Below are positions 1-64,000 of a stretch of DNA of 64,000 bases, in pieces. Location: the NCBI RefSeq assembly GCF_007748195.1, contig NZ_CP037920.1, positions 5,485,800 to 5,549,799 on the forward strand. Reading direction: 5' to 3'. The notes under the pieces were generated by a model, which saw nothing but the letters and a program-made list of their open reading frames with translations, did not search any database and had not been told where the DNA came from. Numbering within the stretch: position 1 is the first letter of the stretch; each line of letters begins with the position of its first letter. Both the position numbers and the translations under genes were made by a program. This DNA is from Gimesia aquarii. GTDB lineage: Bacteria; Planctomycetota; Planctomycetia; Planctomycetales; Planctomycetaceae.

Positions 1-936
1 CCACCACCACAAATTCCCACAGACTGGAAAGGATTGATTGGTGAATATGGCTGGGATCACAATACTTTGTATATCTTTGAAGACGAAGGCCAGTTGTACG
101 CGTTGATCGAATGGTTCTATTATTACCCCTTGAAGCAGGTCGACCTCAACACATTCACGTTTCCCGACTACGGCCTGTACCATGGTGAAGGTCTGAAATT
201 TACTCGTGGTGAAGATGACATTGCGACTGAGGTCGTTGCTGCCGAGGTGAAATTTCTGCGTCGTGAAGTCGGTACCAAAGATGGTGAAACCTTTCGTATT
301 ATACCCGTCAAACCGATCGATGATCTCCGCGCAGCGGCACTCGCCGCATCTCCACCACCCGAACCCGGAAATTATCGACAGCCTGATCTGGTCGATCTGA
401 CAACTCTTGACCCCACCATCAAGCTCGATATTCGCTATGCCACAAAAAACAACTTCACCGGTGCCGTCTTCTACAAACAACCACGGTCCTTCATGCAGCG
501 TCCTGCCGCCGAAGCAGTCGTCCGGGCAAACGCACGGCTCAAAAAACGAGGTCTCGGCCTGTTGATCCATGACGCCTATCGCCCCTGGCACGTCACAAAA
601 ATGTTCTGGGACGCGACGCCATCTGAACTTAAAGACTTTGTCGCCAATCCCGCTCATGGTTCTCGTCACAACCGTGGCTGTGCAGTAGACCTGACGCTTT
701 ATGATCTCAAGACAGGCAAACCAATCCAGATGGTTGCCGGCTATGATGAATTTTCACCACGTTCTTTTCCACTGTATCCCGGAGGAACGTCTCGCCAGCG
801 CTGGTACCGACAATTACTGCGTCAGACCATGGAAGCAGAAGATTTCACAGTCTACGAATTTGAATGGTGGCACTTCGATTTCAAGGATTGGAAAAAATAT
901 CGCATCGGAAATCAGACCTTTGAAGAAATTGATTGA
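1..936 (+). CDS. D-Ala-D-Ala dipeptidase (VanX-like, M15), 5' partial
   Basis: The reading frame is open to the first base of the window, so the gene begins upstream; a TTG at 34 is not the likely start. The C-terminal two thirds carry the zinc peptidase signature of the M15D/VanX family: HDAYRP, the HGSRHNRGCAVD zinc motif (His and Asp ligands) and EWWHFDF near the end (catalytic Glu and third zinc His). VanX-type enzymes cleave D-alanyl-D-alanine, so a role in peptidoglycan peptide turnover is likely. About 110 residues precede the peptidase and resemble the beta-rich tail of a serine hydrolase/beta-lactamase-like protein (YIFEDEGQLYALIEWFYY). The full gene may therefore be a two-enzyme fusion; this part is inference because the N-terminus is missing. 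Confidence 0.85.
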   Translation, partial: PPPQIPTDWKGLIGEYGWDHNTLYIFEDEGQLYALIEWFYYYPLKQVDLNTFTFPDYGLYHGEGLKFTRGEDDIATEVVAAEVKFLRREVGTKDGETFRIIPVKPIDDLRAAALAASPPPEPGNYRQPDLVDLTTLDPTIKLDIRYATKNNFTGAVFYKQPRSFMQRPAAEAVVRANARLKKRGLGLLIHDAYRPWHVTKMFWDATPSELKDFVANPAHGSRHNRGCAVDLTLYDLKTGKPIQMVAGYDEFSPRSFPLYPGGTSRQRWYRQLLRQTMEAEDFTVYEFEWWHFDFKDWKKYRIGNQTFEEID

Positions 937-971
937 TGTCAACTGGAAACTGATTCTGGTTGATGATCTAT

Positions 972-1042
972 CACGAAATACACTAAAGACACGAAATTAA
1001 AATTCAATGCTTCGAGATTTCGTGCTTTTCGTGTCTTTAGTG
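972..1042. repeat. Interleaved inverted repeat (CACGAAAT / CACTAAAGACACGAAA)
   Basis: The 16-base word CACTAAAGACACGAAA at 981-996 returns as a perfect reverse complement at 1027-1042. The shorter word CACGAAAT at 972-979 is matched by ATTTCGTG at 1017-1024. The arms run A-B-A'-B', so both stems could not form as a simple nested hairpin. It lies between the dipeptidase stop and the DUF3565 gene and could act as a transcript-end structure or be a dispersed intergenic repeat. Confidence 0.75.
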
Positions 1043-1085
1043 GTAGTAAAAGTGACCCTGGAATTTTTTAAACATGGAGTAATTA

Positions 1086-1295
1086 GTGTTGCAACCAATC
1101 ATCGGCTACCACACTGATGGCGAGGGACACTGGGTAGCGCAATTAGATTGTGGGCACAATCAGCACGTCCGTCATGATCCCCCCATGATTGTTCGTGAAT
1201 GGGTTACATCAGAATCCGGTCGTACTTCCATGTTGGGACATCAACTTGAGTGTAAAAAGTGCGATGAACGTGCACCAAAGGACGAACGGCCATAA
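1086..1295 (+). CDS. DUF3565 domain protein
   Basis: A 69-residue soluble protein matching the DUF3565 pattern: GYHTDGEGHWVAQLDCGH near the start, QHVRHDPP in the middle and a C-terminal ECKKCDE. The Cys/His pairs (DCGH and CKKC) suggest a small metal-binding fold, but no function is established for the family. The start is GTG at 1086, preceded by TGGAG at a suitable distance. The next gene is convergent, on the minus strand, and ends at 1325. Confidence 0.8.
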   Translation: MLQPIIGYHTDGEGHWVAQLDCGHNQHVRHDPPMIVREWVTSESGRTSMLGHQLECKKCDERAPKDERP

Positions 1296-1324
1296 CTCGC
1301 GAAACGTGAAACAGAGGCTACATT

Positions 1325-4312
1325 CTATTGATCTGTGTCAGATGGAGAAATTCTTTCTTGCAAAGGGATCGTGTCGTAGGGAATCTGTTCTCCATACTGC
1401 CACTCCTTTGAAGTATCGACTTGCAGGACGAACGGCTCATGAGAAATGACTTTGGCTGCGTAATTAGGATTATCCCATTCGTACCTCGTCTTCCAAACCC
1501 GATGAGAGACTCTCCAGTAGGCAGGCGGGTAAGTCTCAGGATAACTGCCTTTGAAAGTCCCCTTTTTATCGGTCTCGACTCCTGCCATCGAGTTCATGGT
1601 TTCCGACTGAGTAAATCCGGGAATCTTCGGGAAACCGTAGACGCTCCAACCTATCAGTCGTTCATTTTTGAGGTCGACAACCTGACCTGTAATCGGAACC
1701 ATTTTCACAAGCTCAATCGTTCCCAAATCGAAAGAATCCTGGTCCGGGATTTCAAATTTCATTCCTAAGCGCCCCCTCTGTTTTCGGGGCAACCAAGATG
1801 TTACCGCCCGGTACCCATCCGCATATTGGGTGCATCGCAAATTGATGGGCCCCGGCGGAACAATGCACTGGAATCGTCCCTCAGCGTCGGTCACCAGATT
1901 GAACTTTAACCAGTCAAAATCTGCCCCACGGTTACTAACGGTTTGTCCATAGATCAATGTCATTCCGTAGTTCTTAACGTTCTCTTTCGTATCAGACTTT
2001 TGAACTCGTCCATAAACTTTGATACCAGGGGCGACTGGTATTTTGAGCTGAGTCTCCTGATTTGCTTTCACCTCGATCCGGCCAGGCACATTGGCACGCA
2101 GAGGTTGGTTCTTAGATAAAAACGCCGGAACAAAAACCGAACCTACCGCCAGTTTATCGATGGAGAACTTTCCGTCAGCACCAATCGGAACATCAACAAT
2201 ATTTTTGAATCCTGGTGGCATTCGCGGCACTGATTGTAACGTCAACTGTAAATCCTTTGGTAACGCGAATCCTTCTGCAACAACCAATTGTCCCTTCACT
2301 GATCCCATTTCAGGCAGACGCAACGTGAAGTGCGGCGCCTTTTTTGCAGGGCGTACATTCAGGAAGAAATTAAAGTTATATTGCATGCTCCCCATGTTAC
2401 CGGGTGGAATAAGAACGAGTTCATACAGAGATCCTGGAACAACATGTGGCATATGGGCCTTTCCGTCTACGCCGGTAGTTCCCGTCGACTGCACTTCCCA
2501 TTTTGGGGGCAACGGATCACCTACCGCTCCTTGACTAAAAACAATTTTTCGCGGGATCACGCGCACGCCCGCAAGCGGATTTCCAGCCGGGTCGAGCACA
2601 TCCACCCACGTTCCAGCCGTCGCAGCCAACGATATCTCAAGCGGTTTTCTTTCGGATACAGCAGAATTCGTGGCTGACCAACGACTGCCTCTGGCCACGT
2701 AACCGTCGGCCTTAGCCCAAACCGAAACGAATCTTTGCTTCTTGATCTCTTCAGCCAAAAGCTTGAAAGAATAATTTCCCTCTGAATCTGCAATCGTCGA
2801 ATCAATAACTCGCCCCTTACTGATGCGTCCAGTCTGAATGTCTAAGTAGGACACCAGAAGCATCTCGGCACCGCCGATTCCCTGTTGCTGCTTATCTACG
2901 ATGCGACCGGTAAGTGTATTTTTTTGTTTGATGATTACCGCTGACTTAGCTTTGTCTAACTTACGATTCTTCTGATCGATGTCAACTTTGATCTTCGGTT
3001 CGATTTTGGTTTTGAGTTGTGGAACTGCGACCGTGTCAACCGTAGGTACTCTATCGGTAACAAACGATGTGGGAGAATCTGTTCTTGGACTGACGACTTG
3101 AGCGCGTACAACTGGTACCAGTGGTATCGTAGCGAGAACGATTCCGATCAGACCAATGAGCGCCGCCGATTTGGCACTCAATTTGATAGAAAATGTTCGA
3201 TCTGGTTTCATCAGTCGCGTGATGCGTTGTTCAATGTCACCCGCATCGTCGAGTAAGGTTGTGGCCAATGGAATAGGTACCTTTCGGTTAGTAGACCATT
3301 CGGCAACTTTCACAATCGCTTCGGCTAGCAGTAGCCCATCGCCCAATCGTTTAACCACGTGATCGTCACAGATGCGTTCGCGCAAACAGCCAATCTGCCG
3401 ATTGATGTGTCGCAGCAAAGGATTCCACCAAAACCCGATACCAGCCAACTGTTGAAGTATTGCGATTGACGTATCGTGGCGCGTAACGTGTGCCACCTCA
3501 TGAGCCAGAACGCAGGCAATTTCTTCATCATTCAGTGACTCAGCCAATCCTTCCGGCATAACAATCACTGATCGCCAGAGCCCCAGAGTCAATGGAGCAG
3601 GTGCTATTGGCGATTCAAAAACAGTTGTGGTTTTAGTTCCCTCCTTATTAGGATAGACTTGATGCATTGCATTAATGATGCGTACATCGGTTATTGGCTG
3701 TAGCGAGCGTCTCAGTTGCCAAATGACAAACAAGCCACGAACGAGCTTCGCTAGAAGCCAAAAAGCAACGGCTGTCCAAACTAACGCAATCACGCCACCA
3801 ATAGTTCGAATGACTTCGACACTTGAAAGTTTTTGATTTGATTCGGGTGTTCCTGGTGACTCAGTTCCCGCCAAATTCTTCGGCATGGTATCAGCGGCAA
3901 TCTCAACTGTTTCCTGCTTCGGTTCGACAGTAGAGGAACTTTCAATCCTGCTTTGATCGTCTGTGTCGTGTGTTTTTGTTGTGATCAAATTGGGTGATGA
4001 AACCGGAACAGGAACACCATCACCAGCCAGTTCAGCAGGTAGAGACGATTCTAAAGCAGGCGAACCCACACGATCTAATGAGCCAATGGCAATCGGCACA
4101 ACCCCAAACCCCAGACCAGAAGTAACCCAGCTCGCCAATGGACTGACCAAAATTAATACAAGGGCAATACAAAATAATCCATGCCGCGTCGGTAACGTCC
4201 ATCGACGTGCCCATAATCCGACCAATACAGCCACGAGGCTTAAAATAATCGAAGCCAGAGCAACATTAAAAATCAGCAAAGCGGCCTGAGCAGAAAATGG
4301 GAAGAATGGCAT
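1325..4312 (-). CDS. BlaR1-like M56 membrane metallopeptidase with carboxypeptidase-regulatory-like domains
   Basis: A 995-residue membrane protein. The N-terminal part has two hydrophobic segments, a Ser/Thr/Pro-rich loop, another membrane segment around residues 170-190, and the M56 zinc site LAHEVAHVTRHD at about residues 267-278. M56 proteins act with BlaI-type repressors, which they inactivate by proteolysis on sensing a signal. After a further membrane segment (about 380-400), roughly 600 residues form beta-rich repeats of the carboxypeptidase-regulatory/CNA-B type (LTGRIVDKQQQGIGGAEM near 470; WVDVLDPAGNPLAGVRV near 570). They replace the penicillin-sensor domain of classical BlaR1, so the signal is unlikely to be a beta-lactam. 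The frame extends to 4369, but ATG 4312 follows TAGGAG and leaves a 10-base gap after the BlaI stop, so it is preferred. Confidence 0.88.
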   Translation of the reverse strand: MPFFPFSAQAALLIFNVALASIILSLVAVLVGLWARRWTLPTRHGLFCIALVLILVSPLASWVTSGLGFGVVPIAIGSLDRVGSPALESSLPAELAGDGVPVPVSSPNLITTKTHDTDDQSRIESSSTVEPKQETVEIAADTMPKNLAGTESPGTPESNQKLSSVEVIRTIGGVIALVWTAVAFWLLAKLVRGLFVIWQLRRSLQPITDVRIINAMHQVYPNKEGTKTTTVFESPIAPAPLTLGLWRSVIVMPEGLAESLNDEEIACVLAHEVAHVTRHDTSIAILQQLAGIGFWWNPLLRHINRQIGCLRERICDDHVVKRLGDGLLLAEAIVKVAEWSTNRKVPIPLATTLLDDAGDIEQRITRLMKPDRTFSIKLSAKSAALIGLIGIVLATIPLVPVVRAQVVSPRTDSPTSFVTDRVPTVDTVAVPQLKTKIEPKIKVDIDQKNRKLDKAKSAVIIKQKNTLTGRIVDKQQQGIGGAEMLLVSYLDIQTGRISKGRVIDSTIADSEGNYSFKLLAEEIKKQRFVSVWAKADGYVARGSRWSATNSAVSERKPLEISLAATAGTWVDVLDPAGNPLAGVRVIPRKIVFSQGAVGDPLPPKWEVQSTGTTGVDGKAHMPHVVPGSLYELVLIPPGNMGSMQYNFNFFLNVRPAKKAPHFTLRLPEMGSVKGQLVVAEGFALPKDLQLTLQSVPRMPPGFKNIVDVPIGADGKFSIDKLAVGSVFVPAFLSKNQPLRANVPGRIEVKANQETQLKIPVAPGIKVYGRVQKSDTKENVKNYGMTLIYGQTVSNRGADFDWLKFNLVTDAEGRFQCIVPPGPINLRCTQYADGYRAVTSWLPRKQRGRLGMKFEIPDQDSFDLGTIELVKMVPITGQVVDLKNERLIGWSVYGFPKIPGFTQSETMNSMAGVETDKKGTFKGSYPETYPPAYWRVSHRVWKTRYEWDNPNYAAKVISHEPFVLQVDTSKEWQYGEQIPYDTIPLQERISPSDTDQ

Positions 4313-4322
4313 TGAGGAACTC

Positions 4323-4724
4323 CTACTTCTTCGTCTTGCGGTTTGATGACTTCGAATTGAGTATTTCACGTAAGCGTATAATCTCAGCTGGCTTCAGCTT
4401 CTTAGTCCCCAGCAAGCTCATCAGCAAATCACTGGCAGAACCTGCAAAATACGAATCGACAAACTCTTCAGCAATTTCACGAGAAGCCTGTTCTCGACTC
4501 TGTGTCGCCACGTAGCGAAAACCATCGTCATGTTTCTTTCGCTGCAACCAACCACGTTTCTCCAGACGATCGACTTGATTCAAGACAGTCGTCCGTGTCA
4601 CTTCTCGTTGCTCGCAAATTTTCTCCCAGATCTCCGTAACCGTCATCCCAACCTTCGGTCCGTTCCAAATCACTTCGAGAATCTGGTATTGCGCCGCTGT
4701 TAATGTCCCCTCGGCATTCGTCAT
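4323..4724 (-). CDS. BlaI/MecI/CopY-family transcriptional repressor
   Basis: A 133-residue winged-helix repressor: LTAAQYQILEVIW begins the first helix, TRTTVLNQVDRLEKRGWL is the recognition-helix and wing region, and a C-terminal dimerisation region follows. The frame extends to 4787, but ATG 4724 has a GGGAG ribosome site and starts at the conserved family N-terminus. It sits directly upstream of the M56 gene, in the standard order of a BlaI/BlaR-type pair. Two copies of a perfect 14-base palindrome lie in its promoter, consistent with autorepression. What the pair senses cannot be deduced. Confidence 0.9.
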   Translation of the reverse strand: MTNAEGTLTAAQYQILEVIWNGPKVGMTVTEIWEKICEQREVTRTTVLNQVDRLEKRGWLQRKKHDDGFRYVATQSREQASREIAEEFVDSYFAGSASDLLMSLLGTKKLKPAEIIRLREILNSKSSNRKTKK

Positions 4725-4754
4725 CGTGTGAACTCCCTGAGTATGACCAGTTAA

Positions 4755-4797
4755 ACGACATGTGTCGTCAGTATATATAAACGACAACTGTCGTCAA
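4755..4797 (-). promoter_or_regulatory. Promoter with two BlaI-type operators
   Basis: On the minus strand a -35 TTGACG (4797-4792) and a -10 TATACT (4775-4770) are separated by 16 bases. Two copies of the palindrome ACGACA-NN-TGTCGT lie at 4781-4794 and 4755-4768, with centres 26 bases apart. The first overlaps the -35/spacer and the second covers the likely transcription start. This geometry fits repression by two repressor dimers on the same gene; that BlaI is the ligand is inference from adjacency. Confidence 0.75.
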
Positions 4798-4897
4798 CAG
4801 CAATATGAGAGAAAAAAGGAAATCTAAAAACGAAAGGGACGCTAGTCACGGCATGATTAAGGAAAATAGTCCTTTATTGATTTCTGCACACCGAGCT

Positions 4898-4967
4898 GAG
4901 CGGTACGGCGCTAGCCGCCGGTATTATGACTCTTGCTTTTTGACCGGTGGCTAGCGCCATTCCGCTC
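4898..4967. repeat. Long imperfect inverted repeat, possible terminator
   Basis: Arms at 4898-4922 and 4943-4967 are reverse complements over 25 bases with three mismatches; the core is GGCGCTAGCCGCC / GGTGGCTAGCGCC. The loop is 20 bases. It lies about 50 bases past the stop of the phosphodiesterase gene on the minus strand and upstream of the BlaI promoter. No strong U-tract follows on that strand, so it may be a dispersed intergenic palindrome rather than a classical terminator. Confidence 0.7.
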
Positions 4968-5019
4968 AAGAAAAAGACAAAAAAGCCTCACTCATTGATT
5001 CCGATGAAGCCATCGTCAT

Positions 5020-6396
5020 TCAGTCTTCCTGCAACGCCTTAGTCAGCGGTTTTCCTTCAGCAGTAGGCAGTTTCACTCCCAACAGCTTTGCGATGGTGGG
5101 AGCCACATCAAGGCTCTGGACCTTGCCAAGTTTGGTGCCTGGCTTAATACCGTAACCTGAGATAACCAGTGTTCCGAGCATGTCCGGATCATCGGGAAGA
5201 TAACCGTGTGTCCCCCCTTTGGTCTTACGCGGGGCCACTACTTCATCGCCTGACTGACTGTTCGAGAACGAATAACCCGATTTCGCCGCCAGCCATAAGT
5301 CCGGTGCATGGGAATCTTGCTCTGGTGTGGGTTGACCGAGTTTCGTATATTCGTCGGCATTGAGTACAGACTGAACTCCCTCTATAGTTGCAAGTTTTTT
5401 CTTCAGACTCTTGATGGTTTCCGCGCGATTTGCATCATCCAGAACATAGACCATGCAGGCCCCCCCTTGTGCCAGACAATAAGCCTGTTTTTTCTCTTTG
5501 GACAATAGCCCTTCCTTTTTAAGCATGACATTCGGTCGGATATCTTTCGTAATCGGATAGAAACCATGATCGCTGGCAATCACAAAAGTCGTCTTTTCAC
5601 CGTAGGGAGAGAGTTTCACCGCTTCCACAAGATCTCGCAGACGATCATCGGCATAGCTGGCCGACCAGTAGGCTTCAGGACTCCTGGGACCATGTTTGTG
5701 CTCAACATGATCTACCTCGACGAGGTGAATCAACAACAAATTGGGCGGATGATTTTGGAACAGATGCCGGGCCATGCGGGTATACAGCCAATCCCGTTTC
5801 ACACCCCCGCCGCTCTCACGCGTCCATGCACCATGCAGATCAACGGGCAAACCAGCTTCCCGCAATTCGTCCAGCCAGACTTTCGTTCCATACTTCGGCC
5901 AGGCCTCTTTACCAAACATGTCCGGTACAGTCCAATCGAGCGTGCGGGCGTTGCGGCTCGCGGGCCAAATAATCCCTGCTGTCACCAACCCTGCCCGATG
6001 CGCGACATCATATATGGTAGGTACCTTGACAATCTGATCCTTGTCGAACAGGGGATCGGGAATAAACGGCACTGGAGAGGCACTTTTGCGGTCCAGATAG
6101 TTATTCCCAATGACTCCATGTTTAGCAGGCGTTGTGCCGGTAACCAGTGTGGTATGATTGGGCCAGGTAACCGTTGGAAACGAGCAAACGATCCCATCAG
6201 CGCGTGCCCCATTTTTTGCCAGTTTTTTTAACGTCGGCATATCTGCCAGAGAATCATCCAGATAAAAATTTGCCAGTCCGTCCACACTCACTAAGACCAC
6301 ACAACGATCATCATGAGCTTCCGCAGCCTGTGATACAGTTCCCAAATTGCAGGTCAAAAAGCTCACTAGAATAAAAACGATCATTTTTTCGTGCAT
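5020..6396 (-). CDS. Secreted type I phosphodiesterase / nucleotide pyrophosphatase
   Basis: A 458-residue protein of the alkaline phosphatase superfamily (NPP type). A signal peptide (MIVFILVSFLTCNLGTVSQA) is followed by VLVSVDG (first metal Asp) and FPTVTWPNHTTLVTG, whose Thr before WPNH is the expected nucleophile. EVDHVEHKHG, IASDHGF and GTHGYLPDDPDM supply the remaining metal ligands. It probably hydrolyses phosphodiester or pyrophosphate bonds outside the cytoplasm; the substrate is unknown. The frame opens at 6429, but ATG 6396 follows GGAGATATC at correct spacing and starts the signal peptide. It is divergent from the SGNH hydrolase gene. Confidence 0.88.
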   Translation of the reverse strand: MHEKMIVFILVSFLTCNLGTVSQAAEAHDDRCVVLVSVDGLANFYLDDSLADMPTLKKLAKNGARADGIVCSFPTVTWPNHTTLVTGTTPAKHGVIGNNYLDRKSASPVPFIPDPLFDKDQIVKVPTIYDVAHRAGLVTAGIIWPASRNARTLDWTVPDMFGKEAWPKYGTKVWLDELREAGLPVDLHGAWTRESGGGVKRDWLYTRMARHLFQNHPPNLLLIHLVEVDHVEHKHGPRSPEAYWSASYADDRLRDLVEAVKLSPYGEKTTFVIASDHGFYPITKDIRPNVMLKKEGLLSKEKKQAYCLAQGGACMVYVLDDANRAETIKSLKKKLATIEGVQSVLNADEYTKLGQPTPEQDSHAPDLWLAAKSGYSFSNSQSGDEVVAPRKTKGGTHGYLPDDPDMLGTLVISGYGIKPGTKLGKVQSLDVAPTIAKLLGVKLPTAEGKPLTKALQED

Positions 6397-6662
6397 TGAC
6401 GATATCTCCAAAGTTTGTATTAAAATCACTCAGTCATTCGTCCTAAATCATCAGCTAGGCTCATCTCCATTGTGTGGTACCCGCGTAGTCAATGCAACCA
6501 AGATTATTCTCTCGTTATGAACAATTTATTATCTTTGAAGTCTTGCTTGCCTCTTTCATACGGTATTCTGTACCATGAAAACTCACTATAAAATCATGGT
6601 CAGGCTAAGTTTTTCTGCAGATCTCTTCTGATACTCGAACAGGTCTACTGAGGAGAAATAGC

Positions 6663-7370
6663 ATGCACAAAATCGTTTCCATTTACTTAACAGTCTGTGT
6701 CTTTGCGTTGCTGCAAAATGCGAGTGCCGCTGAAGTGATTAATGCGGGTGTCGGAGGCAATCGTAGTTCCCAACTGCTGAAACGTCTCAATCGCGATGTG
6801 CTCGCGCATCATCCAAGCGTCGTTGTCCTCATGGTAGGGACCAATGACCGACTCAATTCGGGCGGCTTTGTCGAGGCAAAGGTCTACAAACAGAATGTGA
6901 ATACTCTCATTGATCGAATCGAGGCCAGTAGCGCGAAAGTATTACTGATGACCCCACCCCCGTGTATTCCAGAATTGCTGTTCAGCAGACATGATCCTGA
7001 AAAATTTTCTGATCAATCCCCCGTTCAACGAATGCAGGAAGTACGCTCCATTCTGTTAGACATCTCCCAAAAGCGAAAGATCCCCTTGCTCGATTTTCAT
7101 CAATATCTCATACAAAACAAGATCGCCGATCAACAGAAAACCAGCGTTATTCGCAACGTCGCCAATAGTGGGCTGAAGGATGGCGTGCATCTCACTCCAC
7201 AAGGTTATCAACTGCTGGCAAAACTGGTTGCACAAAAGCTGGTAATGGAAAACTTGAACATTGAGAAAGTCATCTGTTTCGGTGATAGCCTGACTCAAGG
7301 CTCTACTAAAGTGAATTATCCGGCTTACCTCAAACAGATCCTGGCGGACCAATCGAAATTGACAGAGTAA
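6663..7370 (+). CDS. Circularly permuted SGNH/GDSL hydrolase, secreted
   Basis: A 235-residue protein with signal peptide (VCVFALLQNASAA). All SGNH blocks are present but in unusual order. The mature protein begins with block II (VINAGVGGNRS), then block III (VVLMVGTND), then block V (DGVHLTPQG, catalytic Asp and His). Block I with the nucleophile Ser (VICFGDSLTQGS) comes last, about 30 residues before the stop. In ordinary family members the GDS block is at the N-terminus. Joining the C-terminal tail to the mature N-terminus recreates the canonical order without a gap, which supports circular permutation rather than loss. The likely activity is ester hydrolysis on a carbohydrate or lipid outside the cytoplasm. 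ATG 6663 follows GAGGAG. Confidence 0.88.
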   Translation: MHKIVSIYLTVCVFALLQNASAAEVINAGVGGNRSSQLLKRLNRDVLAHHPSVVVLMVGTNDRLNSGGFVEAKVYKQNVNTLIDRIEASSAKVLLMTPPPCIPELLFSRHDPEKFSDQSPVQRMQEVRSILLDISQKRKIPLLDFHQYLIQNKIADQQKTSVIRNVANSGLKDGVHLTPQGYQLLAKLVAQKLVMENLNIEKVICFGDSLTQGSTKVNYPAYLKQILADQSKLTE

Positions 7371-7584
7371 AAGTGCCAGATACTTTTTTCAATTCTTTCT
7401 GAATAACCGGTATAATCAGGCTCTATAACCTGTATAGCAAGACTATGCGGAATGATTCATATCAAAATAAAATTCGATATCTCCTTTAGTCACAGAAAGG
7501 CATTCTCCTCCGTCGAAAATCTATATACATATCAATACAAAAATGGAGTTATTTATAGGATTTTTTCACTTGTAGAAAATCAGA

Positions 7585-10500
7585 ATGAGACGGAACTCAC
7601 AACAATCAAGATCTCAAATTCTGATCCGTTCAGGTCTGTTGATTCTACTTGCGCTCCATGGAACATCCACAGCTTTTGCGCAAGATTTTACACCACGCTT
7701 CGGCCACCACACACAAACTCCAGAGAATGGCATAGATGAGAATTTTTCTGACTTCCGCGCGTTTGTACCCTTTGGTGATGAAGATCTACTGCTTTTTTTT
7801 GACACACGGTTACTGGTCGATCATAATTCCGAATTTGGCTTTAACCTGGGTACCGGGCTCCGCGGACAGCTCGGGTTCGATGGCTTTTGGGGAATCAATG
7901 TCTTCACTGATCAACGCCGGACTGCTTTCTCCACATACCGTCAGGTTGGTTTTGGTTGGGAACTGATGTTCGAGCGTCTACAGTTTCGAAATAACTTTTA
8001 TGTTCCTGTAGGCCGGGATCGTACGATTCTTTCAACTGGTTTGGGAGGCAGCGGAACAGGAACACTGCTGTTTGAAAACAACTCCCTGCTCTTTGATACC
8101 TTGATTGGTCAAAAGTCACAGATTGAACAATCGTTGCGAGGCTTCGACTGCGAGGTTGGTGGAGAACTTGCTGAAGATCTCATCGACGGGACCACTATCA
8201 GTGGTTATCTAGGCGCCTATTATTACGATAACCCCGGCCTGACAGATGCCCCTGGTATTTCAGGACGGTTGAACACAAATTTTTCCAATAGTGTCGTTCT
8301 CAATCTGGGAATTCAGCATGATCGTTTCTTTAAAACACAGGTCACCTTTGGGGCGACACTCTACACGGATATTTTGAAAAGAGACCGACCAGTGTTTCGC
8401 CGTCCATCCTATGCTTTAATGAACGACCCCGTATATCGGAAGTCGGCGATCACTGTCGCGCAAGGTATCATCGGCCCCCCACCGGTGCAAGGTCATGTCA
8501 CACTCACTAATCCAGACGGAAGTGCATTACGGGTTGTACATGTTAATAGCACAGCCCCCCATGGCGGTGATGGCACCTATGAAAACCCGCTCAACAACCT
8601 GGGTGATATTCTCGCGAATTCCCAAACCGGTGACAATGTTTATCTTTATTCCGGTAGCACTTTTTCTGGAGAGGGAACGTTGCAGCTTCAGGATGGTCAG
8701 CGTCTGTTCGGTGAAGGTGGTAACTTCGCAAGCAGGGTCAATACCTTGCAACTGGGATCTGTGGCCCTGCCGGCGGGTAATGGCTTAGGTGGTATGATTC
8801 CCATCATTCAAAACTCAACAAATAACGCAATCGAACTCGCAAATAGTACTCTTGCATCGAACCTGTCAATCATTGACCCAGCTACGGGAGCCGGCATCTT
8901 TGGAAATAACGTCGCAAGCTCAGTGATCGACAATGTGATGATCAACACCACAGTAGATAATGTAGCCGGCATCCATCTGCAGGGCACTTCTGTTGTGACC
9001 CTCGATCACGACAGTAAGATCACCACTAACGGAAAAGATGCTTACGGCATTCTTGTACAGAACACATCTCAGGCAACGGTTGATAACAGTAGTACGATTA
9101 CCACCCATGGAGACACCGCATATGGTATCTTTACCCAGGATACTTCTGCTGTGATGGTCGACCATGGTAGTAGCATCACCACTAACGGGCCCAATGCATA
9201 CGGTATCCATGCGGTAGATTCATCCCAGGCGACAGTTGATAATGGTGGTAGTATCACCACACATGGGCACTCCGCATACGGCATCTATACGCTGAACTCC
9301 TCGAAAGCGACGCTTACCAATAACAGTAACATCACCACAAACGGACTCAATGCAGACGGTATTCTTGCTCAAAATGCATCCCAGGCGACCGTTGATAACA
9401 ATAGTAGTATCACCACTCATGGAGACAACGCATTCGGTATCTTTTCGCAAGGCACTTCTGTCGTGAAGGTTGACAACGGCAGTAACGTCACCACCAACGG
9501 GCTTAATGCATTCGGCATCTATACGCTCAACTCCTCGAAAGCAACACTCACCAATAACAGCAAGGTGATCACCAACGCAAATGATGCACATGGTATCTAT
9601 TCAGTACATTCATCTCAGGCGTTGGTAGATTACGGCAGTAGTGTCACCACGCATGGAAATTTCGCATACGGCATCAATACGAAGGATACGGCTGCAACTC
9701 TTGTGTCAGTCGATCACGGCAGCAGCATTACCACCAACGGACTCAGTGCATATGGCGTCTATACAGAGGATTTCTCAAAAGTAACGGTCACCAATAGCAG
9801 CAATATCACCACCAACGGAAAAGACGCACATGGTATCGTATCAATTGATTCATCCCAAGCGACCCTTGATTACAATAGTAATGTCACCACTCATGGCGAA
9901 ACAGCATACGGGATTTTTTCACAGAAGATGAGCAATGTGTATGTTTACAACGGTAGTCATGTTACCACTCATGGATTAGGTGCTTTAGGTCTCTATGTCT
10001 TTGAATCTTCCGAATTAACGTTCTCTACCAGCAACATCACGACCCACGGAGAGGGAGCTTACGGCATCTTTGCGCCAGACGATGCTTTAGTCAAAATGGA
10101 TCACAGCAGTATCACCACCCATGGTAAAGATGCATTTGGTGTCTATGCACTGGGCACCAGCGACGTCTCTGTTTACAACGGTAGTAATATTACGACTCAT
10201 GGAGAAAGTGCAGTTGGTATTAACACTCATTTAGATACCGTGCTATTTATAACTCCCAAAATAAAGATTTATGACATGGTTAATATTACGACCAATGGAA
10301 CAAGTGCATACGGTATCTTTGGAACCCGCAATTCTGATATAGATTTTACTAACAGTAGTATCACGACCAACGGAGCCAATGGTCACGGTATCTATCATTT
10401 TCACGATACTGATGTAACGATCAAGGATGGCAGTACAATCACAGCCAACGGCCATCTTGCCAACAGTACCTGGTCGCTGGGCGATAGTAATATCAATGTC

Positions 10501-10833
10501 ACCGATTCCAGTCTCTTCTCAAATACAGGCATCGGTATGCGGGCAACGGATTGTGCCACCCTCACTGTTTCGAAATCTTCAATTTTTGCCCTGAATAACG
10601 ATAGTATTCTTGCTGAAGCAAATCACGGTGCTCAGGAAGTGGGAGTAAATATTACTGACAATAGACTGGGTGGTGGAACAGCCGGCACTGGGACGATCGT
10701 ATTACATACACATGGCGGTACTACCATAAAAGTGACTGGAGCCAGTAACGCCGCCGATCTTGCTGATCAAAACGGCATACCACCATCCCATGTCTTTACA
10801 ACCGGTAGCGGCACTGTCAACTACTTCCCTTAA
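7585..10833 (+). CDS. Inverse-autotransporter-like surface protein with repeat beta-helix
   Basis: A 1082-residue protein. After a signal peptide (LLILLALHGTSTAFA) residues about 35-270 look like an outer-membrane beta-barrel: alternating short strands rich in Gly and aromatics, such as FGFNLGTGLRGQLGFDGFWG. Residues 310-450 contain VVHVNSTAPHGGDGTYENPL and NVYLYSGSTF, typical of the start of right-handed beta-helix proteins. From about residue 476 to 970 come about 19 repeats of roughly 26 residues. The tail is Asn/Thr-rich and non-repetitive. Barrel first and passenger last matches type V 'inverse' autotransporters such as intimin and invasin, so adhesion or surface display is the likely role. 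No protease or lyase residues were recognised. ATG 7585 has only a weak ribosome site. Confidence 0.75.
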   Translation: MRRNSQQSRSQILIRSGLLILLALHGTSTAFAQDFTPRFGHHTQTPENGIDENFSDFRAFVPFGDEDLLLFFDTRLLVDHNSEFGFNLGTGLRGQLGFDGFWGINVFTDQRRTAFSTYRQVGFGWELMFERLQFRNNFYVPVGRDRTILSTGLGGSGTGTLLFENNSLLFDTLIGQKSQIEQSLRGFDCEVGGELAEDLIDGTTISGYLGAYYYDNPGLTDAPGISGRLNTNFSNSVVLNLGIQHDRFFKTQVTFGATLYTDILKRDRPVFRRPSYALMNDPVYRKSAITVAQGIIGPPPVQGHVTLTNPDGSALRVVHVNSTAPHGGDGTYENPLNNLGDILANSQTGDNVYLYSGSTFSGEGTLQLQDGQRLFGEGGNFASRVNTLQLGSVALPAGNGLGGMIPIIQNSTNNAIELANSTLASNLSIIDPATGAGIFGNNVASSVIDNVMINTTVDNVAGIHLQGTSVVTLDHDSKITTNGKDAYGILVQNTSQATVDNSSTITTHGDTAYGIFTQDTSAVMVDHGSSITTNGPNAYGIHAVDSSQATVDNGGSITTHGHSAYGIYTLNSSKATLTNNSNITTNGLNADGILAQNASQATVDNNSSITTHGDNAFGIFSQGTSVVKVDNGSNVTTNGLNAFGIYTLNSSKATLTNNSKVITNANDAHGIYSVHSSQALVDYGSSVTTHGNFAYGINTKDTAATLVSVDHGSSITTNGLSAYGVYTEDFSKVTVTNSSNITTNGKDAHGIVSIDSSQATLDYNSNVTTHGETAYGIFSQKMSNVYVYNGSHVTTHGLGALGLYVFESSELTFSTSNITTHGEGAYGIFAPDDALVKMDHSSITTHGKDAFGVYALGTSDVSVYNGSNITTHGESAVGINTHLDTVLFITPKIKIYDMVNITTNGTSAYGIFGTRNSDIDFTNSSITTNGANGHGIYHFHDTDVTIKDGSTITANGHLANSTWSLGDSNINVTDSSLFSNTGIGMRATDCATLTVSKSSIFALNNDSILAEANHGAQEVGVNITDNRLGGGTAGTGTIVLHTHGGTTIKVTGASNAADLADQNGIPPSHVFTTGSGTVNYFP
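9012..10500 (+). repeat. About 19 tandem repeats of 26 codons in the surface protein
   Basis: The unit is approximately GSSITTNGxxAYGIYxxxSS followed by xATVDN, about 78 bases. Units carry ITTNG or ITTHG, often alternating in the first part, with runs of THG later. Units starting near 9250 and 9490 share the YTLNSSKATLTN segment almost identically, pointing to duplication of multi-unit blocks. The repeats degrade after about 10250, where one is stretched by a hydrophobic insert. Confidence 0.85.
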
Positions 10834-10857
10834 AGTCAACGCAGTGTCAGATAACTT

Positions 10858-11286
10858 TTACTCGGAGCTCTTCATAAATCTGGCAATCAGTGGGAATTGA
10901 ATCCAGAACGAGAAGTAAAAGAAGCTCAGATACCAATATCGGAACACAAACGTGATGTTGTCTCCCCCGATCAGAACGATAAAGATGTAGTCATAAACGA
11001 ATAATGGTAACGTTAAATAAAATGCCAGCCATAACGAATTCTTAACAAAATTTTTATTGTCGATCAGCTTCAAAATAAAAGGTGTCAGCGGGATATACAG
11101 TAAAGTCACTGCTATGCAAATGACTATTTTCGCGGCAAAGCTCCAGCTTTGATAATAGTCAGGCAACCCTAACAATACGAAAAAGCCCCAGGTAAGAAAG
11201 CTCATTACGAGTAAGGCAAAATGTGTTTTAGGTGTTAAACTAGTGCTTACACTTTTGGAATCGAGCTGTTCCACATTACTCATCAT
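10858..11286 (-). CDS. Small four-helix membrane protein, unknown function
   Basis: A 142-residue protein with four hydrophobic segments (starting near LLVMSFLTWGFFVLLG, IVICIAVTLLYIPLTPFIL, LAFYLTLPLFVYDYIFIVLI and YLSFFYFSFWIQFPLI). The family was not recognised. The frame runs up to 11496, but the upstream part is a shadow of the DUF1080 gene. ATG 11286 (or the next codon, ATG 11283) overlaps the stop of that gene in the string ATGATGAGTAATG, which suggests translational coupling. The products may act together at the membrane; that is inference. Confidence 0.65.
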   Translation of the reverse strand: MMSNVEQLDSKSVSTSLTPKTHFALLVMSFLTWGFFVLLGLPDYYQSWSFAAKIVICIAVTLLYIPLTPFILKLIDNKNFVKNSLWLAFYLTLPLFVYDYIFIVLIGGDNITFVFRYWYLSFFYFSFWIQFPLIARFMKSSE

Positions 11287-12736
11287 ATTCAAGAATGATC
11301 CTGGAGCCGACCGCGTCGGTGAAGACATTGACACTGATTTCAATGCCATCTTTGGCGAACTCGGTATAGCGTCGTTTTTTGCTGACGATAGGGCGCCGCG
11401 TTTCTCGGTAACCTTTGTTACGCAGTTGCTGACCAAAATAGTCGAATGCCTTTTGCAATTCCATGCTAGACTTAAACGTACAACGATCGTCGTCATCGTA
11501 CTTCAGAGACTGAATATTCTCAGGAAATTGAATTTCTTTCTGAAGAAAAAGATGTCCCTTTGGTTGCGCAATACCCAGAGCAGCGAGGGCCGCAGGATCA
11601 TTTGAGCCTTCAAAAGATAGTCCTTTGCAGTCCATGTCGACTTTGATTCCCTTCGATCGTTCATTCAAGCTCAACTCAACTTCCGCTTTGCCATTTTTAA
11701 AGGTCACATCAATCGAATCTTCCTCTAGTTCTTTCTCAGCCACTTTCCAACCGCGTTTAGCCATTTCGACTTGATAGAACCTGGTCAGCTTTGCGAGTGT
11801 AGAAGGACTGGTAAAGCTGATATCCTTGAACTTGGCATCAAATTCCAGTTTTTGTGCATTGGCAGGAAACGGCAAGTGGAATGCATCAGCCTTGAAATCA
11901 ATTTCCTGAGCGATGTCAACGTCGACCCAGCCTTTGGCAAGTGCCTTTTGTTTCATCTGCTTCTTGCGTTCTGCTTCGCTACGCATTGCTTTTTCAGTGG
12001 CCTCTTTCTTGGCAATTTCCGCTTTGAATTGAGCCAATTGTTGCGTTGCCTTCTTCTCGTCTTTCAAATGAGCATCGGAAACAGGTTGCACTCGAATGTC
12101 CCGGTAAAAAGTGGGAGCCTTAAAAAATCCGGGGACAGATTTGATAGCAAACGCCCCCTTGGTCCGGTTCAGACCGTCAATCTGATTCACTACCACATCA
12201 TTGATAATAACCGTGAGTCGTTTCCCACGGCTGATCAGCTTCAAACGGTTCCATTCGCCCAAGTCTTTTTCCACTTTCCTGGGAAGCTTGGGCGCCCGGA
12301 AGGCCCACTTCTTTGGGTCTGTAGACGATTTCACATCACGAAAATAAACCGCACCGATATCATTGTTGATTGATATCTCAACCGATTTCGGAGCCAAAAA
12401 GGCGCCTGGCTCATCTATCGTATGTATGTAAACTGAACTTGCGGCCTCAACGGTGACTCCATTCTTCACACGCCTTGCTCGCCATTCGAGAGTGAGCACG
12501 TAGTCTTTGAACTGCCCCTTGTGCATCAAGAAACTTTTTGATACTCCAGTACAAACCAGTAATCCGTTCTGGACCACCCAGGCGTCACTTAGTTCCACCT
12601 CTGGTTTATCGTTCTGATGATAAGACCAACCATCAAGGTCTTTCCCGTTAAAGAGCACGGTGTCTTCAGCACTCGCTGATACCGAAAACACGACCAAACA
12701 CAATACGATACCAGTCAATTCATAAGTCTTGCGCAT
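11276..12736 (-). CDS. Secreted DUF1080 protein with duplicated C-terminal domain
   Basis: A 486-residue protein with signal peptide (TGIVLCLVVFSVSASA). Residues about 25-215 form a DUF1080 (concanavalin-like, '3-keto-disaccharide hydrolase') domain, seen in TVLFNGKDLDGWSY and GEWNRLKLISRGKRLTV. A charged helical linker (about 220-275) follows. Then come two copies of an alpha/beta module of about 95 residues, each with a 'hydrophobic Pro - K/S-L-x-(Y/F)D - TF(K/T)S - helix - KG(W/Y)' pattern (LPFPANAQKLEFDAKF and IQFPENIQSLKYDDDD). The duplicated part was not recognised. Some DUF1080 proteins are now linked to sugar metabolism, but a catalytic role here is unproven. Confidence 0.8.
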   Translation of the reverse strand: MRKTYELTGIVLCLVVFSVSASAEDTVLFNGKDLDGWSYHQNDKPEVELSDAWVVQNGLLVCTGVSKSFLMHKGQFKDYVLTLEWRARRVKNGVTVEAASSVYIHTIDEPGAFLAPKSVEISINNDIGAVYFRDVKSSTDPKKWAFRAPKLPRKVEKDLGEWNRLKLISRGKRLTVIINDVVVNQIDGLNRTKGAFAIKSVPGFFKAPTFYRDIRVQPVSDAHLKDEKKATQQLAQFKAEIAKKEATEKAMRSEAERKKQMKQKALAKGWVDVDIAQEIDFKADAFHLPFPANAQKLEFDAKFKDISFTSPSTLAKLTRFYQVEMAKRGWKVAEKELEEDSIDVTFKNGKAEVELSLNERSKGIKVDMDCKGLSFEGSNDPAALAALGIAQPKGHLFLQKEIQFPENIQSLKYDDDDRCTFKSSMELQKAFDYFGQQLRNKGYRETRRPIVSKKRRYTEFAKDGIEISVNVFTDAVGSRIILEYDE

Positions 12737-12927
12737 AGCGATTCCTCACAGAAGATGAATGTTATGCCCGCGTCTAGCGTGTAATAGTTTAACGCTTGTG
12801 AAGTGAAATTGTAAACAAGATCACGAAGAACATGCACAGGAAAGCAATAAAGGTTTAATAGTATTAGGTCTGGGCTTTTTACTCTACTCTGCATTCCAGA
12901 CAACACCAAATACACTTGATATGTTAA

Positions 12928-14301
12928 TCAAATCAGTTCGCGCATGGGGTCGATGCCCTGGTCTACCAGATACTGCGGCGTGCCGCTGGTGTCGAAGATG
13001 CGGGTACCGTTGAGATCCAGGCCGACATTTTGGTATAGCGTGGCGAAGACTTCCTGAAACTTGACGGGGCGGTCAATCGCGTATTCGCCGTTGCGGTTGG
13101 TTTTGCCGATCACCTGACCGGTCTGCATACCGCCACCAGCGAGCATCGCACAAGAGACTTTCGGCCAATGGTCGCGGCTGTTATTTCGATTAATCTTCGG
13201 CGTCCGTCCAAACTCACCCCAGACCACAACGGACACATCTTTGTCAAGGCCGCGTTCGTGCAAGTCGGTCACTAAAGCGGAAAGCCCCTGGTCGAGTAGT
13301 GGAAATTCCTCCCGAGACTTGGGAAAGTTCATACCATCGGGACCGTGCCAGTCCCAACGGCTGTAGTTCAAAGAAACAAACCGGGCACCCGCTTCGACCA
13401 GTCGCCGCGCCAGACAGAAATTTTCGATCATCCGGGGCGCACCATCGCGTTGAAATGTTTCATCACTTTTACCGTAACGGGCAAGAATTTGCGGATCTTC
13501 TTTCGAGAGATCCAATGCATCGGCCAGTTTCGAGGTGGTCAAAATATTCATCGCCTGTTGGCCATACACGTCCATACTTTCCATCAATCCCGAAGTGTCG
13601 GCGTCTCGACGAAACGTATCAAACGCGCGCTGTAACTGAACCCGGTCTTGTAAACGTTCGAGTGTGATCCCCTGCAGAATCATATTCTCAGGTGAACTAC
13701 GGGCTTTACGCCCTACCAGATTGAATGGCGAATGTTGAACTCCCAGAAAGCCACCCGTACCAGGTTGGCCCCAAGTGCCGTTACCCGTTTTATACATCAG
13801 GGCCACATTCGACGGGACCGCTGCATTGACTGGACCTTGCAGTTTCGAGACAAAGGCCCCCGCTGCCGGCCAGCCTCCGGGTAGCTTGCGACTATTGAAA
13901 CGTCTGCCCGTCATACATTGATAAGCATCGTGTCTGCCGTCGGCATCAGAGATAGAACGCACGGGAATGAACTTGTCCATCATGGCAGCCATTCGCGGGA
14001 ACAGTTCACAGATTTGAATTCCGGGTACATTCGTTTGAATCGGGTTGAACTCGCCACGTATTTCTATGGGCGCATCCGGCTTAGGGTCCCATAAATCAAT
14101 GTGTGATGGACCACCGGGCATATAGATATTGATAATCGCTTTGTGATTGCTGCCAGTTCGGCTCTCAGTTTCGGCCTTGAGCACACCCGGTAGTGAAATC
14201 CCACCAAGGGCCATGCCTCCGATTTTCAAGAAGCTACGGCGAGAAACACCATCACAAAATGAACCGTTGTTCGCAGTCGGTTTACCAAGAATCGTCAGCA
14301 T
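12928..14301 (-). CDS. DUF1501 protein, Tat-exported
   Basis: A 457-residue protein of the DUF1501 family (sulfatase/alkaline-phosphatase-like fold, typical of planctomycetes). A twin-arginine signal (VSRRSFLKIGGMALGG) begins near residue 20. Family motifs include IYMPGGPSHIDLWDPKPD, VVVWGEFGRTP and the C-terminal GTRIFDTSGTPQYL. The enzymatic role is unknown. Members are usually encoded next to a cytochrome/DUF1549/DUF1553 gene, but none is adjacent here. The frame opens at 14340; ATG 14301 with GGAAGAG upstream is preferred. The residue after the double Arg is Ser, as in a good Tat motif. Confidence 0.88.
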   Translation of the reverse strand: MLTILGKPTANNGSFCDGVSRRSFLKIGGMALGGISLPGVLKAETESRTGSNHKAIINIYMPGGPSHIDLWDPKPDAPIEIRGEFNPIQTNVPGIQICELFPRMAAMMDKFIPVRSISDADGRHDAYQCMTGRRFNSRKLPGGWPAAGAFVSKLQGPVNAAVPSNVALMYKTGNGTWGQPGTGGFLGVQHSPFNLVGRKARSSPENMILQGITLERLQDRVQLQRAFDTFRRDADTSGLMESMDVYGQQAMNILTTSKLADALDLSKEDPQILARYGKSDETFQRDGAPRMIENFCLARRLVEAGARFVSLNYSRWDWHGPDGMNFPKSREEFPLLDQGLSALVTDLHERGLDKDVSVVVWGEFGRTPKINRNNSRDHWPKVSCAMLAGGGMQTGQVIGKTNRNGEYAIDRPVKFQEVFATLYQNVGLDLNGTRIFDTSGTPQYLVDQGIDPMRELI

Positions 14302-14534
14302 GAAATCTCTTCCCTGGAAACAAAGAATCGCAAAGCCCATTAATCAACATAAAAGGATGTTGATATGATACCAGAGATGGATTTCTGAATCAAACGGAAT
14401 TGAATCGGATGATTCCAGAGTTCTGGAATCCGCTTAATCTCCTTCTTACAGCGATACTGTTTACACCACTTGAGATACAATCAGTACTAAAAACTAAGAC
14501 AGTTTTTTCATTAATTTTCGTGGAATCAAAAAGA

Positions 14535-15041
14535 TTACATGGGTTTCAGCTCAATACTTAACGACTCATTTTGACCATCCGGCTCGATCTTGACTGTGAT
14601 TGGTGATTTCACAGCATCCGAATAGAGGGTTGGGATACGATCTTTCTTGTCGACAGTTTGAATTGGCTCAGAGGGAGCGGGCTCAAAGTTTTTCCCCGTT
14701 TTAGTTCCATCACTATCTTCTGCCACAGTTTCTGGCTCTTGCACCGTTGTTTGGTAAACGACGACTCGGAATTCCCCAGCGATTGAGCCATCTCCCTCAT
14801 CATAAGTTGACATTACAAATGTGCCATCCTCTTTGATAATTCCACCGGCCATCTTACCTTTTTGTGCTGAGAGTGGAGTGAATGAAATAGCCCCTCCTCC
14901 CACCATGGGCTTGCCATCATAGAGAACAACACCACCAGTGGGATAAACGGGTAAGCTATCGTCACCACCGCAGCCAATCATCATAAATGACAAGTTCAGA
15001 AAAAAACAGAGAGCGTAAGTTCGTCGTTTAAATGAAATCAT
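14535..15041 (-). CDS. Lipoprotein with carboxypeptidase-regulatory-like fold, partner of DUF1559
   Basis: A 168-residue lipoprotein. A hydrophobic segment ends at the lipobox MMIGC. It is followed by the pattern typical of small planctomycete lipoproteins, VYPTGGVVLYDGKPMVGG and GEFRVVVYQT, a transthyretin-like beta-sandwich. It lies 118 bases downstream of the DUF1559 gene on the same strand, the common order for these families. ATG 15041 gives a compact lipoprotein signal; ATG 15095 is an in-frame alternative, and neither has a strong ribosome site. Function unknown. Confidence 0.75.
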   Translation of the reverse strand: MISFKRRTYALCFFLNLSFMMIGCGGDDSLPVYPTGGVVLYDGKPMVGGGAISFTPLSAQKGKMAGGIIKEDGTFVMSTYDEGDGSIAGEFRVVVYQTTVQEPETVAEDSDGTKTGKNFEPAPSEPIQTVDKKDRIPTLYSDAVKSPITVKIEPDGQNESLSIELKPM

Positions 15042-15159
15042 AGTGCTTATTCGAACTAAAAGAACTCGACGCAACGTACCTTTTGTAAGGAACATTACAA
15101 GTCAAATTCAAAATGAATAGAGACTGAGTAAATCGAATACGAGATGCTAAAGGTTCGGG

Positions 15160-16182
15160 TCAGAAACCTTCCACCACTTCGCGACCACCTCGTGTACCCA
15201 AGGCTTGCCAGAGCGTTAAGTCAATGTTCTCAGAGAAAAATCGTACAGAGCCATCTGCCATCGCCCCTTGAACGCCACCAATGTGATAACTGCGCGCCGC
15301 TGAATACATCTCGGTATAAGGCGAACCAATCTGGACACATTGCATGTCTTCAGCGGGGAAACTGCGGCAGCCCCAAATACCATCGGGCGTTGAACTGTTT
15401 GGTCCAGTCTGAGTGCTGAAAACGTTGCCTCCCATCACTCCATATGCCCAGGTACCACGCGTATCCTGGCTGGATGGTCCCGTGGAGTCCTGCAGCCGAA
15501 ACTTTAGCTCGCTTAACGCCAGCGTGTTCGAAGTCCCATCAATAATGTCTCGCATCGCAATGCTGGAGTTATTGCCGAAGACGCCTCCCACACTGCCATT
15601 ATTTGTATGAATCCGACCATAACCTGCTTTGCCATAGTTGGCTGCATAATTGCCTCGGGCCAGGTGTTCTAAACCAGTTCCATTGGCAAACTGTTCTTTA
15701 TTTTTAGGATGTGAGGGACATAGCATCGAGCTGATTTGTTTGCTGCCCACGTCCATCCCTTGTGAAGTATAAACACCATTTCCAAGCCAATCGAGAACTT
15801 CCGGTCGTTCGTTCGCAATCGTCATGAAATCATCAAACATGGCCGACTGCTCAAGGTCTGCCAGCAACATCAAAATCCATGAACCACCAATGGCAGCTGT
15901 TCCAGACCCATGAGCGCCGTTCGGATTATCGCCTCGTCCGTTTACGCTACCAGGAGGAAACACGGAATAGGTCGAGTGATAATTGTGTAATGCCAAGACG
16001 AGTTGTTTCAAGTTATTTTTACAGGCAGAACGTCTGGCTGCCTCTCGTGCCTGCTGGACTGCAGGAAGCAACAGCGCAATTAAGATCGCAATGATGGCAA
16101 TCACGACCAACAATTCAATTAAAGTGAATGCAAAACGACGATGAAGCCCGGGAACAGTTCGGCAAGACGAATGAGTTCGCAT
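15160..16182 (-). CDS. DUF1559 protein with type IV prepilin-like N-terminus
   Basis: A 340-residue protein. The N-terminal methylation motif FTLIELLVVIAIIAILIALL is followed by QQAREAARRSACKNNLKQL, the hallmark of the planctomycete DUF1559 (SBP_bac_10-like) family. It ends with GAMADGSVRFFSENID, also typical. Such proteins are processed like pseudopilins and anchored or assembled by a type II/IV secretion-type system; their job is not established. ATG 16182 follows AAGGAA. The start is divergent from the Gfo/Idh/MocA gene, and the lipoprotein gene lies downstream. Confidence 0.9.
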   Translation of the reverse strand: MRTHSSCRTVPGLHRRFAFTLIELLVVIAIIAILIALLLPAVQQAREAARRSACKNNLKQLVLALHNYHSTYSVFPPGSVNGRGDNPNGAHGSGTAAIGGSWILMLLADLEQSAMFDDFMTIANERPEVLDWLGNGVYTSQGMDVGSKQISSMLCPSHPKNKEQFANGTGLEHLARGNYAANYGKAGYGRIHTNNGSVGGVFGNNSSIAMRDIIDGTSNTLALSELKFRLQDSTGPSSQDTRGTWAYGVMGGNVFSTQTGPNSSTPDGIWGCRSFPAEDMQCVQIGSPYTEMYSAARSYHIGGVQGAMADGSVRFFSENIDLTLWQALGTRGGREVVEGF

Positions 16183-16452
16183 CGTGAATTCCTTATTTTG
16201 AAAAATGTGGATAGAAAAGTCCGCAAATCAGGGTAAATACTGAAACACTACTTAAACTATGGTATAAAAGTAATGTTTAATAATGACGCGGTTACGTTAT
16301 CCATCGACTGTTTACACTTCAATGTCGATATGCTCAGTACAATGACATTTAACTGATTGCTAACTTGAAGTTAACACGGATTGGGCTCTCTGATATTTTC
16401 ATAAATATTTCATTAACAAATCGTGAAGAAATAGAGGAAAAGGGTACAAGCC

Positions 16453-17775
16453 ATGAATCACAAACAGACACGACGAAGGTTTCTACAGAATTCAACCAAA
16501 GTTGCAGCAATCACGGCTGCAACATCAGCTTTAGGTGGAGTCCACACATTTGGTGCTGAGGTCCCGGAAAAACTAAACGTGGGAATTATCGGATGTGGCT
16601 CAATTATGGGACATCATGTCAAAGGACTCGTCGCACGCAAAGAGCCGGTCTCCATTTCGTATCTGTGTGATGTCGATCCACGTCAAATCGAACGTACGGC
16701 AAAGTATTTGAATGGCTTTCAATCGAAGGCAGCTAAACAAACCGCTCAGTTTCAAGATGTCATCACTGATAAAAATGTAGACGCAGTTATTATCGCCACA
16801 CCTCATCACTGGCACGCTCCGATGACAATCGCTGCCATGATGGAAGGCAAGGACGTTTACATTGAGAAACCAATTTCACACGTTTATAACGAAGGGCACC
16901 AAATAATAGAGGCAGCTAAGAAGTATCAACGCGTGGTGCAACAGGGAAGCCAAATGCGCAACAGCCCTGTGACACAAAAGGCTGAAAAACTATTAAAACA
17001 GGGAATCATCGGCGAAGTCAAAATCGCCCGTGCCTGGACCGCGGAATCAAGAAGCGTTGTCAAACCCGTTCCCGATAGTGCTCCTCCCCATGGTGTTGAT
17101 TATGACCGCTGGCTCGGACCGGCACCGAAGCGTGCGTTTAATCAACATCGTTTTCACGGCTCTTGGCGCATGTTCCGTGATTATGCCAATGGTGAAATAG
17201 GAGATGACGGAATTCATGATCTTGATATGGCAGCCTGGGGACTGGGAGTTGAAACCCTGCCCCGGCAAATTACCGCCCGTGGCAGTCGTATGATGTTACA
17301 CGGTCACGCCAGCGAATACCCTGATAACATGAATGTTACCTATGAGTACCCTGATGGTCGACTACTGATTTACGAAAATTACCCCTTCACATCCTACGGT
17401 TTGCACGGCTTTGATAACGGTAATGTATTTTACGGGACGGAAGGTCATATGATCTTCTCACGGCGAGGTGCGTTCAGTGTATTCCTGGGGTCCAAGAACA
17501 AAAAAGGTCCTACCGAGGGAAAAGCTCTGAGAGGACAACGCGGTTATGCCGAACATATGTCGGAATTCTTAAATGCAGTACGAACTCGCAAGCCCACAAA
17601 AGCCAACCCGCAAACCGCGCATCGCAGTTGCGCGTTGGTGCATCTGGGTGAAATCACTTACCGCACCCGCGGGCGTCTTGATTTTGACCCCATAAAAGAA
17701 CAATTCATTGACTGTGACGAAGCCAACGGAATGCTAGACAAAACCTATCGCAGTCCTTACGGTTTACCAACGTAA
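16453..17775 (+). CDS. Gfo/Idh/MocA oxidoreductase, Tat-exported
   Basis: A 440-residue protein. A twin-arginine signal (TRRRFLQNSTKVAAIT) precedes a Rossmann NAD(P)-binding domain (NVGIIGCGSIMGHH, VDAVIIATPHHWH) with the family motif YIEKPISH. The C-terminal alpha/beta domain includes GEIGDDGIHDLDMAAWGLG, where the His/Asp pair is the usual catalytic region. The family oxidises or reduces sugars and related polyols; an exported form suggests work on polysaccharide breakdown products in the periplasm. ATG 16453 lies after AGGAAAAGGG. The membrane-protein gene follows 49 bases downstream. Confidence 0.9.
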   Translation: MNHKQTRRRFLQNSTKVAAITAATSALGGVHTFGAEVPEKLNVGIIGCGSIMGHHVKGLVARKEPVSISYLCDVDPRQIERTAKYLNGFQSKAAKQTAQFQDVITDKNVDAVIIATPHHWHAPMTIAAMMEGKDVYIEKPISHVYNEGHQIIEAAKKYQRVVQQGSQMRNSPVTQKAEKLLKQGIIGEVKIARAWTAESRSVVKPVPDSAPPHGVDYDRWLGPAPKRAFNQHRFHGSWRMFRDYANGEIGDDGIHDLDMAAWGLGVETLPRQITARGSRMMLHGHASEYPDNMNVTYEYPDGRLLIYENYPFTSYGLHGFDNGNVFYGTEGHMIFSRRGAFSVFLGSKNKKGPTEGKALRGQRGYAEHMSEFLNAVRTRKPTKANPQTAHRSCALVHLGEITYRTRGRLDFDPIKEQFIDCDEANGMLDKTYRSPYGLPT

Positions 17776-17794
17776 GTAAAACTGAAACTCATAA

Positions 17795-18184
<390 letters not shown>

Positions 18185-18187
18185 GAA

Positions 18188-18209
18188 CCCACTATTTAGA
18201 AATAGTGGG
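18188..18209. terminator. Hairpin between convergent genes
   Basis: A perfect 10-base inverted repeat, CCCACTATTT and AAATAGTGGG, with a 2-base centre, starts four bases after the stop of the membrane-protein gene and ends 25 bases from the stop of the convergent oxidoreductase. GCTTTATTTCTT follows on the plus strand, a moderately T-rich tail. It can serve as a terminator for the plus strand and perhaps for both. Confidence 0.65.
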
Positions 18210-18233
18210 GCTTTATTTCTTAGAACCGCTTCT

Positions 18234-19241
18234 TCAGAACGTAATCACCGAGCCTGTTTGCGCTGACTCGGTCGCCGCTTCCATCCAGGCAACTGCAGCG
18301 CACGATTCCGCAGGCGTAATCCGATCTGGGGCTTCGCTATTTCTTACACAGTTTGCAAAATAACATAGCTCTTCTTTCAGCACACCAAAGTAATTACCGA
18401 ACGGACGTGGCCAATACATTGTGTCTGGCATTTTGACGCCTCGCGCGTCGTGGATTGTCAGGCCTGCTTCACCGCAGTTGATATACAGGGCTCCTTCTGT
18501 GCCGATTACCTCCAGTCGTGCATCAATGGCGTAGGGCGTTGATTCCGGTAGATGCCAGACCGATTCAACCACGGCGACTGCACCGTTATCAAGTCGTGCA
18601 ATAGACCAGCCACCGTCAGGGAATTTGTTCTGCCCCGGATGTACCTCTTGTGCATACACGGTCGATACATTGGCTTGACTGAACCAAAGCATCAGATCTG
18701 CATCATGGATTCCATCGCCCATCAATGCCGAAATGTCATCAAGTACTGTCTGACCAATTGCCTTCGACAGGTTACGTCGCGCATGCATTGAGATGATTTT
18801 ACCAATCCGCCCCTCATCAATGGCCTGTTTGGCAATCGTCACCCGGGGATCAAACCGGCAGATGTGCCCCACCATGAAGAAGCCCTTTGCGTTATTGGCA
18901 ACTTCAACAATCTGTTCACAGTCAGCCACCGTTGGTGCCATCGGCTTTTCCAACAAGACGTGCTTTCCGCTGCGCAGTGCATCGATGGCAATGTCACGAT
19001 GGTCATTAATATGCGTCGTAATACTCACTACATCAATCTCAGTGTCTGCCAGAAGCTCGCGATAATCTGTATACCGCCGATTAACTCCCAACCGTTCTCC
19101 GATTTCGTTTAACCGTTCAGGCCGTCGAGTACAGAGCGCCGCCAATTCAATCTCCGGAATTTCGGCAAGGTTATCGGCATGAACTTCACCAAACCAACCT
19201 AGACCAATGACTCCCCAACGAACTCTGTTTGATTGACTCAT
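18234..19241 (-). CDS. Gfo/Idh/MocA oxidoreductase, cytoplasmic
   Basis: A 335-residue protein with no signal peptide. The N-terminal Rossmann motif is WGVIGLGWFGEVHADN. The EKP motif appears in HVLLEKPMAPTVADCEQI, and GDGIHDADLMLWF supplies the catalytic-domain motif. It is likely an NAD(P)-dependent sugar or inositol-type dehydrogenase in the cytoplasm, in contrast to the two Tat-exported homologues in this window. It is convergent with the DUF6122-like gene and divergent from the peroxiredoxin gene. Confidence 0.88.
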   Translation of the reverse strand: MSQSNRVRWGVIGLGWFGEVHADNLAEIPEIELAALCTRRPERLNEIGERLGVNRRYTDYRELLADTEIDVVSITTHINDHRDIAIDALRSGKHVLLEKPMAPTVADCEQIVEVANNAKGFFMVGHICRFDPRVTIAKQAIDEGRIGKIISMHARRNLSKAIGQTVLDDISALMGDGIHDADLMLWFSQANVSTVYAQEVHPGQNKFPDGGWSIARLDNGAVAVVESVWHLPESTPYAIDARLEVIGTEGALYINCGEAGLTIHDARGVKMPDTMYWPRPFGNYFGVLKEELCYFANCVRNSEAPDRITPAESCAAVAWMEAATESAQTGSVITF

Positions 19242-19682
19242 GGTATTACCTCAGTTATGTCATGGCCTTCAATAACCATTTAATTTTCAAGAGCGAGCTA
19301 TCACTTTCAAATCAGCGTATCAAATCTATATAAAACAATAAATAGACTAGATTCTCCCAATTTTATGTTCGCCAGTTGAAAATTTTATTGTTAAATCATC
19401 GAAGATGTTTCATAGAGTTAACATTTAGTCTGTTGATGACTTATCTGATTTATTTATTGATTCTGTGATGTTCCTCACATTTTGAAATATGTGTTGAAGC
19501 TATAATCTTCCCAAGTCAAGAGAATTTTGATTGCGGTTCTTTAACCAACATCAGATAATACGTGAACCATTTGCAACTGAATACAACGAATAGCGCTGAA
19601 TACGAGAACTTTCGTTTAATTTCAATTCCACACATCAACAAATCTCTCAGCTCGTATCGTTTACAATTAAGGAACTGATTTC
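19242..19682. promoter_or_regulatory. Divergent intergenic region with possible promoter
   Basis: About 440 AT-rich bases between the divergent oxidoreductase and peroxiredoxin genes. A TATAAT at 19501-19506 on the plus strand is preceded by the partial palindrome CACAT-N8-ATGTG (19476-19493), placed where a regulator would meet the -35 region. No convincing -35 hexamer is visible. A clear AAGGAACTG ribosome site lies just before the peroxiredoxin ATG. No gene was seen. Confidence 0.35.
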
Positions 19683-20276
19683 ATGAAACTGTTTAATATA
19701 GTAAGTAAAACTACATTGACTCTGACTTTAATTTTGTTGTCCCAAAATGTATCTCAGCCCCATGTGTACGCTGGTGTAGAAAATACATCTCCCCCTGCTG
19801 TGGGAAAAACTGCCAAGGATTTCTCGCTGTCCAACTTAAACGGCAAGCAGATTAAGCTCTCAGATGAACTCAAAAAAGGCCCCGTCGTATTGCTTGTGCT
19901 GCGAGGCTACCCTGGATATCAATGTCCTCTTTGCACACGGCAGGTGGGTCAATTTATCACGAGCGCTGCGAAACTGAAATCGGCAAATGCAACCGTTGTG
20001 ATGGTTTATCCCGGCACCGCAAAAAATCTCAGCTCACGCGCAAGTGAGTTTACCCGAAATATTAAGCTTCCAGCTAACTTCCAATTCCTGCTCGATCCCG
20101 ATTACAAATTCACGAATGCCTATGGTCTGCGTTGGGATGCAAAGAACGAAACAGCATATCCATCAACCTTTGTCATTGGCACAGATGGAAAAGTGAAGTT
20201 TGCCAAAATCAGCAAGACCCACGGAAATCGATCCAACGTAAAAGAGGTTTTGAAAGCCTTAAGCTCATCAAGTTAG
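19683..20276 (+). CDS. Exported peroxiredoxin-like (AhpC/TSA) thiol protein
   Basis: A 197-residue thioredoxin-fold protein with a signal peptide (LTLTLILLSQ...). VGKTAKDFSLSNLNGKQIKL is the typical strand before the active site, and GYPGYQCPLCTRQVGQF holds a CPLC pair at about residues 80 and 83. The later parts LLDPDYKFTNAYGLRWD and PSTFVIGTDGKVKF fit the AhpC/TSA family. It probably reduces peroxides or acts as a thiol-disulfide protein in the periplasm. ATG 19683 follows AAGGAACTG. Only 17 bases separate its stop from the convergent DUF1501 gene. Confidence 0.87.
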   Translation: MKLFNIVSKTTLTLTLILLSQNVSQPHVYAGVENTSPPAVGKTAKDFSLSNLNGKQIKLSDELKKGPVVLLVLRGYPGYQCPLCTRQVGQFITSAAKLKSANATVVMVYPGTAKNLSSRASEFTRNIKLPANFQFLLDPDYKFTNAYGLRWDAKNETAYPSTFVIGTDGKVKFAKISKTHGNRSNVKEVLKALSSSS

Positions 20277-20293
20277 ACGCAAGAATTCGAAGA

Positions 20294-21730
20294 TCAACCA
20301 AACAACTGTTTGAGCGGTTTGCCACTCTCGATGATGGGGATCGGACGATCTTCCTGATCTGTAAGAAAGAGATCGGGATCGATGCCAAGTGACCAGTAGA
20401 TTGTTTTTGCAAGGTCTTCGGGACTGACAGGGTTTTCTACTGGATAAGCGGCATGGGCATCGGACATTCCATGAAGAACACCGCCACGGATCCCTGCTCC
20501 GGCAAGTAAACAGGGGAAACAGTGTGACCAGTGCCCGCGGCCCCAATTACTTGTCCCTTTTGGTGTCCGGCCCATTTCACCTATGGTGACGATTAGCGTT
20601 TCATCGAGCAAACCACGTTCTTCCAGATCGGTAATCAACGCGGTATAAGTCTGATCAAAACCGGGTAAAAGATACTTTTCCAGATAATGCGCACTACGAT
20701 GCGAATCCCAGCTAAAACCATCGGGGGCATCCCAACAGACTGTGACAAACCGCGCCCCTGCTTCTACCATTCGTCGTCCCATCAAAGCCGATTGACCAAA
20801 CAGATGCCGACCATAACGATCTCGCATCGCAGCCGACTCCTGCTTAATATCGAAGGCCGATCGCATCTTTTTCGACGTGACCAGCGAAAGGGCACGCTGT
20901 TGGATGCGGTCGTAATTCTCATAAACCTGATCATTGTGGAATGATTTGTTTGCTTGATCGAACTGTTTTAACAAACTGCTTCGTTTGTTCAAACGGTCTA
21001 ATGTAATCGCTTTCGTCGTCGCTAAACCATGAATACGGAAATCCAGTTCTTCATCGTTGCAGTCGCGAAAATAGGGATTGTCCGCCGAGTTCCGTTTGCG
21101 AATGTTGGTCGCAAACGCGTCGTAGGCTGAGCCAAGCCAGCCGGCGTGTTGTCCAGTGCGTTCCAACCCCTGCAGCGCCCCCAGCTTATTCGGTAAATAA
21201 ATATAATCGGGAAGACTACGATCATGAGCATCCGAGGCTTTGCGTGAAAGGTATTCAACGACACTTCCCATTGCGGGCCAATCGGTCGAGCGGGCATTGA
21301 CATCCCCTCCATCGGCAGCTGACCGGGTCCATTTATGTCCGGTCTGTATATAGTGGCAAGCATTGTGATCATTATGTGGATGCGTCATTGTACGAATCAC
21401 ACAGATTTTATCTGAAATATTCGCAGTACGCTTCAGGTGCTCACTGATTTGTAAACCCGGGGTTCGTGAGTGAATCGGAGTAAACGGCCCACGAATCGCG
21501 CTTGGAGCTTCCGGCTTCATGTCGAATGATTCAAGCTGACTTGGACCACCAAACAGAAACAGAAAAATGACAGACTTCGCCTTTGCATTGCCAAAGGTGC
21601 CAACCGTTTCTTCAGCAGCCAGGACACCCGGCAGGCTGAGACCAAACAACCCCGCGCCTCCCACTTGCAACGCTTCACGCCGCGACAGACCAGAACAAAC
21701 TCGTTGTTTATAACCATTGACTGTCAGCAT
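20294..21730 (-). CDS. DUF1501 protein, Tat-type signal
   Basis: A 478-residue DUF1501 protein. A signal with LSRREALQVGGAGLFGLSLP is followed by FLFGGPSQLESFDMKPEAPS and TIGEMGRTPKGTSNWGRGHW, the conserved core and C-terminal motifs. No cytochrome/DUF1549 partner is adjacent, so like the gene at 12928 it is a stand-alone copy. The fold suggests a phosphatase/sulfatase ancestor; the function is unknown. ATG 21730 is taken as the start, with GTGAGATG upstream as a weak ribosome site. Confidence 0.88.
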   Translation of the reverse strand: MLTVNGYKQRVCSGLSRREALQVGGAGLFGLSLPGVLAAEETVGTFGNAKAKSVIFLFLFGGPSQLESFDMKPEAPSAIRGPFTPIHSRTPGLQISEHLKRTANISDKICVIRTMTHPHNDHNACHYIQTGHKWTRSAADGGDVNARSTDWPAMGSVVEYLSRKASDAHDRSLPDYIYLPNKLGALQGLERTGQHAGWLGSAYDAFATNIRKRNSADNPYFRDCNDEELDFRIHGLATTKAITLDRLNKRSSLLKQFDQANKSFHNDQVYENYDRIQQRALSLVTSKKMRSAFDIKQESAAMRDRYGRHLFGQSALMGRRMVEAGARFVTVCWDAPDGFSWDSHRSAHYLEKYLLPGFDQTYTALITDLEERGLLDETLIVTIGEMGRTPKGTSNWGRGHWSHCFPCLLAGAGIRGGVLHGMSDAHAAYPVENPVSPEDLAKTIYWSLGIDPDLFLTDQEDRPIPIIESGKPLKQLFG

Positions 21731-22096
21731 TGATTACATCTCACTGGTTTATAGATGGACACTTAGCCTTAGCAACACATCAAAGACTACCGATATGTCT
21801 AGAAAACATCAAGACCGATTCGATGATAAATATGCTTTTCACATAATTGCGCAATTCGGTAATTCATGAATTTATGATTGGAAGTCGGGAAAGACAACTC
21901 ATATGTGAAACTGATTATAATGTATTGAATCACTCCCAGAATTAAGTATCTTTGAAGCGAGGTACCTCGTTTCCTGATGACGTTAGTACAATCAGTAGAA
22001 GTGAGAGTTTAATTGGTAAACGTAACAAAGAGTTGTCTATGATTTCGTTACGCCTGATGCATATGAAACATCTTCTCTAATAGAAAGCATAAATTC
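21731..22096. other. Divergent intergenic region, no feature seen
   Basis: About 366 bases between the divergent DUF1501 and sialidase-like genes. No open frame, hairpin with a T-tract or convincing promoter was identified. It presumably carries the promoters of both genes. Confidence 0.5.
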
Positions 22097-23377
22097 GTGA
22101 CTCGTCATTCACTTATTTCCCGTCGTAGTTTTGTGAATTCCACTGCACTAGCGATGGTAAGTCCCATTGGGACTACTGCATTGCAAGCTGCCTACAGTAA
22201 CAAGAAAAACGCCAAACTAATCAAATCGATTACAAAAGAAACGATCTTTCGTAATCGTAATGGGTCTGGAACAACCTGGTTTCACCCACGCACTTGCCTG
22301 ATTCCAGGTAAAAACGGGAAAGCGACACTCTTTGCCAATTTGCAGGAGATTGGAGGCTCAGATTATTTTGGCCCTGTCCACTGGAGTGAATCCCAGGATC
22401 GAGGAATGACCTGGAGTATTCCCCAACCAATTCCAGCACTCGGACGTGATCCAGTTCAAGGACACCCGGGATTGATGGCAGGGGTCTGTGATGTGACGCC
22501 GCAGTACCATCAAAAGACAGATACCATTCTTTCCCTGGGACATGTCGTCTTCTATCGCGGACCTCGATTTGCAAGAGGCGATCAACTGGCACGCTATCCG
22601 GTGTATGCAGTGCGACAAAAAAATGGCATCTGGTCGGAACGGAAAATTCTGGAATGGGACGATCCACGCGGTTCATTTATCTATACCAATAATTGTGGGC
22701 AACGTATTGTGATGCCTAACGGCGATATCATGATGTCGTTCACATTTGGACCTGAAAAAGACCATCGCATGGTAGCCGGAGTTCGCTGTTCGTTTGATGG
22801 CTCAGAACTAAAAATCCTGGAAGTGGGGCCTCCTTTAAAAAATAATGTCGGGCGTGGCTTACTCGAACCTTCCATCACGCGGTTCCAGAATCAATTCTTC
22901 ATGACCATTCGCGCAGAGGATGGACATGGATATGTTGCCGTCAGCCCGGACGGTTTGAACTACCACAGAAAAACAGCCTGGGCCTGGGACGATGGCCAGC
23001 CAATTGGCATGTCAACGACACAACAACACTGGCTCACTCATTCCGATGAACTCTTTCTGGTCTATACGAGAAAAGATAAATCGAACAAAAATGTTATCCG
23101 TTGGCGTTCTCCATTGTGGGTCGCACGCGTTGATCCGAAAAAACTCTGTCTGATTCGGGAGTCAGAACAAGTTGTGCTGCCTCTAGTGGGTGATGGAGTC
23201 AATAAACCCAACGAGGTCGCCATCATGGGTAACTTTGATGTGACGAATCTCAGCCCCAATGAGTCTTGCGTGACTGTCGGAGAGTGGCTTCCCCGAGGTG
23301 GCTATAAGGGTGATCTCTTACTCTCAAGAATTCGCTGGAACAAACCAAACCGAAATCTACCTGATTTTGCTCTTTGA
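22097..23377 (+). CDS. Sialidase-like (BNR/Asp-box) exported protein
   Basis: A 426-residue protein that starts with GTG and has a twin-arginine-like signal (ISRRSFVNSTALAMVS). SQDRGMTWS at about residue 100 is a clear Asp-box (SxDxGxTW), the turn motif of six-bladed sialidase propellers. Other blades show in TWFHPRTCLIP and NEVAIMGNFD. It resembles the exo-alpha-sialidase-like family common in planctomycetes; real sialidase activity cannot be inferred because the Arg triad was not traced. The neighbours give no pathway. A ribosome site is weak (AGAAAG). Confidence 0.75.
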   Translation: MTRHSLISRRSFVNSTALAMVSPIGTTALQAAYSNKKNAKLIKSITKETIFRNRNGSGTTWFHPRTCLIPGKNGKATLFANLQEIGGSDYFGPVHWSESQDRGMTWSIPQPIPALGRDPVQGHPGLMAGVCDVTPQYHQKTDTILSLGHVVFYRGPRFARGDQLARYPVYAVRQKNGIWSERKILEWDDPRGSFIYTNNCGQRIVMPNGDIMMSFTFGPEKDHRMVAGVRCSFDGSELKILEVGPPLKNNVGRGLLEPSITRFQNQFFMTIRAEDGHGYVAVSPDGLNYHRKTAWAWDDGQPIGMSTTQQHWLTHSDELFLVYTRKDKSNKNVIRWRSPLWVARVDPKKLCLIRESEQVVLPLVGDGVNKPNEVAIMGNFDVTNLSPNESCVTVGEWLPRGGYKGDLLLSRIRWNKPNRNLPDFAL

Positions 23378-23428
23378 TCTTTTGAATCAGTTAACACTCG
23401 TCAGAATCAGAACGGGTCGTATTAAAAA

Positions 23429-23458
23429 AGAGAGCCATCAGCTTACTGATGGCTCTCT
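23429..23458 (-). terminator. Rho-independent terminator of the CsrA-REC gene
   Basis: A perfect 13-base stem, AGAGAGCCATCAG and CTGATGGCTCTCT, with a 4-base loop. On the minus strand it is followed by TTTTTT. It lies about 110 bases past the stop of the minus-strand CsrA-response-regulator gene and 50 bases past the convergent sialidase-like stop. Confidence 0.85.
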
Positions 23459-23566
23459 AAATCACACAGTATTGCTTTTTGAGCGGTTTTGTTCCCATCC
23501 ATGAACAGCGTTATTTCGCCCCGCAACGATCCTTCCAAGTAATACTCGTGCCTTAGTGAGACTCCA

Positions 23567-24322
23567 TTAAGTGCGACAGGAAACTGCCATCGCGTCAATA
23601 AGTTTTCCTGGATTCAAGGGCTTCATAAACCAGGCATTGACACCTTCATTTTCTGATTGAGCGAAACAATCCTCAGGAGCTGTTCCACTTATTGCAAATA
23701 TTTTCACTTGATTATAAGCTTCGTTCTTTCGGATATGTCTAATCGCTGTCGGTCCATCACAGCGAGGCATTCGCATATCAAAAAGAATGATCGAAGGAAG
23801 CGGGTTATTCTCCAGATGATCAATAGCATCAACACCATCTTTACTTGTAGCGACTTGATAGCCATGCATCTCGAGTAAGCCTGCCAGCATCTCGCGCTCG
23901 TTCTCCTGATCCTCAACTAACAGAATACTATTTGGCTTCTTTTCTAAATGTTTGGCATCCTCAGAAGAAATCTGATTTTGTTCGAGAATATTTTCCAGTA
24001 ACTCGACTTGTCTTTTAAAGACTTTTTCAGCTTCCTTATGAAAGCCAGCTGCCACTTGTTCTTTATAAAGATGCGTAGCAATACTCAAAGAATTTAATTG
24101 ATTTCGGAGTTTGTGTCGCAGTTCAGGAGGGACTTGAACAATCTGGTGCTCTTTTGAGTCATGAGATATTGCTTCAGGTAATTCGCCTCGGACAATTTTG
24201 AATTCGACGGGAGCATCAAATCCGACTCTTACAGTAGAGCCTCTCACACCAAGAATCTTTACCGTAATACCAAGATCGGGGAAGCTGACGTTTTGGTCCT
24301 GCTTACGACTGAGAATAAGCAT
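23567..24322 (-). CDS. CsrA-response regulator fusion protein
   Basis: A 251-residue protein with three parts. Residues 1-55 are a complete CsrA/RsmA-like RNA-binding domain: MLILSRKQDQ at the start, ILGVRGSTVRVGFDAP in the middle and VRGELPEAI at the end, with the RNA-contacting Arg (45 here, equal to Arg44 of E. coli CsrA) kept. Residues about 65-120 are helical with RHKLRNQLNSLS, which resembles a histidine-kinase H-box. Residues about 130-250 are a receiver domain (SILLVEDQ, FDMRMPRCDG with the phosphoacceptor Asp, and FMKPL). ATG 24322 follows AAGGAAATT; the longer frame to 24364 is unlikely. It lies 189 bases downstream of the hybrid kinase gene on the same strand, so phosphorylation by that kinase is a reasonable inference. 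Confidence 0.88.
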   Translation of the reverse strand: MLILSRKQDQNVSFPDLGITVKILGVRGSTVRVGFDAPVEFKIVRGELPEAISHDSKEHQIVQVPPELRHKLRNQLNSLSIATHLYKEQVAAGFHKEAEKVFKRQVELLENILEQNQISSEDAKHLEKKPNSILLVEDQENEREMLAGLLEMHGYQVATSKDGVDAIDHLENNPLPSIILFDMRMPRCDGPTAIRHIRKNEAYNQVKIFAISGTAPEDCFAQSENEGVNAWFMKPLNPGKLIDAMAVSCRT

Positions 24323-24511
24323 GGGAATTTCCTTCCGTGGAATAACTGGCTTTCGATGTTCCATCCATGGAATTCGAGAACAATCATGTTAATTCACTAA
24401 GCATCCCTGCTCTGTTTTAGTCATACCTGCTGGTGTCGATCAATGCGATCTAAATTTTTAACGAAATATATTTCACCTGTCAACCATTTTCTTGTAAATG
24501 AGTTATATACC

Positions 24512-27500
24512 TTACTTTTCACTGAGATTTGTTTGTATATTTGCTCTTTGATGGATGATTTGAACAATTAATTCACTGGGATCTATTGGTTTCACAAGAT
24601 GTGTGTCAAATCCTGCTGACAAAGCGGCTTCCTGATCAGATTGACGCCCATAACCGGTAAGCGCAATAAGTACCGGAGGTAATTCCGTGTTTTGTTTCCG
24701 AATTTCTCTGGCAAGTTGGTATCCATCCATTCTGGGAAGCCCAATATCAATAACAGCAACATCAGGCTTTTTCACTTTATAAAGTTCTAATCCTGACAAT
24801 CCATCACCGGCAACCGATACTTCAAATCCTTTTATCTGAAGTGTTTCCGCCAACATATTTCGCGCGTCAAAATTATCTTCAACAAGAAGTATCTTACATC
24901 CTTCAAAGCTTAGATCTGGTTCATGCTTCAACGTCTTGGGAGTCTTATCCGTCATCGGTAAAATGATTCTAAAGGTACTGCCCTTCCCGACTCCATCACT
25001 TTCAACTTGAATATCGCCACCATGGGTCGTCACGATGCTTCGGGCGAGCGATAAACCAACTCCCAGACCCCCAGCAGATCGGGCTAAAGTGGAATCAGAT
25101 TGAACAAATAATTCAAAAATACTTGCCAAGAGTTCGCTTGGAATCCCGTCACCATTATCTTGCACTGTAATACAGACTTGATGCTCATGATAATCAATAC
25201 TGTACCAGATATCGTTACCCTCAGGCGTATACTTCGACGCGTTGTTGAGTAAATTGACTTGGGCCTGTTTGATTCGAATCGGATCAGCATAGATATAAAT
25301 GGGACCATCACAGATCATCATATGTAACGTCTGCGATTTTTCACCAATCTGATAATTGACTGATTCAAGCACTTCCTGTGCAAGAGCAATTACATCGACC
25401 ACTTCCAGCCGAAATTCGATTTTCCCCTGCCCAAATCGTGCGATATCTAATAAGTCATCTAATAAACGAGCCATGTGTCTTGTCTGTCGCTCAATAATTT
25501 GAGGAGCGTCTGTTTTTATTTCTCCGGAAGCTTGATAATCCAGGTACGTCTTATCCTGAATCAGGCTAATGGCATTGAGTACTGCTCCCATCGGATTACG
25601 GAGTTCGTGTGACAGCATCGCCAGGAAATTGTCACGTTTTAATATTTCTTCCACCTTTTGCATTTCTGCACACTTGCGGTCATGAATATCGCCTACGGAC
25701 CCCGTCATGCGTACCGGTTTACCTGAAACATCATGATCGACAATCGCACGATGCCGGAACCAGCGGTACCCATCAGTTTTGTGCAACATGCGATATTCAA
25801 AATCGCGATGCAATTCAACATAACAACTATCGCTTCCAGGCACACTTGTTTCCTGTACCCGTTCACGATCATCAGGATGTATTAAATTCAGCCACTCAGA
25901 ATGTAAAGCAGGAAACTCATCTGGTTTGTAACCTAATAAAGTATAACAATTAGGGGACCACCACATCTCATCATTTCCTACGTTGGTCCAGTCCCAGGTA
26001 CCATCTCTGTTAGCTGCAATGGCTCTCGAAAAACGCTCCTGCTCTCTTTGAATGGATTCTTCCGCTTCAACAAGAGAACTGATATCAATCAAGGTCAGTA
26101 CAATTCCCGGTATTTCATCACCGGGAACATACTCAGCCGACTTGTAGGGAAGTACTCGCATATAAAAATGTACGTTTTGCTTGCTCAGCACTTTTTCTTC
26201 ATAAGTTTCTCCTTTATCCAATACATTCTGGATCTTAGAAACTAAATCGTCGCAAATAATATTGTGAGTAAAAGCACTAATTTTTCTGCCTACATCAGTG
26301 GAAATAAAATTAAACACCTGTGCCATCCTAGGTGTAAATTTTCGGATCGATAGTGTATCGTCGAGAAAGAGCGTGTGAACCTCAGTGCTGACCAGGAGGT
26401 TATTCATATCATCGGTCAGTTCTGTTAATTCTGCGATTTTATTTTGATATTCTGCATTGACGGTATAGAGCTCTTCATTGACAGAATGTAACTCCTCATT
26501 AGTACTCTGTAACTCTTCATTTGAGGCAACCATCTCTTCATTAGTGGCCTGCAATTCTTCATTGCTGGTTTCCAGCTCTTCAATCGTGGCTTGTAAGTTT
26601 TCCTTGGTATATCGAACTTCCTGTTCCAAATCCAAAATTCGGTTTCTCGTCACTTCCTCAACATCGAGATAATCGGATCCCTGCTTTTCTTGTTCAGGAG
26701 ACACGTCTATTTCTTCAAATTGAACTAAATAATTAGGATTAGGTGACTCGTCTTCCATTAAAGAAATTTGAATATTGAGTTGCGTCTCTCCTTCTGATGT
26801 TCTGGCAAGTACATTGTTGTATCGAATTGCCTTTCGCTTTTGAGAGACTCGATGCAAGCCCCCCGCCAATGCCAGCCTTAAATCATCATCGATCATTTCA
26901 AGTAAATTAGTTGATAAGCGACCATCATTATGAACCAGATACTTTCCCGCTCCAGCAAACAGCTGAAGAACATTCCAATGTTCATTCACCAGCACACTGG
27001 TAGGCATAAATCGCTCTAGCAAATTGTCATAGGTTGCAATCAAATCTTTCCCAAAAGAATCCGACTTCTTTCTTGATCCCATTCGAGCTGGTGCGTTCAA
27101 TCGCTCTCGCTCGGTATTAATGGGATCCCGTAAATAGGCAGGAAGTTTGATATCACGTCGCTTTTTGAAGAATCGCCAACGTTCATGAAGTGTTTCAAAC
27201 TCTTCAGCAAGCTCGCCCGGACTTTCACTCGAACCGAGAAAAAGGATTCCTTCAGTTTTTAATCCAAAGTGAAATAACGATAACACTTTTTTCTGGGCCA
27301 TCGTGCGAAGATAAATTAATAAATTTCGACATGAAATCATGTCCAACCGAGTAAAGGGCGCATCTTTAACCAGGTTGTGCTGCGCGAAAACAATCATTTT
27401 GCGGATCTCAGAAGAAATTTGATATCCATCTTCCGTCTTTATAAAGTGACGATCTCGTATGGATTGTTCCATTTCTCCCAGACTCGTTTCGGGATAAATT

Positions 27501-28612
27501 CCCAGATGAGCTACATCTATGGATGCTTGATGAACATCAGTAGCAAATATTTTGACATTGATATTCCTATTTGTTTCACGCAAGTATTCATTAATCAAAA
27601 TCGCAATGGAATAAACTTCTTCTCCGGTTCCGCATCCCGCCACCCAGGCCCGGAATTCCTCGAACTTTTTTTTCTCTGGTAATAACTGGGGAATAATTTC
27701 GGTCTTTAAAACTTTGAATGCTTCACGATCACGGAAGAAGCGAGTGACACCTATTAATAAATCTTTATAGAGTTGATCGACCTCTGCAGGCTCTTTTTCA
27801 AGCCGATCGACATATTCGTCAATATTACCATGGTGATTTAATTGAATTCGACGTTCAATTCGACGTCCAATCGTGGAAGGCTTGTAATGATTGAAATCAA
27901 TGCGGTGACGCTCCTGCAACAGCCGAAAAACATGTTCAATGCTTGATTCATCAAGTGGTGGCTGGTCCAATTCTGTCTGATGCAGGTGATTAATATAACG
28001 TTCCAGAACATCAGAAATTTTTTCCGGTGGTACAATAACATCAACAATTCCCGTATCGATCGCGCTTTTAGGCATGCCGTCAAACTTAGAAGTTTGTGGA
28101 GACTGTGCGACGACCAGTCCACCTGCTTCATGAATATCACGAATCCCTCTTGAACCATCACTGCCCGTTCCGGATAAAATGACGGCGATACTTCTTCGAC
28201 CTACGTCCTGAGCCAATGTACGCAGGAAATGATCGATGGGTAGTGATAAGGATTGTGACGTATCTTTTTCTGTTAAAAGTAATTTTCCATCAGAAATGAC
28301 CATGTCCTGTTTCGGAGGAATCAGATAAAGAGAATTGGGTTCCACCACCATCCCATCTACAACTCGGTTAATGCGCATTTTGGTGTGACGCGCCATTAGC
28401 TCATCCATCAGACTTTTAAAATCCGGGGAGAGATGTTGTACAATGACAAATGCCATACCAGCGTCGTCAGGCATCATCTTAAACATCAGCTCTAGTGCCT
28501 CAAGCCCACCTGCAGAGGCACCAACACCGACAATGTGAAACTCATCTGCTGGTTCTTCATTTTGCTGACTGCTTTGAACTTTCAGGCTGCTCTTTTGACC
28601 AGAGTTTGTCAT
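24512..28612 (-). CDS. CheB-CheR-PAS hybrid histidine kinase with receiver domain
   Basis: A 1366-residue cytoplasmic signalling protein. In order: CheB methylesterase (about 26-215; GVGASAGG Ser, VQHLSPDF His, [10 protein letters not shown] Asp, all present); CheR methyltransferase (about 235-500; [45 protein letters not shown]); a long Glu/Asn-rich coiled coil (about 655-735; [15 protein letters not shown]); two PAS-like regions (about 735-985); HisKA with [11 protein letters not shown] (His near 1001); HATPase ([24 protein letters not shown]); and a terminal receiver ([23 protein letters not shown]). Such proteins couple chemotaxis-type methylation to phosphotransfer. No chemoreceptor is nearby. 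The CsrA-receiver gene follows it and is a likely partner. Confidence 0.92.
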
Positions 28613-28983
28613 AGATCGTTCCCAGTATCTGTGGCTAGTCAGTTATAAAATCCGTGATTCAATAGATAGCACAAAATCGCAAAAAAACATCTTGATGAGT
28701 TGATGGTTACGGGTTTCAGAAAAAGGGACTGATTCTTAGATAGCAAAAATGTGTGTCCGTATCTCTATCTTAAGACACACTGTCCCATTCTAAATATGAA
28801 TAGTCCAGAAACACTAAAATAAAACTGTGTTTCTGTTCATTTTTGCAAAATGAAAGTAGTTTGCCTCCATTAGATAGAGGAGGTATTTCTTTTCTTGAAG
28901 TGAAGTAATCTGCCATCTCGCTGAAATGAGACAACGAAAGAAAATACTTTTTCCAAGTCTTTTCTCAAATGAAACCATCAGCT
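28613..28983. other. Intergenic region, no feature seen
   Basis: About 370 AT-rich bases between the stop of the oxidoreductase and the start of the hybrid kinase, both on the minus strand. No credible gene or strong hairpin was found; the kinase promoter should be here. A GGGAACG ribosome site lies just before the kinase ATG. Confidence 0.5.
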
Positions 28984-30309
28984 TTAGCTCGTGAAATCTT
29001 CCCATCCCTTACGGAACTTGGAATAAAGATACTGCCTGGCATTCTCATTTCCCCCAGCTGTCAAAGTGGCTGCATCCCAGTCGAAGCCTCCTCCCGCACG
29101 ATAAGCTGTGTTTCCCAACAAGACGGTTTCAGACAAAGGACCGGAATAGTCAAAATTACAAGTCGCAGGTGTGCCACCTTTACAGGCGTCAATCCATTCC
29201 AGATGAAAACCGGGTGAATCCGGAATGGACTGTTCAGGTGCTTTGAATCCTTCAAAAGTTTTTTCAGGGAATAATTTGTGAGAATTGAACCCCGTCAACA
29301 GCATCCCTTTCGAACCGATAAAGAGTGTATTCGCACCTTTCAGACTAATTCCTTTTTCTTTCAGAATAGCAGGGCCTTTTTTTGACTGAGACCAGTGAAG
29401 TTCAAGCGCAGGCCGCTTGCTGTTCGCAGGGAAAGCAAAACTGGTCTGCATTTTTGTAGGGGTTCGTTCAGCATCGACCTCTGGCCCCGAGGCTTCAACG
29501 CGTGTGGGGTATTTCAGGTCGAGTGCCCAAAAAGGGATGTCCAGAATATGACAGCCCCAGTTTCCCGTTTCTCCTGTACCGTAATCCCACCAGAATCGCC
29601 AATTGTATGGCGCTAACGTTCCCTGCCCTTTAGCATTCAAAGCGTAAGGACGAAATTTAGCAGGACCGATCCACAAATCCCAATCGAGAGTTTCCGGAGG
29701 CGAAACAGTTTTCACAGGAAGTGCAGGCATCCCTCGGCTACTGCTCACCCAGCTATAAACTTCATTCACATCGCCTATCGCACCCGATTGTACGAGTTCG
29801 ACAACACGATGCATATTTTTATAAGCGTGCCGCTGCATACCCAGTTGTGTTGCCAGTTTCTTTTTGGCAGCTAGTTTGGTCATTTCGCGTACTTCCCAAA
29901 CTGAGTGAGCCATAGGTTTTTCGCAGTAGAGATGTTTGCCCATCGTCATCGCCATCATAGAAGGATGGAAATGCGTATGGTCGGGAGTACTTACCACAAC
30001 AGCATCGATCTGATTTTCCATCGCGTCAAGCATACGACGGAAATCGGCAAACTTCCTCGCACTCGAATAACGTTCATAGGCTTTACCCGCTCGTTTCTCA
30101 TCGACATCACAGAGGGCGACAATATTTTCTGTTTTGCCAACAGCGTTTAAATTCGCAGCACCACGACCACCGATGCCAATCACAGCCACGTTTAGTTTTT
30201 CATTCGCCACTGCCCGCGTCGGTCTGACAGACGTTCCCAACCAGAGACCGGCTCCGATAGCAGCTGTAGTCTGCAGGGCTTTACGACGGGTAATTTGTTG
30301 GTCGGTCAT
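28984..30309 (-). CDS. Gfo/Idh/MocA oxidoreductase, Tat-exported
   Basis: A 441-residue protein with a twin-arginine signal (ITRRKALQTTAAIGAG) and Rossmann domain (NVAVIGIGGRGAANLN, VDAVVVSTPDHTH). The family EKP motif appears in HLYCEKPMAHSVWE, and GETGNWGCHILDIPFWALDL is the C-terminal active-site region. It is the second exported member of the family in this window and is probably another sugar-processing enzyme. ATG 30309 follows CGAGGAGAACC. It is separated by 243 bases from the proton ATPase upstream. Confidence 0.9.
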   Translation of the reverse strand: MTDQQITRRKALQTTAAIGAGLWLGTSVRPTRAVANEKLNVAVIGIGGRGAANLNAVGKTENIVALCDVDEKRAGKAYERYSSARKFADFRRMLDAMENQIDAVVVSTPDHTHFHPSMMAMTMGKHLYCEKPMAHSVWEVREMTKLAAKKKLATQLGMQRHAYKNMHRVVELVQSGAIGDVNEVYSWVSSSRGMPALPVKTVSPPETLDWDLWIGPAKFRPYALNAKGQGTLAPYNWRFWWDYGTGETGNWGCHILDIPFWALDLKYPTRVEASGPEVDAERTPTKMQTSFAFPANSKRPALELHWSQSKKGPAILKEKGISLKGANTLFIGSKGMLLTGFNSHKLFPEKTFEGFKAPEQSIPDSPGFHLEWIDACKGGTPATCNFDYSGPLSETVLLGNTAYRAGGGFDWDAATLTAGGNENARQYLYSKFRKGWEDFTS

Positions 30310-30552
30310 GCTGGTTCTCCTCGAATTCGAAGGGGGTAAAAAAATTCTTCCTTAAAGTATAACGACTAACTTTTGATGTTGAGACTCACGATTCTGATTT
30401 CGAAATAAATTTCAATGGATTTTCCCACTTCGTATCTGAGCAAGAATTAAGAAGGTTTATTATTTCAGAAGATTCTAACGATTCCTTTCGGTACCTCTGC
30501 CAGATTCGATATCAACTAGCTTATGATACTCCAGGACCATTACCTTTGAAGC

Positions 30553-33084
30553 TTACATGGAATGCTGATCTTGTGCGAGCTTGTAATACAAGGCCAGTTT
30601 CATCACATCGAGTACAACCATCCAAACCAAGATGTAAATCCAAACAAGCCCGATGATAGTCCAAGGTAGCGCGGTAACAAACCAGCCAAATCCACACATC
30701 AGGACGGCAAAAATCTGGGTCCCCACAATCGCCAGAAACAAAGGCATAGCCGCCCAGGGGGGCCGGAAAATACTTGCTCGCGAACGCATGACAAACAATA
30801 GCAGGTGACCGCCCGCCACAATCTGTAGAAAGACGACAGTCTGAACCTGTTCCTGATTCAGTTTGATCCAGGATTGCCACTCACTGTTGCTGAGCCATTC
30901 CATGCCAATCAGCAACAAGCCAAAACTTTGAGCTATCGCCATGATCCCCATGAAACTGGAAATGAACAATAGTCGCCTCATTTCCCAGCGCACCGGTTCT
31001 TTCGGCAATTGAGTATTATCGTAAGCGATCGTAATGATCGGGATGTCGTCCAGCAAAGCCAGCAGAATAATCATGATCGGAGTTAGCGGCGAGAAGCCAA
31101 AGAACACCGTTGCCAGAACGACCACAAACATAATGTCCAAAGTCATGGCAACTCGAAACAGTATGTAGTTGATGATCCGTTCGAAGATCTCGCGCGATTC
31201 ATCGATGGCTTCAATGATCGTAGACAGTCCGGGAGCAGTCAGTATCAGGTCTGCTGCAGCCCGGGCGGCGTCGGTCGCACCACTTACGGCAACACCACAG
31301 TCCGCCTGTTTCAGAGCTGGCGCATCATTAACTCCATCACCGGTCATAGCAACAATATGTCCTCGATCCTGTAACGCCTTGACGATGCCATATTTATGCT
31401 CGGGGAACACTCTGCCAAACCCATCTGCTTTTTCGACACACCCAGTGATGTGATCAGACAAATGGCTCATGTCCATATCTCTGGTAAACATGTCGGCAGC
31501 TGCGATGAGATGAGACCCCATACCCAACTGCGTCGAAATTTCGCTGCCAATTGCGACATCATCTCCAGTTACCATTTTAACATGCAACCCATGTGCCTTG
31601 GCACGCGCGATCGTCTGCTGAGAGTCGTCTCGAGGCGGATCAAGCATTGGCAAGATGCCCAGAAAACACCAGATCTTGCCATCATCAGTTGATTCCGCCA
31701 CGCCAAGGGCGCGTAGTCCTTTGGCAGCAAGGTCTGAAACGGTTTGTTTGGCCTTTGATTTGACATCATCATCCAATGCGCACAACTCGATGATAACCTG
31801 CGGCGCGCCTTTGGTATATCTGATTGCTTTTCCAGCTGGATCGGTTACTTGCCCTTCAGTTCGCTTACTGACTGGATCGAAAGGCACAAACCTGGTTACC
31901 TGATAATCATCCAGTAGTTTGCTCTCTTTTAGTCCTCCACAGACTGCTTTATCAATGGCGTCCTCACTGCCCCTTTCGGAAGCCAATGCACCAGCTAGTA
32001 TGAGATCATCGGTAGTGCTTGAATCGAAAAGGATCGGATCACCGAGTGTCAAAATGTTCTTGGTGAGAGTCCCTGTCTTGTCTGAGCAGAGGATGTCAAC
32101 TCCAGCGAGTTCCTCGATCGCCTCCAGTCGAGAAACGATGGCCTTCTTCCGGGCTAGTTTCTGAGCACCCAATGAGTTAGTCACAGTCATCACCGTCGGC
32201 ATTGCGACTGGAATCGAAGCAATTAATAGAACCAATACCATACGGGCAATCGCCGCCAAGTCAGACCACTGCCAGAGGTGCTTTACTACGACATCCTGAT
32301 TGACCTCGAATCCCACTAATATAACACAGAGGAGTACCGAGATTAGAATGAGAAAATTTCCTATCTGAGTCGTCGCCCGTTGTGAATGCGAAGCCTCGCC
32401 GCCAGCTCCTGCGACCAGACTGGCAGTGCGACCAAAAAAAGTATTGTTCCCAGTACTGATTACCACTGCGTGCATTTCACCTTGTTTGGCAATGCTGCCG
32501 GAGTAGCCCTCATCACCGATTTTTTTGCTCACAGGCAGAGACTCTCCCGTCAATGCAGACTGGTCAATGCTGATATAATCTCCTTCAATAAAGCGCACGT
32601 CAGCAGGCACGACCTCACCCAGCTTGATCCGTACCACATCTCCGGGCACAACCTCTGCAGAGTCGATAGAAGAAAAATGGCCATCGCGCAGCACGGTCGC
32701 CTTGGGAGCGAGTCCTGCTTTCAAAGCAGCCAGAGCATTCGACGCCTTGCGTTCCTGCCAGAATCCCGAAACGGCATTGTAGAGAAGCAGCACCATGATG
32801 ATTGTGAGATCGGCCCAATGCTCCATCAGAAGCGACAGTAAAGCCGCGGCTTCAATCATCCAGGCAATAGGCCCCCAGAAAAAACGGAGGAATTTTTGCA
32901 GGTCACTAACTTCCTTGTCGTTCAATTCGTTACGGCCATACTGGCCAATCCGCGTCTGTGCTTCGACCGAAGTCAATCCCTTGGAAGAAGTATCAAGTTG
33001 CTCGTAAACTGCCTCCAAACTCGCGTGTTCCAGATCATCATCTATCTCGCGAGTGCGACTCATCGTTTGCCCGTCTGCTGTCAT
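30553..33084 (-). CDS. Plasma-membrane proton-efflux P-type ATPase (P3A)
   Basis: An 843-residue ion pump. It has the actuator motif SALTGESLPVSK, the phosphorylation site CSDKTGTLTKN (Asp near residue 338), the nucleotide-binding and hinge motifs (MVTGDDVAIG, MTGDGVNDAPALK), and about ten membrane segments. LLALLDDIPIITIAYDN in the sixth membrane region keeps the acidic residue that plant and fungal H+-ATPases need. It exports protons at the cost of ATP, setting internal pH and membrane potential. It lacks the long C-terminal autoinhibitory tail of plant pumps. The start may be 33084 or 33063 (MSRTREID). Neighbours do not suggest an operon. Confidence 0.92.
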   Translation of the reverse strand: MTADGQTMSRTREIDDDLEHASLEAVYEQLDTSSKGLTSVEAQTRIGQYGRNELNDKEVSDLQKFLRFFWGPIAWMIEAAALLSLLMEHWADLTIIMVLLLYNAVSGFWQERKASNALAALKAGLAPKATVLRDGHFSSIDSAEVVPGDVVRIKLGEVVPADVRFIEGDYISIDQSALTGESLPVSKKIGDEGYSGSIAKQGEMHAVVISTGNNTFFGRTASLVAGAGGEASHSQRATTQIGNFLILISVLLCVILVGFEVNQDVVVKHLWQWSDLAAIARMVLVLLIASIPVAMPTVMTVTNSLGAQKLARKKAIVSRLEAIEELAGVDILCSDKTGTLTKNILTLGDPILFDSSTTDDLILAGALASERGSEDAIDKAVCGGLKESKLLDDYQVTRFVPFDPVSKRTEGQVTDPAGKAIRYTKGAPQVIIELCALDDDVKSKAKQTVSDLAAKGLRALGVAESTDDGKIWCFLGILPMLDPPRDDSQQTIARAKAHGLHVKMVTGDDVAIGSEISTQLGMGSHLIAAADMFTRDMDMSHLSDHITGCVEKADGFGRVFPEHKYGIVKALQDRGHIVAMTGDGVNDAPALKQADCGVAVSGATDAARAAADLILTAPGLSTIIEAIDESREIFERIINYILFRVAMTLDIMFVVVLATVFFGFSPLTPIMIILLALLDDIPIITIAYDNTQLPKEPVRWEMRRLLFISSFMGIMAIAQSFGLLLIGMEWLSNSEWQSWIKLNQEQVQTVVFLQIVAGGHLLLFVMRSRASIFRPPWAAMPLFLAIVGTQIFAVLMCGFGWFVTALPWTIIGLVWIYILVWMVVLDVMKLALYYKLAQDQHSM

Positions 33085-33433
33085 GCCAACTGCCTAGAGA
33101 AGTTCCTGGACATAGTGAAATTTCTATTCGCTGCATCATAACTTTGTCATTTCTTTTATGCAAATTCGGTCAGCTAGCTTCCATTCGCTCCGAAATTGGT
33201 AAGATTGTTCGCTCAAGCAATGCTGGCCTAACTAAAATTGATTTGATCGATGAAAGTTTTCTTATCTCACAAACCCCCAAAAGTGAATTCGGTTTTCAAT
33301 GAGTCAGAAGTTCCTTTCACTACGACACTCTTTGTAAAAATTGTTAATTATGGGAGAATTCTTGAAACAAAATTGTCATGCCAGTTATCTTAATTGATGT
33401 TCGAACTATTTTCTTGAGAGAGGAGATCACCTT
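33085..33433. other. Divergent intergenic region, no feature seen
   Basis: About 350 bases between the divergent proton ATPase and HEAT-repeat genes. Only a clear GAGAGAGGAG ribosome site just before 33434 was recognised; no gene or hairpin stands out. Confidence 0.5.
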
Positions 33434-34309
33434 ATGCGGCATGTTATATTAATACTATTGAGTTTCCTGCTGACTATTTGCAGTGGCGCCACATGCGCAT
33501 GGGCTTTAGGGGAAGAGAGTTTTGGCAACCAACCTTTGAATGCGGCCAATTTTCAGGATTGGCCGGGAATTGTTCCGGTCGTCAATCATGAAAGCCGCGT
33601 TTATCATCAATGGGTCAACGGCAATGAATACTGTTTCTACCGCGGAAATAACGAGTCACTGAATGATGTGTTAAAAAAATTTGCTGCTACCGACGAAAAA
33701 GTGCATGAGGTTGTGTTGCGACCGGGGCCAGCAGTAGTGGACTCTTTCAACAAGTCAAAAACGATTCACTATCATTGGAATCTGCATCTTGTGGGCGGCA
33801 TCGCCAAAATGATGACGAAAAAAGATCAAGGTGCTAATATCTGGAGCAAACACCCGATTCTAACGATTTACGTGGGTGGCAATATTCAATTGGACAAAAT
33901 CAAAATTCCCAAAGGCGTCACGATACTCGAACTTGCCGATCTGGAAAAACGCTATTCTAAGGGACTGAAAAGTACCGATACTACCGTGCGTGGCTGGAGT
34001 AACGGGCAACTGGCTCGACTTGACCCATACAACGAAAGCAATATGAAGGCGATCGCTCGCTTATTAGGGGACGATGACAAGTGGGTCCGTTTAAATGCAG
34101 TAGGTGCCCTGGCAATTTTCGGTAAGAAAGCCGAGCCTCTGCTACCGACTTTGCAAGAGACACTAAATACAGATGACCAACAGTTGAAAACTCGTGTCAA
34201 AGAAACGATTAAAAAAATTGAAGATGCCAAAGACAAAACGAAAGCAGAAAAAGAACACCAGGAAATGGTCTCAAAAATTAGCCAGTTTCGAAAATCGCTC
34301 GCTAAATAA
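33434..34309 (+). CDS. Exported protein with HEAT-like repeats
   Basis: A 291-residue protein with a signal peptide (ILLSFLLTICSGATCAWA). Residues about 40-165 form an unrecognised alpha/beta domain (VLRPGPAVVDSFNKSK, NLHLVGGIAKMM, ILTIYVGGNIQLDKIKIP). Residues about 195-260 look like one or two HEAT repeats (DKWVRLNAVGALAIFGKKAE, LLPTLQETLNTDD). The last 35 residues are a highly charged helix. HEAT repeats normally mediate protein contact; no enzymatic motif was seen. ATG 33434 is well supported by AGGAG. Confidence 0.75.
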   Translation: MRHVILILLSFLLTICSGATCAWALGEESFGNQPLNAANFQDWPGIVPVVNHESRVYHQWVNGNEYCFYRGNNESLNDVLKKFAATDEKVHEVVLRPGPAVVDSFNKSKTIHYHWNLHLVGGIAKMMTKKDQGANIWSKHPILTIYVGGNIQLDKIKIPKGVTILELADLEKRYSKGLKSTDTTVRGWSNGQLARLDPYNESNMKAIARLLGDDDKWVRLNAVGALAIFGKKAEPLLPTLQETLNTDDQQLKTRVKETIKKIEDAKDKTKAEKEHQEMVSKISQFRKSLAK

Positions 34310-34350
34310 TTCTGCAATCTAAAAGGAATCGCCTATCTGAATGTTATGTC

Positions 34351-34788
34351 TTACTTCAAATCAAAATCCTGTGTATTTTTTCCTTCTTTGATTTCGACTG
34401 AAAGGATAGAATGAGAGTTGTATTTGGGAGGAATGATTTGTTTGACTAGTTCGGCCTTTCCACCTGACAAGTTTCCCTGTTTCCCTGCTTCTACATAACA
34501 GGTCACTTCGACTCTGTTTTTCCCTACTGTGGCCCCCTTCTCTGCGGGGATCTGATATTGTCCCTGTTCAATTTTTGCGAAAATGGGTTTTCCGGCAACT
34601 TGCCCATTGATGATCTCACCATCAGGGACATAACGAATCAAGCCCTCCTCCAGTGGCTCTCCTTTATAATTAACAGTTCCCTCTACTTGAGCCCTTGTAA
34701 ATTCCAGTGCAGAATTGCCTCCACAAGCAGTGAATAGAATGAGACAAATCCCAAATACCAAATAAATATAAAATCTGCTTAAGTTCAT
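34351..34788 (-). CDS. Small lipoprotein, partner of DUF1559
   Basis: A 145-residue lipoprotein: a hydrophobic signal ending with the lipobox LFTAC, then the carboxypeptidase-regulatory-like pattern VEGTVNYKGEPLEEGLIRYV and GKNRVEVTCYV. It is clearly related in layout to the lipoprotein at 14535-15041 and likewise follows a DUF1559 gene, here with a 73-base gap. ATG 34788 is preferred over 34815 because it begins the lipoprotein signal. Function unknown. Confidence 0.78.
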   Translation of the reverse strand: MNLSRFYIYLVFGICLILFTACGGNSALEFTRAQVEGTVNYKGEPLEEGLIRYVPDGEIINGQVAGKPIFAKIEQGQYQIPAEKGATVGKNRVEVTCYVEAGKQGNLSGGKAELVKQIIPPKYNSHSILSVEIKEGKNTQDFDLK

Positions 34789-34861
34789 TAGAGTATCTTT
34801 TGAAGCAACCAGCATGATGTGAAAAGAGTATAATCAGCAGGATCGATAACCACTCAGTTGA

Positions 34862-35821
34862 TTAATATTCTCCCAATACGTTCCCATCAGCTTTGTCTCC
34901 CAGGTTCTGCCAAGTAGGCAAATGCATGTTCTCAGAAACGAATCGCACCGCTCCATCACACAACAAAATGTGAGCGCCCCCTTCGTGTTTGCTGCCTGCA
35001 TCCGAGTTTCCAAATTCCTGATAGGATTTACAACCACCTGTTTCTGAAAGTGCATTGGGAGGGAATGTTGTCGTAAACCCCCACTCAATCGCATTGTCAC
35101 CAAAAAACCAGGAACGACCTCTACCGGTTCTTGGTGTCCCCGCAGGATTATTACTACAAGCGGGAAGAGGGCTATTCACACCATTTCCATAATCGTAGTA
35201 AATTCCTCCGACCAGACATTCTGCCACGACCATCGTATTTGATGAACCATCGGTTATATCACGGAGTTTGGTCCTACTATTCATATAGAGTACCGAAGTA
35301 CCGTTATTTGCATGCGCCGATCCACCACCAAAAATCGCATTGATCGGATCTCGACCTAAACAGGCACCATAGTTACTCGGCCCTTCTTGCAGATAACCAG
35401 TTGCAGCCTGATTTCCTGGATCGCTGGGACAGCGATAGACGGGAAGTATTCTGGCTTTCACAGGAGAATTGACTGCATTTCTTCCCGGGTCCCCCACATT
35501 AAAATCGATATCCTGATACAAGTTTCCCTGATCAATAAAAGGTAAGACATAAGCCATCCACAATACCTTTCCGGTGTTGTACCAGCGAACCCCATTGATA
35601 TCGACGGGCGATCCGGATATTCCAACAGGAAAACAGCTATGAGTTTCATTATAGTTGTGAAGTGCTAAGCCAATTTGTTTCAGATTATTTTTACAAGACG
35701 CCCGGCGAGCAGCCTCGCGTGCCTGTTGCACTGCAGGCAACAACAGGGCAATCAAAATCGCAATAATGGCGATCACAACCAGCAGCTCAATGAGAGTGAA
35801 TCCACGCTTTTTGTTTATCAT
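34862..35821 (-). CDS. DUF1559 protein with type IV prepilin-like N-terminus
   Basis: A 319-residue second copy of the family. The prepilin motif GFTLIELLVVIAIIAI is followed by QQAREAARRASCKNNLKQIG, and the C-terminus shows GGAHILLCDGAVRFVSENM. It starts at ATG 35821, with AGGTAAAG upstream; the frame opens at 35866. It shares its N-terminal 50 residues almost exactly with the copy at 15160 but the middle differs, as is usual for this expanded family. The lipoprotein gene follows. Confidence 0.9.
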   Translation of the reverse strand: MINKKRGFTLIELLVVIAIIAILIALLLPAVQQAREAARRASCKNNLKQIGLALHNYNETHSCFPVGISGSPVDINGVRWYNTGKVLWMAYVLPFIDQGNLYQDIDFNVGDPGRNAVNSPVKARILPVYRCPSDPGNQAATGYLQEGPSNYGACLGRDPINAIFGGGSAHANNGTSVLYMNSRTKLRDITDGSSNTMVVAECLVGGIYYDYGNGVNSPLPACSNNPAGTPRTGRGRSWFFGDNAIEWGFTTTFPPNALSETGGCKSYQEFGNSDAGSKHEGGAHILLCDGAVRFVSENMHLPTWQNLGDKADGNVLGEY

Positions 35822-36761
35822 TATCTTTACCTGTATTAAGTGAAACGGATTAAAGCAAGATCCCATCGTTAGTGATGATAATTAAAAATGAGAATCTTTT
35901 TAGATGAACCAATGAATTTGGGGAGGGCTAAACAATTAAGGTTTCATAACTTAGGAAGGCCTTATTTTTCATCAACAAAGCAAACGATCACTTTCTTTCA
36001 GTCAAGCTTACTTAAAATTGCCTCGATTTCAATTCCATGATGGAAATTTTCTCCGAATATTCACACTGGCTAAATAGAGATTTGAATCAGTGTAGCTAAA
36101 TCAGCCTGTTATTTCTGAACTCCATACTCGGCATGGACCAGAGAGGAGGATGGGACATCCTAGGCAGTCACTGATTCATAGAATACAAAGAATAGAAAGC
36201 CCATTAGATACAGGCATCAGGCCAACAGAATTTCGAAATGAAATCATCAGGAATTTCTCCTCTATCATCTCCCATCGATTGATAGTTTTGGAAAAGGTAT
36301 GAAAGCAATAGTGCATTTTGCGCACTTAACAAGACTCGTAACCACCCCGAGATTCAGGCTCGTCAGCTGAGACAAAATAATACTCGCCACGAAAATACCG
36401 CAAGTAGCCTTCATAACAATACGAGATCTGCTGCGCATCGACAGCAATGCTTCTGACTATAGAACGCACACTAAAGCTGTCAACATGATCGTCGACACCA
36501 ACCAAAATTTTGTTTTTCGTATCTGAGTATGAGCGTCGTATCAGTGCATCCTCTGCCTGAGAGTGACTCCATCAGGAATACCCCTATGTAGTAAATAGAA
36601 CAAAAACCTATATCCGTTTTCAACTTATAAGGTAGCCTTGAATTGTTTGCATAAAAGATTCACTAGATTAACGACAATGTAATTTGTTTCGTCGTGACGA
36701 GACAAGTTAGCTCTACGGTCTTGTCTTGTAATTAAGTTAGGAACTGAAAGAAAGATTTTCC
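35822..36761. other. Long region with little coding content
   Basis: About 940 bases between the divergent DUF1559 and cytochrome genes. The only protein-like signal is a short minus-strand frame near 36326-36555, listed separately. The sequence near 36700 leads into the cytochrome gene, whose ribosome site is weak. No RNA gene or repeat was recognised. Confidence 0.5.
36326..36505 (-). pseudogene. Short coding-like remnant or 59-residue ORF
   Basis: The minus-strand frame ending with TAA at 36326 reads as a protein with plausible composition, including ILVGVDDHVDSFSVRSIV, YCYEGYLRYFRGEYYFV and SADEPESRGGYESC. It stays open to about 36553 (RRSYSDTKNK upstream) but has no ATG and no ribosome site; TTG 36505 is the only usual start, giving 59 residues. 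The lack of a start suggests the 3' remnant of a decayed gene. The family was not recognised. Confidence 0.3.
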
Positions 36762-37226
36762 ATGAAAAAGAACATGCCTTACATTCTTGTTATTGCTGTC
36801 ACTTGTCTTTCCGCTTTTGCACTAAGCAGTTATGCAGACAATGAGAAGCCTAAAAACAAGGCTCAAAAAAACTCAGCGGTTAGCAAAAAAGACAAGTCAG
36901 AAAAGGAAAAAGATTTCTGGATGCAAGCTAAATTGAAAAAGTCACAACGGATTTTGGCAGCGTTGACCGAAGGTGATTTTAAATCTGTTGAAAAAAATGC
37001 TCGTGCCCTGCAGGGCTTCGGGATTCTGGAATCCTGGTTGCGTGACAGTCCAGAGACTTCGAAATCAGAATATAAAGCACAGCTCAACAAATTCGAATTC
37101 GCCAACAAGGAATTGATTCGAATGGCCGAAGACAAAAATGCCGATGGTTCAGCCACCGCTTTCGCAGCCTTAACAATCACCTGTGTGAAATGCCATAATT
37201 TAATACGCGATACAGACGAAAAGTGA
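36762..37226 (+). CDS. Small exported c-type cytochrome (C-terminal haem motif)
   Basis: A 154-residue protein with signal peptide (VIAVTCLSAFALSSYA), a Lys-rich linker, and a helical region ending in the haem-binding site ITCVKCHNLIRD about 10 residues from the C-terminus. A single CxxCH at the end of a helical bundle is the layout of class II cytochromes (cytochrome c'/c556). It probably carries electrons in the periplasm. ATG 36762 follows GAAAGAAAG. It stands alone between non-coding stretches. Confidence 0.75.
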   Translation: MKKNMPYILVIAVTCLSAFALSSYADNEKPKNKAQKNSAVSKKDKSEKEKDFWMQAKLKKSQRILAALTEGDFKSVEKNARALQGFGILESWLRDSPETSKSEYKAQLNKFEFANKELIRMAEDKNADGSATAFAALTITCVKCHNLIRDTDEK

Positions 37227-37614
37227 ATTTTCTCACTGGTTCTAACAGATTTTTGCTCTATAGGTGGTCAGCTTTTTGATGACCACTTTTAATAAACCTT
37301 TGAATCAAAATACACAGTGGAATTCAGTTTCCATTCTCCTAGCCCAAATAGGGGCTTAGCCTGTGCAGTCAGTAGGGTAAAGAAGAAGTGAATGTATCGT
37401 GTGTTGCCTCGATTTCACTGGGGTGGAAATGCAACTGTCTAGAAGAGCATCGGTCAAACTGCTGAGCAAGTGGCCAAAGACAAAAAAAGTTGGAGAGTTT
37501 ATTGATCACTACTTAGAAGAAAATCCCTAAGATCACACAAGAGTAACAGAACAAGCAATCTGAAATGATGCTCTTTTATTAACTAGACTTTTTGGACAGA
37601 GCAGTTGTTTTTGC
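37227..37614. other. Intergenic region with a 33-codon frame
   Basis: About 390 bases between the convergent cytochrome and MscS genes. A short plus-strand frame, 37429-37530, would encode 33 residues (MQLSRRASVKLL... VGEFIDHYLEENP) with a GGGTGGAA stretch before ATG. It is too short to judge and no family is recognised. No strong terminator was seen. Confidence 0.4.
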
Positions 37615-39402
37615 TCACGATCCTTGACTTTCCGTGTCAGTATGAACGACACGTAATGGTTGTGAGAATTGAATCCCCTGTTCTTCAAATGCTTGAAAGA
37701 TTTGCAGATTCACCTTCTGGCTAAACGCTAAAAAATCCCAAAATTCTGGTGGTGTATACCAATAAATCACTTTGATATTGAAAGAATCATCGTTGAACTC
37801 ATCGAAATAAACGCGCGCTGGTAAATCTGGATTCATTCCTTCATGATCCTTTAGGGTATTTCGGATGATCTCGATGCATTGTTCTACTTTTGTTCTGTGA
37901 GTATCTAATGGAATTTTGATATCTGCACTACGACGGATATAAGGCCGACGGGTGATGTTTTCGATATCACAACGCGCGAGCTCATCATTCGGAATCGTTA
38001 CCAGATTCCCAGTCAAAAGTCGAACGCGCGTTGAGCGCAAACCAATGTCTTCTACGTTACCATCATATTGATTGAATTGAATACGCTCCCCCACCCGAAA
38101 CGGTTTGTCAGCCATTAACATGATTGTGCCAAACAAAGTTTTCAATGTATCCTGTGCCGCAAGTGCCACAGCAAACCCACCAATCCCAGCACTGGCTAAT
38201 AATGTTGTCAACTTGATTCCCAGATACTGCCCACCAACAAGAAATACTGCGACGGCTATCACCATGCTCATCAGTCTTGAAATGATTCGAATTAATTGCG
38301 CATTGAGGCCTTGTGGATTAATTTTCGGTGAAGCGATGATCGTTTCTGCCACACGATTACTGGCAGCAAACACAACAAAAATGGAAGCCAGTAATGCAAT
38401 CAGAAGAGAGGTAAAATCGACAATATATAAAGGCCATCCCCGTACGATGAGTTGATCTTTCACTACATATGTTACGATGAAAGGAGCGAACACAGCTAAA
38501 ATCGGAAATATAATCGTCAAGCAGTAACAAACGATGTTCTTGCCTTTCCAACGTTGAGTCAGTCTAAAATGAATACGGTAGATTAGTAGCATTACCAGAC
38601 TCGCCACAATGATCGAAAGAAAAAGCGCAGGCCACTTCCAGACCGCCATACCAAATACCTGATCGCGAAACCCCTTGGGCAATCTCTCAATGATTGGTAC
38701 CACCGCTGAATGACCGGGAGAAGAAAAATACCAACGGTAAAACCCGGGTGATGTTTCAGGTCCTGAAGTTCGATAAGGGTACGCCTTCATATCCTGGTAA
38801 TAGCGTACTGCTCGATCAACGGTCCCTTTTGAAAACAGGTACTCATGTTTTTGCGGCCCCTCTTCCATCCGTGCGATTGTGAGTCGTGTTCCGGGAATCC
38901 GCCAACTGGTCAATTTGTCCCCTGCTGCGTCGACCTCTTCAATCCCTGGGATCTCGTCAAAGGGAGGCAACTCGACTCGATCCATAATTTCCTTCAAACA
39001 AATCGCCACTTCCGCAGCCCGGGCTTCGCGGGCAAACGCTGGTAAGTCACTTTGATCGAGACAGTCAAGTATCCGTAAAATAATTGGGCGCAGAGCCTCA
39101 GAATCTCGATTGACAAATTTGGTGTCGCGGACATGCTTCGAAATCTGATTACTGGCGTCAATGAAGTCTTTAAGTGTACTCCGCGGACTGGAAGTATCAG
39201 CCGGACGATAATTGAGCTTTGGCTCAGCAAATCCAATACTCGGAGACAATGTTAAACAGAAGAGGATGCTTATAAGACAGACTGGAAAATGAAATCGACC
39301 CACAGCAATTCCTTGCAGCATTTGATGCCAACTAATATTGATATCGAGGAGAATGATGAGAAATGAAGATATTCCTATCTTAAACAACCGACTGCAGGTC
39401 AT
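37615..39402 (-). CDS. MscS-family mechanosensitive channel with large periplasmic N-domain
   Basis: A 595-residue membrane protein. A signal-like segment (LISILFCLTLSPSIGFA) is followed by about 180 soluble residues with no recognised fold. Four to five membrane segments then lead into the MscS core: GIGGFAVALAAQDTLKTLFG (pore helix) and the cytoplasmic beta domain (RVGERIQFNQYDGNVEDIG, LVTIPNDELARCDIEN). Such channels release solutes on hypo-osmotic shock. The first in-frame start is 39402, but ATG 39321 (MLQGIAVG), just before the signal segment, is equally possible; neither has a good ribosome site. Confidence 0.85.
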   Translation of the reverse strand: MTCSRLFKIGISSFLIILLDINISWHQMLQGIAVGRFHFPVCLISILFCLTLSPSIGFAEPKLNYRPADTSSPRSTLKDFIDASNQISKHVRDTKFVNRDSEALRPIILRILDCLDQSDLPAFAREARAAEVAICLKEIMDRVELPPFDEIPGIEEVDAAGDKLTSWRIPGTRLTIARMEEGPQKHEYLFSKGTVDRAVRYYQDMKAYPYRTSGPETSPGFYRWYFSSPGHSAVVPIIERLPKGFRDQVFGMAVWKWPALFLSIIVASLVMLLIYRIHFRLTQRWKGKNIVCYCLTIIFPILAVFAPFIVTYVVKDQLIVRGWPLYIVDFTSLLIALLASIFVVFAASNRVAETIIASPKINPQGLNAQLIRIISRLMSMVIAVAVFLVGGQYLGIKLTTLLASAGIGGFAVALAAQDTLKTLFGTIMLMADKPFRVGERIQFNQYDGNVEDIGLRSTRVRLLTGNLVTIPNDELARCDIENITRRPYIRRSADIKIPLDTHRTKVEQCIEIIRNTLKDHEGMNPDLPARVYFDEFNDDSFNIKVIYWYTPPEFWDFLAFSQKVNLQIFQAFEEQGIQFSQPLRVVHTDTESQGS

Positions 39403-40304
39403 CCAGAATAAACTTTGCTTTGAACGAGCTGAGGACTACGATTTGAATGTCAACCTAATGTAGAATATTCGTTTCACATTATTATTCGTATTAGCCTGAA
39501 TCTCATAATGATGAGAAATGACCTCCTCCATACGAGGACTGAAATTGACACACTCTGTATTGATCACTGAACTATGGCAAAGGCATACCGCACTGCATCA
39601 TAAAATCATCCGTTCGAATACTCCAAAATTGGGTATTTATTCTACTTATTCGATTAAATACGGCCAAAACGAAGCCAGTCTAGAGACATCAAGAATTTAT
39701 GGCTTGGCAACGGTACTCTGCATGGGTATACTTCCTGCAGATTCATGGCTCTCTTGGAAGAAGCCAGTCAATATGGTCGGAAATAAGCGAGTAGCGTAAT
39801 CCCAATATGGAGAACGTTTTCTGGCCTAACAGGGTTTTCTTGCAGAGTTAGGGCCTCTTGCAACCCTTTTACACAGGTGTCGACTTGTTCGTCAGATGCT
39901 CTTGCTGACTACCATAGGTTGTGTCAACCTCTGTGGAATGCTGCCTGCGTTATTGCAAACGTATTGAACTCTGAGGCTTTCTTGTTTGTCCGGAATTCTC
40001 CAAGAAATAAAATTTGCTGTTAGTGTTATCAGTCGAACCTGTATCACTGTAGTGAATACCTCAGAGAATTGGTGAAGTGTTTCACCTGCTTTTCACGACA
40101 CATTTACACATATGCTTTTGCTATTGGGTGATACATATTCTCCCATTGCATACAGCTTGTACCCGAATCTGAAGACTCAGGAAGACCAGTTTCCAGACCT
40201 TGGAAAGATTCGCTTTTCAGGTAGTTTCGTTGAAGACTTTCAACATTTGCGATCATCCGTATTTTGGAAACAGAACTCTTTCAAAGATCCATTAAGGAAA
40301 ATCA
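39403..40304. other. Long divergent non-coding region upstream of the helicase
   Basis: About 900 bases between the divergent MscS and DEAD-box helicase genes. No credible gene was found; a 93-codon plus-strand frame (39518-39799) has no recognisable features. A small hairpin, GGTGAA-GTGT-TTCACC, lies at 40071-40086. A long leader for the helicase mRNA would be consistent with regulated RNA helicases elsewhere, but nothing here proves it. Confidence 0.45.
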
Positions 40305-41636
40305 TTGAAGACTTTTAAAGAACTTGACTTATTAGAACCCATTCAGTGCGCACTGGCCGATGAAAAGTATGTAACGCCGACTCCTATTCAGGTACAAACG
40401 ATTCCAGCCGCTCTGCAAGAACATGATGTCTTAGGTTGTGCCCAAACGGGTACAGGCAAAACAGCTGCGCTCGCCTTACCGATTCTGAACCGACTGGGAC
40501 AAACCAACCGCAAGGCTGTCCCAAATCATCCCTTCGCACTTGTGTTGGCTCCCACACGAGAACTGGCAATTCAAATTGGAGAGAGTTTTGCAACCTACGG
40601 CCAACATCTTAAGCTACGACAGGCTTTGGTCTATGGAGGCGTGAATCAGGGAAAACAGGTGCGAGCCTTAAATCGGGGCGCACATATTCTTGTCGCCACA
40701 CCGGGACGCTTACTTGACCTGATCAACCAGGGGCATATCAAATTAAATCAATTAGAGACATTCGTTCTGGATGAAGCAGACCGGATGCTCGACATGGGAT
40801 TTCTGCCCGACCTCAAACGGATTATTGAAGAGCTACCAGATCAACGTCAGTCACTCTTCTTTTCCGCTACGTTGCCTCCCAAAATTACAGAGCTTGCACA
40901 AAGTTTGCTCAGAAATCCCGTGAACGTCAATGTGACTCCGAAATCAACTAGTGTAGAACAGATCGAGCAACGTATTGTATACCTTGATCGAAGAAATAAG
41001 TTGACACTCCTGCAAAAAGTACTTGATTCTAAAGACGTCGAGCGGGCTTTGGTATTTACAAAAACGAAACGCACTGCCAACACACTTGCCCAGCAGTTAA
41101 TGCGATGTCGTATTAACGCTACAGCAATCCACGGTAACAAATCACAAAACGCGCGACAAAGGGCCTTAGAAGCATTTCGAAACAAACAAGTGCAGGTTTT
41201 AGTAGCAACTGACGTTGCCGCAAGAGGTATTGATATCGATGGAATCACACACGTTGTCAATTTTGATCTACCCATTGAACCGGAAGCCTATGTGCATCGC
41301 ATTGGACGAACGGGGCGGGCGGGCGCAGCGGGAATTGCCTTGTCGTTTTGTACTGATGATGAACGTCGTGAATTACGAGCTATTGAGCAATTGATTGGCA
41401 AAAAAATTCCTATCGACAGAAATCATCCACAGCCTGGTCGTCGGGACTCCAAGCCTTTAAATGCACCGAGTGAACGACGAAAACCATCTCGCAAACAGCA
41501 GGCTTCAAAAAAACCGGGACACTCTCAAAGAGCCCGCAATCGCCGGCCTGGATTTGCTGTGGACGGGGCAGACAAACCAAAGCGCAGACGCCGTAAAGGG
41601 CAAACACCACGACAACGTACCAAACAAATAAATTAA
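40305..41636 (+). CDS. DEAD-box ATP-dependent RNA helicase, RhlE-like
   Basis: A 443-residue helicase with all motifs: a Q motif (TPTPIQVQTIP), AQTGTGKTAA (Walker A), PTRELAIQI, DEADRMLDMGF (motif II), SAT (motif III), RGIDIDGITHVVNFD and HRIGRTGRAG (motif VI). The last 70 residues are a very basic Arg/Lys tail that would bind RNA. It unwinds RNA in ribosome assembly or mRNA decay, often in cold growth. The start is TTG 40305 with AAGGA six bases before it; there is no nearer ATG. The short basic ORF at 41715 follows. Confidence 0.92.
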   Translation: MKTFKELDLLEPIQCALADEKYVTPTPIQVQTIPAALQEHDVLGCAQTGTGKTAALALPILNRLGQTNRKAVPNHPFALVLAPTRELAIQIGESFATYGQHLKLRQALVYGGVNQGKQVRALNRGAHILVATPGRLLDLINQGHIKLNQLETFVLDEADRMLDMGFLPDLKRIIEELPDQRQSLFFSATLPPKITELAQSLLRNPVNVNVTPKSTSVEQIEQRIVYLDRRNKLTLLQKVLDSKDVERALVFTKTKRTANTLAQQLMRCRINATAIHGNKSQNARQRALEAFRNKQVQVLVATDVAARGIDIDGITHVVNFDLPIEPEAYVHRIGRTGRAGAAGIALSFCTDDERRELRAIEQLIGKKIPIDRNHPQPGRRDSKPLNAPSERRKPSRKQQASKKPGHSQRARNRRPGFAVDGADKPKRRRRKGQTPRQRTKQIN

Positions 41637-41714
41637 CCATCGCACTCACGAATCCGACAAAGACTGGTCGGCCTCAGTGAAATCAATTCAATCCCTATTT
41701 CCAGGAGAGCGACC

Positions 41715-41882
41715 ATCGCCAGAAACCAAAACACTTTTGCCAAACGTCAACGAGAAGCGGAAAAGAAAGCAAAAGCCGAAGCAAAGCGAATTCGTCGCAA
41801 TAAACAGAAACAATTGGGTAGTACAGGCATTCCGCCAGCAATGCCAGAAGAAGAGCCAGAAACCACCGATGAGTCAGACTGA
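41715..41882 (+). CDS. Small basic coiled protein with apparent ATC start
   Basis: A 55-residue frame reading (M/I)ARNQNTFAKRQREAEKK, then AKAEAKRIRRNKQKQ, then an acidic tail (AMPEEEPETTDESD). The strongly basic helix followed by an acidic end looks like a real small protein and recalls short planctomycete proteins that begin AxNQNTFAKRQRE. No ATG, GTG or TTG lies near its start. AGGAG at 41703-41707 is placed exactly for initiation at ATC 41715. The frame is open upstream to 41637 without any usual start. It follows the RNA helicase by 78 bases and may share its transcript and RNA-related role. The start codon is the uncertain point. Confidence 0.6.
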   Translation: MARNQNTFAKRQREAEKKAKAEAKRIRRNKQKQLGSTGIPPAMPEEEPETTDESD

Positions 41883-41933
41883 CTTAAGCAACCTAACCTT
41901 CTCATGAATGGATTTTGAGAATGCGAACACAGC

Positions 41934-42956
41934 TTAACGCCTAGCTTCAGTCGTGCGCAAACAGCAATCGACTGGACAGACATCGTGACTGGCTCCCCGG
42001 TCACCTAATGCAGGACGTTCCTCTGCACCATTAATCCGTTCTTCAATCAACTCACGGATCATCGTGATAAACCGGGGATGCACTCCCACAGTTTTGGCGC
42101 GAACTACATTGATACCCAATTTCTCTCCCACATCTTTGGCTTCCGTATCTAAATCGAATAGAACCTCCATATGATCGGAAACAAACCCGATAGGAACGAT
42201 CACGATGTCCCGCACTTCATTCTTATCTCCCATCTGAGTGATAAAATCACAAACGTCAGGTTCCAGCCAGGGTTGCTGAGGAGGACCACTACGACTTTGA
42301 TATACCAGATCCCATTGATACGATCCCAGCCGCTCACTCACGAGTCGGGCAGACTCTTTCAACTGTGCCTCATATTGACACCCGGAGGCCATAGTGAGAG
42401 GAATACTGTGAGCAGTAAATAAAATATGTGCCTGATCGCGTCTCTCTTCAGGAACTTGAGTGAGCGCCTCTTGTGTTCGTTCAACCATCGCTTCAATGAA
42501 ACCGGGATGATTGTAAAAGACTCTCATCTTTTGAACTTCAGGAGCCCCTTCCCCTACCTGCTCCTGAGCACGTTGAATATCTTCCCGATATTGTCGACAA
42601 CCAGAATAGGAACTGAAAGCTGAGGTAAAAAAAGCCAATGTGCGTTTAATTCCCGCTTGTTTCATCTGCTCCAGAGTATCAGGCAGAAGTGGATCCCAAT
42701 TTCGGTTACCCCAATAGATTGGTAGATGAGGCCCATGTTGCTCAAGCTCTTGTTCCAATGCATTGATTAATAAACGATTCTGCTCGTTGATGGGACTGAC
42801 ACCCCCAAAGTGTTGATAGTGTTCAGCCACTTCCAACATCCGCTCCCGAGGCACATTTTTACCTCGCAACACATTCTCCAGAAAAGGGATTACATCATCG
42901 AGCCCTTCAGGACCACCAAAAGAAACCACTAAAATTGCATCGTATGAATTTATCAT
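41934..42956 (-). CDS. hemH: Ferrochelatase
   Basis: A 340-residue enzyme that inserts Fe2+ into protoporphyrin (or coproporphyrin) in the last steps of haem synthesis. VVSFGGPEGLDDVIPFLENV at the start and YQHFGGVSPINEQN are class motifs, and FTAHSIPLTMASG (His near residue 188) is the catalytic site, with IVIPIGFVSDHMEVLFDLD following. The C-terminus ends with CPVDCC, a Cys cluster that could bind an iron-sulfur centre as in several ferrochelatases; that is inference. It is convergent with the small basic protein gene. Confidence 0.93.
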   Translation of the reverse strand: MINSYDAILVVSFGGPEGLDDVIPFLENVLRGKNVPRERMLEVAEHYQHFGGVSPINEQNRLLINALEQELEQHGPHLPIYWGNRNWDPLLPDTLEQMKQAGIKRTLAFFTSAFSSYSGCRQYREDIQRAQEQVGEGAPEVQKMRVFYNHPGFIEAMVERTQEALTQVPEERRDQAHILFTAHSIPLTMASGCQYEAQLKESARLVSERLGSYQWDLVYQSRSGPPQQPWLEPDVCDFITQMGDKNEVRDIVIVPIGFVSDHMEVLFDLDTEAKDVGEKLGINVVRAKTVGVHPRFITMIRELIEERINGAEERPALGDRGASHDVCPVDCCLRTTEARR

Positions 42957-43360
42957 TTATAATTTTTTCCGGTTAATATTTAAAATACTTGCTCAAGAGT
43001 CTTAAGTTCAAAAATAGTACGTTCTACAAGCTCTCATTGATTTTTAGTCAGTCAACAGAAAATTACCACTCTAAACACAAAATAATTACACAAAGTCGGA
43101 TGTCTGTATATTCATTTTAAAAATATCTGGCTGCTAGAAAGAACTGGAATAAATATTAGTATACCGTTCAGTTAACCAAGAATCTTGAACTGAGTCTCCA
43201 GAGGTTAGCAGAATGAAACTAGCTGTAGTCAAAGCGAATCAATCGATCAGAATAGATTCCCCCTGTCCCTACTAACGAGTATTGTCTAAAATAACTTTAG
43301 CCGTTTGTAGTATTCACTGATTTCCAATATCTGACTCTATCTCGTAGGAAATTTATTGTC
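42957..43360. other. Divergent intergenic region, no feature seen
   Basis: About 400 AT-rich bases between the divergent ferrochelatase and MsrA genes. No gene, strong hairpin or known regulatory motif was recognised. Confidence 0.5.
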
Positions 43361-44074
43361 ATGACATTGACACAATTACCACTCTTGGTTTTCGTTGGTA
43401 TCTCTCTCACCACAATGCTGACTTTGTTGAGTGGTTGTGAAAAATCGCTCACACAAGAGGACCGTCCCGTCGCGATTGCCGAGGAACAACCAGAATCAAA
43501 TTCCACACCTGTTGCTCAGGAAGTAGAAGACGGGCTTGAAGTCGCCACGCTTGGGTCAGGCTGCTTCTGGTGCACTGAAGCTGTATTTCGCGAATTGAAA
43601 GGGGTCAAATCTGCTGTCTCCGGATATTCAGGCGGTAAGGTTCCCAACCCCACTTATAAAGCTGTGAGTGCGGGCACAACAGACCATGCCGAAGTCATTC
43701 AGATTACTTACGATCCCAAACAGATTTCGTTCACAGATGTACTCAAAGTATTTTGGGAAACACATGACCCCACAACCTTAAATCGACAAGGTGCTGATGT
43801 GGGTACACAATACCGTTCTGCTGTCTTTTATCATAACAATCAGCAAAAAGAAGAAGCCACTGAGTATAAAAAACAACTGGATGAATCAGGGAAATTTAAA
43901 AGTCCTATCGTGACAGAAATCACTGCTTTCAAAGAATTTTATCCTGCCGAGGACTATCACCAGGACTACTTTAAGCTCAATCCGAATCAGCAGTATTGCC
44001 AATACGTCATCCGCCCAAAATTAGAAAAATTCCGCAGTAAATTCGCTGATAAGCTGAAAACAGAAGAGAAATAG
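43361..44074 (+). CDS. msrA: Peptide methionine-S-sulfoxide reductase MsrA, lipoprotein form
   Basis: A 237-residue protein. An N-terminal lipoprotein-type signal ends at LLSGC, so the enzyme is probably membrane-anchored on the outer side. LGSGCFWCTEAVFRELKGV holds the catalytic GCFWC (Cys near residue 67), and VSAGTTDHAEVIQITYDP and HDPTTLNRQGADVGTQYRS are family motifs. It repairs methionine S-sulfoxide in oxidised proteins. No MsrB domain is fused. ATG 43361 follows TAGGAAATTT. Confidence 0.93.
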   Translation: MTLTQLPLLVFVGISLTTMLTLLSGCEKSLTQEDRPVAIAEEQPESNSTPVAQEVEDGLEVATLGSGCFWCTEAVFRELKGVKSAVSGYSGGKVPNPTYKAVSAGTTDHAEVIQITYDPKQISFTDVLKVFWETHDPTTLNRQGADVGTQYRSAVFYHNNQQKEEATEYKKQLDESGKFKSPIVTEITAFKEFYPAEDYHQDYFKLNPNQQYCQYVIRPKLEKFRSKFADKLKTEEK

Positions 44075-44398
44075 CAATGAGTTGATTACTATCCTCGAAA
44101 TCACTGCAGACAGACAAGATTGAAAATCTATCAACTTGTTTATGTTCAAGTCGTTTGATTATCTACTTCACTATCTTGGTGTGTTGCTTAATCTGGTGCA
44201 CTGTGAAAATTCGTCTTAAGTCTGGCATGGATACCCGCAAATTCATATTGACCAAAGTTTCACGTTCGCTAAGATCCATCTACAAGTAAGGAGGTAAATC
44301 TATACATTTGGGGTAGGGTTTATTCACTATGTAAAAAAATATTGCTTTTTACTCAATTACCAATTCATTCAAGTTGTTGTTTTCAAGCAAGCGGGCCA
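44075..44398. other. Intergenic region, no feature seen
   Basis: About 320 bases between msrA and the small hypothetical gene on the same strand. There is a strong AAGGAGG at 44287-44294, but no ATG at the right distance was recognised after it. No terminator was seen after msrA. Confidence 0.4.
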
Positions 44399-44746
44399 AT
44401 GTCTGAAAAACGCACTGATCACCTCTGTAGATTCGATGATCCAGAGGACCCTAGGCACCACCGAATGATTTTCGACGTTGCAAGTCCTACGCAACCGAAA
44501 ACTATCGTTGACCTCTCTGATTCCGGGCGTGTCGCGATCTTCCAAATTCAAAATACCGGTCATAAATCATTCTACGTCAAATTCAAAGAGACGGGCCCTT
44601 TGTTGAAGCTAAAACCAGGGGCAGATCCGGTCAGTCTGAATATTGATTGGAAGCTTATGATCTACCCCATTTCATTTAGCCACATGAAGGGGTGGTACAA
44701 GTATATAGGCGATGCTGAAATGCCCGAAACACAAGCAATCGAATAA
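44399..44746 (+). CDS. Small hypothetical protein
   Basis: A 115-residue soluble protein without signal peptide. Segments such as RVAIFQIQNTGHKSFYVKF and LKLKPGADPVSLNIDWKLM suggest a beta-sandwich. No family was recognised. ATG 44399 (MSEKRTDH) is chosen over the upstream 44342 because the extra residues look random; neither has a good ribosome site. Two hairpins follow the stop. Confidence 0.5.
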   Translation: MSEKRTDHLCRFDDPEDPRHHRMIFDVASPTQPKTIVDLSDSGRVAIFQIQNTGHKSFYVKFKETGPLLKLKPGADPVSLNIDWKLMIYPISFSHMKGWYKYIGDAEMPETQAIE

Positions 44747-44787
44747 GTTTGTTTAAGACGTTTCTTGTTTCGATTCAGACCATAATG

Positions 44788-44861
44788 CGGTGTGGCTTCG
44801 GGCCGGTCACACCGTTGTTTGGGAACGTCAACTGGAACATCACACTACGGTTGGCGTTCCC
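44788..44861. repeat. Two consecutive hairpins after the small gene
   Basis: CGGTGTG (44788-44794) pairs perfectly with CACACCG (44808-44814). GGGAACGTCAAC (44821-44832) pairs with GTTGGCGTTCCC (44850-44861) with one mismatch. Neither is followed by a T-run, so they could be a transcript-end structure between the convergent small gene and the DUF1501 gene. Confidence 0.55.
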
Positions 44862-45000
44862 GTTTCAATTTGGTATCTTCCCTCCGGAAATTCTCAAGAC
44901 TTCAATAGATCGAAAGATCATACTCTGACCGTGTGCAAAACGTCATTAAGATAATGCAGACGCTATTGATACTCTTCTCAAAAAGAGAAGCTGCAATGTT

Positions 45001-46461
45001 CTAGCTTAGAGCTTCAGGAGGATTTTCCAAGATCGGCGAAACGACTTTGGCAGGCCGGCCGTTGGTAATGATTTGCTCCTGGCCATTATAATGGTAAAGA
45101 AGTTGCTTAAAGTCGAGGCCGAAGAGACGCATAATGGTAGCCTGAAAATCATTGGGGGTCACCACGTTTTCGACTGCGCGATGACCAAACTCATCTGTTT
45201 TACCAAATGCCATTCCCCCTTTAATACCACCTCCGGCAAGCCAGATGCTGAATCCCTGCCCATTGTGGTCGCGACCAGCTTTTTTCGGATCACCATGACT
45301 TTGAGTGACCGGAAGCCGCCCGATCTCTCCCCCCCAATGGACCAGGGTCGACTCGAGCATGCCTCGTTGTTTTAAGTCTTTAACAAGCGCTGCGGAAGGC
45401 TTATCAGTTCGACCACAAATAGCAGGCAATCCTGTTGTAATATTGCTATGATTATCCCATGGTTGACCCGCCAGGAATAGTTGTACAAACCGGACACCTC
45501 GTTCAACCAGACGACGGGCTATCAGACACCGTGTTCCATACTCTCGTGTTTTGGGATTGTCGAGACCGTACATGTCTTGCGTCGCCTTTGTTTCTTGCGA
45601 AAGGTCGAGTGCTTCACGGGCCGAAGTTTGCATCCGGGCAGCCAGTTCATAACTTGCAATTCGCGCTTCCAGATCCGATTCATGGGGGTGAGTTTTAAAA
45701 TGCTTACGATTTAAAGCCTGCAACAGTTCCAGGTTTTGTGCTTGCAGAGAACCACGTAAATGTGGTGGTGCATCCAGATTCAAAATGCGCGGTTCTTTAG
45801 GACGCAAAACCGTTCCTTGAAATAACGAAGGCATGAATCCGTTCGACCAGTTTGTCACACCATCAACGGGGAGCCCGCCTGGATCGGTTAACACCATATA
45901 AGCTGGCAGATCTTGTGACTCTGTTCCTAATCCGTAAACTAACCACGAACCTAAATTGGGTCGGCCCAGCACTCCGGGAATACCACCATGAAAGTAACGA
46001 ATCGAAACTTCATGTCCATTCGCCCCGGTATGCATGGAACGAATCAGACAAACGTCATCAACAATTTCTCCCAAATTTGGCAACAATTCAGACAGCTCGG
46101 TTCCACACTCACCATGTTTGCGAAATTTCCAGGGACTGCCTAGTAATTTTTTACTCGCCTGATTTACGAAACTGTATTGGATGTCTCCTTTGAAATCGGT
46201 TCCACTAAACTTAGTCAGCTCCGGTTTGGGATCGGTCAAATCCATATGTGCAGGACCGCCATGCTGAAACAATGAAATCATCGCCTTGGATTGTGGAACG
46301 AATTGCGCTTTTTTAGGAGTCAAATCGAAATGCGGCTGCTTAATGGAAACACTCTTAGGCTTCGCGAGTAGGTTGTCCTGTTTCAATAACCAGGCTAGCG
46401 CCACAGTTCCAATGCCCATTGCGTTGTCTGCGAGAAATTGTCTTCGACTATAATGCATCAT
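45001..46461 (-). CDS. DUF1501 protein, Tat-type signal
   Basis: A 486-residue DUF1501 protein with an N-terminal YSRRQFLADNAMGIGTVAL signal, SLFQHGGPAHMDLTDPKPE, the VHWGGEIGRLPVTQ motif and an AGRDHNGQGFSIWLAGGG segment near the end. It lies 78 bases downstream of a cytochrome/DUF1549/DUF1553 gene on the same strand, the standard two-gene module of planctomycetes. The pair presumably works in the periplasm on one substrate, unknown. ATG 46461 or 46458 may start it, with CAGG upstream. Confidence 0.9.
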   Translation of the reverse strand: MMHYSRRQFLADNAMGIGTVALAWLLKQDNLLAKPKSVSIKQPHFDLTPKKAQFVPQSKAMISLFQHGGPAHMDLTDPKPELTKFSGTDFKGDIQYSFVNQASKKLLGSPWKFRKHGECGTELSELLPNLGEIVDDVCLIRSMHTGANGHEVSIRYFHGGIPGVLGRPNLGSWLVYGLGTESQDLPAYMVLTDPGGLPVDGVTNWSNGFMPSLFQGTVLRPKEPRILNLDAPPHLRGSLQAQNLELLQALNRKHFKTHPHESDLEARIASYELAARMQTSAREALDLSQETKATQDMYGLDNPKTREYGTRCLIARRLVERGVRFVQLFLAGQPWDNHSNITTGLPAICGRTDKPSAALVKDLKQRGMLESTLVHWGGEIGRLPVTQSHGDPKKAGRDHNGQGFSIWLAGGGIKGGMAFGKTDEFGHRAVENVVTPNDFQATIMRLFGLDFKQLLYHYNGQEQIITNGRPAKVVSPILENPPEALS

Positions 46462-46539
46462 TGTAAATCATACCTGATGTATAACTAAACTTGGAAACCA
46501 GTCAGTGAGGGCTTCGTTCCAAAATGCCTTCACCTCAAT

Positions 46540-49500
46540 TTAATCAACATAGAGAAACTCATTCGAACTCATGAGCGCTTGACACAAGTTGGTAATGGTT
46601 TGCTTAGCAGACGTCACCCCTTTGGGTGTTTGTCCTGGATTTTGTTGTAAGTAAGTCAGTTGATTTTCCATAAAACGAACAACAAGCTGCAATTCGTCTG
46701 GGGTTGGTTTTCGACAAAGAGCCAGTTCAAACGCGTACGATGCTTGTGCAGGAAGACTTTGCTTTTGAACTGGTTCCGGACCATGAAAATCAGCAACAGT
46801 ATCCCATTTCAACGCCGGCCCTTTTTCACGAGTGAGTGATAATTGAGCATTCCAGGAAAAGGAGTCAGAATTAACGTCTCCATTACAATCCGTAATAAAA
46901 TCGATATGATCTCCCTGCTGTACTGCCAGAGTCGTCACTTTTGTTTCCACAACTCCATTATAGGCAATCCACTTGCCGGCCAGGCCTGAGCGACTCGATA
47001 ATATGAGTCCTCTCACACCATTTCCGTTTTTGGTCCCATGCTGTAATTTGCCTGTCACAGATAATGTACCTGTCACCGGAGCCGTCCAACGTTTGACCGC
47101 TGCGTACTTTCTTGCAGGGTGTCCACCAGCGGCACGCAACATCACCCAACCCAATTTCGCGTCAGGAAGTTTTGCCCCTCCTTGCCAACTGGAACCAGTC
47201 CAATGTGGCAACGCTGTGAACTTGGCGGAATTCAAATTCTTCTCATCAAGAGTTGTATAACCATAGCTCCAGGGAGAGTTCCCTGTGTGTGAAAGTTTAG
47301 GTAATACAGCTAACTGCTCTGGTTTCAATTCTGGTGCTTCGCGAGCAATCCGATCAGCCAGTTTATCTGATTGTGCAAGTATAAATCCTCCATTCATCAA
47401 CATCAGGGATTGGGTTGCCACGGTCGAATTAGAACGGCGTTCACAATTTGTTTCCATGACAGGTGCATCGAATGTTTGCAACATACCTACTGGCTGGCTG
47501 CGCCTCGCCTGAATATACAAACTACGACGGAGCTGTTCTCCTGAAACGACAACCTGACCGAATTCATTCTCTTTAATTCCGACAGGAGCACCATACAACT
47601 TTCGATTAAGAACTCCTGATACAGTCAGCATGCGATCGCGCAATGTTTCCGCTTCTAAACGGAGAATGGGCTTTCGCCAGTAATAATGATTTTCTGGGTC
47701 AATTGACTCTTTGCTCGGATCGTGAGCTCCCGCCTGACGATACGCGGTCGAGAGCATAATCGTACGATGCAGTTTTTTTAGATCCCAGCCTTGTTGCATA
47801 AACTCCGCCGCCAGCCAGTCTAGTAATTCTGGATGTGTCGGGCTGGCACCGAGCTTGCCAAATTCACCAGGGGTTCCCACAATCGCACGACCAAAATGAT
47901 GCATCCAGATCCGATTGACTAATACTCGGGCAACAAGGGGATGTTTACCGCTTGTTAGCCAACGGGCAAACGCAAGACGACGTCCCGTTGTCGGCAGTGT
48001 GTTATCGTTAAGGGGAATTTGATGCCGCTGTCCTTCCGGTGAAACCACCGTTAACGCCGCTGGAGTGAGCGTTTGTTTTGGTTGCCGGTGGTCTCCACGG
48101 TGAAACAACTTTGTTTCAGGAAGATGGTTTGCCGGTTCCAGAGCGACACGTAAAAACTCATGAATCGGCTTCTTTTTTCTGATCTCTGCAATTTGTTTAT
48201 CATAATTCTTAAGCTCTTCAGCAGCTTTAGGCAAATATTGATAGAGTACACCTATTGAAATGTTAACACTCGGATTCTTCTTTAACAAAGCGACCTGCTC
48301 AGGTGACCTTTTTTTGACTGGAGTCTGATAAGCGGCTTTCAATTGATCTCGTAATGGCTGCTCATACTTCTTCAGTTCAATTTCAAGCGCCTCAGCCATG
48401 TACTTGGTTCGTTTTTCGTTTTTGACCGCGGCCACCTTTTTCACTTCCTCTTCAATTGTCGCTGCTTTGGCCCGATCCTCGGCTGTATAAAGCGAAACCC
48501 GTCGTTGTTGAGGTGTCTGCCATTTTTGCCAGTCAAATGCAGGTTCAAAAATCGCACGCAAAGCGAAGTAATCCGTCTGAGGAATCGGATCATAGCGGTG
48601 ATCATGGCATTGAGCACAGGCAACACTTAAGCCCAATAACGATGAACTGACAATCTTCATGGTATCGGCAATGACCTGATTACGCGCTTCCGGAGTGTTT
48701 TTTCCACTGCCAGTTCCATCAGCGGCCATTCGTAAAAAACCCGTCGCCGCCAGAAGTTCAATCTGCCTTTGGGTGAGATCCCCTTCCCGTTTCCCCGCTA
48801 ATTCATCACCGGCAAGTTGTTCTTGAAGAAACTGGTCAAACGGCTTGCCAGCATTTAACGACTTGATGATATAATCACGGTATTTCCAGGCCCAGGGACG
48901 CACATCATCTTTGACCGTGTAGCCTTCTGAGTCAGAATAACCGGCAATATCAAGCCAGTGTCGTGCCCAGCGCTCACCATAATGCGGTGATTTCAACAAC
49001 TCGTCCAACAACGATTCATACCAATCCTTAGAGTGATTCGAGAGCGCCCGCTGTATCTCTTCAGGACTGGGTGGTAGCCCCAACAGATCGAAATAGGCTC
49101 GCTTAATTAAAGTTAGCTTTTCCGCCTCAGGAGAAAACGCCAATCCTTCTGGCATGGCCTCTAATAACAATGCATCGATTGGAGTAAGAACAGTTGGATG
49201 TTTGCTGATCTCTTCGGAAATTTGAGGTTGCTTTATCGGTTGAAAAGCCCAATAGGCGCGTTCTTCGGGAGTAATCCCCAAACCGGGCCCAATCGTCTTA
49301 GGCTCCGGACGACTCGTTTTGGCGCCACCAGCAATCCAGCGCTTGATAATTTCAATCTCATTATCTGGGACACGAGCCTCACCGGGTGGCATCTCTCCAC
49401 TTGCGATTCGAGCGACCAAATTACTTTCAGCCGGTTTACCTGGAACAATCGCATCACCAGATTCTCCCCCTTTGATTAGAAAGCGTACCAGACGTAAATC

Positions 49501-49683
49501 GAGCCCTCCTTCGATCTCCTCCGTAGCGCCGTGACAGTCAAAACAATGCGCTCGAAAAATCGGACGAATATGTTCTTCATACGTCAAGTTCTCTGGCTTG
49601 CTTTCTTTAGCGGCAAAGACGGAACCTGACACACAGGCACACACCAAAATGGTCAAACCAATTCGTTTGGGTACGGTCCTCAT
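46540..49683 (-). CDS. PSCyt1/DUF1549/DUF1553 protein with inserted beta-sandwich
   Basis: A 1047-residue exported protein. A signal peptide (LTILVCACVSGSVFA) precedes a planctomycete cytochrome-type domain with HCFDCHGATEEIEGGLDLR (haem motif near residue 48). DUF1549 (PIDALLLEAMPEGLAFSP, HYGERWARHWLDIAGYSDS) and DUF1553 (GRRLAFARWLTSGKHPLVAR, VNRIWMHHFGRAIVGTPGEF) follow. Between the DUF1553 core and its usual tail (ELALCRKPTPDELQ) sits an extra segment of about 160 residues, absent from the paralogue at 59465, with beta-sandwich character. ATG 49683 follows TGGAGTC. Its partner DUF1501 gene lies just downstream. Confidence 0.9.
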   Translation of the reverse strand: MRTVPKRIGLTILVCACVSGSVFAAKESKPENLTYEEHIRPIFRAHCFDCHGATEEIEGGLDLRLVRFLIKGGESGDAIVPGKPAESNLVARIASGEMPPGEARVPDNEIEIIKRWIAGGAKTSRPEPKTIGPGLGITPEERAYWAFQPIKQPQISEEISKHPTVLTPIDALLLEAMPEGLAFSPEAEKLTLIKRAYFDLLGLPPSPEEIQRALSNHSKDWYESLLDELLKSPHYGERWARHWLDIAGYSDSEGYTVKDDVRPWAWKYRDYIIKSLNAGKPFDQFLQEQLAGDELAGKREGDLTQRQIELLAATGFLRMAADGTGSGKNTPEARNQVIADTMKIVSSSLLGLSVACAQCHDHRYDPIPQTDYFALRAIFEPAFDWQKWQTPQQRRVSLYTAEDRAKAATIEEEVKKVAAVKNEKRTKYMAEALEIELKKYEQPLRDQLKAAYQTPVKKRSPEQVALLKKNPSVNISIGVLYQYLPKAAEELKNYDKQIAEIRKKKPIHEFLRVALEPANHLPETKLFHRGDHRQPKQTLTPAALTVVSPEGQRHQIPLNDNTLPTTGRRLAFARWLTSGKHPLVARVLVNRIWMHHFGRAIVGTPGEFGKLGASPTHPELLDWLAAEFMQQGWDLKKLHRTIMLSTAYRQAGAHDPSKESIDPENHYYWRKPILRLEAETLRDRMLTVSGVLNRKLYGAPVGIKENEFGQVVVSGEQLRRSLYIQARRSQPVGMLQTFDAPVMETNCERRSNSTVATQSLMLMNGGFILAQSDKLADRIAREAPELKPEQLAVLPKLSHTGNSPWSYGYTTLDEKNLNSAKFTALPHWTGSSWQGGAKLPDAKLGWVMLRAAGGHPARKYAAVKRWTAPVTGTLSVTGKLQHGTKNGNGVRGLILSSRSGLAGKWIAYNGVVETKVTTLAVQQGDHIDFITDCNGDVNSDSFSWNAQLSLTREKGPALKWDTVADFHGPEPVQKQSLPAQASYAFELALCRKPTPDELQLVVRFMENQLTYLQQNPGQTPKGVTSAKQTITNLCQALMSSNEFLYVD

Positions 49684-49999
49684 ATTAAGACTCCAGAAGA
49701 GTTTACATCGCAGAATTTTGAAACCGTATCGTAAATGACCGCCAGAGAACAATCAAGCATAGAACTTCGTTTATATGTCCGTATAAACACTAAGCGTCAT
49801 TCTCTTGATCAAAATCCCAAACGTCGATTTAAAAAAGACTTGCGCCAGGAAACAAACCTGAAATTCCAGGAGGATTGCCGAAGCTAAAATAGAGTGTGCT
49901 CGACTAGAAAGTGTGTTGTAGCAGCTGGATTGAGATCGTTCTCACTTGGCTGGTAGAGCTGATAAATAACACAACGGAGGTCACCTCCAATTCCAAGGC
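49684..49999. other. Intergenic region, no feature seen
   Basis: About 315 bases between the membrane-protein gene and the cytochrome/DUF1549 gene, both on the minus strand. No gene or clear hairpin was recognised; the promoter of the cytochrome-DUF1501 module should lie here. Confidence 0.45.
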
Positions 50000-50734
50000 T
50001 TAAGTCGAAGCTTCACTTTTCTTCGGCATATCAATTTGAAAACTTTTCACGCTCTCACAAAGATACTCCAGACTGGCATGAATAAAGATAATCACTCCCA
50101 GCATCTCCATCGCTTCTTCGAAAGTAATAATCAGAGCGTAGAGTAAGTTTTTTTCGCCATGTGAATACGCATGGTAAGCGCTGATCATTTCAACGCCGAT
50201 CGCTCCTCCAACAAACACGGCCCCAGCTGTGAGAAACAAATTACGGGTTCGCGACGGAAGCGCAATTAGAAAGCGCAACATCATGGCGCCCACGATCAAG
50301 ACGAAGATGCCTCCAGGAATCACCCAGGCATAATGTAGTACTCCCCGTGCATCAATCAGCCTGCGCATAGGTTCGATTGCGCATTCGTGAATCGTAGCGA
50401 CCTCATCTATCGAGAGAAGAAAGAACAAACCCGACAGGAAAAACCAGTGGAACGTATATCGATCCCCTTGAAATCGTTTACTTAATGCAATGAGGCACAA
50501 CACAAAAGAAGCCACTAACAAAGCCATAGACGAATACCAGGTTGGTAAGTTGGCTTCATAGTCAACGTAAAGTAGTGGAACAATTCCAAACACCTGATCA
50601 TGCCCTGTGCCATATTTAACTAACTGTGAGCAGAGACTCAAGCTGAGCAGTACACCGATAGTAACCAATAACGTGCGTGTGACTGTTGCAGGACGAGGAA
50701 TTTGTAAATGAATTTGAGCAGACTGTGAATTCAT
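50000..50734 (-). CDS. Multi-pass membrane protein, unknown function
   Basis: A 244-residue protein with about six hydrophobic segments (from LLVTIGVLLSLSLCSQLV to LGVIIFIHASLEYL). Acidic/His motifs within or next to the membrane, SIDEVATIHECAIEPMRRL and TFEEAMEMLGVI, look conserved and could bind metal or act in catalysis. The family was not recognised. It lies 81 bases downstream of the acetyltransferase gene on the same strand, so the two may form an operon. Confidence 0.7.
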   Translation of the reverse strand: MNSQSAQIHLQIPRPATVTRTLLVTIGVLLSLSLCSQLVKYGTGHDQVFGIVPLLYVDYEANLPTWYSSMALLVASFVLCLIALSKRFQGDRYTFHWFFLSGLFFLLSIDEVATIHECAIEPMRRLIDARGVLHYAWVIPGGIFVLIVGAMMLRFLIALPSRTRNLFLTAGAVFVGGAIGVEMISAYHAYSHGEKNLLYALIITFEEAMEMLGVIIFIHASLEYLCESVKSFQIDMPKKSEAST

Positions 50735-50815
50735 GATGAAACCTTGAGTTATGACTATATACGATACAAATTCTGCATTAATGATAAGCTGATTTGATTA
50801 TTCTTGATAATCATC

Positions 50816-51985
50816 TCAATGCTGAGATGTTGGATGTTCAAAATCGGAAGAGATTTGCGGTTGAGATACGACATCATTTGCAAACCTGTCGCGATACCAG
50901 TTTGCAATCCGGTTACTAATCTGTAGGACCTTCGCTATTTTTGAGACGGAGGAATAATGCACATAGCGGTAACTGTTCTCTACCGATGTGTACCAGTATT
51001 TCTTGGCATCCAGAGAACCGGGGCCGATATCATAAATTCGATCTCCCCGTTCCATACTGTTGCGAAGCATTCGTCCCATCAGTAAACGCCCCAGTCCTTT
51101 ATTGGAAACGCTTGGATCAAACCCCATCCGTAGCGAAAAAACTAATCCCTGAAACACATAGTTATAATTGAAGGCAGCAGGTTGTCCTGAAACGTATAGT
51201 AGGTTTAAATCGGCCGCTCCAAATCGAGTAGCACTCTCATGCGTATCTCGAAAGTATTGAGCTACATTCTCATGTGACAAGGTCGTTCCTGTCGTTGAAT
51301 CCCCTTGCCAACTTTTACGCGCAATCTCTTCACAGACCTCATACAGGTCCCAACGTGGATCGCTCTCGCCAAAATTTTCACCACGCGGCCGATACCGCAT
51401 GAATTCAATCTCTCCTTCTTTTTCCACTCTTCTTTCAGAACGAAGATAGGTCTGACGCGCTTTTCCCGATCGGCCAGCTAGATAGTCATCCCAATTTTGA
51501 TTGAGATCGACATAAGCTGTTTGATTCCATGAAGTCTTTTTAAACGAAAGATTCGCTGCTTCTAGTGATCTTTCTGTAGCGCCGTCGTCAAACCCATCGA
51601 AGTCCACACAGCGCAAATCGATGAGGTCCCAGTCTCGCTGAGATTGCTGAATGAAATTCAGCGCTGCCGTCAGAGTTGCCTCAGGATTGGCAGAGATAGG
51701 CCCATAAAAACTCCCCCAGTCATCAAACGGGTAAGTCAATATGCGACACGACCCGAATTTCGTTTTCAGACGCTGAATACATAAAGGGATAATACCTGTG
51801 ACTTCATCGTCATCATGGATGACGAGTACTCGCAAATACTGTTTTTCACCAAAATGCTGCCAGTAAACCTGTAACCAATCGAGAGACTGGAAAAAATTTC
51901 CTCCCGGGGTAGCTGCCAACAACCGATTCCAGTCGGCGTGGTAAGCCTTTAAGCCCTCGATCTCATTCAACTCAATTACACTCAA
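50816..51985 (-). CDS. GNAT acetyltransferase, BioF2/FemAB-like
   Basis: A 389-residue cytoplasmic protein of the Acetyltransf_6 (BioF2-like, CelD-related) type. NFFQSLDWLQVYWQHFGEK is the characteristic N-terminal segment. RSGKARQTYLRSERRVEKEG lies in the linker, and AAFNYNYVFQGLVFSLRMGF followed by KGLGRLLMGRMLRN is the acyl-CoA-binding core. Members modify polysaccharides, peptidoglycan or related polymers. The following multi-pass membrane protein may supply a membrane partner. ATG 51985 is the only near start. Confidence 0.85.
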   Translation of the reverse strand: MSVIELNEIEGLKAYHADWNRLLAATPGGNFFQSLDWLQVYWQHFGEKQYLRVLVIHDDDEVTGIIPLCIQRLKTKFGSCRILTYPFDDWGSFYGPISANPEATLTAALNFIQQSQRDWDLIDLRCVDFDGFDDGATERSLEAANLSFKKTSWNQTAYVDLNQNWDDYLAGRSGKARQTYLRSERRVEKEGEIEFMRYRPRGENFGESDPRWDLYEVCEEIARKSWQGDSTTGTTLSHENVAQYFRDTHESATRFGAADLNLLYVSGQPAAFNYNYVFQGLVFSLRMGFDPSVSNKGLGRLLMGRMLRNSMERGDRIYDIGPGSLDAKKYWYTSVENSYRYVHYSSVSKIAKVLQISNRIANWYRDRFANDVVSQPQISSDFEHPTSQH

Positions 51986-52258
51986 GATAGCCCCCTGGCA
52001 TCAATGTTCTCTGTTTCAATTTCAATAACGCAATAAGTAACCAAAGCGCGCATCAGAAGTGACAAAGCTATTTCGATATAGCTTTCTGATGGTCGGCAGC
52101 TGCCACAACTTAGTGCTACAAACTTAGTTTGTGCACAGTGTGAAGTCGTGAAAAACACCGAAAGCGATGTGTTTCTCGCTCGAAATGATTCCGATAGAAT
52201 GGATTGCGCTGGTTATCGCGATCCTGGCCAGTTGCTCTTAAAGAAGTAAAAACAAAAA

Positions 52259-52332
52259 TAGGGCCGGCAGGACTCGAACCTGCAACCAACAAATTATGAG
52301 TTTGCTGCTCTAACCGATTGAGCTACGGCCCC
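52259..52332 (-). tRNA. tRNA with CAU anticodon (Met or Ile2)
   Basis: A full 74-base cloverleaf on the minus strand: acceptor GGGGCCG with CGGCCCT (the first pair is G-U), D-arm GCTC/GAGC, anticodon stem GCAAA/TTTGT with loop CTCATAA (CAU), five-base variable loop, T-arm GCAGG-TTCGAGT-CCTGC, discriminator A. The 3' CCA is not encoded. A CAU anticodon may belong to elongator Met or to Ile2, whose C34 is modified to lysidine; sequence alone does not settle this. A T-rich tail follows. Confidence 0.92.
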
Positions 52333-52580
52333 AAGTTGTTTTCTGATCATTGTTTATCATGTTCGATATACAAAGGAGATTGATATCAAACTCTGCCTTT
52401 CAATATGGCTGACATTGAAGGCTGATAGCTTACTGGAGACCTGCATTGCTGTCAAAGCATTGAGACTCGAAAGCCAAGATCCAGCCTAACTTTCCGTCAA
52501 TTTTTAGTCGCTTTTTCAAGTGTGACACTTAATGAAGGAAACAGGATCGTATCACACTCATGATTTTGATCTGTGGAAAT

Positions 52581-54653
52581 CTAATTTTCTTGACGGGTAA
52601 TCTGACTGGCTCGCCACGCTTTTTTATAGATGTTGAATCCATTTTGAACCTGACGCGGTGAATCTTGTAATAAATGATTCAGCTTGGAATCATATGGTGC
52701 AACCCCACGCGACCGTAACAGACTGGCCGCCTGCATGGTGACAGCCAAATCATAGTCTTCCAGACTTTTCAATAATTCACTGAGGTCGGTCGCATGCTGA
52801 TTGACCAGTTGATCTGCGTACTCATAGGCGGGCGTTTTTTGACCATCGCCGTCCGCATCAATCCACACAGCGCCTGTGGAACCAACAACGACCGGCTCAA
52901 AATCGGGAGAATCAGGTTGGTAGGGTTTGGCAAGGGGCCAATACGGGGCTGTCACACCGGGGCCTGTCGCAATCGCTACGAGATGGCAGTCGTGAGGAAA
53001 CCGCTTGAGTTTCCAAGTTTCCTGCCATTTCACTCCCCCTTCTGTTTTGGATTTGATTTCCTCTCTACGGATCAATTGTCCGTTTGCATATAGGCTGACC
53101 TCATCGGCCGATACCCAACTCGGTCCAGAAACTGTAATCGCCACTTCTAAATCCGAAGATGAAGCGACCAGTTCGCCAGGACCATACTGTGAATTCACTT
53201 TGATTTGAGTAAAGAGTCCATAAGACAGCAATATTTTGCCTTCAACGAAGTTTTGAATGGTTTTACCAGTCTCTATCTTCGATGGGTCATGATCTTTGGC
53301 TTCGATATAGGTTCTTGCCTGCCCCACGATATAGCGAGTGACATCGTGAGAGTCACTACATCCGACTGGTGTTAAAAACAAACCACGGTTCAGTGCTCCA
53401 AACCAGTCATGATACAGTTGCATCACGTCGGTTTGTGTAGCTCCTGAATTAATAATTTCCATTGCGTTCGCACGTAATTTCCATCCATCCAGATTCTCTC
53501 CCGTTTGACTCAGATGATGCTTTTGTCCGAAGGGACGATAATTGGAATGGAGATCGCGTGCGTGATTTAAAATCGCCACTTTCACAAGTGGCTTCTCAAA
53601 GATACTATTAAATATCGCCGTCCAGTCTTTCAATTTATAATCGGGAACTGGAGCCGATTCCTGTGCAGGGAAAATATTAAAGTGGCCGATGCGCGTTGTT
53701 ACTTCATTTCCAATGACAGGTGTAAAATACTTTCGAACGTTTAACTTTTGCGCCAACGGTTCATAGTTGATTTGCTTATTGTGGTCCGTCGCAATCGGGA
53801 ACTCGATTTGCTCGCCCGCCAATGTTATCATTCGTTCTTCTATGGAACAGTCTCCATGCCCTGAATGGGTCAACGTGTGGACGTGTGTGTCAGAGCTCAC
53901 ATATCCTGTGGTATCGACTTCTCGACGAATCTTGAAACGGAGCCTTTGATTTTCCCCCGCCTTGAGTGTGACTTGCCGACGATCGATTCCATACTCAAAG
54001 CCCCGCCCCGCATAAATCGTATATTGCCCTGCTGGTAAGCTGAATTCTGTCTTTCCTTCACTCACATAGATCACACCGCTTCTGACAGCCTGCTTCTGAT
54101 TCGACTTGGCTGTCGTAGCAACCAGAGTGCCTTCTGAATTCACAATCGTAATTCTAGCTGGAATCAAATCACCTGAATGTCCATCAACGACTTCAATGGA
54201 TAACTGAGATGCTGCTAAAGCTTGTTGAACAGGTTCAGGAAAAAGTGAAATCTCACCAACATAAATGTCATCGGGGGTTGGCTTGCCTACTTGAAAGATT
54301 CGTAATTGGTTCTTACCGTTTTTGAGCACACCAGGTGGAACCGAAAACCAAAATTGAAGGTCATTCCCATCACGGCTCAATTTTCCCAGAACCTTTTTGT
54401 TCAACTCCACATTCCAGCTTAGCTTCACATCTACCTGCCTCAACAGGAGTGTCGATTCAGTAGAATTCGACTTCGCCTGAAATGAAAGCAATAACTCATC
54501 AGCCTGGGGCATTTCAGGAAAAGCAGACCACTCACGTTCTCCGGAAATCCGCAAGTGATACATCTCTGGAGTAATGACCAGCGCCTCGTCCGCGAATATG
54601 GTTCCTGTTATTGTCAGGCAGAAAATGAGACTGAAGAAAAATCCTTGTTTCAT
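52581..54653 (-). CDS. CehA/McbA-type PHP metallohydrolase, exported
   Basis: A 690-residue protein with signal peptide (FSLIFCLTITGTIFA). An N-terminal beta-rich region includes a carboxypeptidase-regulatory-like module (about 160-245). The PHP domain starts at VSSDTHVHTLTHSGHGD (His-x-His near residue 258), with PIATDHNKQ and LFLTPVGCSDSHDV giving the other metal ligands. The CehA family hydrolyses esters or phosphoesters; the substrate here is not known. It follows the PVC-type haem gene closely (67 bases) on the same strand and may form an operon with it. Confidence 0.88.
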   Translation of the reverse strand: MKQGFFFSLIFCLTITGTIFADEALVITPEMYHLRISGEREWSAFPEMPQADELLLSFQAKSNSTESTLLLRQVDVKLSWNVELNKKVLGKLSRDGNDLQFWFSVPPGVLKNGKNQLRIFQVGKPTPDDIYVGEISLFPEPVQQALAASQLSIEVVDGHSGDLIPARITIVNSEGTLVATTAKSNQKQAVRSGVIYVSEGKTEFSLPAGQYTIYAGRGFEYGIDRRQVTLKAGENQRLRFKIRREVDTTGYVSSDTHVHTLTHSGHGDCSIEERMITLAGEQIEFPIATDHNKQINYEPLAQKLNVRKYFTPVIGNEVTTRIGHFNIFPAQESAPVPDYKLKDWTAIFNSIFEKPLVKVAILNHARDLHSNYRPFGQKHHLSQTGENLDGWKLRANAMEIINSGATQTDVMQLYHDWFGALNRGLFLTPVGCSDSHDVTRYIVGQARTYIEAKDHDPSKIETGKTIQNFVEGKILLSYGLFTQIKVNSQYGPGELVASSSDLEVAITVSGPSWVSADEVSLYANGQLIRREEIKSKTEGGVKWQETWKLKRFPHDCHLVAIATGPGVTAPYWPLAKPYQPDSPDFEPVVVGSTGAVWIDADGDGQKTPAYEYADQLVNQHATDLSELLKSLEDYDLAVTMQAASLLRSRGVAPYDSKLNHLLQDSPRQVQNGFNIYKKAWRASQITRQEN

Positions 54654-54720
54654 AGATCACAGTAACTTTCATAAAAAATATTCATACGATTTCACTATAT
54701 ATAGGTCAGTCAAAAAAGGC

Positions 54721-57700
54721 TCATGGTTTCTTTCTTGTACTTTGTAAAAGATAAGCCAAGAGATCATGTAATTGTTGCGGTGACAAGATTTCCAGAATAT
54801 TCGCAGGCATCAACGATAAGGTTGATTGCTTTTGTTCCTCGATTTCGCTCTTGGGAATCTGAAATTCCTTACCCTTGTTATCCACTAAAACGAGAAGTGC
54901 TCCCTCTTCTCGTCGCTTCAAACCAGAAAAAACACGGCCCGCTTCAGTGATGATCGTCGTCGTTCTGAAATTGATATCGACTGAACGATTTGGATCAAGA
55001 ATGTCCTCTAACAACCGTTCCAACCCCCGATTGCCAATGCCATCCAACTGAGGTCCTACCACTGCTCCTTTTCCAGCCAGTTGATGACAGGCGGCACAGT
55101 TTTTCTCGAAGACAGCCTGTCCATTATTCACTGATAGTTTAAAAGTTGCATGCGACTTTAGATGCTCGGCGATATTTTGCTGAGTTTTTTCTTCATGAGG
55201 AGGTAATCCGCTAACCAATTTTTGCAAACGTGTTTTCAGATTTTGACTGGCAGATTGTTGAATCTGATTGCTGATTGTCGGTTGCATCAATAACCGAGGT
55301 GAAACAACACCTTTTTCCGCGAAGCCAATCAGTCGTTCCATACCCGCAGGTTGTTTAGATAACTCTTCTGCTACTTGTGTTTGTAAACGAAACGGATAGC
55401 TTTTAAAAGCTTGTTGAAAGAGATGATCAAGTTGATCTTTTTTCTGATCGATTACTGCTTGAATAATCTCTTTCTGAAATGAATCAGTTTGTGGGAACTG
55501 ACTGGCTGGCAAAGGAAACAAAGGTTGAAATTCCTCAGTACCATCGACGGAAATTAAAGCAGTTGCCAATTGGTTCTTAAGCTGCGCATTCAAGTGTTCT
55601 CGAGACAACATTGCTGCAAGCACATCGCGCGCGGAACGAATCTTGAATTGCTGCACGAGCAACGCCGCCGCCGAGATGCGATTAATTTGTTGTTGCAGGC
55701 TTTTTTGGGGAATAGCAACAACAGCCGGCTGAAATCTTCCAACGGCCAACCAGGCGTATGCCTTACCGTTATCACTGTCTACAATTTCAAGATAGCCCTG
55801 TTCACCAGCGATCTCTGTTAAATCCCAACTGACTTTTTGCGCCACATCATTTCTCGGGGCAGAGACATGTTTGATAATACGATGATCTTCTGACCTTCTT
55901 AGTTGCACGAAATTCAGTCGATTGTCTGGTTTCTTTGGCAATCCGACATGGCCGGCAATATAAAACTCCAACTTAGAGGGGATCACAAATTTTTGAGAAA
56001 CCAGGCGCCCCGTTGATTTTTCACCAGCAGGTAAGCTATTAAAAAAAGGTGCTGAGGAGTTTCCATCAGCAGAAGCTCTGTGCTGTAGGGACCAAATATT
56101 TGCAGGACTCCCCTCGTTCAACTGAAAGTTCATCCATTGAAGCGGCTCATCTTGCACACTCATCATCAATTTGTTAGTCAAATCAAGAGCCCAATCTTGA
56201 AGAGTGGGATCAAAGGTCAGCCCCTTCTGCTGGTATCCCTGCAGCACTGCTTTGATGATCTCCACTTGCAAATCAGTATTACTGGCTAATTTAGTGCGGG
56301 CCAAACGAATAATCTGTGACATTTTTTCTGCAGGTAAATAACGTACGACATGCCTGAAATAATCTGGCAATGCCCGTTGATCAACACGCTCCGTCTGCAG
56401 ATATTTGATTAAGTATAACGCCGCCTCTTCGGTCGGTACTGCCAGCGAAAGTTGAGCCAGTTCATTCTGCTGCTCAGGATTCAACGTCGACCATTCCAGT
56501 TTGCTTAATACCCGTGGGTCACGAATCTGTAACATCAGAGCACGACGCACGACATAGTCCAGATGATGGTCCTCAGCAGGAACTTTTTTGAGTAACGCAA
56601 ACAAAGGTTGAATATTTTCCACTTGTGGGTGTAAGCCAATCGCATCAGCTGCGGCTCGTTTCACAAACGCATTGTCATCCTGAAGAGCCTGAATGATTTG
56701 CGAACGGTGCTGTGAACTCCACGATTTTTGTTCCGCGAGGATTTTCGCAACATGTATGCGAACTAAATCCGAAGAACTCGAGTTGTCCTGATCAATTAAA
56801 TCATTGGTCAGCGCCCTCAATCGAAATAACACCCATAGCGAATGCACAATAACCGTAGGCTCTTTTGTACCAACAACCGCTTTCCGCAAAGGTTCGACTG
56901 CATCAAGTCCCTGTTGATCGGAGAGAAAATCTGTCACGAGAAAACGCGTTGTCAAATTCTTAGAACCGAGTAAAGTGATTAGCTGGTTGATGCTTAGTTT
57001 TGAAAAATCGGTGCGTGTATGATCTTTGTCTTTGCGAACGACTCTCCAAATGCGTCCGCGATAACGATCCCGCCCCGGATGATTCAGCGGAACCTCATAG
57101 TGACCAATGATTTTATTGTAAAAGTCAGCAATGTAGAGCGCACCATCTGGTCCCAACCTGATATCAACGGGGCGAAACCAGGAGTCAGTCGTCGAAAGAA
57201 AATCGGGCTCTTCTTTGGCAACAATGGTCGAGCCATAATAGACAGGTGAGTTCCGATTTACGCGGCTGGTCATGACGTTACCACTGAAGAAATTTCCTTG
57301 ATATTCCTGGGGAAATTGATCTCCTGAAATAATCTCTACTCCAGCAATCGCAGTGGAACCATGCAGATGGTCCATCATTGGTTTAACAAAACCTAATCCA
57401 TCATGAGGCTTTCCAAAACTCGGGTAGTATCCACCTCGCAGCAACTGATAAATGGGTTTGGAGTGGCAATCCGCTGTGAACAGGTTTCCCTTTTCGTCGA
57501 ACGTCGAACCAAAGGGATTCACCTGCCCATGCGTAAAATGTTCAATGCGCGAACCATCAAGCCGCATGCGATAGGTATTTCCTGAATGCATTTCAATCGT
57601 ATGGCCATCGCTACCACTGACACGGGTCTGATTATTAAAGCCGTGATTGGCATACAGCCAACCATCAAAACCACGCCGAAAGGAATTATTCATGCCATGT

Positions 57701-58242
57701 GTATCACGTTCAAACCCCATCGGACCATAGAGCTTTGTAGCTTTGTCTGCCTTGTCATCTCCGTCGGTATCTTCATAGAACGTAATAGCTGGAATGCTGA
57801 ATGCGATCACACCATTCCTGTAGGGATACAAGCCTATTGGGATATTCAGTCCTTCAACAAAAGTCTTGATTTTGTCAGCACGTCCATCACCATTGGTATC
57901 TTCCAGAATTTTGATGGCATCTTTGCCTCTTTCCCCCTGTCGCACGGGATAGGGGTATTCAGACGATTCTGTAACCCAAAGGCGACCTTTAATGTCGAAG
58001 GCCATATTTAATGGTTTTTGAATTTCGGGCTCGGCCGCGACTAATTGAATTTCAAATCCATCTGGTAGTATAAATGTCTTTAATTCTTCCTGTGGGGAAA
58101 GCGGAGCTGTAGGACGAATGAACGCCCGAAAAGGATCATTCGTTTTTTGCGCAGAAAGCTTGCAGGGTGAAGTAATCCAGCAAACCAAAAACACTAAGAA
58201 TAATGTTCTCAGAAAAATGATATTGGGAGCACTACACTTCAT
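54721..58242 (-). CDS. PVC-type haem-binding protein with beta-propeller and HEAT repeats
   Basis: A 1173-residue exported protein. After a signal peptide, residues about 45-400 form an NHL/sugar-dehydrogenase-like propeller (FEIQLVAAEPEIQKPLNMAF, WVTESSEYPYPVRQ, and Asp-rich loops DTNGDGRADK and DTDGDDKADK that probably bind calcium). HEAT-like repeats follow (about 420-620). The C-terminus has the haem site NCAACHQLAGKGAVVGP (near 1050) and the family tail VDINFRTTTIITEAGRVFSG. Such proteins are thought to oxidise sugars and pass electrons to the haem. It lies between a DUF1080 gene upstream and the CehA-like gene downstream. Confidence 0.92.
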   Translation of the reverse strand: MKCSAPNIIFLRTLFLVFLVCWITSPCKLSAQKTNDPFRAFIRPTAPLSPQEELKTFILPDGFEIQLVAAEPEIQKPLNMAFDIKGRLWVTESSEYPYPVRQGERGKDAIKILEDTNGDGRADKIKTFVEGLNIPIGLYPYRNGVIAFSIPAITFYEDTDGDDKADKATKLYGPMGFERDTHGMNNSFRRGFDGWLYANHGFNNQTRVSGSDGHTIEMHSGNTYRMRLDGSRIEHFTHGQVNPFGSTFDEKGNLFTADCHSKPIYQLLRGGYYPSFGKPHDGLGFVKPMMDHLHGSTAIAGVEIISGDQFPQEYQGNFFSGNVMTSRVNRNSPVYYGSTIVAKEEPDFLSTTDSWFRPVDIRLGPDGALYIADFYNKIIGHYEVPLNHPGRDRYRGRIWRVVRKDKDHTRTDFSKLSINQLITLLGSKNLTTRFLVTDFLSDQQGLDAVEPLRKAVVGTKEPTVIVHSLWVLFRLRALTNDLIDQDNSSSSDLVRIHVAKILAEQKSWSSQHRSQIIQALQDDNAFVKRAAADAIGLHPQVENIQPLFALLKKVPAEDHHLDYVVRRALMLQIRDPRVLSKLEWSTLNPEQQNELAQLSLAVPTEEAALYLIKYLQTERVDQRALPDYFRHVVRYLPAEKMSQIIRLARTKLASNTDLQVEIIKAVLQGYQQKGLTFDPTLQDWALDLTNKLMMSVQDEPLQWMNFQLNEGSPANIWSLQHRASADGNSSAPFFNSLPAGEKSTGRLVSQKFVIPSKLEFYIAGHVGLPKKPDNRLNFVQLRRSEDHRIIKHVSAPRNDVAQKVSWDLTEIAGEQGYLEIVDSDNGKAYAWLAVGRFQPAVVAIPQKSLQQQINRISAAALLVQQFKIRSARDVLAAMLSREHLNAQLKNQLATALISVDGTEEFQPLFPLPASQFPQTDSFQKEIIQAVIDQKKDQLDHLFQQAFKSYPFRLQTQVAEELSKQPAGMERLIGFAEKGVVSPRLLMQPTISNQIQQSASQNLKTRLQKLVSGLPPHEEKTQQNIAEHLKSHATFKLSVNNGQAVFEKNCAACHQLAGKGAVVGPQLDGIGNRGLERLLEDILDPNRSVDINFRTTTIITEAGRVFSGLKRREEGALLVLVDNKGKEFQIPKSEIEEQKQSTLSLMPANILEILSPQQLHDLLAYLLQSTRKKP

Positions 58243-58276
58243 TGTTGCTTCACCTCAAAACCATATACATAAAAAA

Positions 58277-58314
58277 CCGCCTGCTATATCCATTTAATCG
58301 GAAGCAGCAGGCGG
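58277..58314 (-). terminator. Rho-independent terminator of the DUF1080 gene
   Basis: CCGCCTGCT (58277-58285) pairs perfectly with AGCAGGCGG (58306-58314). On the minus strand the stem is followed by TTTTTT. It lies 41 bases past the DUF1080 stop and just before the PVC-type gene start, so it should separate their transcripts, at least in part. Confidence 0.82.
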
Positions 58315-58354
58315 ATTCAATCGTAAAGAACCAAACAAGAGGAATCAATTCGAG

Positions 58355-59182
58355 TTAATCAAGTTCCTTGATATAAACATTTCGGAACTGCATCAGGCTA
58401 CTGGCAGGGCTGAACGTTCCATCTTTTCGCTTTCCACCATGATGTTGAAAAGCGATAGGACCTTTCTCGGGCACGTCAGGCAGTTGTGCATTTTCAAGCA
58501 CCATTTTGCCGTTCAAAATTACGGTTAGTCGATCTTTCACCATAATGATAATAAACTTATTCCATTCCCCAACGGGTTTGTCGGCATTCACTTTCGGAGT
58601 CACACCAGCTCGTACTTCCGGAGATACTTTTTGATTACGACGATAGGAATAGACTTCACCGGAACCTACGGGCCAACACCAGATATTTACTTGTGCTTGC
58701 GATGTGCCGCGTAAATAAATACCGGAGTCGGCATTCGGTAATTCAACAGTAATTGTCTTACCATTAGCATCTTTGAGATCTGAGCCATCAGCAAGAACGA
58801 TTGGAACCTTATACAAACCTGTCGTCTTTTTGATTCGCCATTCGACGCTCATTATGAAATCGCCATACTCTTTTTCTGTCCAGAGATTCTTATCCTCTTT
58901 GGCTTCACTTTGTGCATCGTAATCAATCACTCCATCAACGACTTTCCAGTGACCATTATCCCCTTCCGGAATCACCCAGCCAGTCAAGTCTTTTCCATTG
59001 AACAATGAAGTATAACCAGGATGGAGTGCATCCTCCGGTGATGAAACCACAACTGTACCAACGATTTTGGTACTACCGCTACGTTTTCTTTCTGATTGTC
59101 CAAACACATCTGTCCCACCCAGTAGTGGTAAAACTGTAACTATGCATACACTCAACAATAATTTTTTAGACCAATGTCTCAT
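58355..59182 (-). CDS. DUF1080 (3-keto-disaccharide hydrolase-like) exported protein
   Basis: A 275-residue protein with signal peptide (SVCIVTVLPLLGGTDVFG) and one DUF1080 concanavalin-like domain: YTSLFNGKDLTGWVIPEGD, GDFIMSVEWRIK, DSGIYLRGTSQAQVNIW and GEWNKFIIIMVKDRLTVILN. Unlike the copy at 11276 it has no C-terminal extension. The family is associated with planctomycete sugar degradation loci. It begins divergently from the second cytochrome-DUF1501 module. Confidence 0.88.
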   Translation of the reverse strand: MRHWSKKLLLSVCIVTVLPLLGGTDVFGQSERKRSGSTKIVGTVVVSSPEDALHPGYTSLFNGKDLTGWVIPEGDNGHWKVVDGVIDYDAQSEAKEDKNLWTEKEYGDFIMSVEWRIKKTTGLYKVPIVLADGSDLKDANGKTITVELPNADSGIYLRGTSQAQVNIWCWPVGSGEVYSYRRNQKVSPEVRAGVTPKVNADKPVGEWNKFIIIMVKDRLTVILNGKMVLENAQLPDVPEKGPIAFQHHGGKRKDGTFSPASSLMQFRNVYIKELD

Positions 59183-59464
59183 GGTTTACCTTCTTTCAAA
59201 ATCGATATGAAAACGCAAAAAATCTTTTATTTCTGCTTTAAAACTTGCTTACGATTATCGTACAGGAACCACAGCCAAGTTCCCACCCAATTACACAACT
59301 TTGTTAAGAGAATAATCAGCGTCTATTTAGTACACGTTAGAGAGCCCTGAGAGCTGAAATCAAATTGATTTTTGGTCCTCGCTCCATTATCTTAGTAAGA
59401 CCGCAAACAAATTCATCTAAGTCTGCTTTCCACTCGATAGACCTGTAATTCAGGAACTCCTTCC

Positions 59465-62284
59465 ATGTGCATTCTCTTTTCATTGTCCGCAATAAAGCGT
59501 TTTTTTTGCATCACTTTATGCATAACGATGATGATTCAACTCACTCCCTCTCCAGCAGATGCAGCAGACTCAAAACTCAGTCCGCAAGAAAAATTCTATC
59601 TGCAAAAGATACGACCTCTTTTAGAACAAAAGTGTTTAGGCTGTCATGGAAAGACTCCTGATGACATTAAAGGTGAATATACAATGCTTACACGTGAAGC
59701 ATTGATCAAAGGTGGTGAATCCGGTGAAGCGGCCATTGTTGTCGGAAAACCAGAAGAGAGCCCTTTCTGGAATGCAGTCACTTGGAATGACGATTCAATT
59801 CAGATGCCTCCTCAAGAACGAAATCGGTTGAATGTAGAACAAATCGCGGATTTGAAACAATGGATCAGCGATGGTGCGATCTGGACAGATCGGGAGTTAC
59901 CCTCTAGCACTTCAAAGCCTGCTAACAGCGTTTCGCAAATGGTAATGTCTACGTCAGGAGGTCAAAGTCCTACCTGGACGGCGCGAACTTACCAACCGGA
60001 AGACGTCTGGGCCTACCAGCCGATACAACGACCGTCTGTTCCCTGGCAGGCACTTTCTACTAAACAAGCAAGCAAGCGTCACCCCATTGATGCATTCATT
60101 CAGCAAAAACTCAAACAGAAGAAGCTCATCCCTTCTCAACCGGCAGAACGCAAAACACTCATACGTCGTGCTACCTATGATCTAACGGGATTACCACCAA
60201 CCTTAAAAGAAATCGATGAATTTCAAAAGCGATCAAACAATAAAGAAGCGTGGTCAAATTTGATCAAGCGATTGCTGAAGAGTCCTCATTATGGCGAGCA
60301 GATGGCACAAATGTGGATTGACGTCGTACGCTATGCCGACACCAGTGGTTTTGCAAATGACTATGAGCGGCCCAATGCCTGGCGTTATCGAGATTATCTG
60401 GTTCGCAGTTTCAATGCAGACAAACCATATGACCGTTTTATTACCGAACAACTCGCAGGAGACGAACTTGATCCTCAAGACCCGGAAATGTTAATCGCCG
60501 TTGGTTTTTTACGAAGCGGCCCCTGGGAACATACTGGCATGAGCGTCGCCGCTGTCACGCGGCAGTTGTTCCTCGACGATGTCACCCAGAGTGTCGGAGT
60601 CACATTCCTGGCCCATAGCTTCCGTTGTGCCAAGTGTCACGATCACAAATTCGACCCTGTGCCTACCCGTGACTATTACCGAATACAAGCGGTCTTTGCC
60701 CCGGTTCAATTTGCAGATCGAAAAGTTCCCTATCAGTCTTATGAAAATATTTCGGGCTTCAAAAATATGAAAGTCCGCACTGAAAAATTAATCAAAGAAA
60801 CACGCGAAGCTCAAAATCAATTTACACAAAAATCAAAAAAAGCAATTTCGAAATGGTTAAAAGAAAACGGCTACAAGAACCTGAAAGAAGTTCCGGCAGA
60901 CAAAAGACCTCCAGTGCGATGGTTTGGTTTGACCGAACTCGAAAAAAGCCTGGTCAAAATCAACAATAAACGTATCTCTTATTTTGAAAGAGAACTCAAA
61001 CGTTACAAGTCTTATGCGTTTAGTGTTTATAATGGACCACCAAATAATTACCGCTCGACACAAGCCGTTAATCTCTTACCTGACTTTAAGAAACAGCAGG
61101 GAGAAGCACAGCAAATCTTTATCCTGGCGGGTGGTGCCATTACTGCTCCCACCCAAAAGGTAACGCCGGGAGTTCTCAGTGCGGTTGCCGGTTCCAACAA
61201 TAGCCAGGAACCCACTGCCTGGAACACGATCCCCCAATCATCAGAAGGGCGACGGCTGGCATTTGCACGCTGGGTCGCCAGTTCCAATAATACTCTTACC
61301 GCACGCGTTATAGTGAATCGTATCTGGCAAACGCATTTTGGTACCGGTCTGGTTGCCACTCCTAATAATTTCGGACAAAAGGGAGAGAAACCCTCGCACC
61401 CAGAACTCCTGGACTGGCTCGCCACCTGGTTCATGGATCATGGTTGGTCCATCAAAAAACTGCATCATCTCATCATGACATCAAACGCTTATCAGCAAAG
61501 TAGCCATCCGGTCGATCAAGAAATGGTCAAAACTCAAGACCCGAACAATCGATTACTCTCTCATTTCCCCACTCGGAGAATGACGGCTGAACAGATCCGC
61601 GATTCGCTCCTGTCTATTACAGGTGAAATGAATTCAGAGATGGGAGGTCCCGGCGTCTTTCCTGAAATCAATTGGGAAGTCGCATTGCAACCGCGACACA
61701 TCATGGGATCGGTCGCTCCCGCGTATCAGCCCATGCCACTTCCCAAACAGCGCAATCGTCGAACTTTGTATGCGTTTCGGTATCGCACACTTTCAGATCC
61801 GATGCTGGAAGTTTTCAATCGTCCAGGCAGTGAATCTTCCTGCGAACGTCGAGATGAAACAACAGTCACTCCACAGGCATTTGCGCTTTTCAATGGACAG
61901 TTCACACACGACCGCGCCATCGCGCTTGCAAAGAAAATCAATCAGGAAACGAAATCTGACACGGAAGCAATCAATCAGGTCTTTCAACAACTTGTCTTGA
62001 GAACTCCTGATACTAAAGAAAGCCAATTAGCTCTCAAGCATGTTAAAGAAATGAAAGACTATCACCAGGCACACCCTCCAGAAAAAGTGGATCTTCCTCG
62101 TAATGTGAAACGGGAAATGATCGAAGAGCTAACCGGGGAATCGTTCGCCTGGACCGAGAAACTGGATTTAACCGACAATTATGTACAAGATTTGAAACCT
62201 TGGAACGTGGATGCAGAAACCCGCGCTCTGGCAGAGCTTTGCCTGGTTTTGATGAATTCCAACGAATTTATTTATTTGCGATAA
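59465..62284 (+). CDS. PSCyt1/DUF1549/DUF1553 protein
   Basis: A 939-residue exported protein with a signal peptide (ITLCITMMIQLTPSPADA) and haem site KCLGCHGKTPDDIKGEY (near residue 57). DUF1549 (HPIDAFIQQKLKQKKLIPS, YGEQMAQMWIDVVRYADTS) and DUF1553 (GRRLAFARWVASSNNTLTAR, VNRIWQTHFGTGLVATPNNF) follow. It ends ALAELCLVLMNSNEFIYLR. It lacks the insert seen in the copy at 46540. The DUF1501 gene follows after only 7 bases, so the two are surely cotranscribed. ATG 59465 follows GGAACTCC. Confidence 0.92.
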   Translation: MCILFSLSAIKRFFCITLCITMMIQLTPSPADAADSKLSPQEKFYLQKIRPLLEQKCLGCHGKTPDDIKGEYTMLTREALIKGGESGEAAIVVGKPEESPFWNAVTWNDDSIQMPPQERNRLNVEQIADLKQWISDGAIWTDRELPSSTSKPANSVSQMVMSTSGGQSPTWTARTYQPEDVWAYQPIQRPSVPWQALSTKQASKRHPIDAFIQQKLKQKKLIPSQPAERKTLIRRATYDLTGLPPTLKEIDEFQKRSNNKEAWSNLIKRLLKSPHYGEQMAQMWIDVVRYADTSGFANDYERPNAWRYRDYLVRSFNADKPYDRFITEQLAGDELDPQDPEMLIAVGFLRSGPWEHTGMSVAAVTRQLFLDDVTQSVGVTFLAHSFRCAKCHDHKFDPVPTRDYYRIQAVFAPVQFADRKVPYQSYENISGFKNMKVRTEKLIKETREAQNQFTQKSKKAISKWLKENGYKNLKEVPADKRPPVRWFGLTELEKSLVKINNKRISYFERELKRYKSYAFSVYNGPPNNYRSTQAVNLLPDFKKQQGEAQQIFILAGGAITAPTQKVTPGVLSAVAGSNNSQEPTAWNTIPQSSEGRRLAFARWVASSNNTLTARVIVNRIWQTHFGTGLVATPNNFGQKGEKPSHPELLDWLATWFMDHGWSIKKLHHLIMTSNAYQQSSHPVDQEMVKTQDPNNRLLSHFPTRRMTAEQIRDSLLSITGEMNSEMGGPGVFPEINWEVALQPRHIMGSVAPAYQPMPLPKQRNRRTLYAFRYRTLSDPMLEVFNRPGSESSCERRDETTVTPQAFALFNGQFTHDRAIALAKKINQETKSDTEAINQVFQQLVLRTPDTKESQLALKHVKEMKDYHQAHPPEKVDLPRNVKREMIEELTGESFAWTEKLDLTDNYVQDLKPWNVDAETRALAELCLVLMNSNEFIYLR

Positions 62285-62291
62285 GAATCCT

Positions 62292-63713
62292 ATGCACCGA
62301 TTACACAGACGCGATTTTCTTTATGGCATGGGTGCCAGCCTGGGCACAGTAGCGTTTAATGCGATGTTGCAGGCAGAAGAGAAATCAAAGCCAAAGCCTA
62401 AAAATTTGGTTCTGGATCAACCATTGGCTCCACGCGACCCGCATTTCAAACCACGGGCCAAAGCTTGCATTTTTCTGTTTATGGAAGGTGGTCCCAGTCA
62501 TCTTGACACATTTGACCCCAAACCCGCGCTTGAGAAACTCCACCTCAAAGAGTTTGTACGAAAAGATGCTCAAGTTTCAGCGATGGCATCTGGTAAACGG
62601 TATTACATCAAAAGCCCGTTCAAGCATCGCCAAGCAGGCCAGTCCGGTATTTCACTCTGCGACCACTTCTCTCATCTGTCAGAAATGGCTGATGAACTGT
62701 GTGTCTACCATGGATTACAGGCAGAGTCTATTAACCACCCCACCGCCTGTTATCACATGAATACAGGAAATCGCTTTGGCGGTGATCCGGCCGTAGGTTC
62801 CTGGATGACTTATGGTTTGGGAACAGAAAATCAAAATCTACCAGCCTTTATTGTGCTACCTGAAGTGGCTTACCCTCAGGGAGGTTCTGCTAACTGGTCG
62901 AACGGATTCCTGCCAGCTTACTTTCAGGGAACGGCACTGCGTTCGAAAGGTTCTCCGATTCTTGATTTGAACCCACCCGCCCACGTCACACGAGAGACCC
63001 AACGTAAGAACCTGGACTTGCTTGCAGCGTTGAATCAAGCAGACATGAAACGTAATCCGCATGAAGAAGTACTCGCGGCGCGCATGGAATCTTACGAACT
63101 TGCGTTCCGCATGCAGACTCAGGTTCCCGATATCATCAATCTCGACAAGGAAACTAAGCAAACACAGGAAATGTATGGTCTCGGAAAAACAGAAACAGAT
63201 AGTTTTGGCCGCCGCTGCCTGTTAGCGAGAAAACTCGTCGAAGAAGGAGTTCGTTTCGTTCAGATTTATGCGGCGGGCTGGGATTCTCACGATTACCTGG
63301 ATCGATCGCATAAAGCACGTATGCAGGCCGTGGACCAACCGATCGCCGCACTTTTGAAAGATCTGAAGTCACGCGGGCTTCTGGATGAAACGTTGGTCGT
63401 CTGGACGGGCGAATTCGGACGCTCACCGGACAACGGTATGCGGAGTGGCAGACAGGCCGCGGGACGCGATCATAACGCGAAAGGCATGGCGATGTGGATG
63501 GCAGGCGGAGGTGTGAAATCAGGTCACCGCATCGGAGCCACTGATGAAATTGGCGATCACGCCGTTGAAGTTGTCAATCCCATCAGAAACCTGCATGTCA
63601 CTCTGGAACACATCATGGGGTTGGATGACAATCAATTAACCTATTTCCACGAAGGTCGATTCAAAGTTCTAAGTCAGACGGGCGGTGCTGTGATTAAAGA
63701 ATTGCTGGGTTAA
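62292..63713 (+). CDS. DUF1501 protein, Tat-type signal
   Basis: A 473-residue DUF1501 protein, the second member of the module with the preceding gene. An RRDFLYGMGASLGTVAF signal, FLFMEGGPSHLDTFDPKPAL, VVWTGEFGRSPDNGMRSG and AAGRDHNAKGMAMWMAGGG are the family motifs. Segments such as SWMTYGLGTENQNLPAF closely match the protein at 45001, so these two are nearest relatives in this window. It is convergent with the arsenate reductase gene, 14 bases away. Confidence 0.92.
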   Translation: MHRLHRRDFLYGMGASLGTVAFNAMLQAEEKSKPKPKNLVLDQPLAPRDPHFKPRAKACIFLFMEGGPSHLDTFDPKPALEKLHLKEFVRKDAQVSAMASGKRYYIKSPFKHRQAGQSGISLCDHFSHLSEMADELCVYHGLQAESINHPTACYHMNTGNRFGGDPAVGSWMTYGLGTENQNLPAFIVLPEVAYPQGGSANWSNGFLPAYFQGTALRSKGSPILDLNPPAHVTRETQRKNLDLLAALNQADMKRNPHEEVLAARMESYELAFRMQTQVPDIINLDKETKQTQEMYGLGKTETDSFGRRCLLARKLVEEGVRFVQIYAAGWDSHDYLDRSHKARMQAVDQPIAALLKDLKSRGLLDETLVVWTGEFGRSPDNGMRSGRQAAGRDHNAKGMAMWMAGGGVKSGHRIGATDEIGDHAVEVVNPIRNLHVTLEHIMGLDDNQLTYFHEGRFKVLSQTGGAVIKELLG

Positions 63714-63727
63714 AAAGTCACAATTTT

Positions 63728-64000
63728 TTAAGATTCAGCCTTGAGGAAGTCCTGAATTTTCTCTCGAATCTGATCACGGACATCTCGAAAGACCGTTAGT
63801 TTTTCTGTATCGGAACCTTCTGCATCCGCAGGATCATAAAAGGGCCAATGTTCGATACGTTGTGCCCCCGCTAAAGTCGGACAGCTTTCTTTCGCACTAT
63901 CGCAGACGGTTACCACGAGATCAAAAGTTTCATTCAAATATTCATCGACGTGTTTGCTACGATTTTGCGATAAGTCCTGATCGAGTTCCTGCATGACTTC
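63728..64000 (-). CDS. arsC: Arsenate reductase ArsC-type (LMW phosphatase family), 5' partial
   Basis: The C-terminal 90 or so residues of a protein that continues past the window end on the minus strand. RSKHVDEYLNETFDLVVTVC and DSAKESCPTLAG hold the two later Cys residues used by thioredoxin-coupled ArsC enzymes for disulfide relay, and HWPFYDPADAEGSDTEKL is the typical C-terminal segment. It would reduce arsenate to arsenite. The N-terminal nucleophile loop is outside the window. No other ars genes are visible. Confidence 0.85.
   Translation of the reverse strand, partial: EVMQELDQDLSQNRSKHVDEYLNETFDLVVTVCDSAKESCPTLAGAQRIEHWPFYDPADAEGSDTEKLTVFRDVRDQIREKIQDFLKAES

What the first reader, a model, noticed from the sequence alone, without database searches (positions are those of the whole stretch)
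23567..28612. CsrA-receiver fusion next to a CheB-CheR hybrid kinase
The 251-residue protein joins a complete CsrA RNA-binding domain, a helical part with an H-box-like RHKLRNQLN, and a full receiver domain. The gene directly upstream encodes a 1366-residue CheB-CheR-PAS-kinase-receiver protein. CsrA is normally a free 60-70 residue protein, so this suggests phosphorylation-controlled mRNA binding, a direct two-component to post-transcriptional link.
Basis: partly seen in the sequence, partly recalled or inferred. Interest (0 to 1): 0.75.

Follow-up and report, generated by a model that had tools for sequence, protein, structure and literature searches.

The report
RNA-binding response regulator with relay histidine
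In planctomycete bacteria, an mRNA-binding CsrA domain is fused to a phosphorylatable receiver through a kinase-like helical hairpin with a conserved histidine, usually beside a hybrid sensor kinase, which suggests a phosphate relay that ends in control of messenger RNA rather than of DNA.

Summary
Window 23567-24322(-) encodes a 251-aa CsrA / helical hairpin / REC protein; the gene upstream (24512-28612, -) encodes a 1366-aa CheB-CheR-PAS-PAS-HisKA-HATPase-REC hybrid kinase. In these searches CsrA-bearing relatives turned up only in the window's class and in planctomycete (or unnamed bacterial) records. I compared 77 distinct fusions besides the window's own. The hairpin matches histidine-kinase DHp domains and keeps its His in 64 of 77. 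Of those 64, 52 have a histidine kinase within 700 bp, and 52 of 52 are hybrid (end in a receiver). Of 13 without the His, 7 have such a neighbour: 5 are complete and not hybrid, one is cut off, and one (L113) looks like a broken hybrid gene, which counts against. On a tree these are about three events, so the link is suggestive, not statistically shown. Best reading: a His-Asp-His-Asp phosphorelay whose last two steps and RNA-binding output sit on one chain. Phosphotransfer and RNA binding are untested.

The parts
23567..24322 (-). CsrA-hairpin-REC fusion protein, 251 aa, stop codon included
24167..24322 (-). CsrA domain, residues 1-52
   Evidence: Pfam PF02599 E 8e-14; R6 63/64 and R45 63/64 kept in His-plus relatives
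23948..24127 (-). DHp-like helical hairpin, residues 66-125
   Evidence: AlphaFold2 helices 66-91 and 95-125; hairpin of the 97% relative L043 alone, pLDDT 95; profile match to HisKA of kinases in these loci 91.7%
24113..24115 (-). codon of His70, proposed phospho-accepting histidine of HKLRNQLN
   Evidence: 40/41 rows; 64/77 distinct relatives
23588..23926 (-). receiver domain, residues 133-245, with Asp138, Asp182, Lys234
   Evidence: these three invariant in 41 rows
24512..28612 (-). CheB-CheR-PAS-PAS-HisKA-HATPase-REC hybrid kinase, 1366 aa
28007..28531 (-). CheB methylesterase domain
27176..27937 (-). CheR_N and CheR methyltransferase domains
25697..26407 (-). two PAS domains
25424..25636 (-). 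HisKA (DHp) domain with H-box SHELRNP
   Evidence: box read in the translation
24950..25285 (-). HATPase_c domain
24560..24892 (-). C-terminal receiver of the kinase, proposed intermediate Asp
23429..23458 (-). terminator-like hairpin (13 pairs, then T-run) about 110 nt after the fusion's stop
   Evidence: longest stem of 4 terminator-like sites found, but 4.0 were expected in shuffles

Best explanation
The two genes encode a four-step phosphorelay with a post-transcriptional output. The CheB-CheR-PAS hybrid kinase autophosphorylates on the DHp histidine of its SHELRNP box and passes the phosphate to its own C-terminal receiver. That receiver hands it to His70 of the fusion's DHp-like hairpin, which has no ATPase domain and would act as a histidine phosphotransferase in the manner of ChpT or Spo0B. 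His70 passes it to Asp182 of the fusion's receiver. The hairpin (as a four-helix bundle) and the CsrA fold (an obligate dimer, recalled) would both dimerise the protein, and phosphorylation of the receiver would change how the CsrA dimer binds GGA-containing mRNA leaders. Shown here: domain identity, conservation, profile similarity of the hairpin to DHp, genomic linkage, hybrid status of the adjacent partners. Inferred: every phosphotransfer step, dimerisation, RNA binding, the direction of the effect, and the targets.
For: (1) Hairpin profile of 64 His-plus fusions against HisKA of kinases in these loci (89 rows): hhalign 91.7%, E 1e-7, His on His and Asn(+4) on Asn. Controls in the same run: coil 0.06%, CheR_N 0.03%; the His-minus hairpins, true relatives, 91.6%. 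Scanned one by one at E<=1, HisKA is the Pfam family that most hairpins match, 18 of 46, best E 4e-6; next is TPR_19 with 6. (2) Of 64 His-plus fusions, 52 have a kinase within 700 bp and 52 of 52 are hybrid. Of 13 His-minus fusions, 7 have a CheB-CheR or kinase neighbour; the 5 complete ones (L110, L112, L186, L227, L228) have no receiver. (3) Among the 53 fusions with a hybrid neighbour (52 plus one at 744 bp) the partner class, CheB-CheR or short kinase, changes 10 times on the best tree, so hybrid partners seem to have been taken up repeatedly; in the own genome 13 of 36 HATPase matches have a REC downstream in the same frame. (4) Same-genome contrast in G477: His-minus fusion 161 bp from a 1098-aa CheB-CheR kinase without REC, His-plus fusion 200 bp from a 1341-aa one with REC. 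(5) At K-3 of the receiver the fusions have Trp in 74 of 77, the partner kinases His in 44 of 53, compatible with a switching terminal receiver and a non-switching intermediate one. (6) G041 holds what may be a split form: a 140-aa protein with HRLRNELY, a free CsrA and a hybrid CheB-CheR kinase in one locus. (7) Co-occurrence: 36 of 39 fusion genomes hold a CheB-CheR kinase, against 37 of 131 others (not corrected for descent).
Against: The His-minus / non-hybrid association is one independent pair on supported branches, three if weak branches are counted; no test can reach significance. Of the 7 His-minus neighbours one is cut off by the contig end (L119), and one (L113) is a CheB-CheR-PAS frame followed after 131 nt by a HisKA-HATPase-REC frame: probably one broken hybrid gene, lying between a His-minus and a His-plus fusion. 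If it is counted as hybrid, the supported pair is concordant in 177 of 200 pairings instead of all. L110's neighbour is a short kinase of another make. In L112, L186, L227 and L228 a separate receiver gene lies in the cluster, so the route there is open. CheB-CheR proteins fetched for lack of a nearby long fusion are mostly hybrid too, 15 of 17 that are not cut off before their end, so hybrid status of the 33 CheB-CheR partners is largely the class norm. 12 of 64 His-plus fusions have no kinase within 700 bp: a hybrid at 744 bp, a hybrid frame at 1351 bp, a non-hybrid at 1234 bp (L058), a cut-off kinase at 2648 bp, and 8 with none found, 6 of these with at least 6.7 kb read on both sides. The profile search of PDB listed no histidine kinase among 42 and the fold search of the bare hairpin gave none at a meaningful E-value. 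The residue after the His is not conserved as acidic and the H-box Pro is absent.
Confidence: 0.52

Rival explanations
1. Plain two-component transfer: the kinase DHp phosphorylates Asp182 directly. The hairpin is a dimerisation element whose His and Asn act in dephosphorylation of the receiver or only in packing, and the kinase's own receiver is a brake or sink.
For: Asn at H+4 is the position linked to phosphatase activity in HisKA kinases (recalled). The fusion's receiver is canonical. Fusions without the His keep Asp182 in 13 of 13 and Lys234 in 12 of 13, so a receiver without relay His seems to be kept in use. L113 may pair a His-minus fusion with a (broken) hybrid gene.
Against: It does not explain why 52 of 52 adjacent partners of His-plus fusions are hybrid, nor the joint loss of His and Asn in the His-minus rows.
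Confidence: 0.28
2. The CsrA domain has been repurposed as a dimerisation or protein-binding module and does not bind RNA; the output is a protein partner.
For: CsrA domains are dimers that also bind proteins such as FliW (recalled); the own genome has 17 CsrA matches, 16 of them in small frames, that could carry RNA regulation.
Against: The residues recalled as RNA-binding in E. coli CsrA are kept: R6 in 63 of 64 and R45 in 63 of 64 His-plus fusions.
Confidence: 0.1
3. Neighbourhood without function: the fusion works with other kinases and the gene pair is a historical accident.
For: 12 of 64 His-plus fusions lack a kinase within 700 bp; the family is patchy, 39 of 170 genomes; of 35 CheB-CheR kinases scoring 700 bits or more in the family only 22 lie near a fusion.
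Against: The pairing persists in convergent, divergent and co-directional orders and with two partner classes; the own genome has only 3 CheB matches and one long CheB-CheR kinase, which is the neighbour.
Confidence: 0.08

Closest known systems
ChpT of the CckA-ChpT-CtrA relay (DHp-like histidine phosphotransferase); Spo0B likewise (recalled)
   Same: A DHp-type hairpin with a phosphorylatable His and no working kinase activity takes phosphate from a hybrid kinase's receiver and gives it to a terminal receiver (PMC3433190, results section read; PMC9981736, passages read)
   Different: ChpT is a free protein with a degenerate ATPase-like domain; here the hairpin has none, and it is fused to the terminal receiver and to the RNA-binding output
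ANTAR response regulators (AmiR, NasR, EutV, PdtaR)
   Same: Signal-controlled regulators with an RNA-binding output, several of them with a receiver (PMC3369931, start of abstract in the listing; PMC12471899, passages)
   Different: ANTAR acts by antitermination; no ANTAR match here at E<=1; the output is CsrA, N-terminal to the receiver
BarA-UvrY / GacS-GacA to CsrA
   Same: Two-component signalling that ends in CsrA activity (PMC10277598, start of abstract in the listing)
   Different: There the link is indirect, through transcription of CsrB/CsrC RNAs that sequester free CsrA; here the receiver is on the CsrA polypeptide
Free CsrA/RsmA proteins
   Same: Same domain with the (recalled) RNA-contact residues conserved
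   Different: Free CsrA has no receiver. The review PMC12471899 (passages) lists E. coli CsrA as an orphan response regulator, which does not fit that protein but would fit these fusions

Membership tests
CsrA/RsmA | CsrA domain over the Pfam cut-off | tested here: met
   51.8 bits against 27
CsrA/RsmA | RNA-contact residues (recalled: L4, R6, R44 of E. coli) | tested here: met
   R6 63/64, R45 63/64, L4 55/64 in His-plus fusions
CsrA/RsmA | binds GGA RNA as a dimer | not testable with these tools
   needs biochemistry
Response regulator | receiver with acidic pair, phospho-Asp, Thr/Ser and Lys | tested here: met
   D138 64/64, D182 64/64, K234 64/64, S or T at 212 in 64/64 His-plus fusions
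Response regulator | phosphorylated by a cognate kinase | not testable with these tools
   linkage only
DHp-type histidine phosphotransferase (ChpT/Spo0B-like) | two-helix hairpin related to DHp with His on helix 1 | tested here: met
   profile comparison and models; PDB profile search and fold search of the bare hairpin gave no support
DHp-type histidine phosphotransferase (ChpT/Spo0B-like) | degenerate ATPase-like domain after the hairpin, as in ChpT | tested here: not met
   REC is the next domain
DHp-type histidine phosphotransferase (ChpT/Spo0B-like) | works with a receiver-bearing donor | tested here: inconclusive
   52 of 52 adjacent kinases are hybrid, but transfer itself was not tested
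Classical HPt domain (PF01627) | Pfam Hpt match | tested here: not met
   not among the matches at E<=1
ANTAR regulator | ANTAR domain | tested here: not met
   not among the matches at E<=1

The most novel reading that the evidence does not exclude
A class of phosphorelays in planctomycetes whose histidine phosphotransferase, terminal receiver and mRNA-binding effector are one polypeptide. The relay histidine is kept where the partner kinase carries its own receiver and tends to be lost, together with the H+4 Asn, where it does not: a natural record of switching between four-step and two-step signalling to RNA.
Probability: 0.47. Interest if true: 0.82.

Novelty: new variant of a known kind. 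Interest (0 to 1): 0.67.

Why it matters
CsrA is normally controlled by decoy RNAs or by FliW-like proteins (recalled). A CsrA governed by its own receiver would tie sensing to mRNA control in one step, without transcription. The forms of the family, with and without the relay His and with and without a receiver on the kinase, give a ready test of how phosphorelays gain or lose steps. The fusion may also be a handle on what the many CsrA copies of planctomycetes do (17 matches in this genome).

Tried and rejected
Rejected: that the middle is only a linker (H70, N74, L76 and G93 are near invariant while most residues around them vary); that it is a classical HPt (no match); that the kinase is always CheB-CheR (19 of 52 adjacent hybrid partners are short kinases).

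Led nowhere: profile search of PDB with the hairpin, 42 hits to E 10, mostly helical repeats, designed bundles and coiled coils, no histidine kinase; Foldseek with the whole model, whose 50 listed hits of 1417 are receivers or response regulators aligned over about 120 columns; Foldseek with the hairpin alone, best E 1.7, HK853 entries at E 5.0 to 6.3 among the 50 listed of 97; promoter scan, 10 sites against 12.1 expected; Rfam on the window at gathering thresholds, one tRNA; search with the short CsrA-REC of L186 in 397 genomes, which found one further short form (G701), one longer fusion (G732 = L227), two partial matches not read further (G578, G144), and otherwise plain receivers.

Literature: searches of the held open-access library (listings only; 9, 18, 69 and 72 hold more papers than were listed) showed no paper on CsrA-receiver fusions. 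Galperin's two censuses of response-regulator outputs, asked for by DOI, are not held, so prior mention there cannot be excluded.

One of 78 rows (L098) was dropped as a duplicate of L047 before the count. The window's own pair is not among the 77; its 97% relative L043 is. The Fisher p of 1e-7 treats related rows as independent and counts L113 and L119 as non-hybrid; it should not be used. Letters at H70/N74 in the most diverged rows (L235 above all) depend on the alignment. In one search only 47 of the 58 REC matches were compared with the HATPase matches; one search added the other 11, with no change. In one search the first residue was set to M by the script; one search checked the codons (39 ATG, 1 cut).

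Full report
Observation. The minus strand of the window carries two neighbouring genes. 24512-28612 encodes 1366 aa with CheB, CheR_N, CheR, two PAS folds, HisKA, HATPase_c and a C-terminal receiver. 23567-24322, 189 nt further on, encodes 251 aa with CsrA at 1-52 and a receiver at 133-245. A terminator-like hairpin of 13 pairs with a T-run lies at 23458-23429, about 110 nt after the fusion's stop; as a class such sites are no more frequent here than in shuffles. The nearest flanking ORFs (22097-23377 and 28984-30309) do not look like signalling genes (judged by eye), so the pair seems to stand alone. The genome has 17 CsrA matches, two of them in one frame; all but the fusion lie in frames of 108 aa or less.

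Distribution. Relatives of the fusion were found in 39 of 170 genomes of the window's family (41 places, E<=1e-20) and in 18 of 392 genomes drawn over the phylum (E<=1e-15). Not all of the latter are fusions: the only hit outside the window's class (G396) matches residues 107-244 in an 892-aa frame, and G087 showed hairpin and receiver but no CsrA when read (L234). In the own genus 7 of 17 genomes have the fusion, so it is patchy.

Anatomy. In 41 aligned proteins R6 is kept in 40, R45 in 41, E47 in 41, H70 in 40, N74 in 40, L76 in 41, G93 in 39, D138 in 41, D182 in 41, K234 in 41. AlphaFold2 gives two helices, 66-91 and 95-125, between CsrA and receiver (pLDDT 86 overall; hairpin of L043 alone 95). 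His70 lies near the start of helix 1, in H-x-L-R-N-x-L-N. Scanned one by one at E<=1, 18 of 46 hairpins match Pfam HisKA (best E 4e-6), 6 TPR_19 and 2 SPOB_a, the Spo0B type. A profile of 64 His-plus hairpins against 89 HisKA rows from kinases in these loci gives 91.7% and E 1e-7 with the two histidines and the two asparagines superposed; two helical controls from the same kinases give 0.06 and 0.03%, and the His-minus hairpins 91.6%. The boxes of 50 of 53 partner kinases read [SA]HELRNP; 3 were not read by the pattern. The hairpin differs by lacking the Pro and by a free choice at the residue after His (E21 A13 D9 Q7 K6 and others of 64). As recalled from work on HisKA kinases, that acidic residue serves autokinase activity, while the Asn at +4 serves handling of the phospho-receiver. 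No ATPase domain follows. This is what a phosphotransfer-only DHp could look like. Searches of PDB by profile and by fold of the bare hairpin gave no support either way.

Linkage. I read the surroundings of 77 distinct fusions (78 with one duplicate dropped; the window's own pair not counted). Within 700 bp, 52 of 64 His-plus fusions have a histidine kinase, and all 52 kinases end in a receiver: 33 CheB-CheR type, 19 shorter. Orders vary: convergent, divergent and co-directional. The other 12: a hybrid at 744 bp (L054), a hybrid frame at 1351 bp (L113), a non-hybrid at 1234 bp (L058), a cut-off kinase at 2648 bp (L117), and 8 with none found, 6 of these with at least 6.7 kb read on both sides. 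Among the 53 fusions with a hybrid neighbour (L054 included) the class of the partner changes 10 times on the best tree, many of whose inner branches are weak. In the own genome 13 of 36 HATPase matches, non-kinases such as gyrase among them, have a receiver downstream in the same frame, so a receiver is not the norm for short kinases. It is nearly the norm for CheB-CheR kinases fetched for lack of a nearby long fusion (15 of 17 not cut off before their end), so for the 33 it is weak evidence. CheB-CheR kinases are few: the own genome has 3 CheB matches, one of them in a long kinase, the neighbour (22 genomes examined). Over 170 genomes 36 of 39 with a fusion hold such a kinase, against 37 of 131 without; of 35 kinases of 700 bits or more 22 lie within 4.5 kb of a fusion (not corrected for descent).

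The His-minus side. Thirteen fusions lack His70; eleven keep a hairpin but have other letters at both H70 and N74, and two lack the hairpin altogether (195 and 193 aa). Seven of the 13 have a neighbouring CheB-CheR protein or kinase. Five of these are complete and without receiver: L112, L227 and L228 (one clade), L186 (short form) and L110 (a 392-aa kinase of another make). L119's is cut off by the contig end, so its status is unknown. L113's is a CheB-CheR-PAS frame followed after 131 nt by a HisKA-HATPase-REC frame in another reading frame: probably a hybrid gene broken by a frameshift, real or of assembly, and it lies between a His-minus and a His-plus fusion. This is a possible counter-case. 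G477 has both forms close together: a His-minus fusion 161 bp from a 1098-aa kinase without receiver, and a His-plus fusion 200 bp from a 1341-aa kinase with receiver. His-minus fusions keep Asp182 in 13 of 13 and Lys234 in 12 of 13. On the tree six of them form one well-supported clade nested among His-plus rows. There is one independent pair on supported branches and three if weak branches count; without L113 and L119 the supported pair goes the same way in all of 200 pairings, with L113 counted as hybrid in 177 of 200; significance cannot be reached. Separate receiver genes in L112, L186, L227 and L228 leave the route in those loci open.

Two kinds of receiver. At the position three before the active-site Lys (the Tyr106 site of CheY, recalled) the fusions have Trp in 74 of 77 and the partner kinases His in 44 of 53. 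An aromatic there belongs to the switch of output receivers (recalled). A published study of CckA argues that intermediate receivers of hybrid kinases need no such allosteric switch (PMC9981736, passages read). The contrast fits an intermediate receiver in the kinase and a terminal one in the fusion. It is an inference, not a test.

A possible split form. In G041 a 140-aa ORF with the motif HRLRNELY in a matching stretch lies near a free CsrA, a response regulator with a C-terminal helix-turn-helix (read by eye as NarL type) and a hybrid CheB-CheR kinase. Pfam sees nothing in it at E<=0.01. One case only, but it suggests that the hairpin may be a module of its own.

Mechanism. Most likely (0.52): kinase His to kinase Asp to fusion His70 to fusion Asp182, with the CsrA dimer as output. 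Direct transfer with the hairpin as dimeriser or phosphatase aid is the main rival (0.28). Nothing here shows phosphate moving or RNA bound, and whether phosphorylation raises or lowers RNA binding is unknown. What the CheB and CheR domains do in such kinases did not complete by the one search made (15 of 47 papers listed, none opened).

Known or new. DHp-like phosphotransferases (ChpT: PMC3433190, results section), RNA-binding response regulators (ANTAR) and two-component control of CsrA through small RNAs are known. Their union on one chain did not show in the searches named under Tried and rejected; Galperin's censuses could not be read. I rate it a new variant of a known kind.

Noticed in passing
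G000 genome, 17 places: The genome carries 17 CsrA-domain matches (16 over the family cut-off, two in one frame), where E. coli has one (recalled); all but the fusion lie in frames of 108 aa or less. A strong expansion of unknown use.
   Followed up: no
L183:2633-3055 (G041): Stand-alone 140-aa ORF with an H-x-L-R-N-x-L hairpin-like stretch near a free CsrA, a response regulator and a hybrid CheB-CheR kinase; possible split version of the fusion, not matched by Pfam.
   Followed up: partly
L228 and L237 (G477), L112, L227, L045: Large signalling clusters with two or three CheB-CheR proteins in tandem, receiver genes, kinases and one or two CsrA-receiver fusions.
   Followed up: partly
L113:2479-6524: A CheB-CheR-PAS frame and a HisKA-HATPase-REC frame 131 nt apart in different reading frames, between two CsrA-receiver fusions: probably a broken hybrid-kinase gene or an assembly error.
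   Followed up: partly
L186:11297-11884 and L226:7975-8556: Short CsrA-receiver proteins of 195 and 193 aa with no hairpin between the domains.
   Followed up: partly
L235:7959-8822 (G315): A CsrA fusion whose receiver looks degenerate: acidic pair and active-site Lys are replaced in the alignment, as is the His.
   Followed up: no
PMC12471899, section 4 and its table (passages): A 2025 review lists E. coli CsrA as an orphan response regulator with a C-terminal RNA-binding domain; free CsrA has no receiver, so the entry looks mistaken.
   Followed up: partly
window 52259-52332 (-): A tRNA gene, the only Rfam match in the window at gathering thresholds.
   Followed up: no
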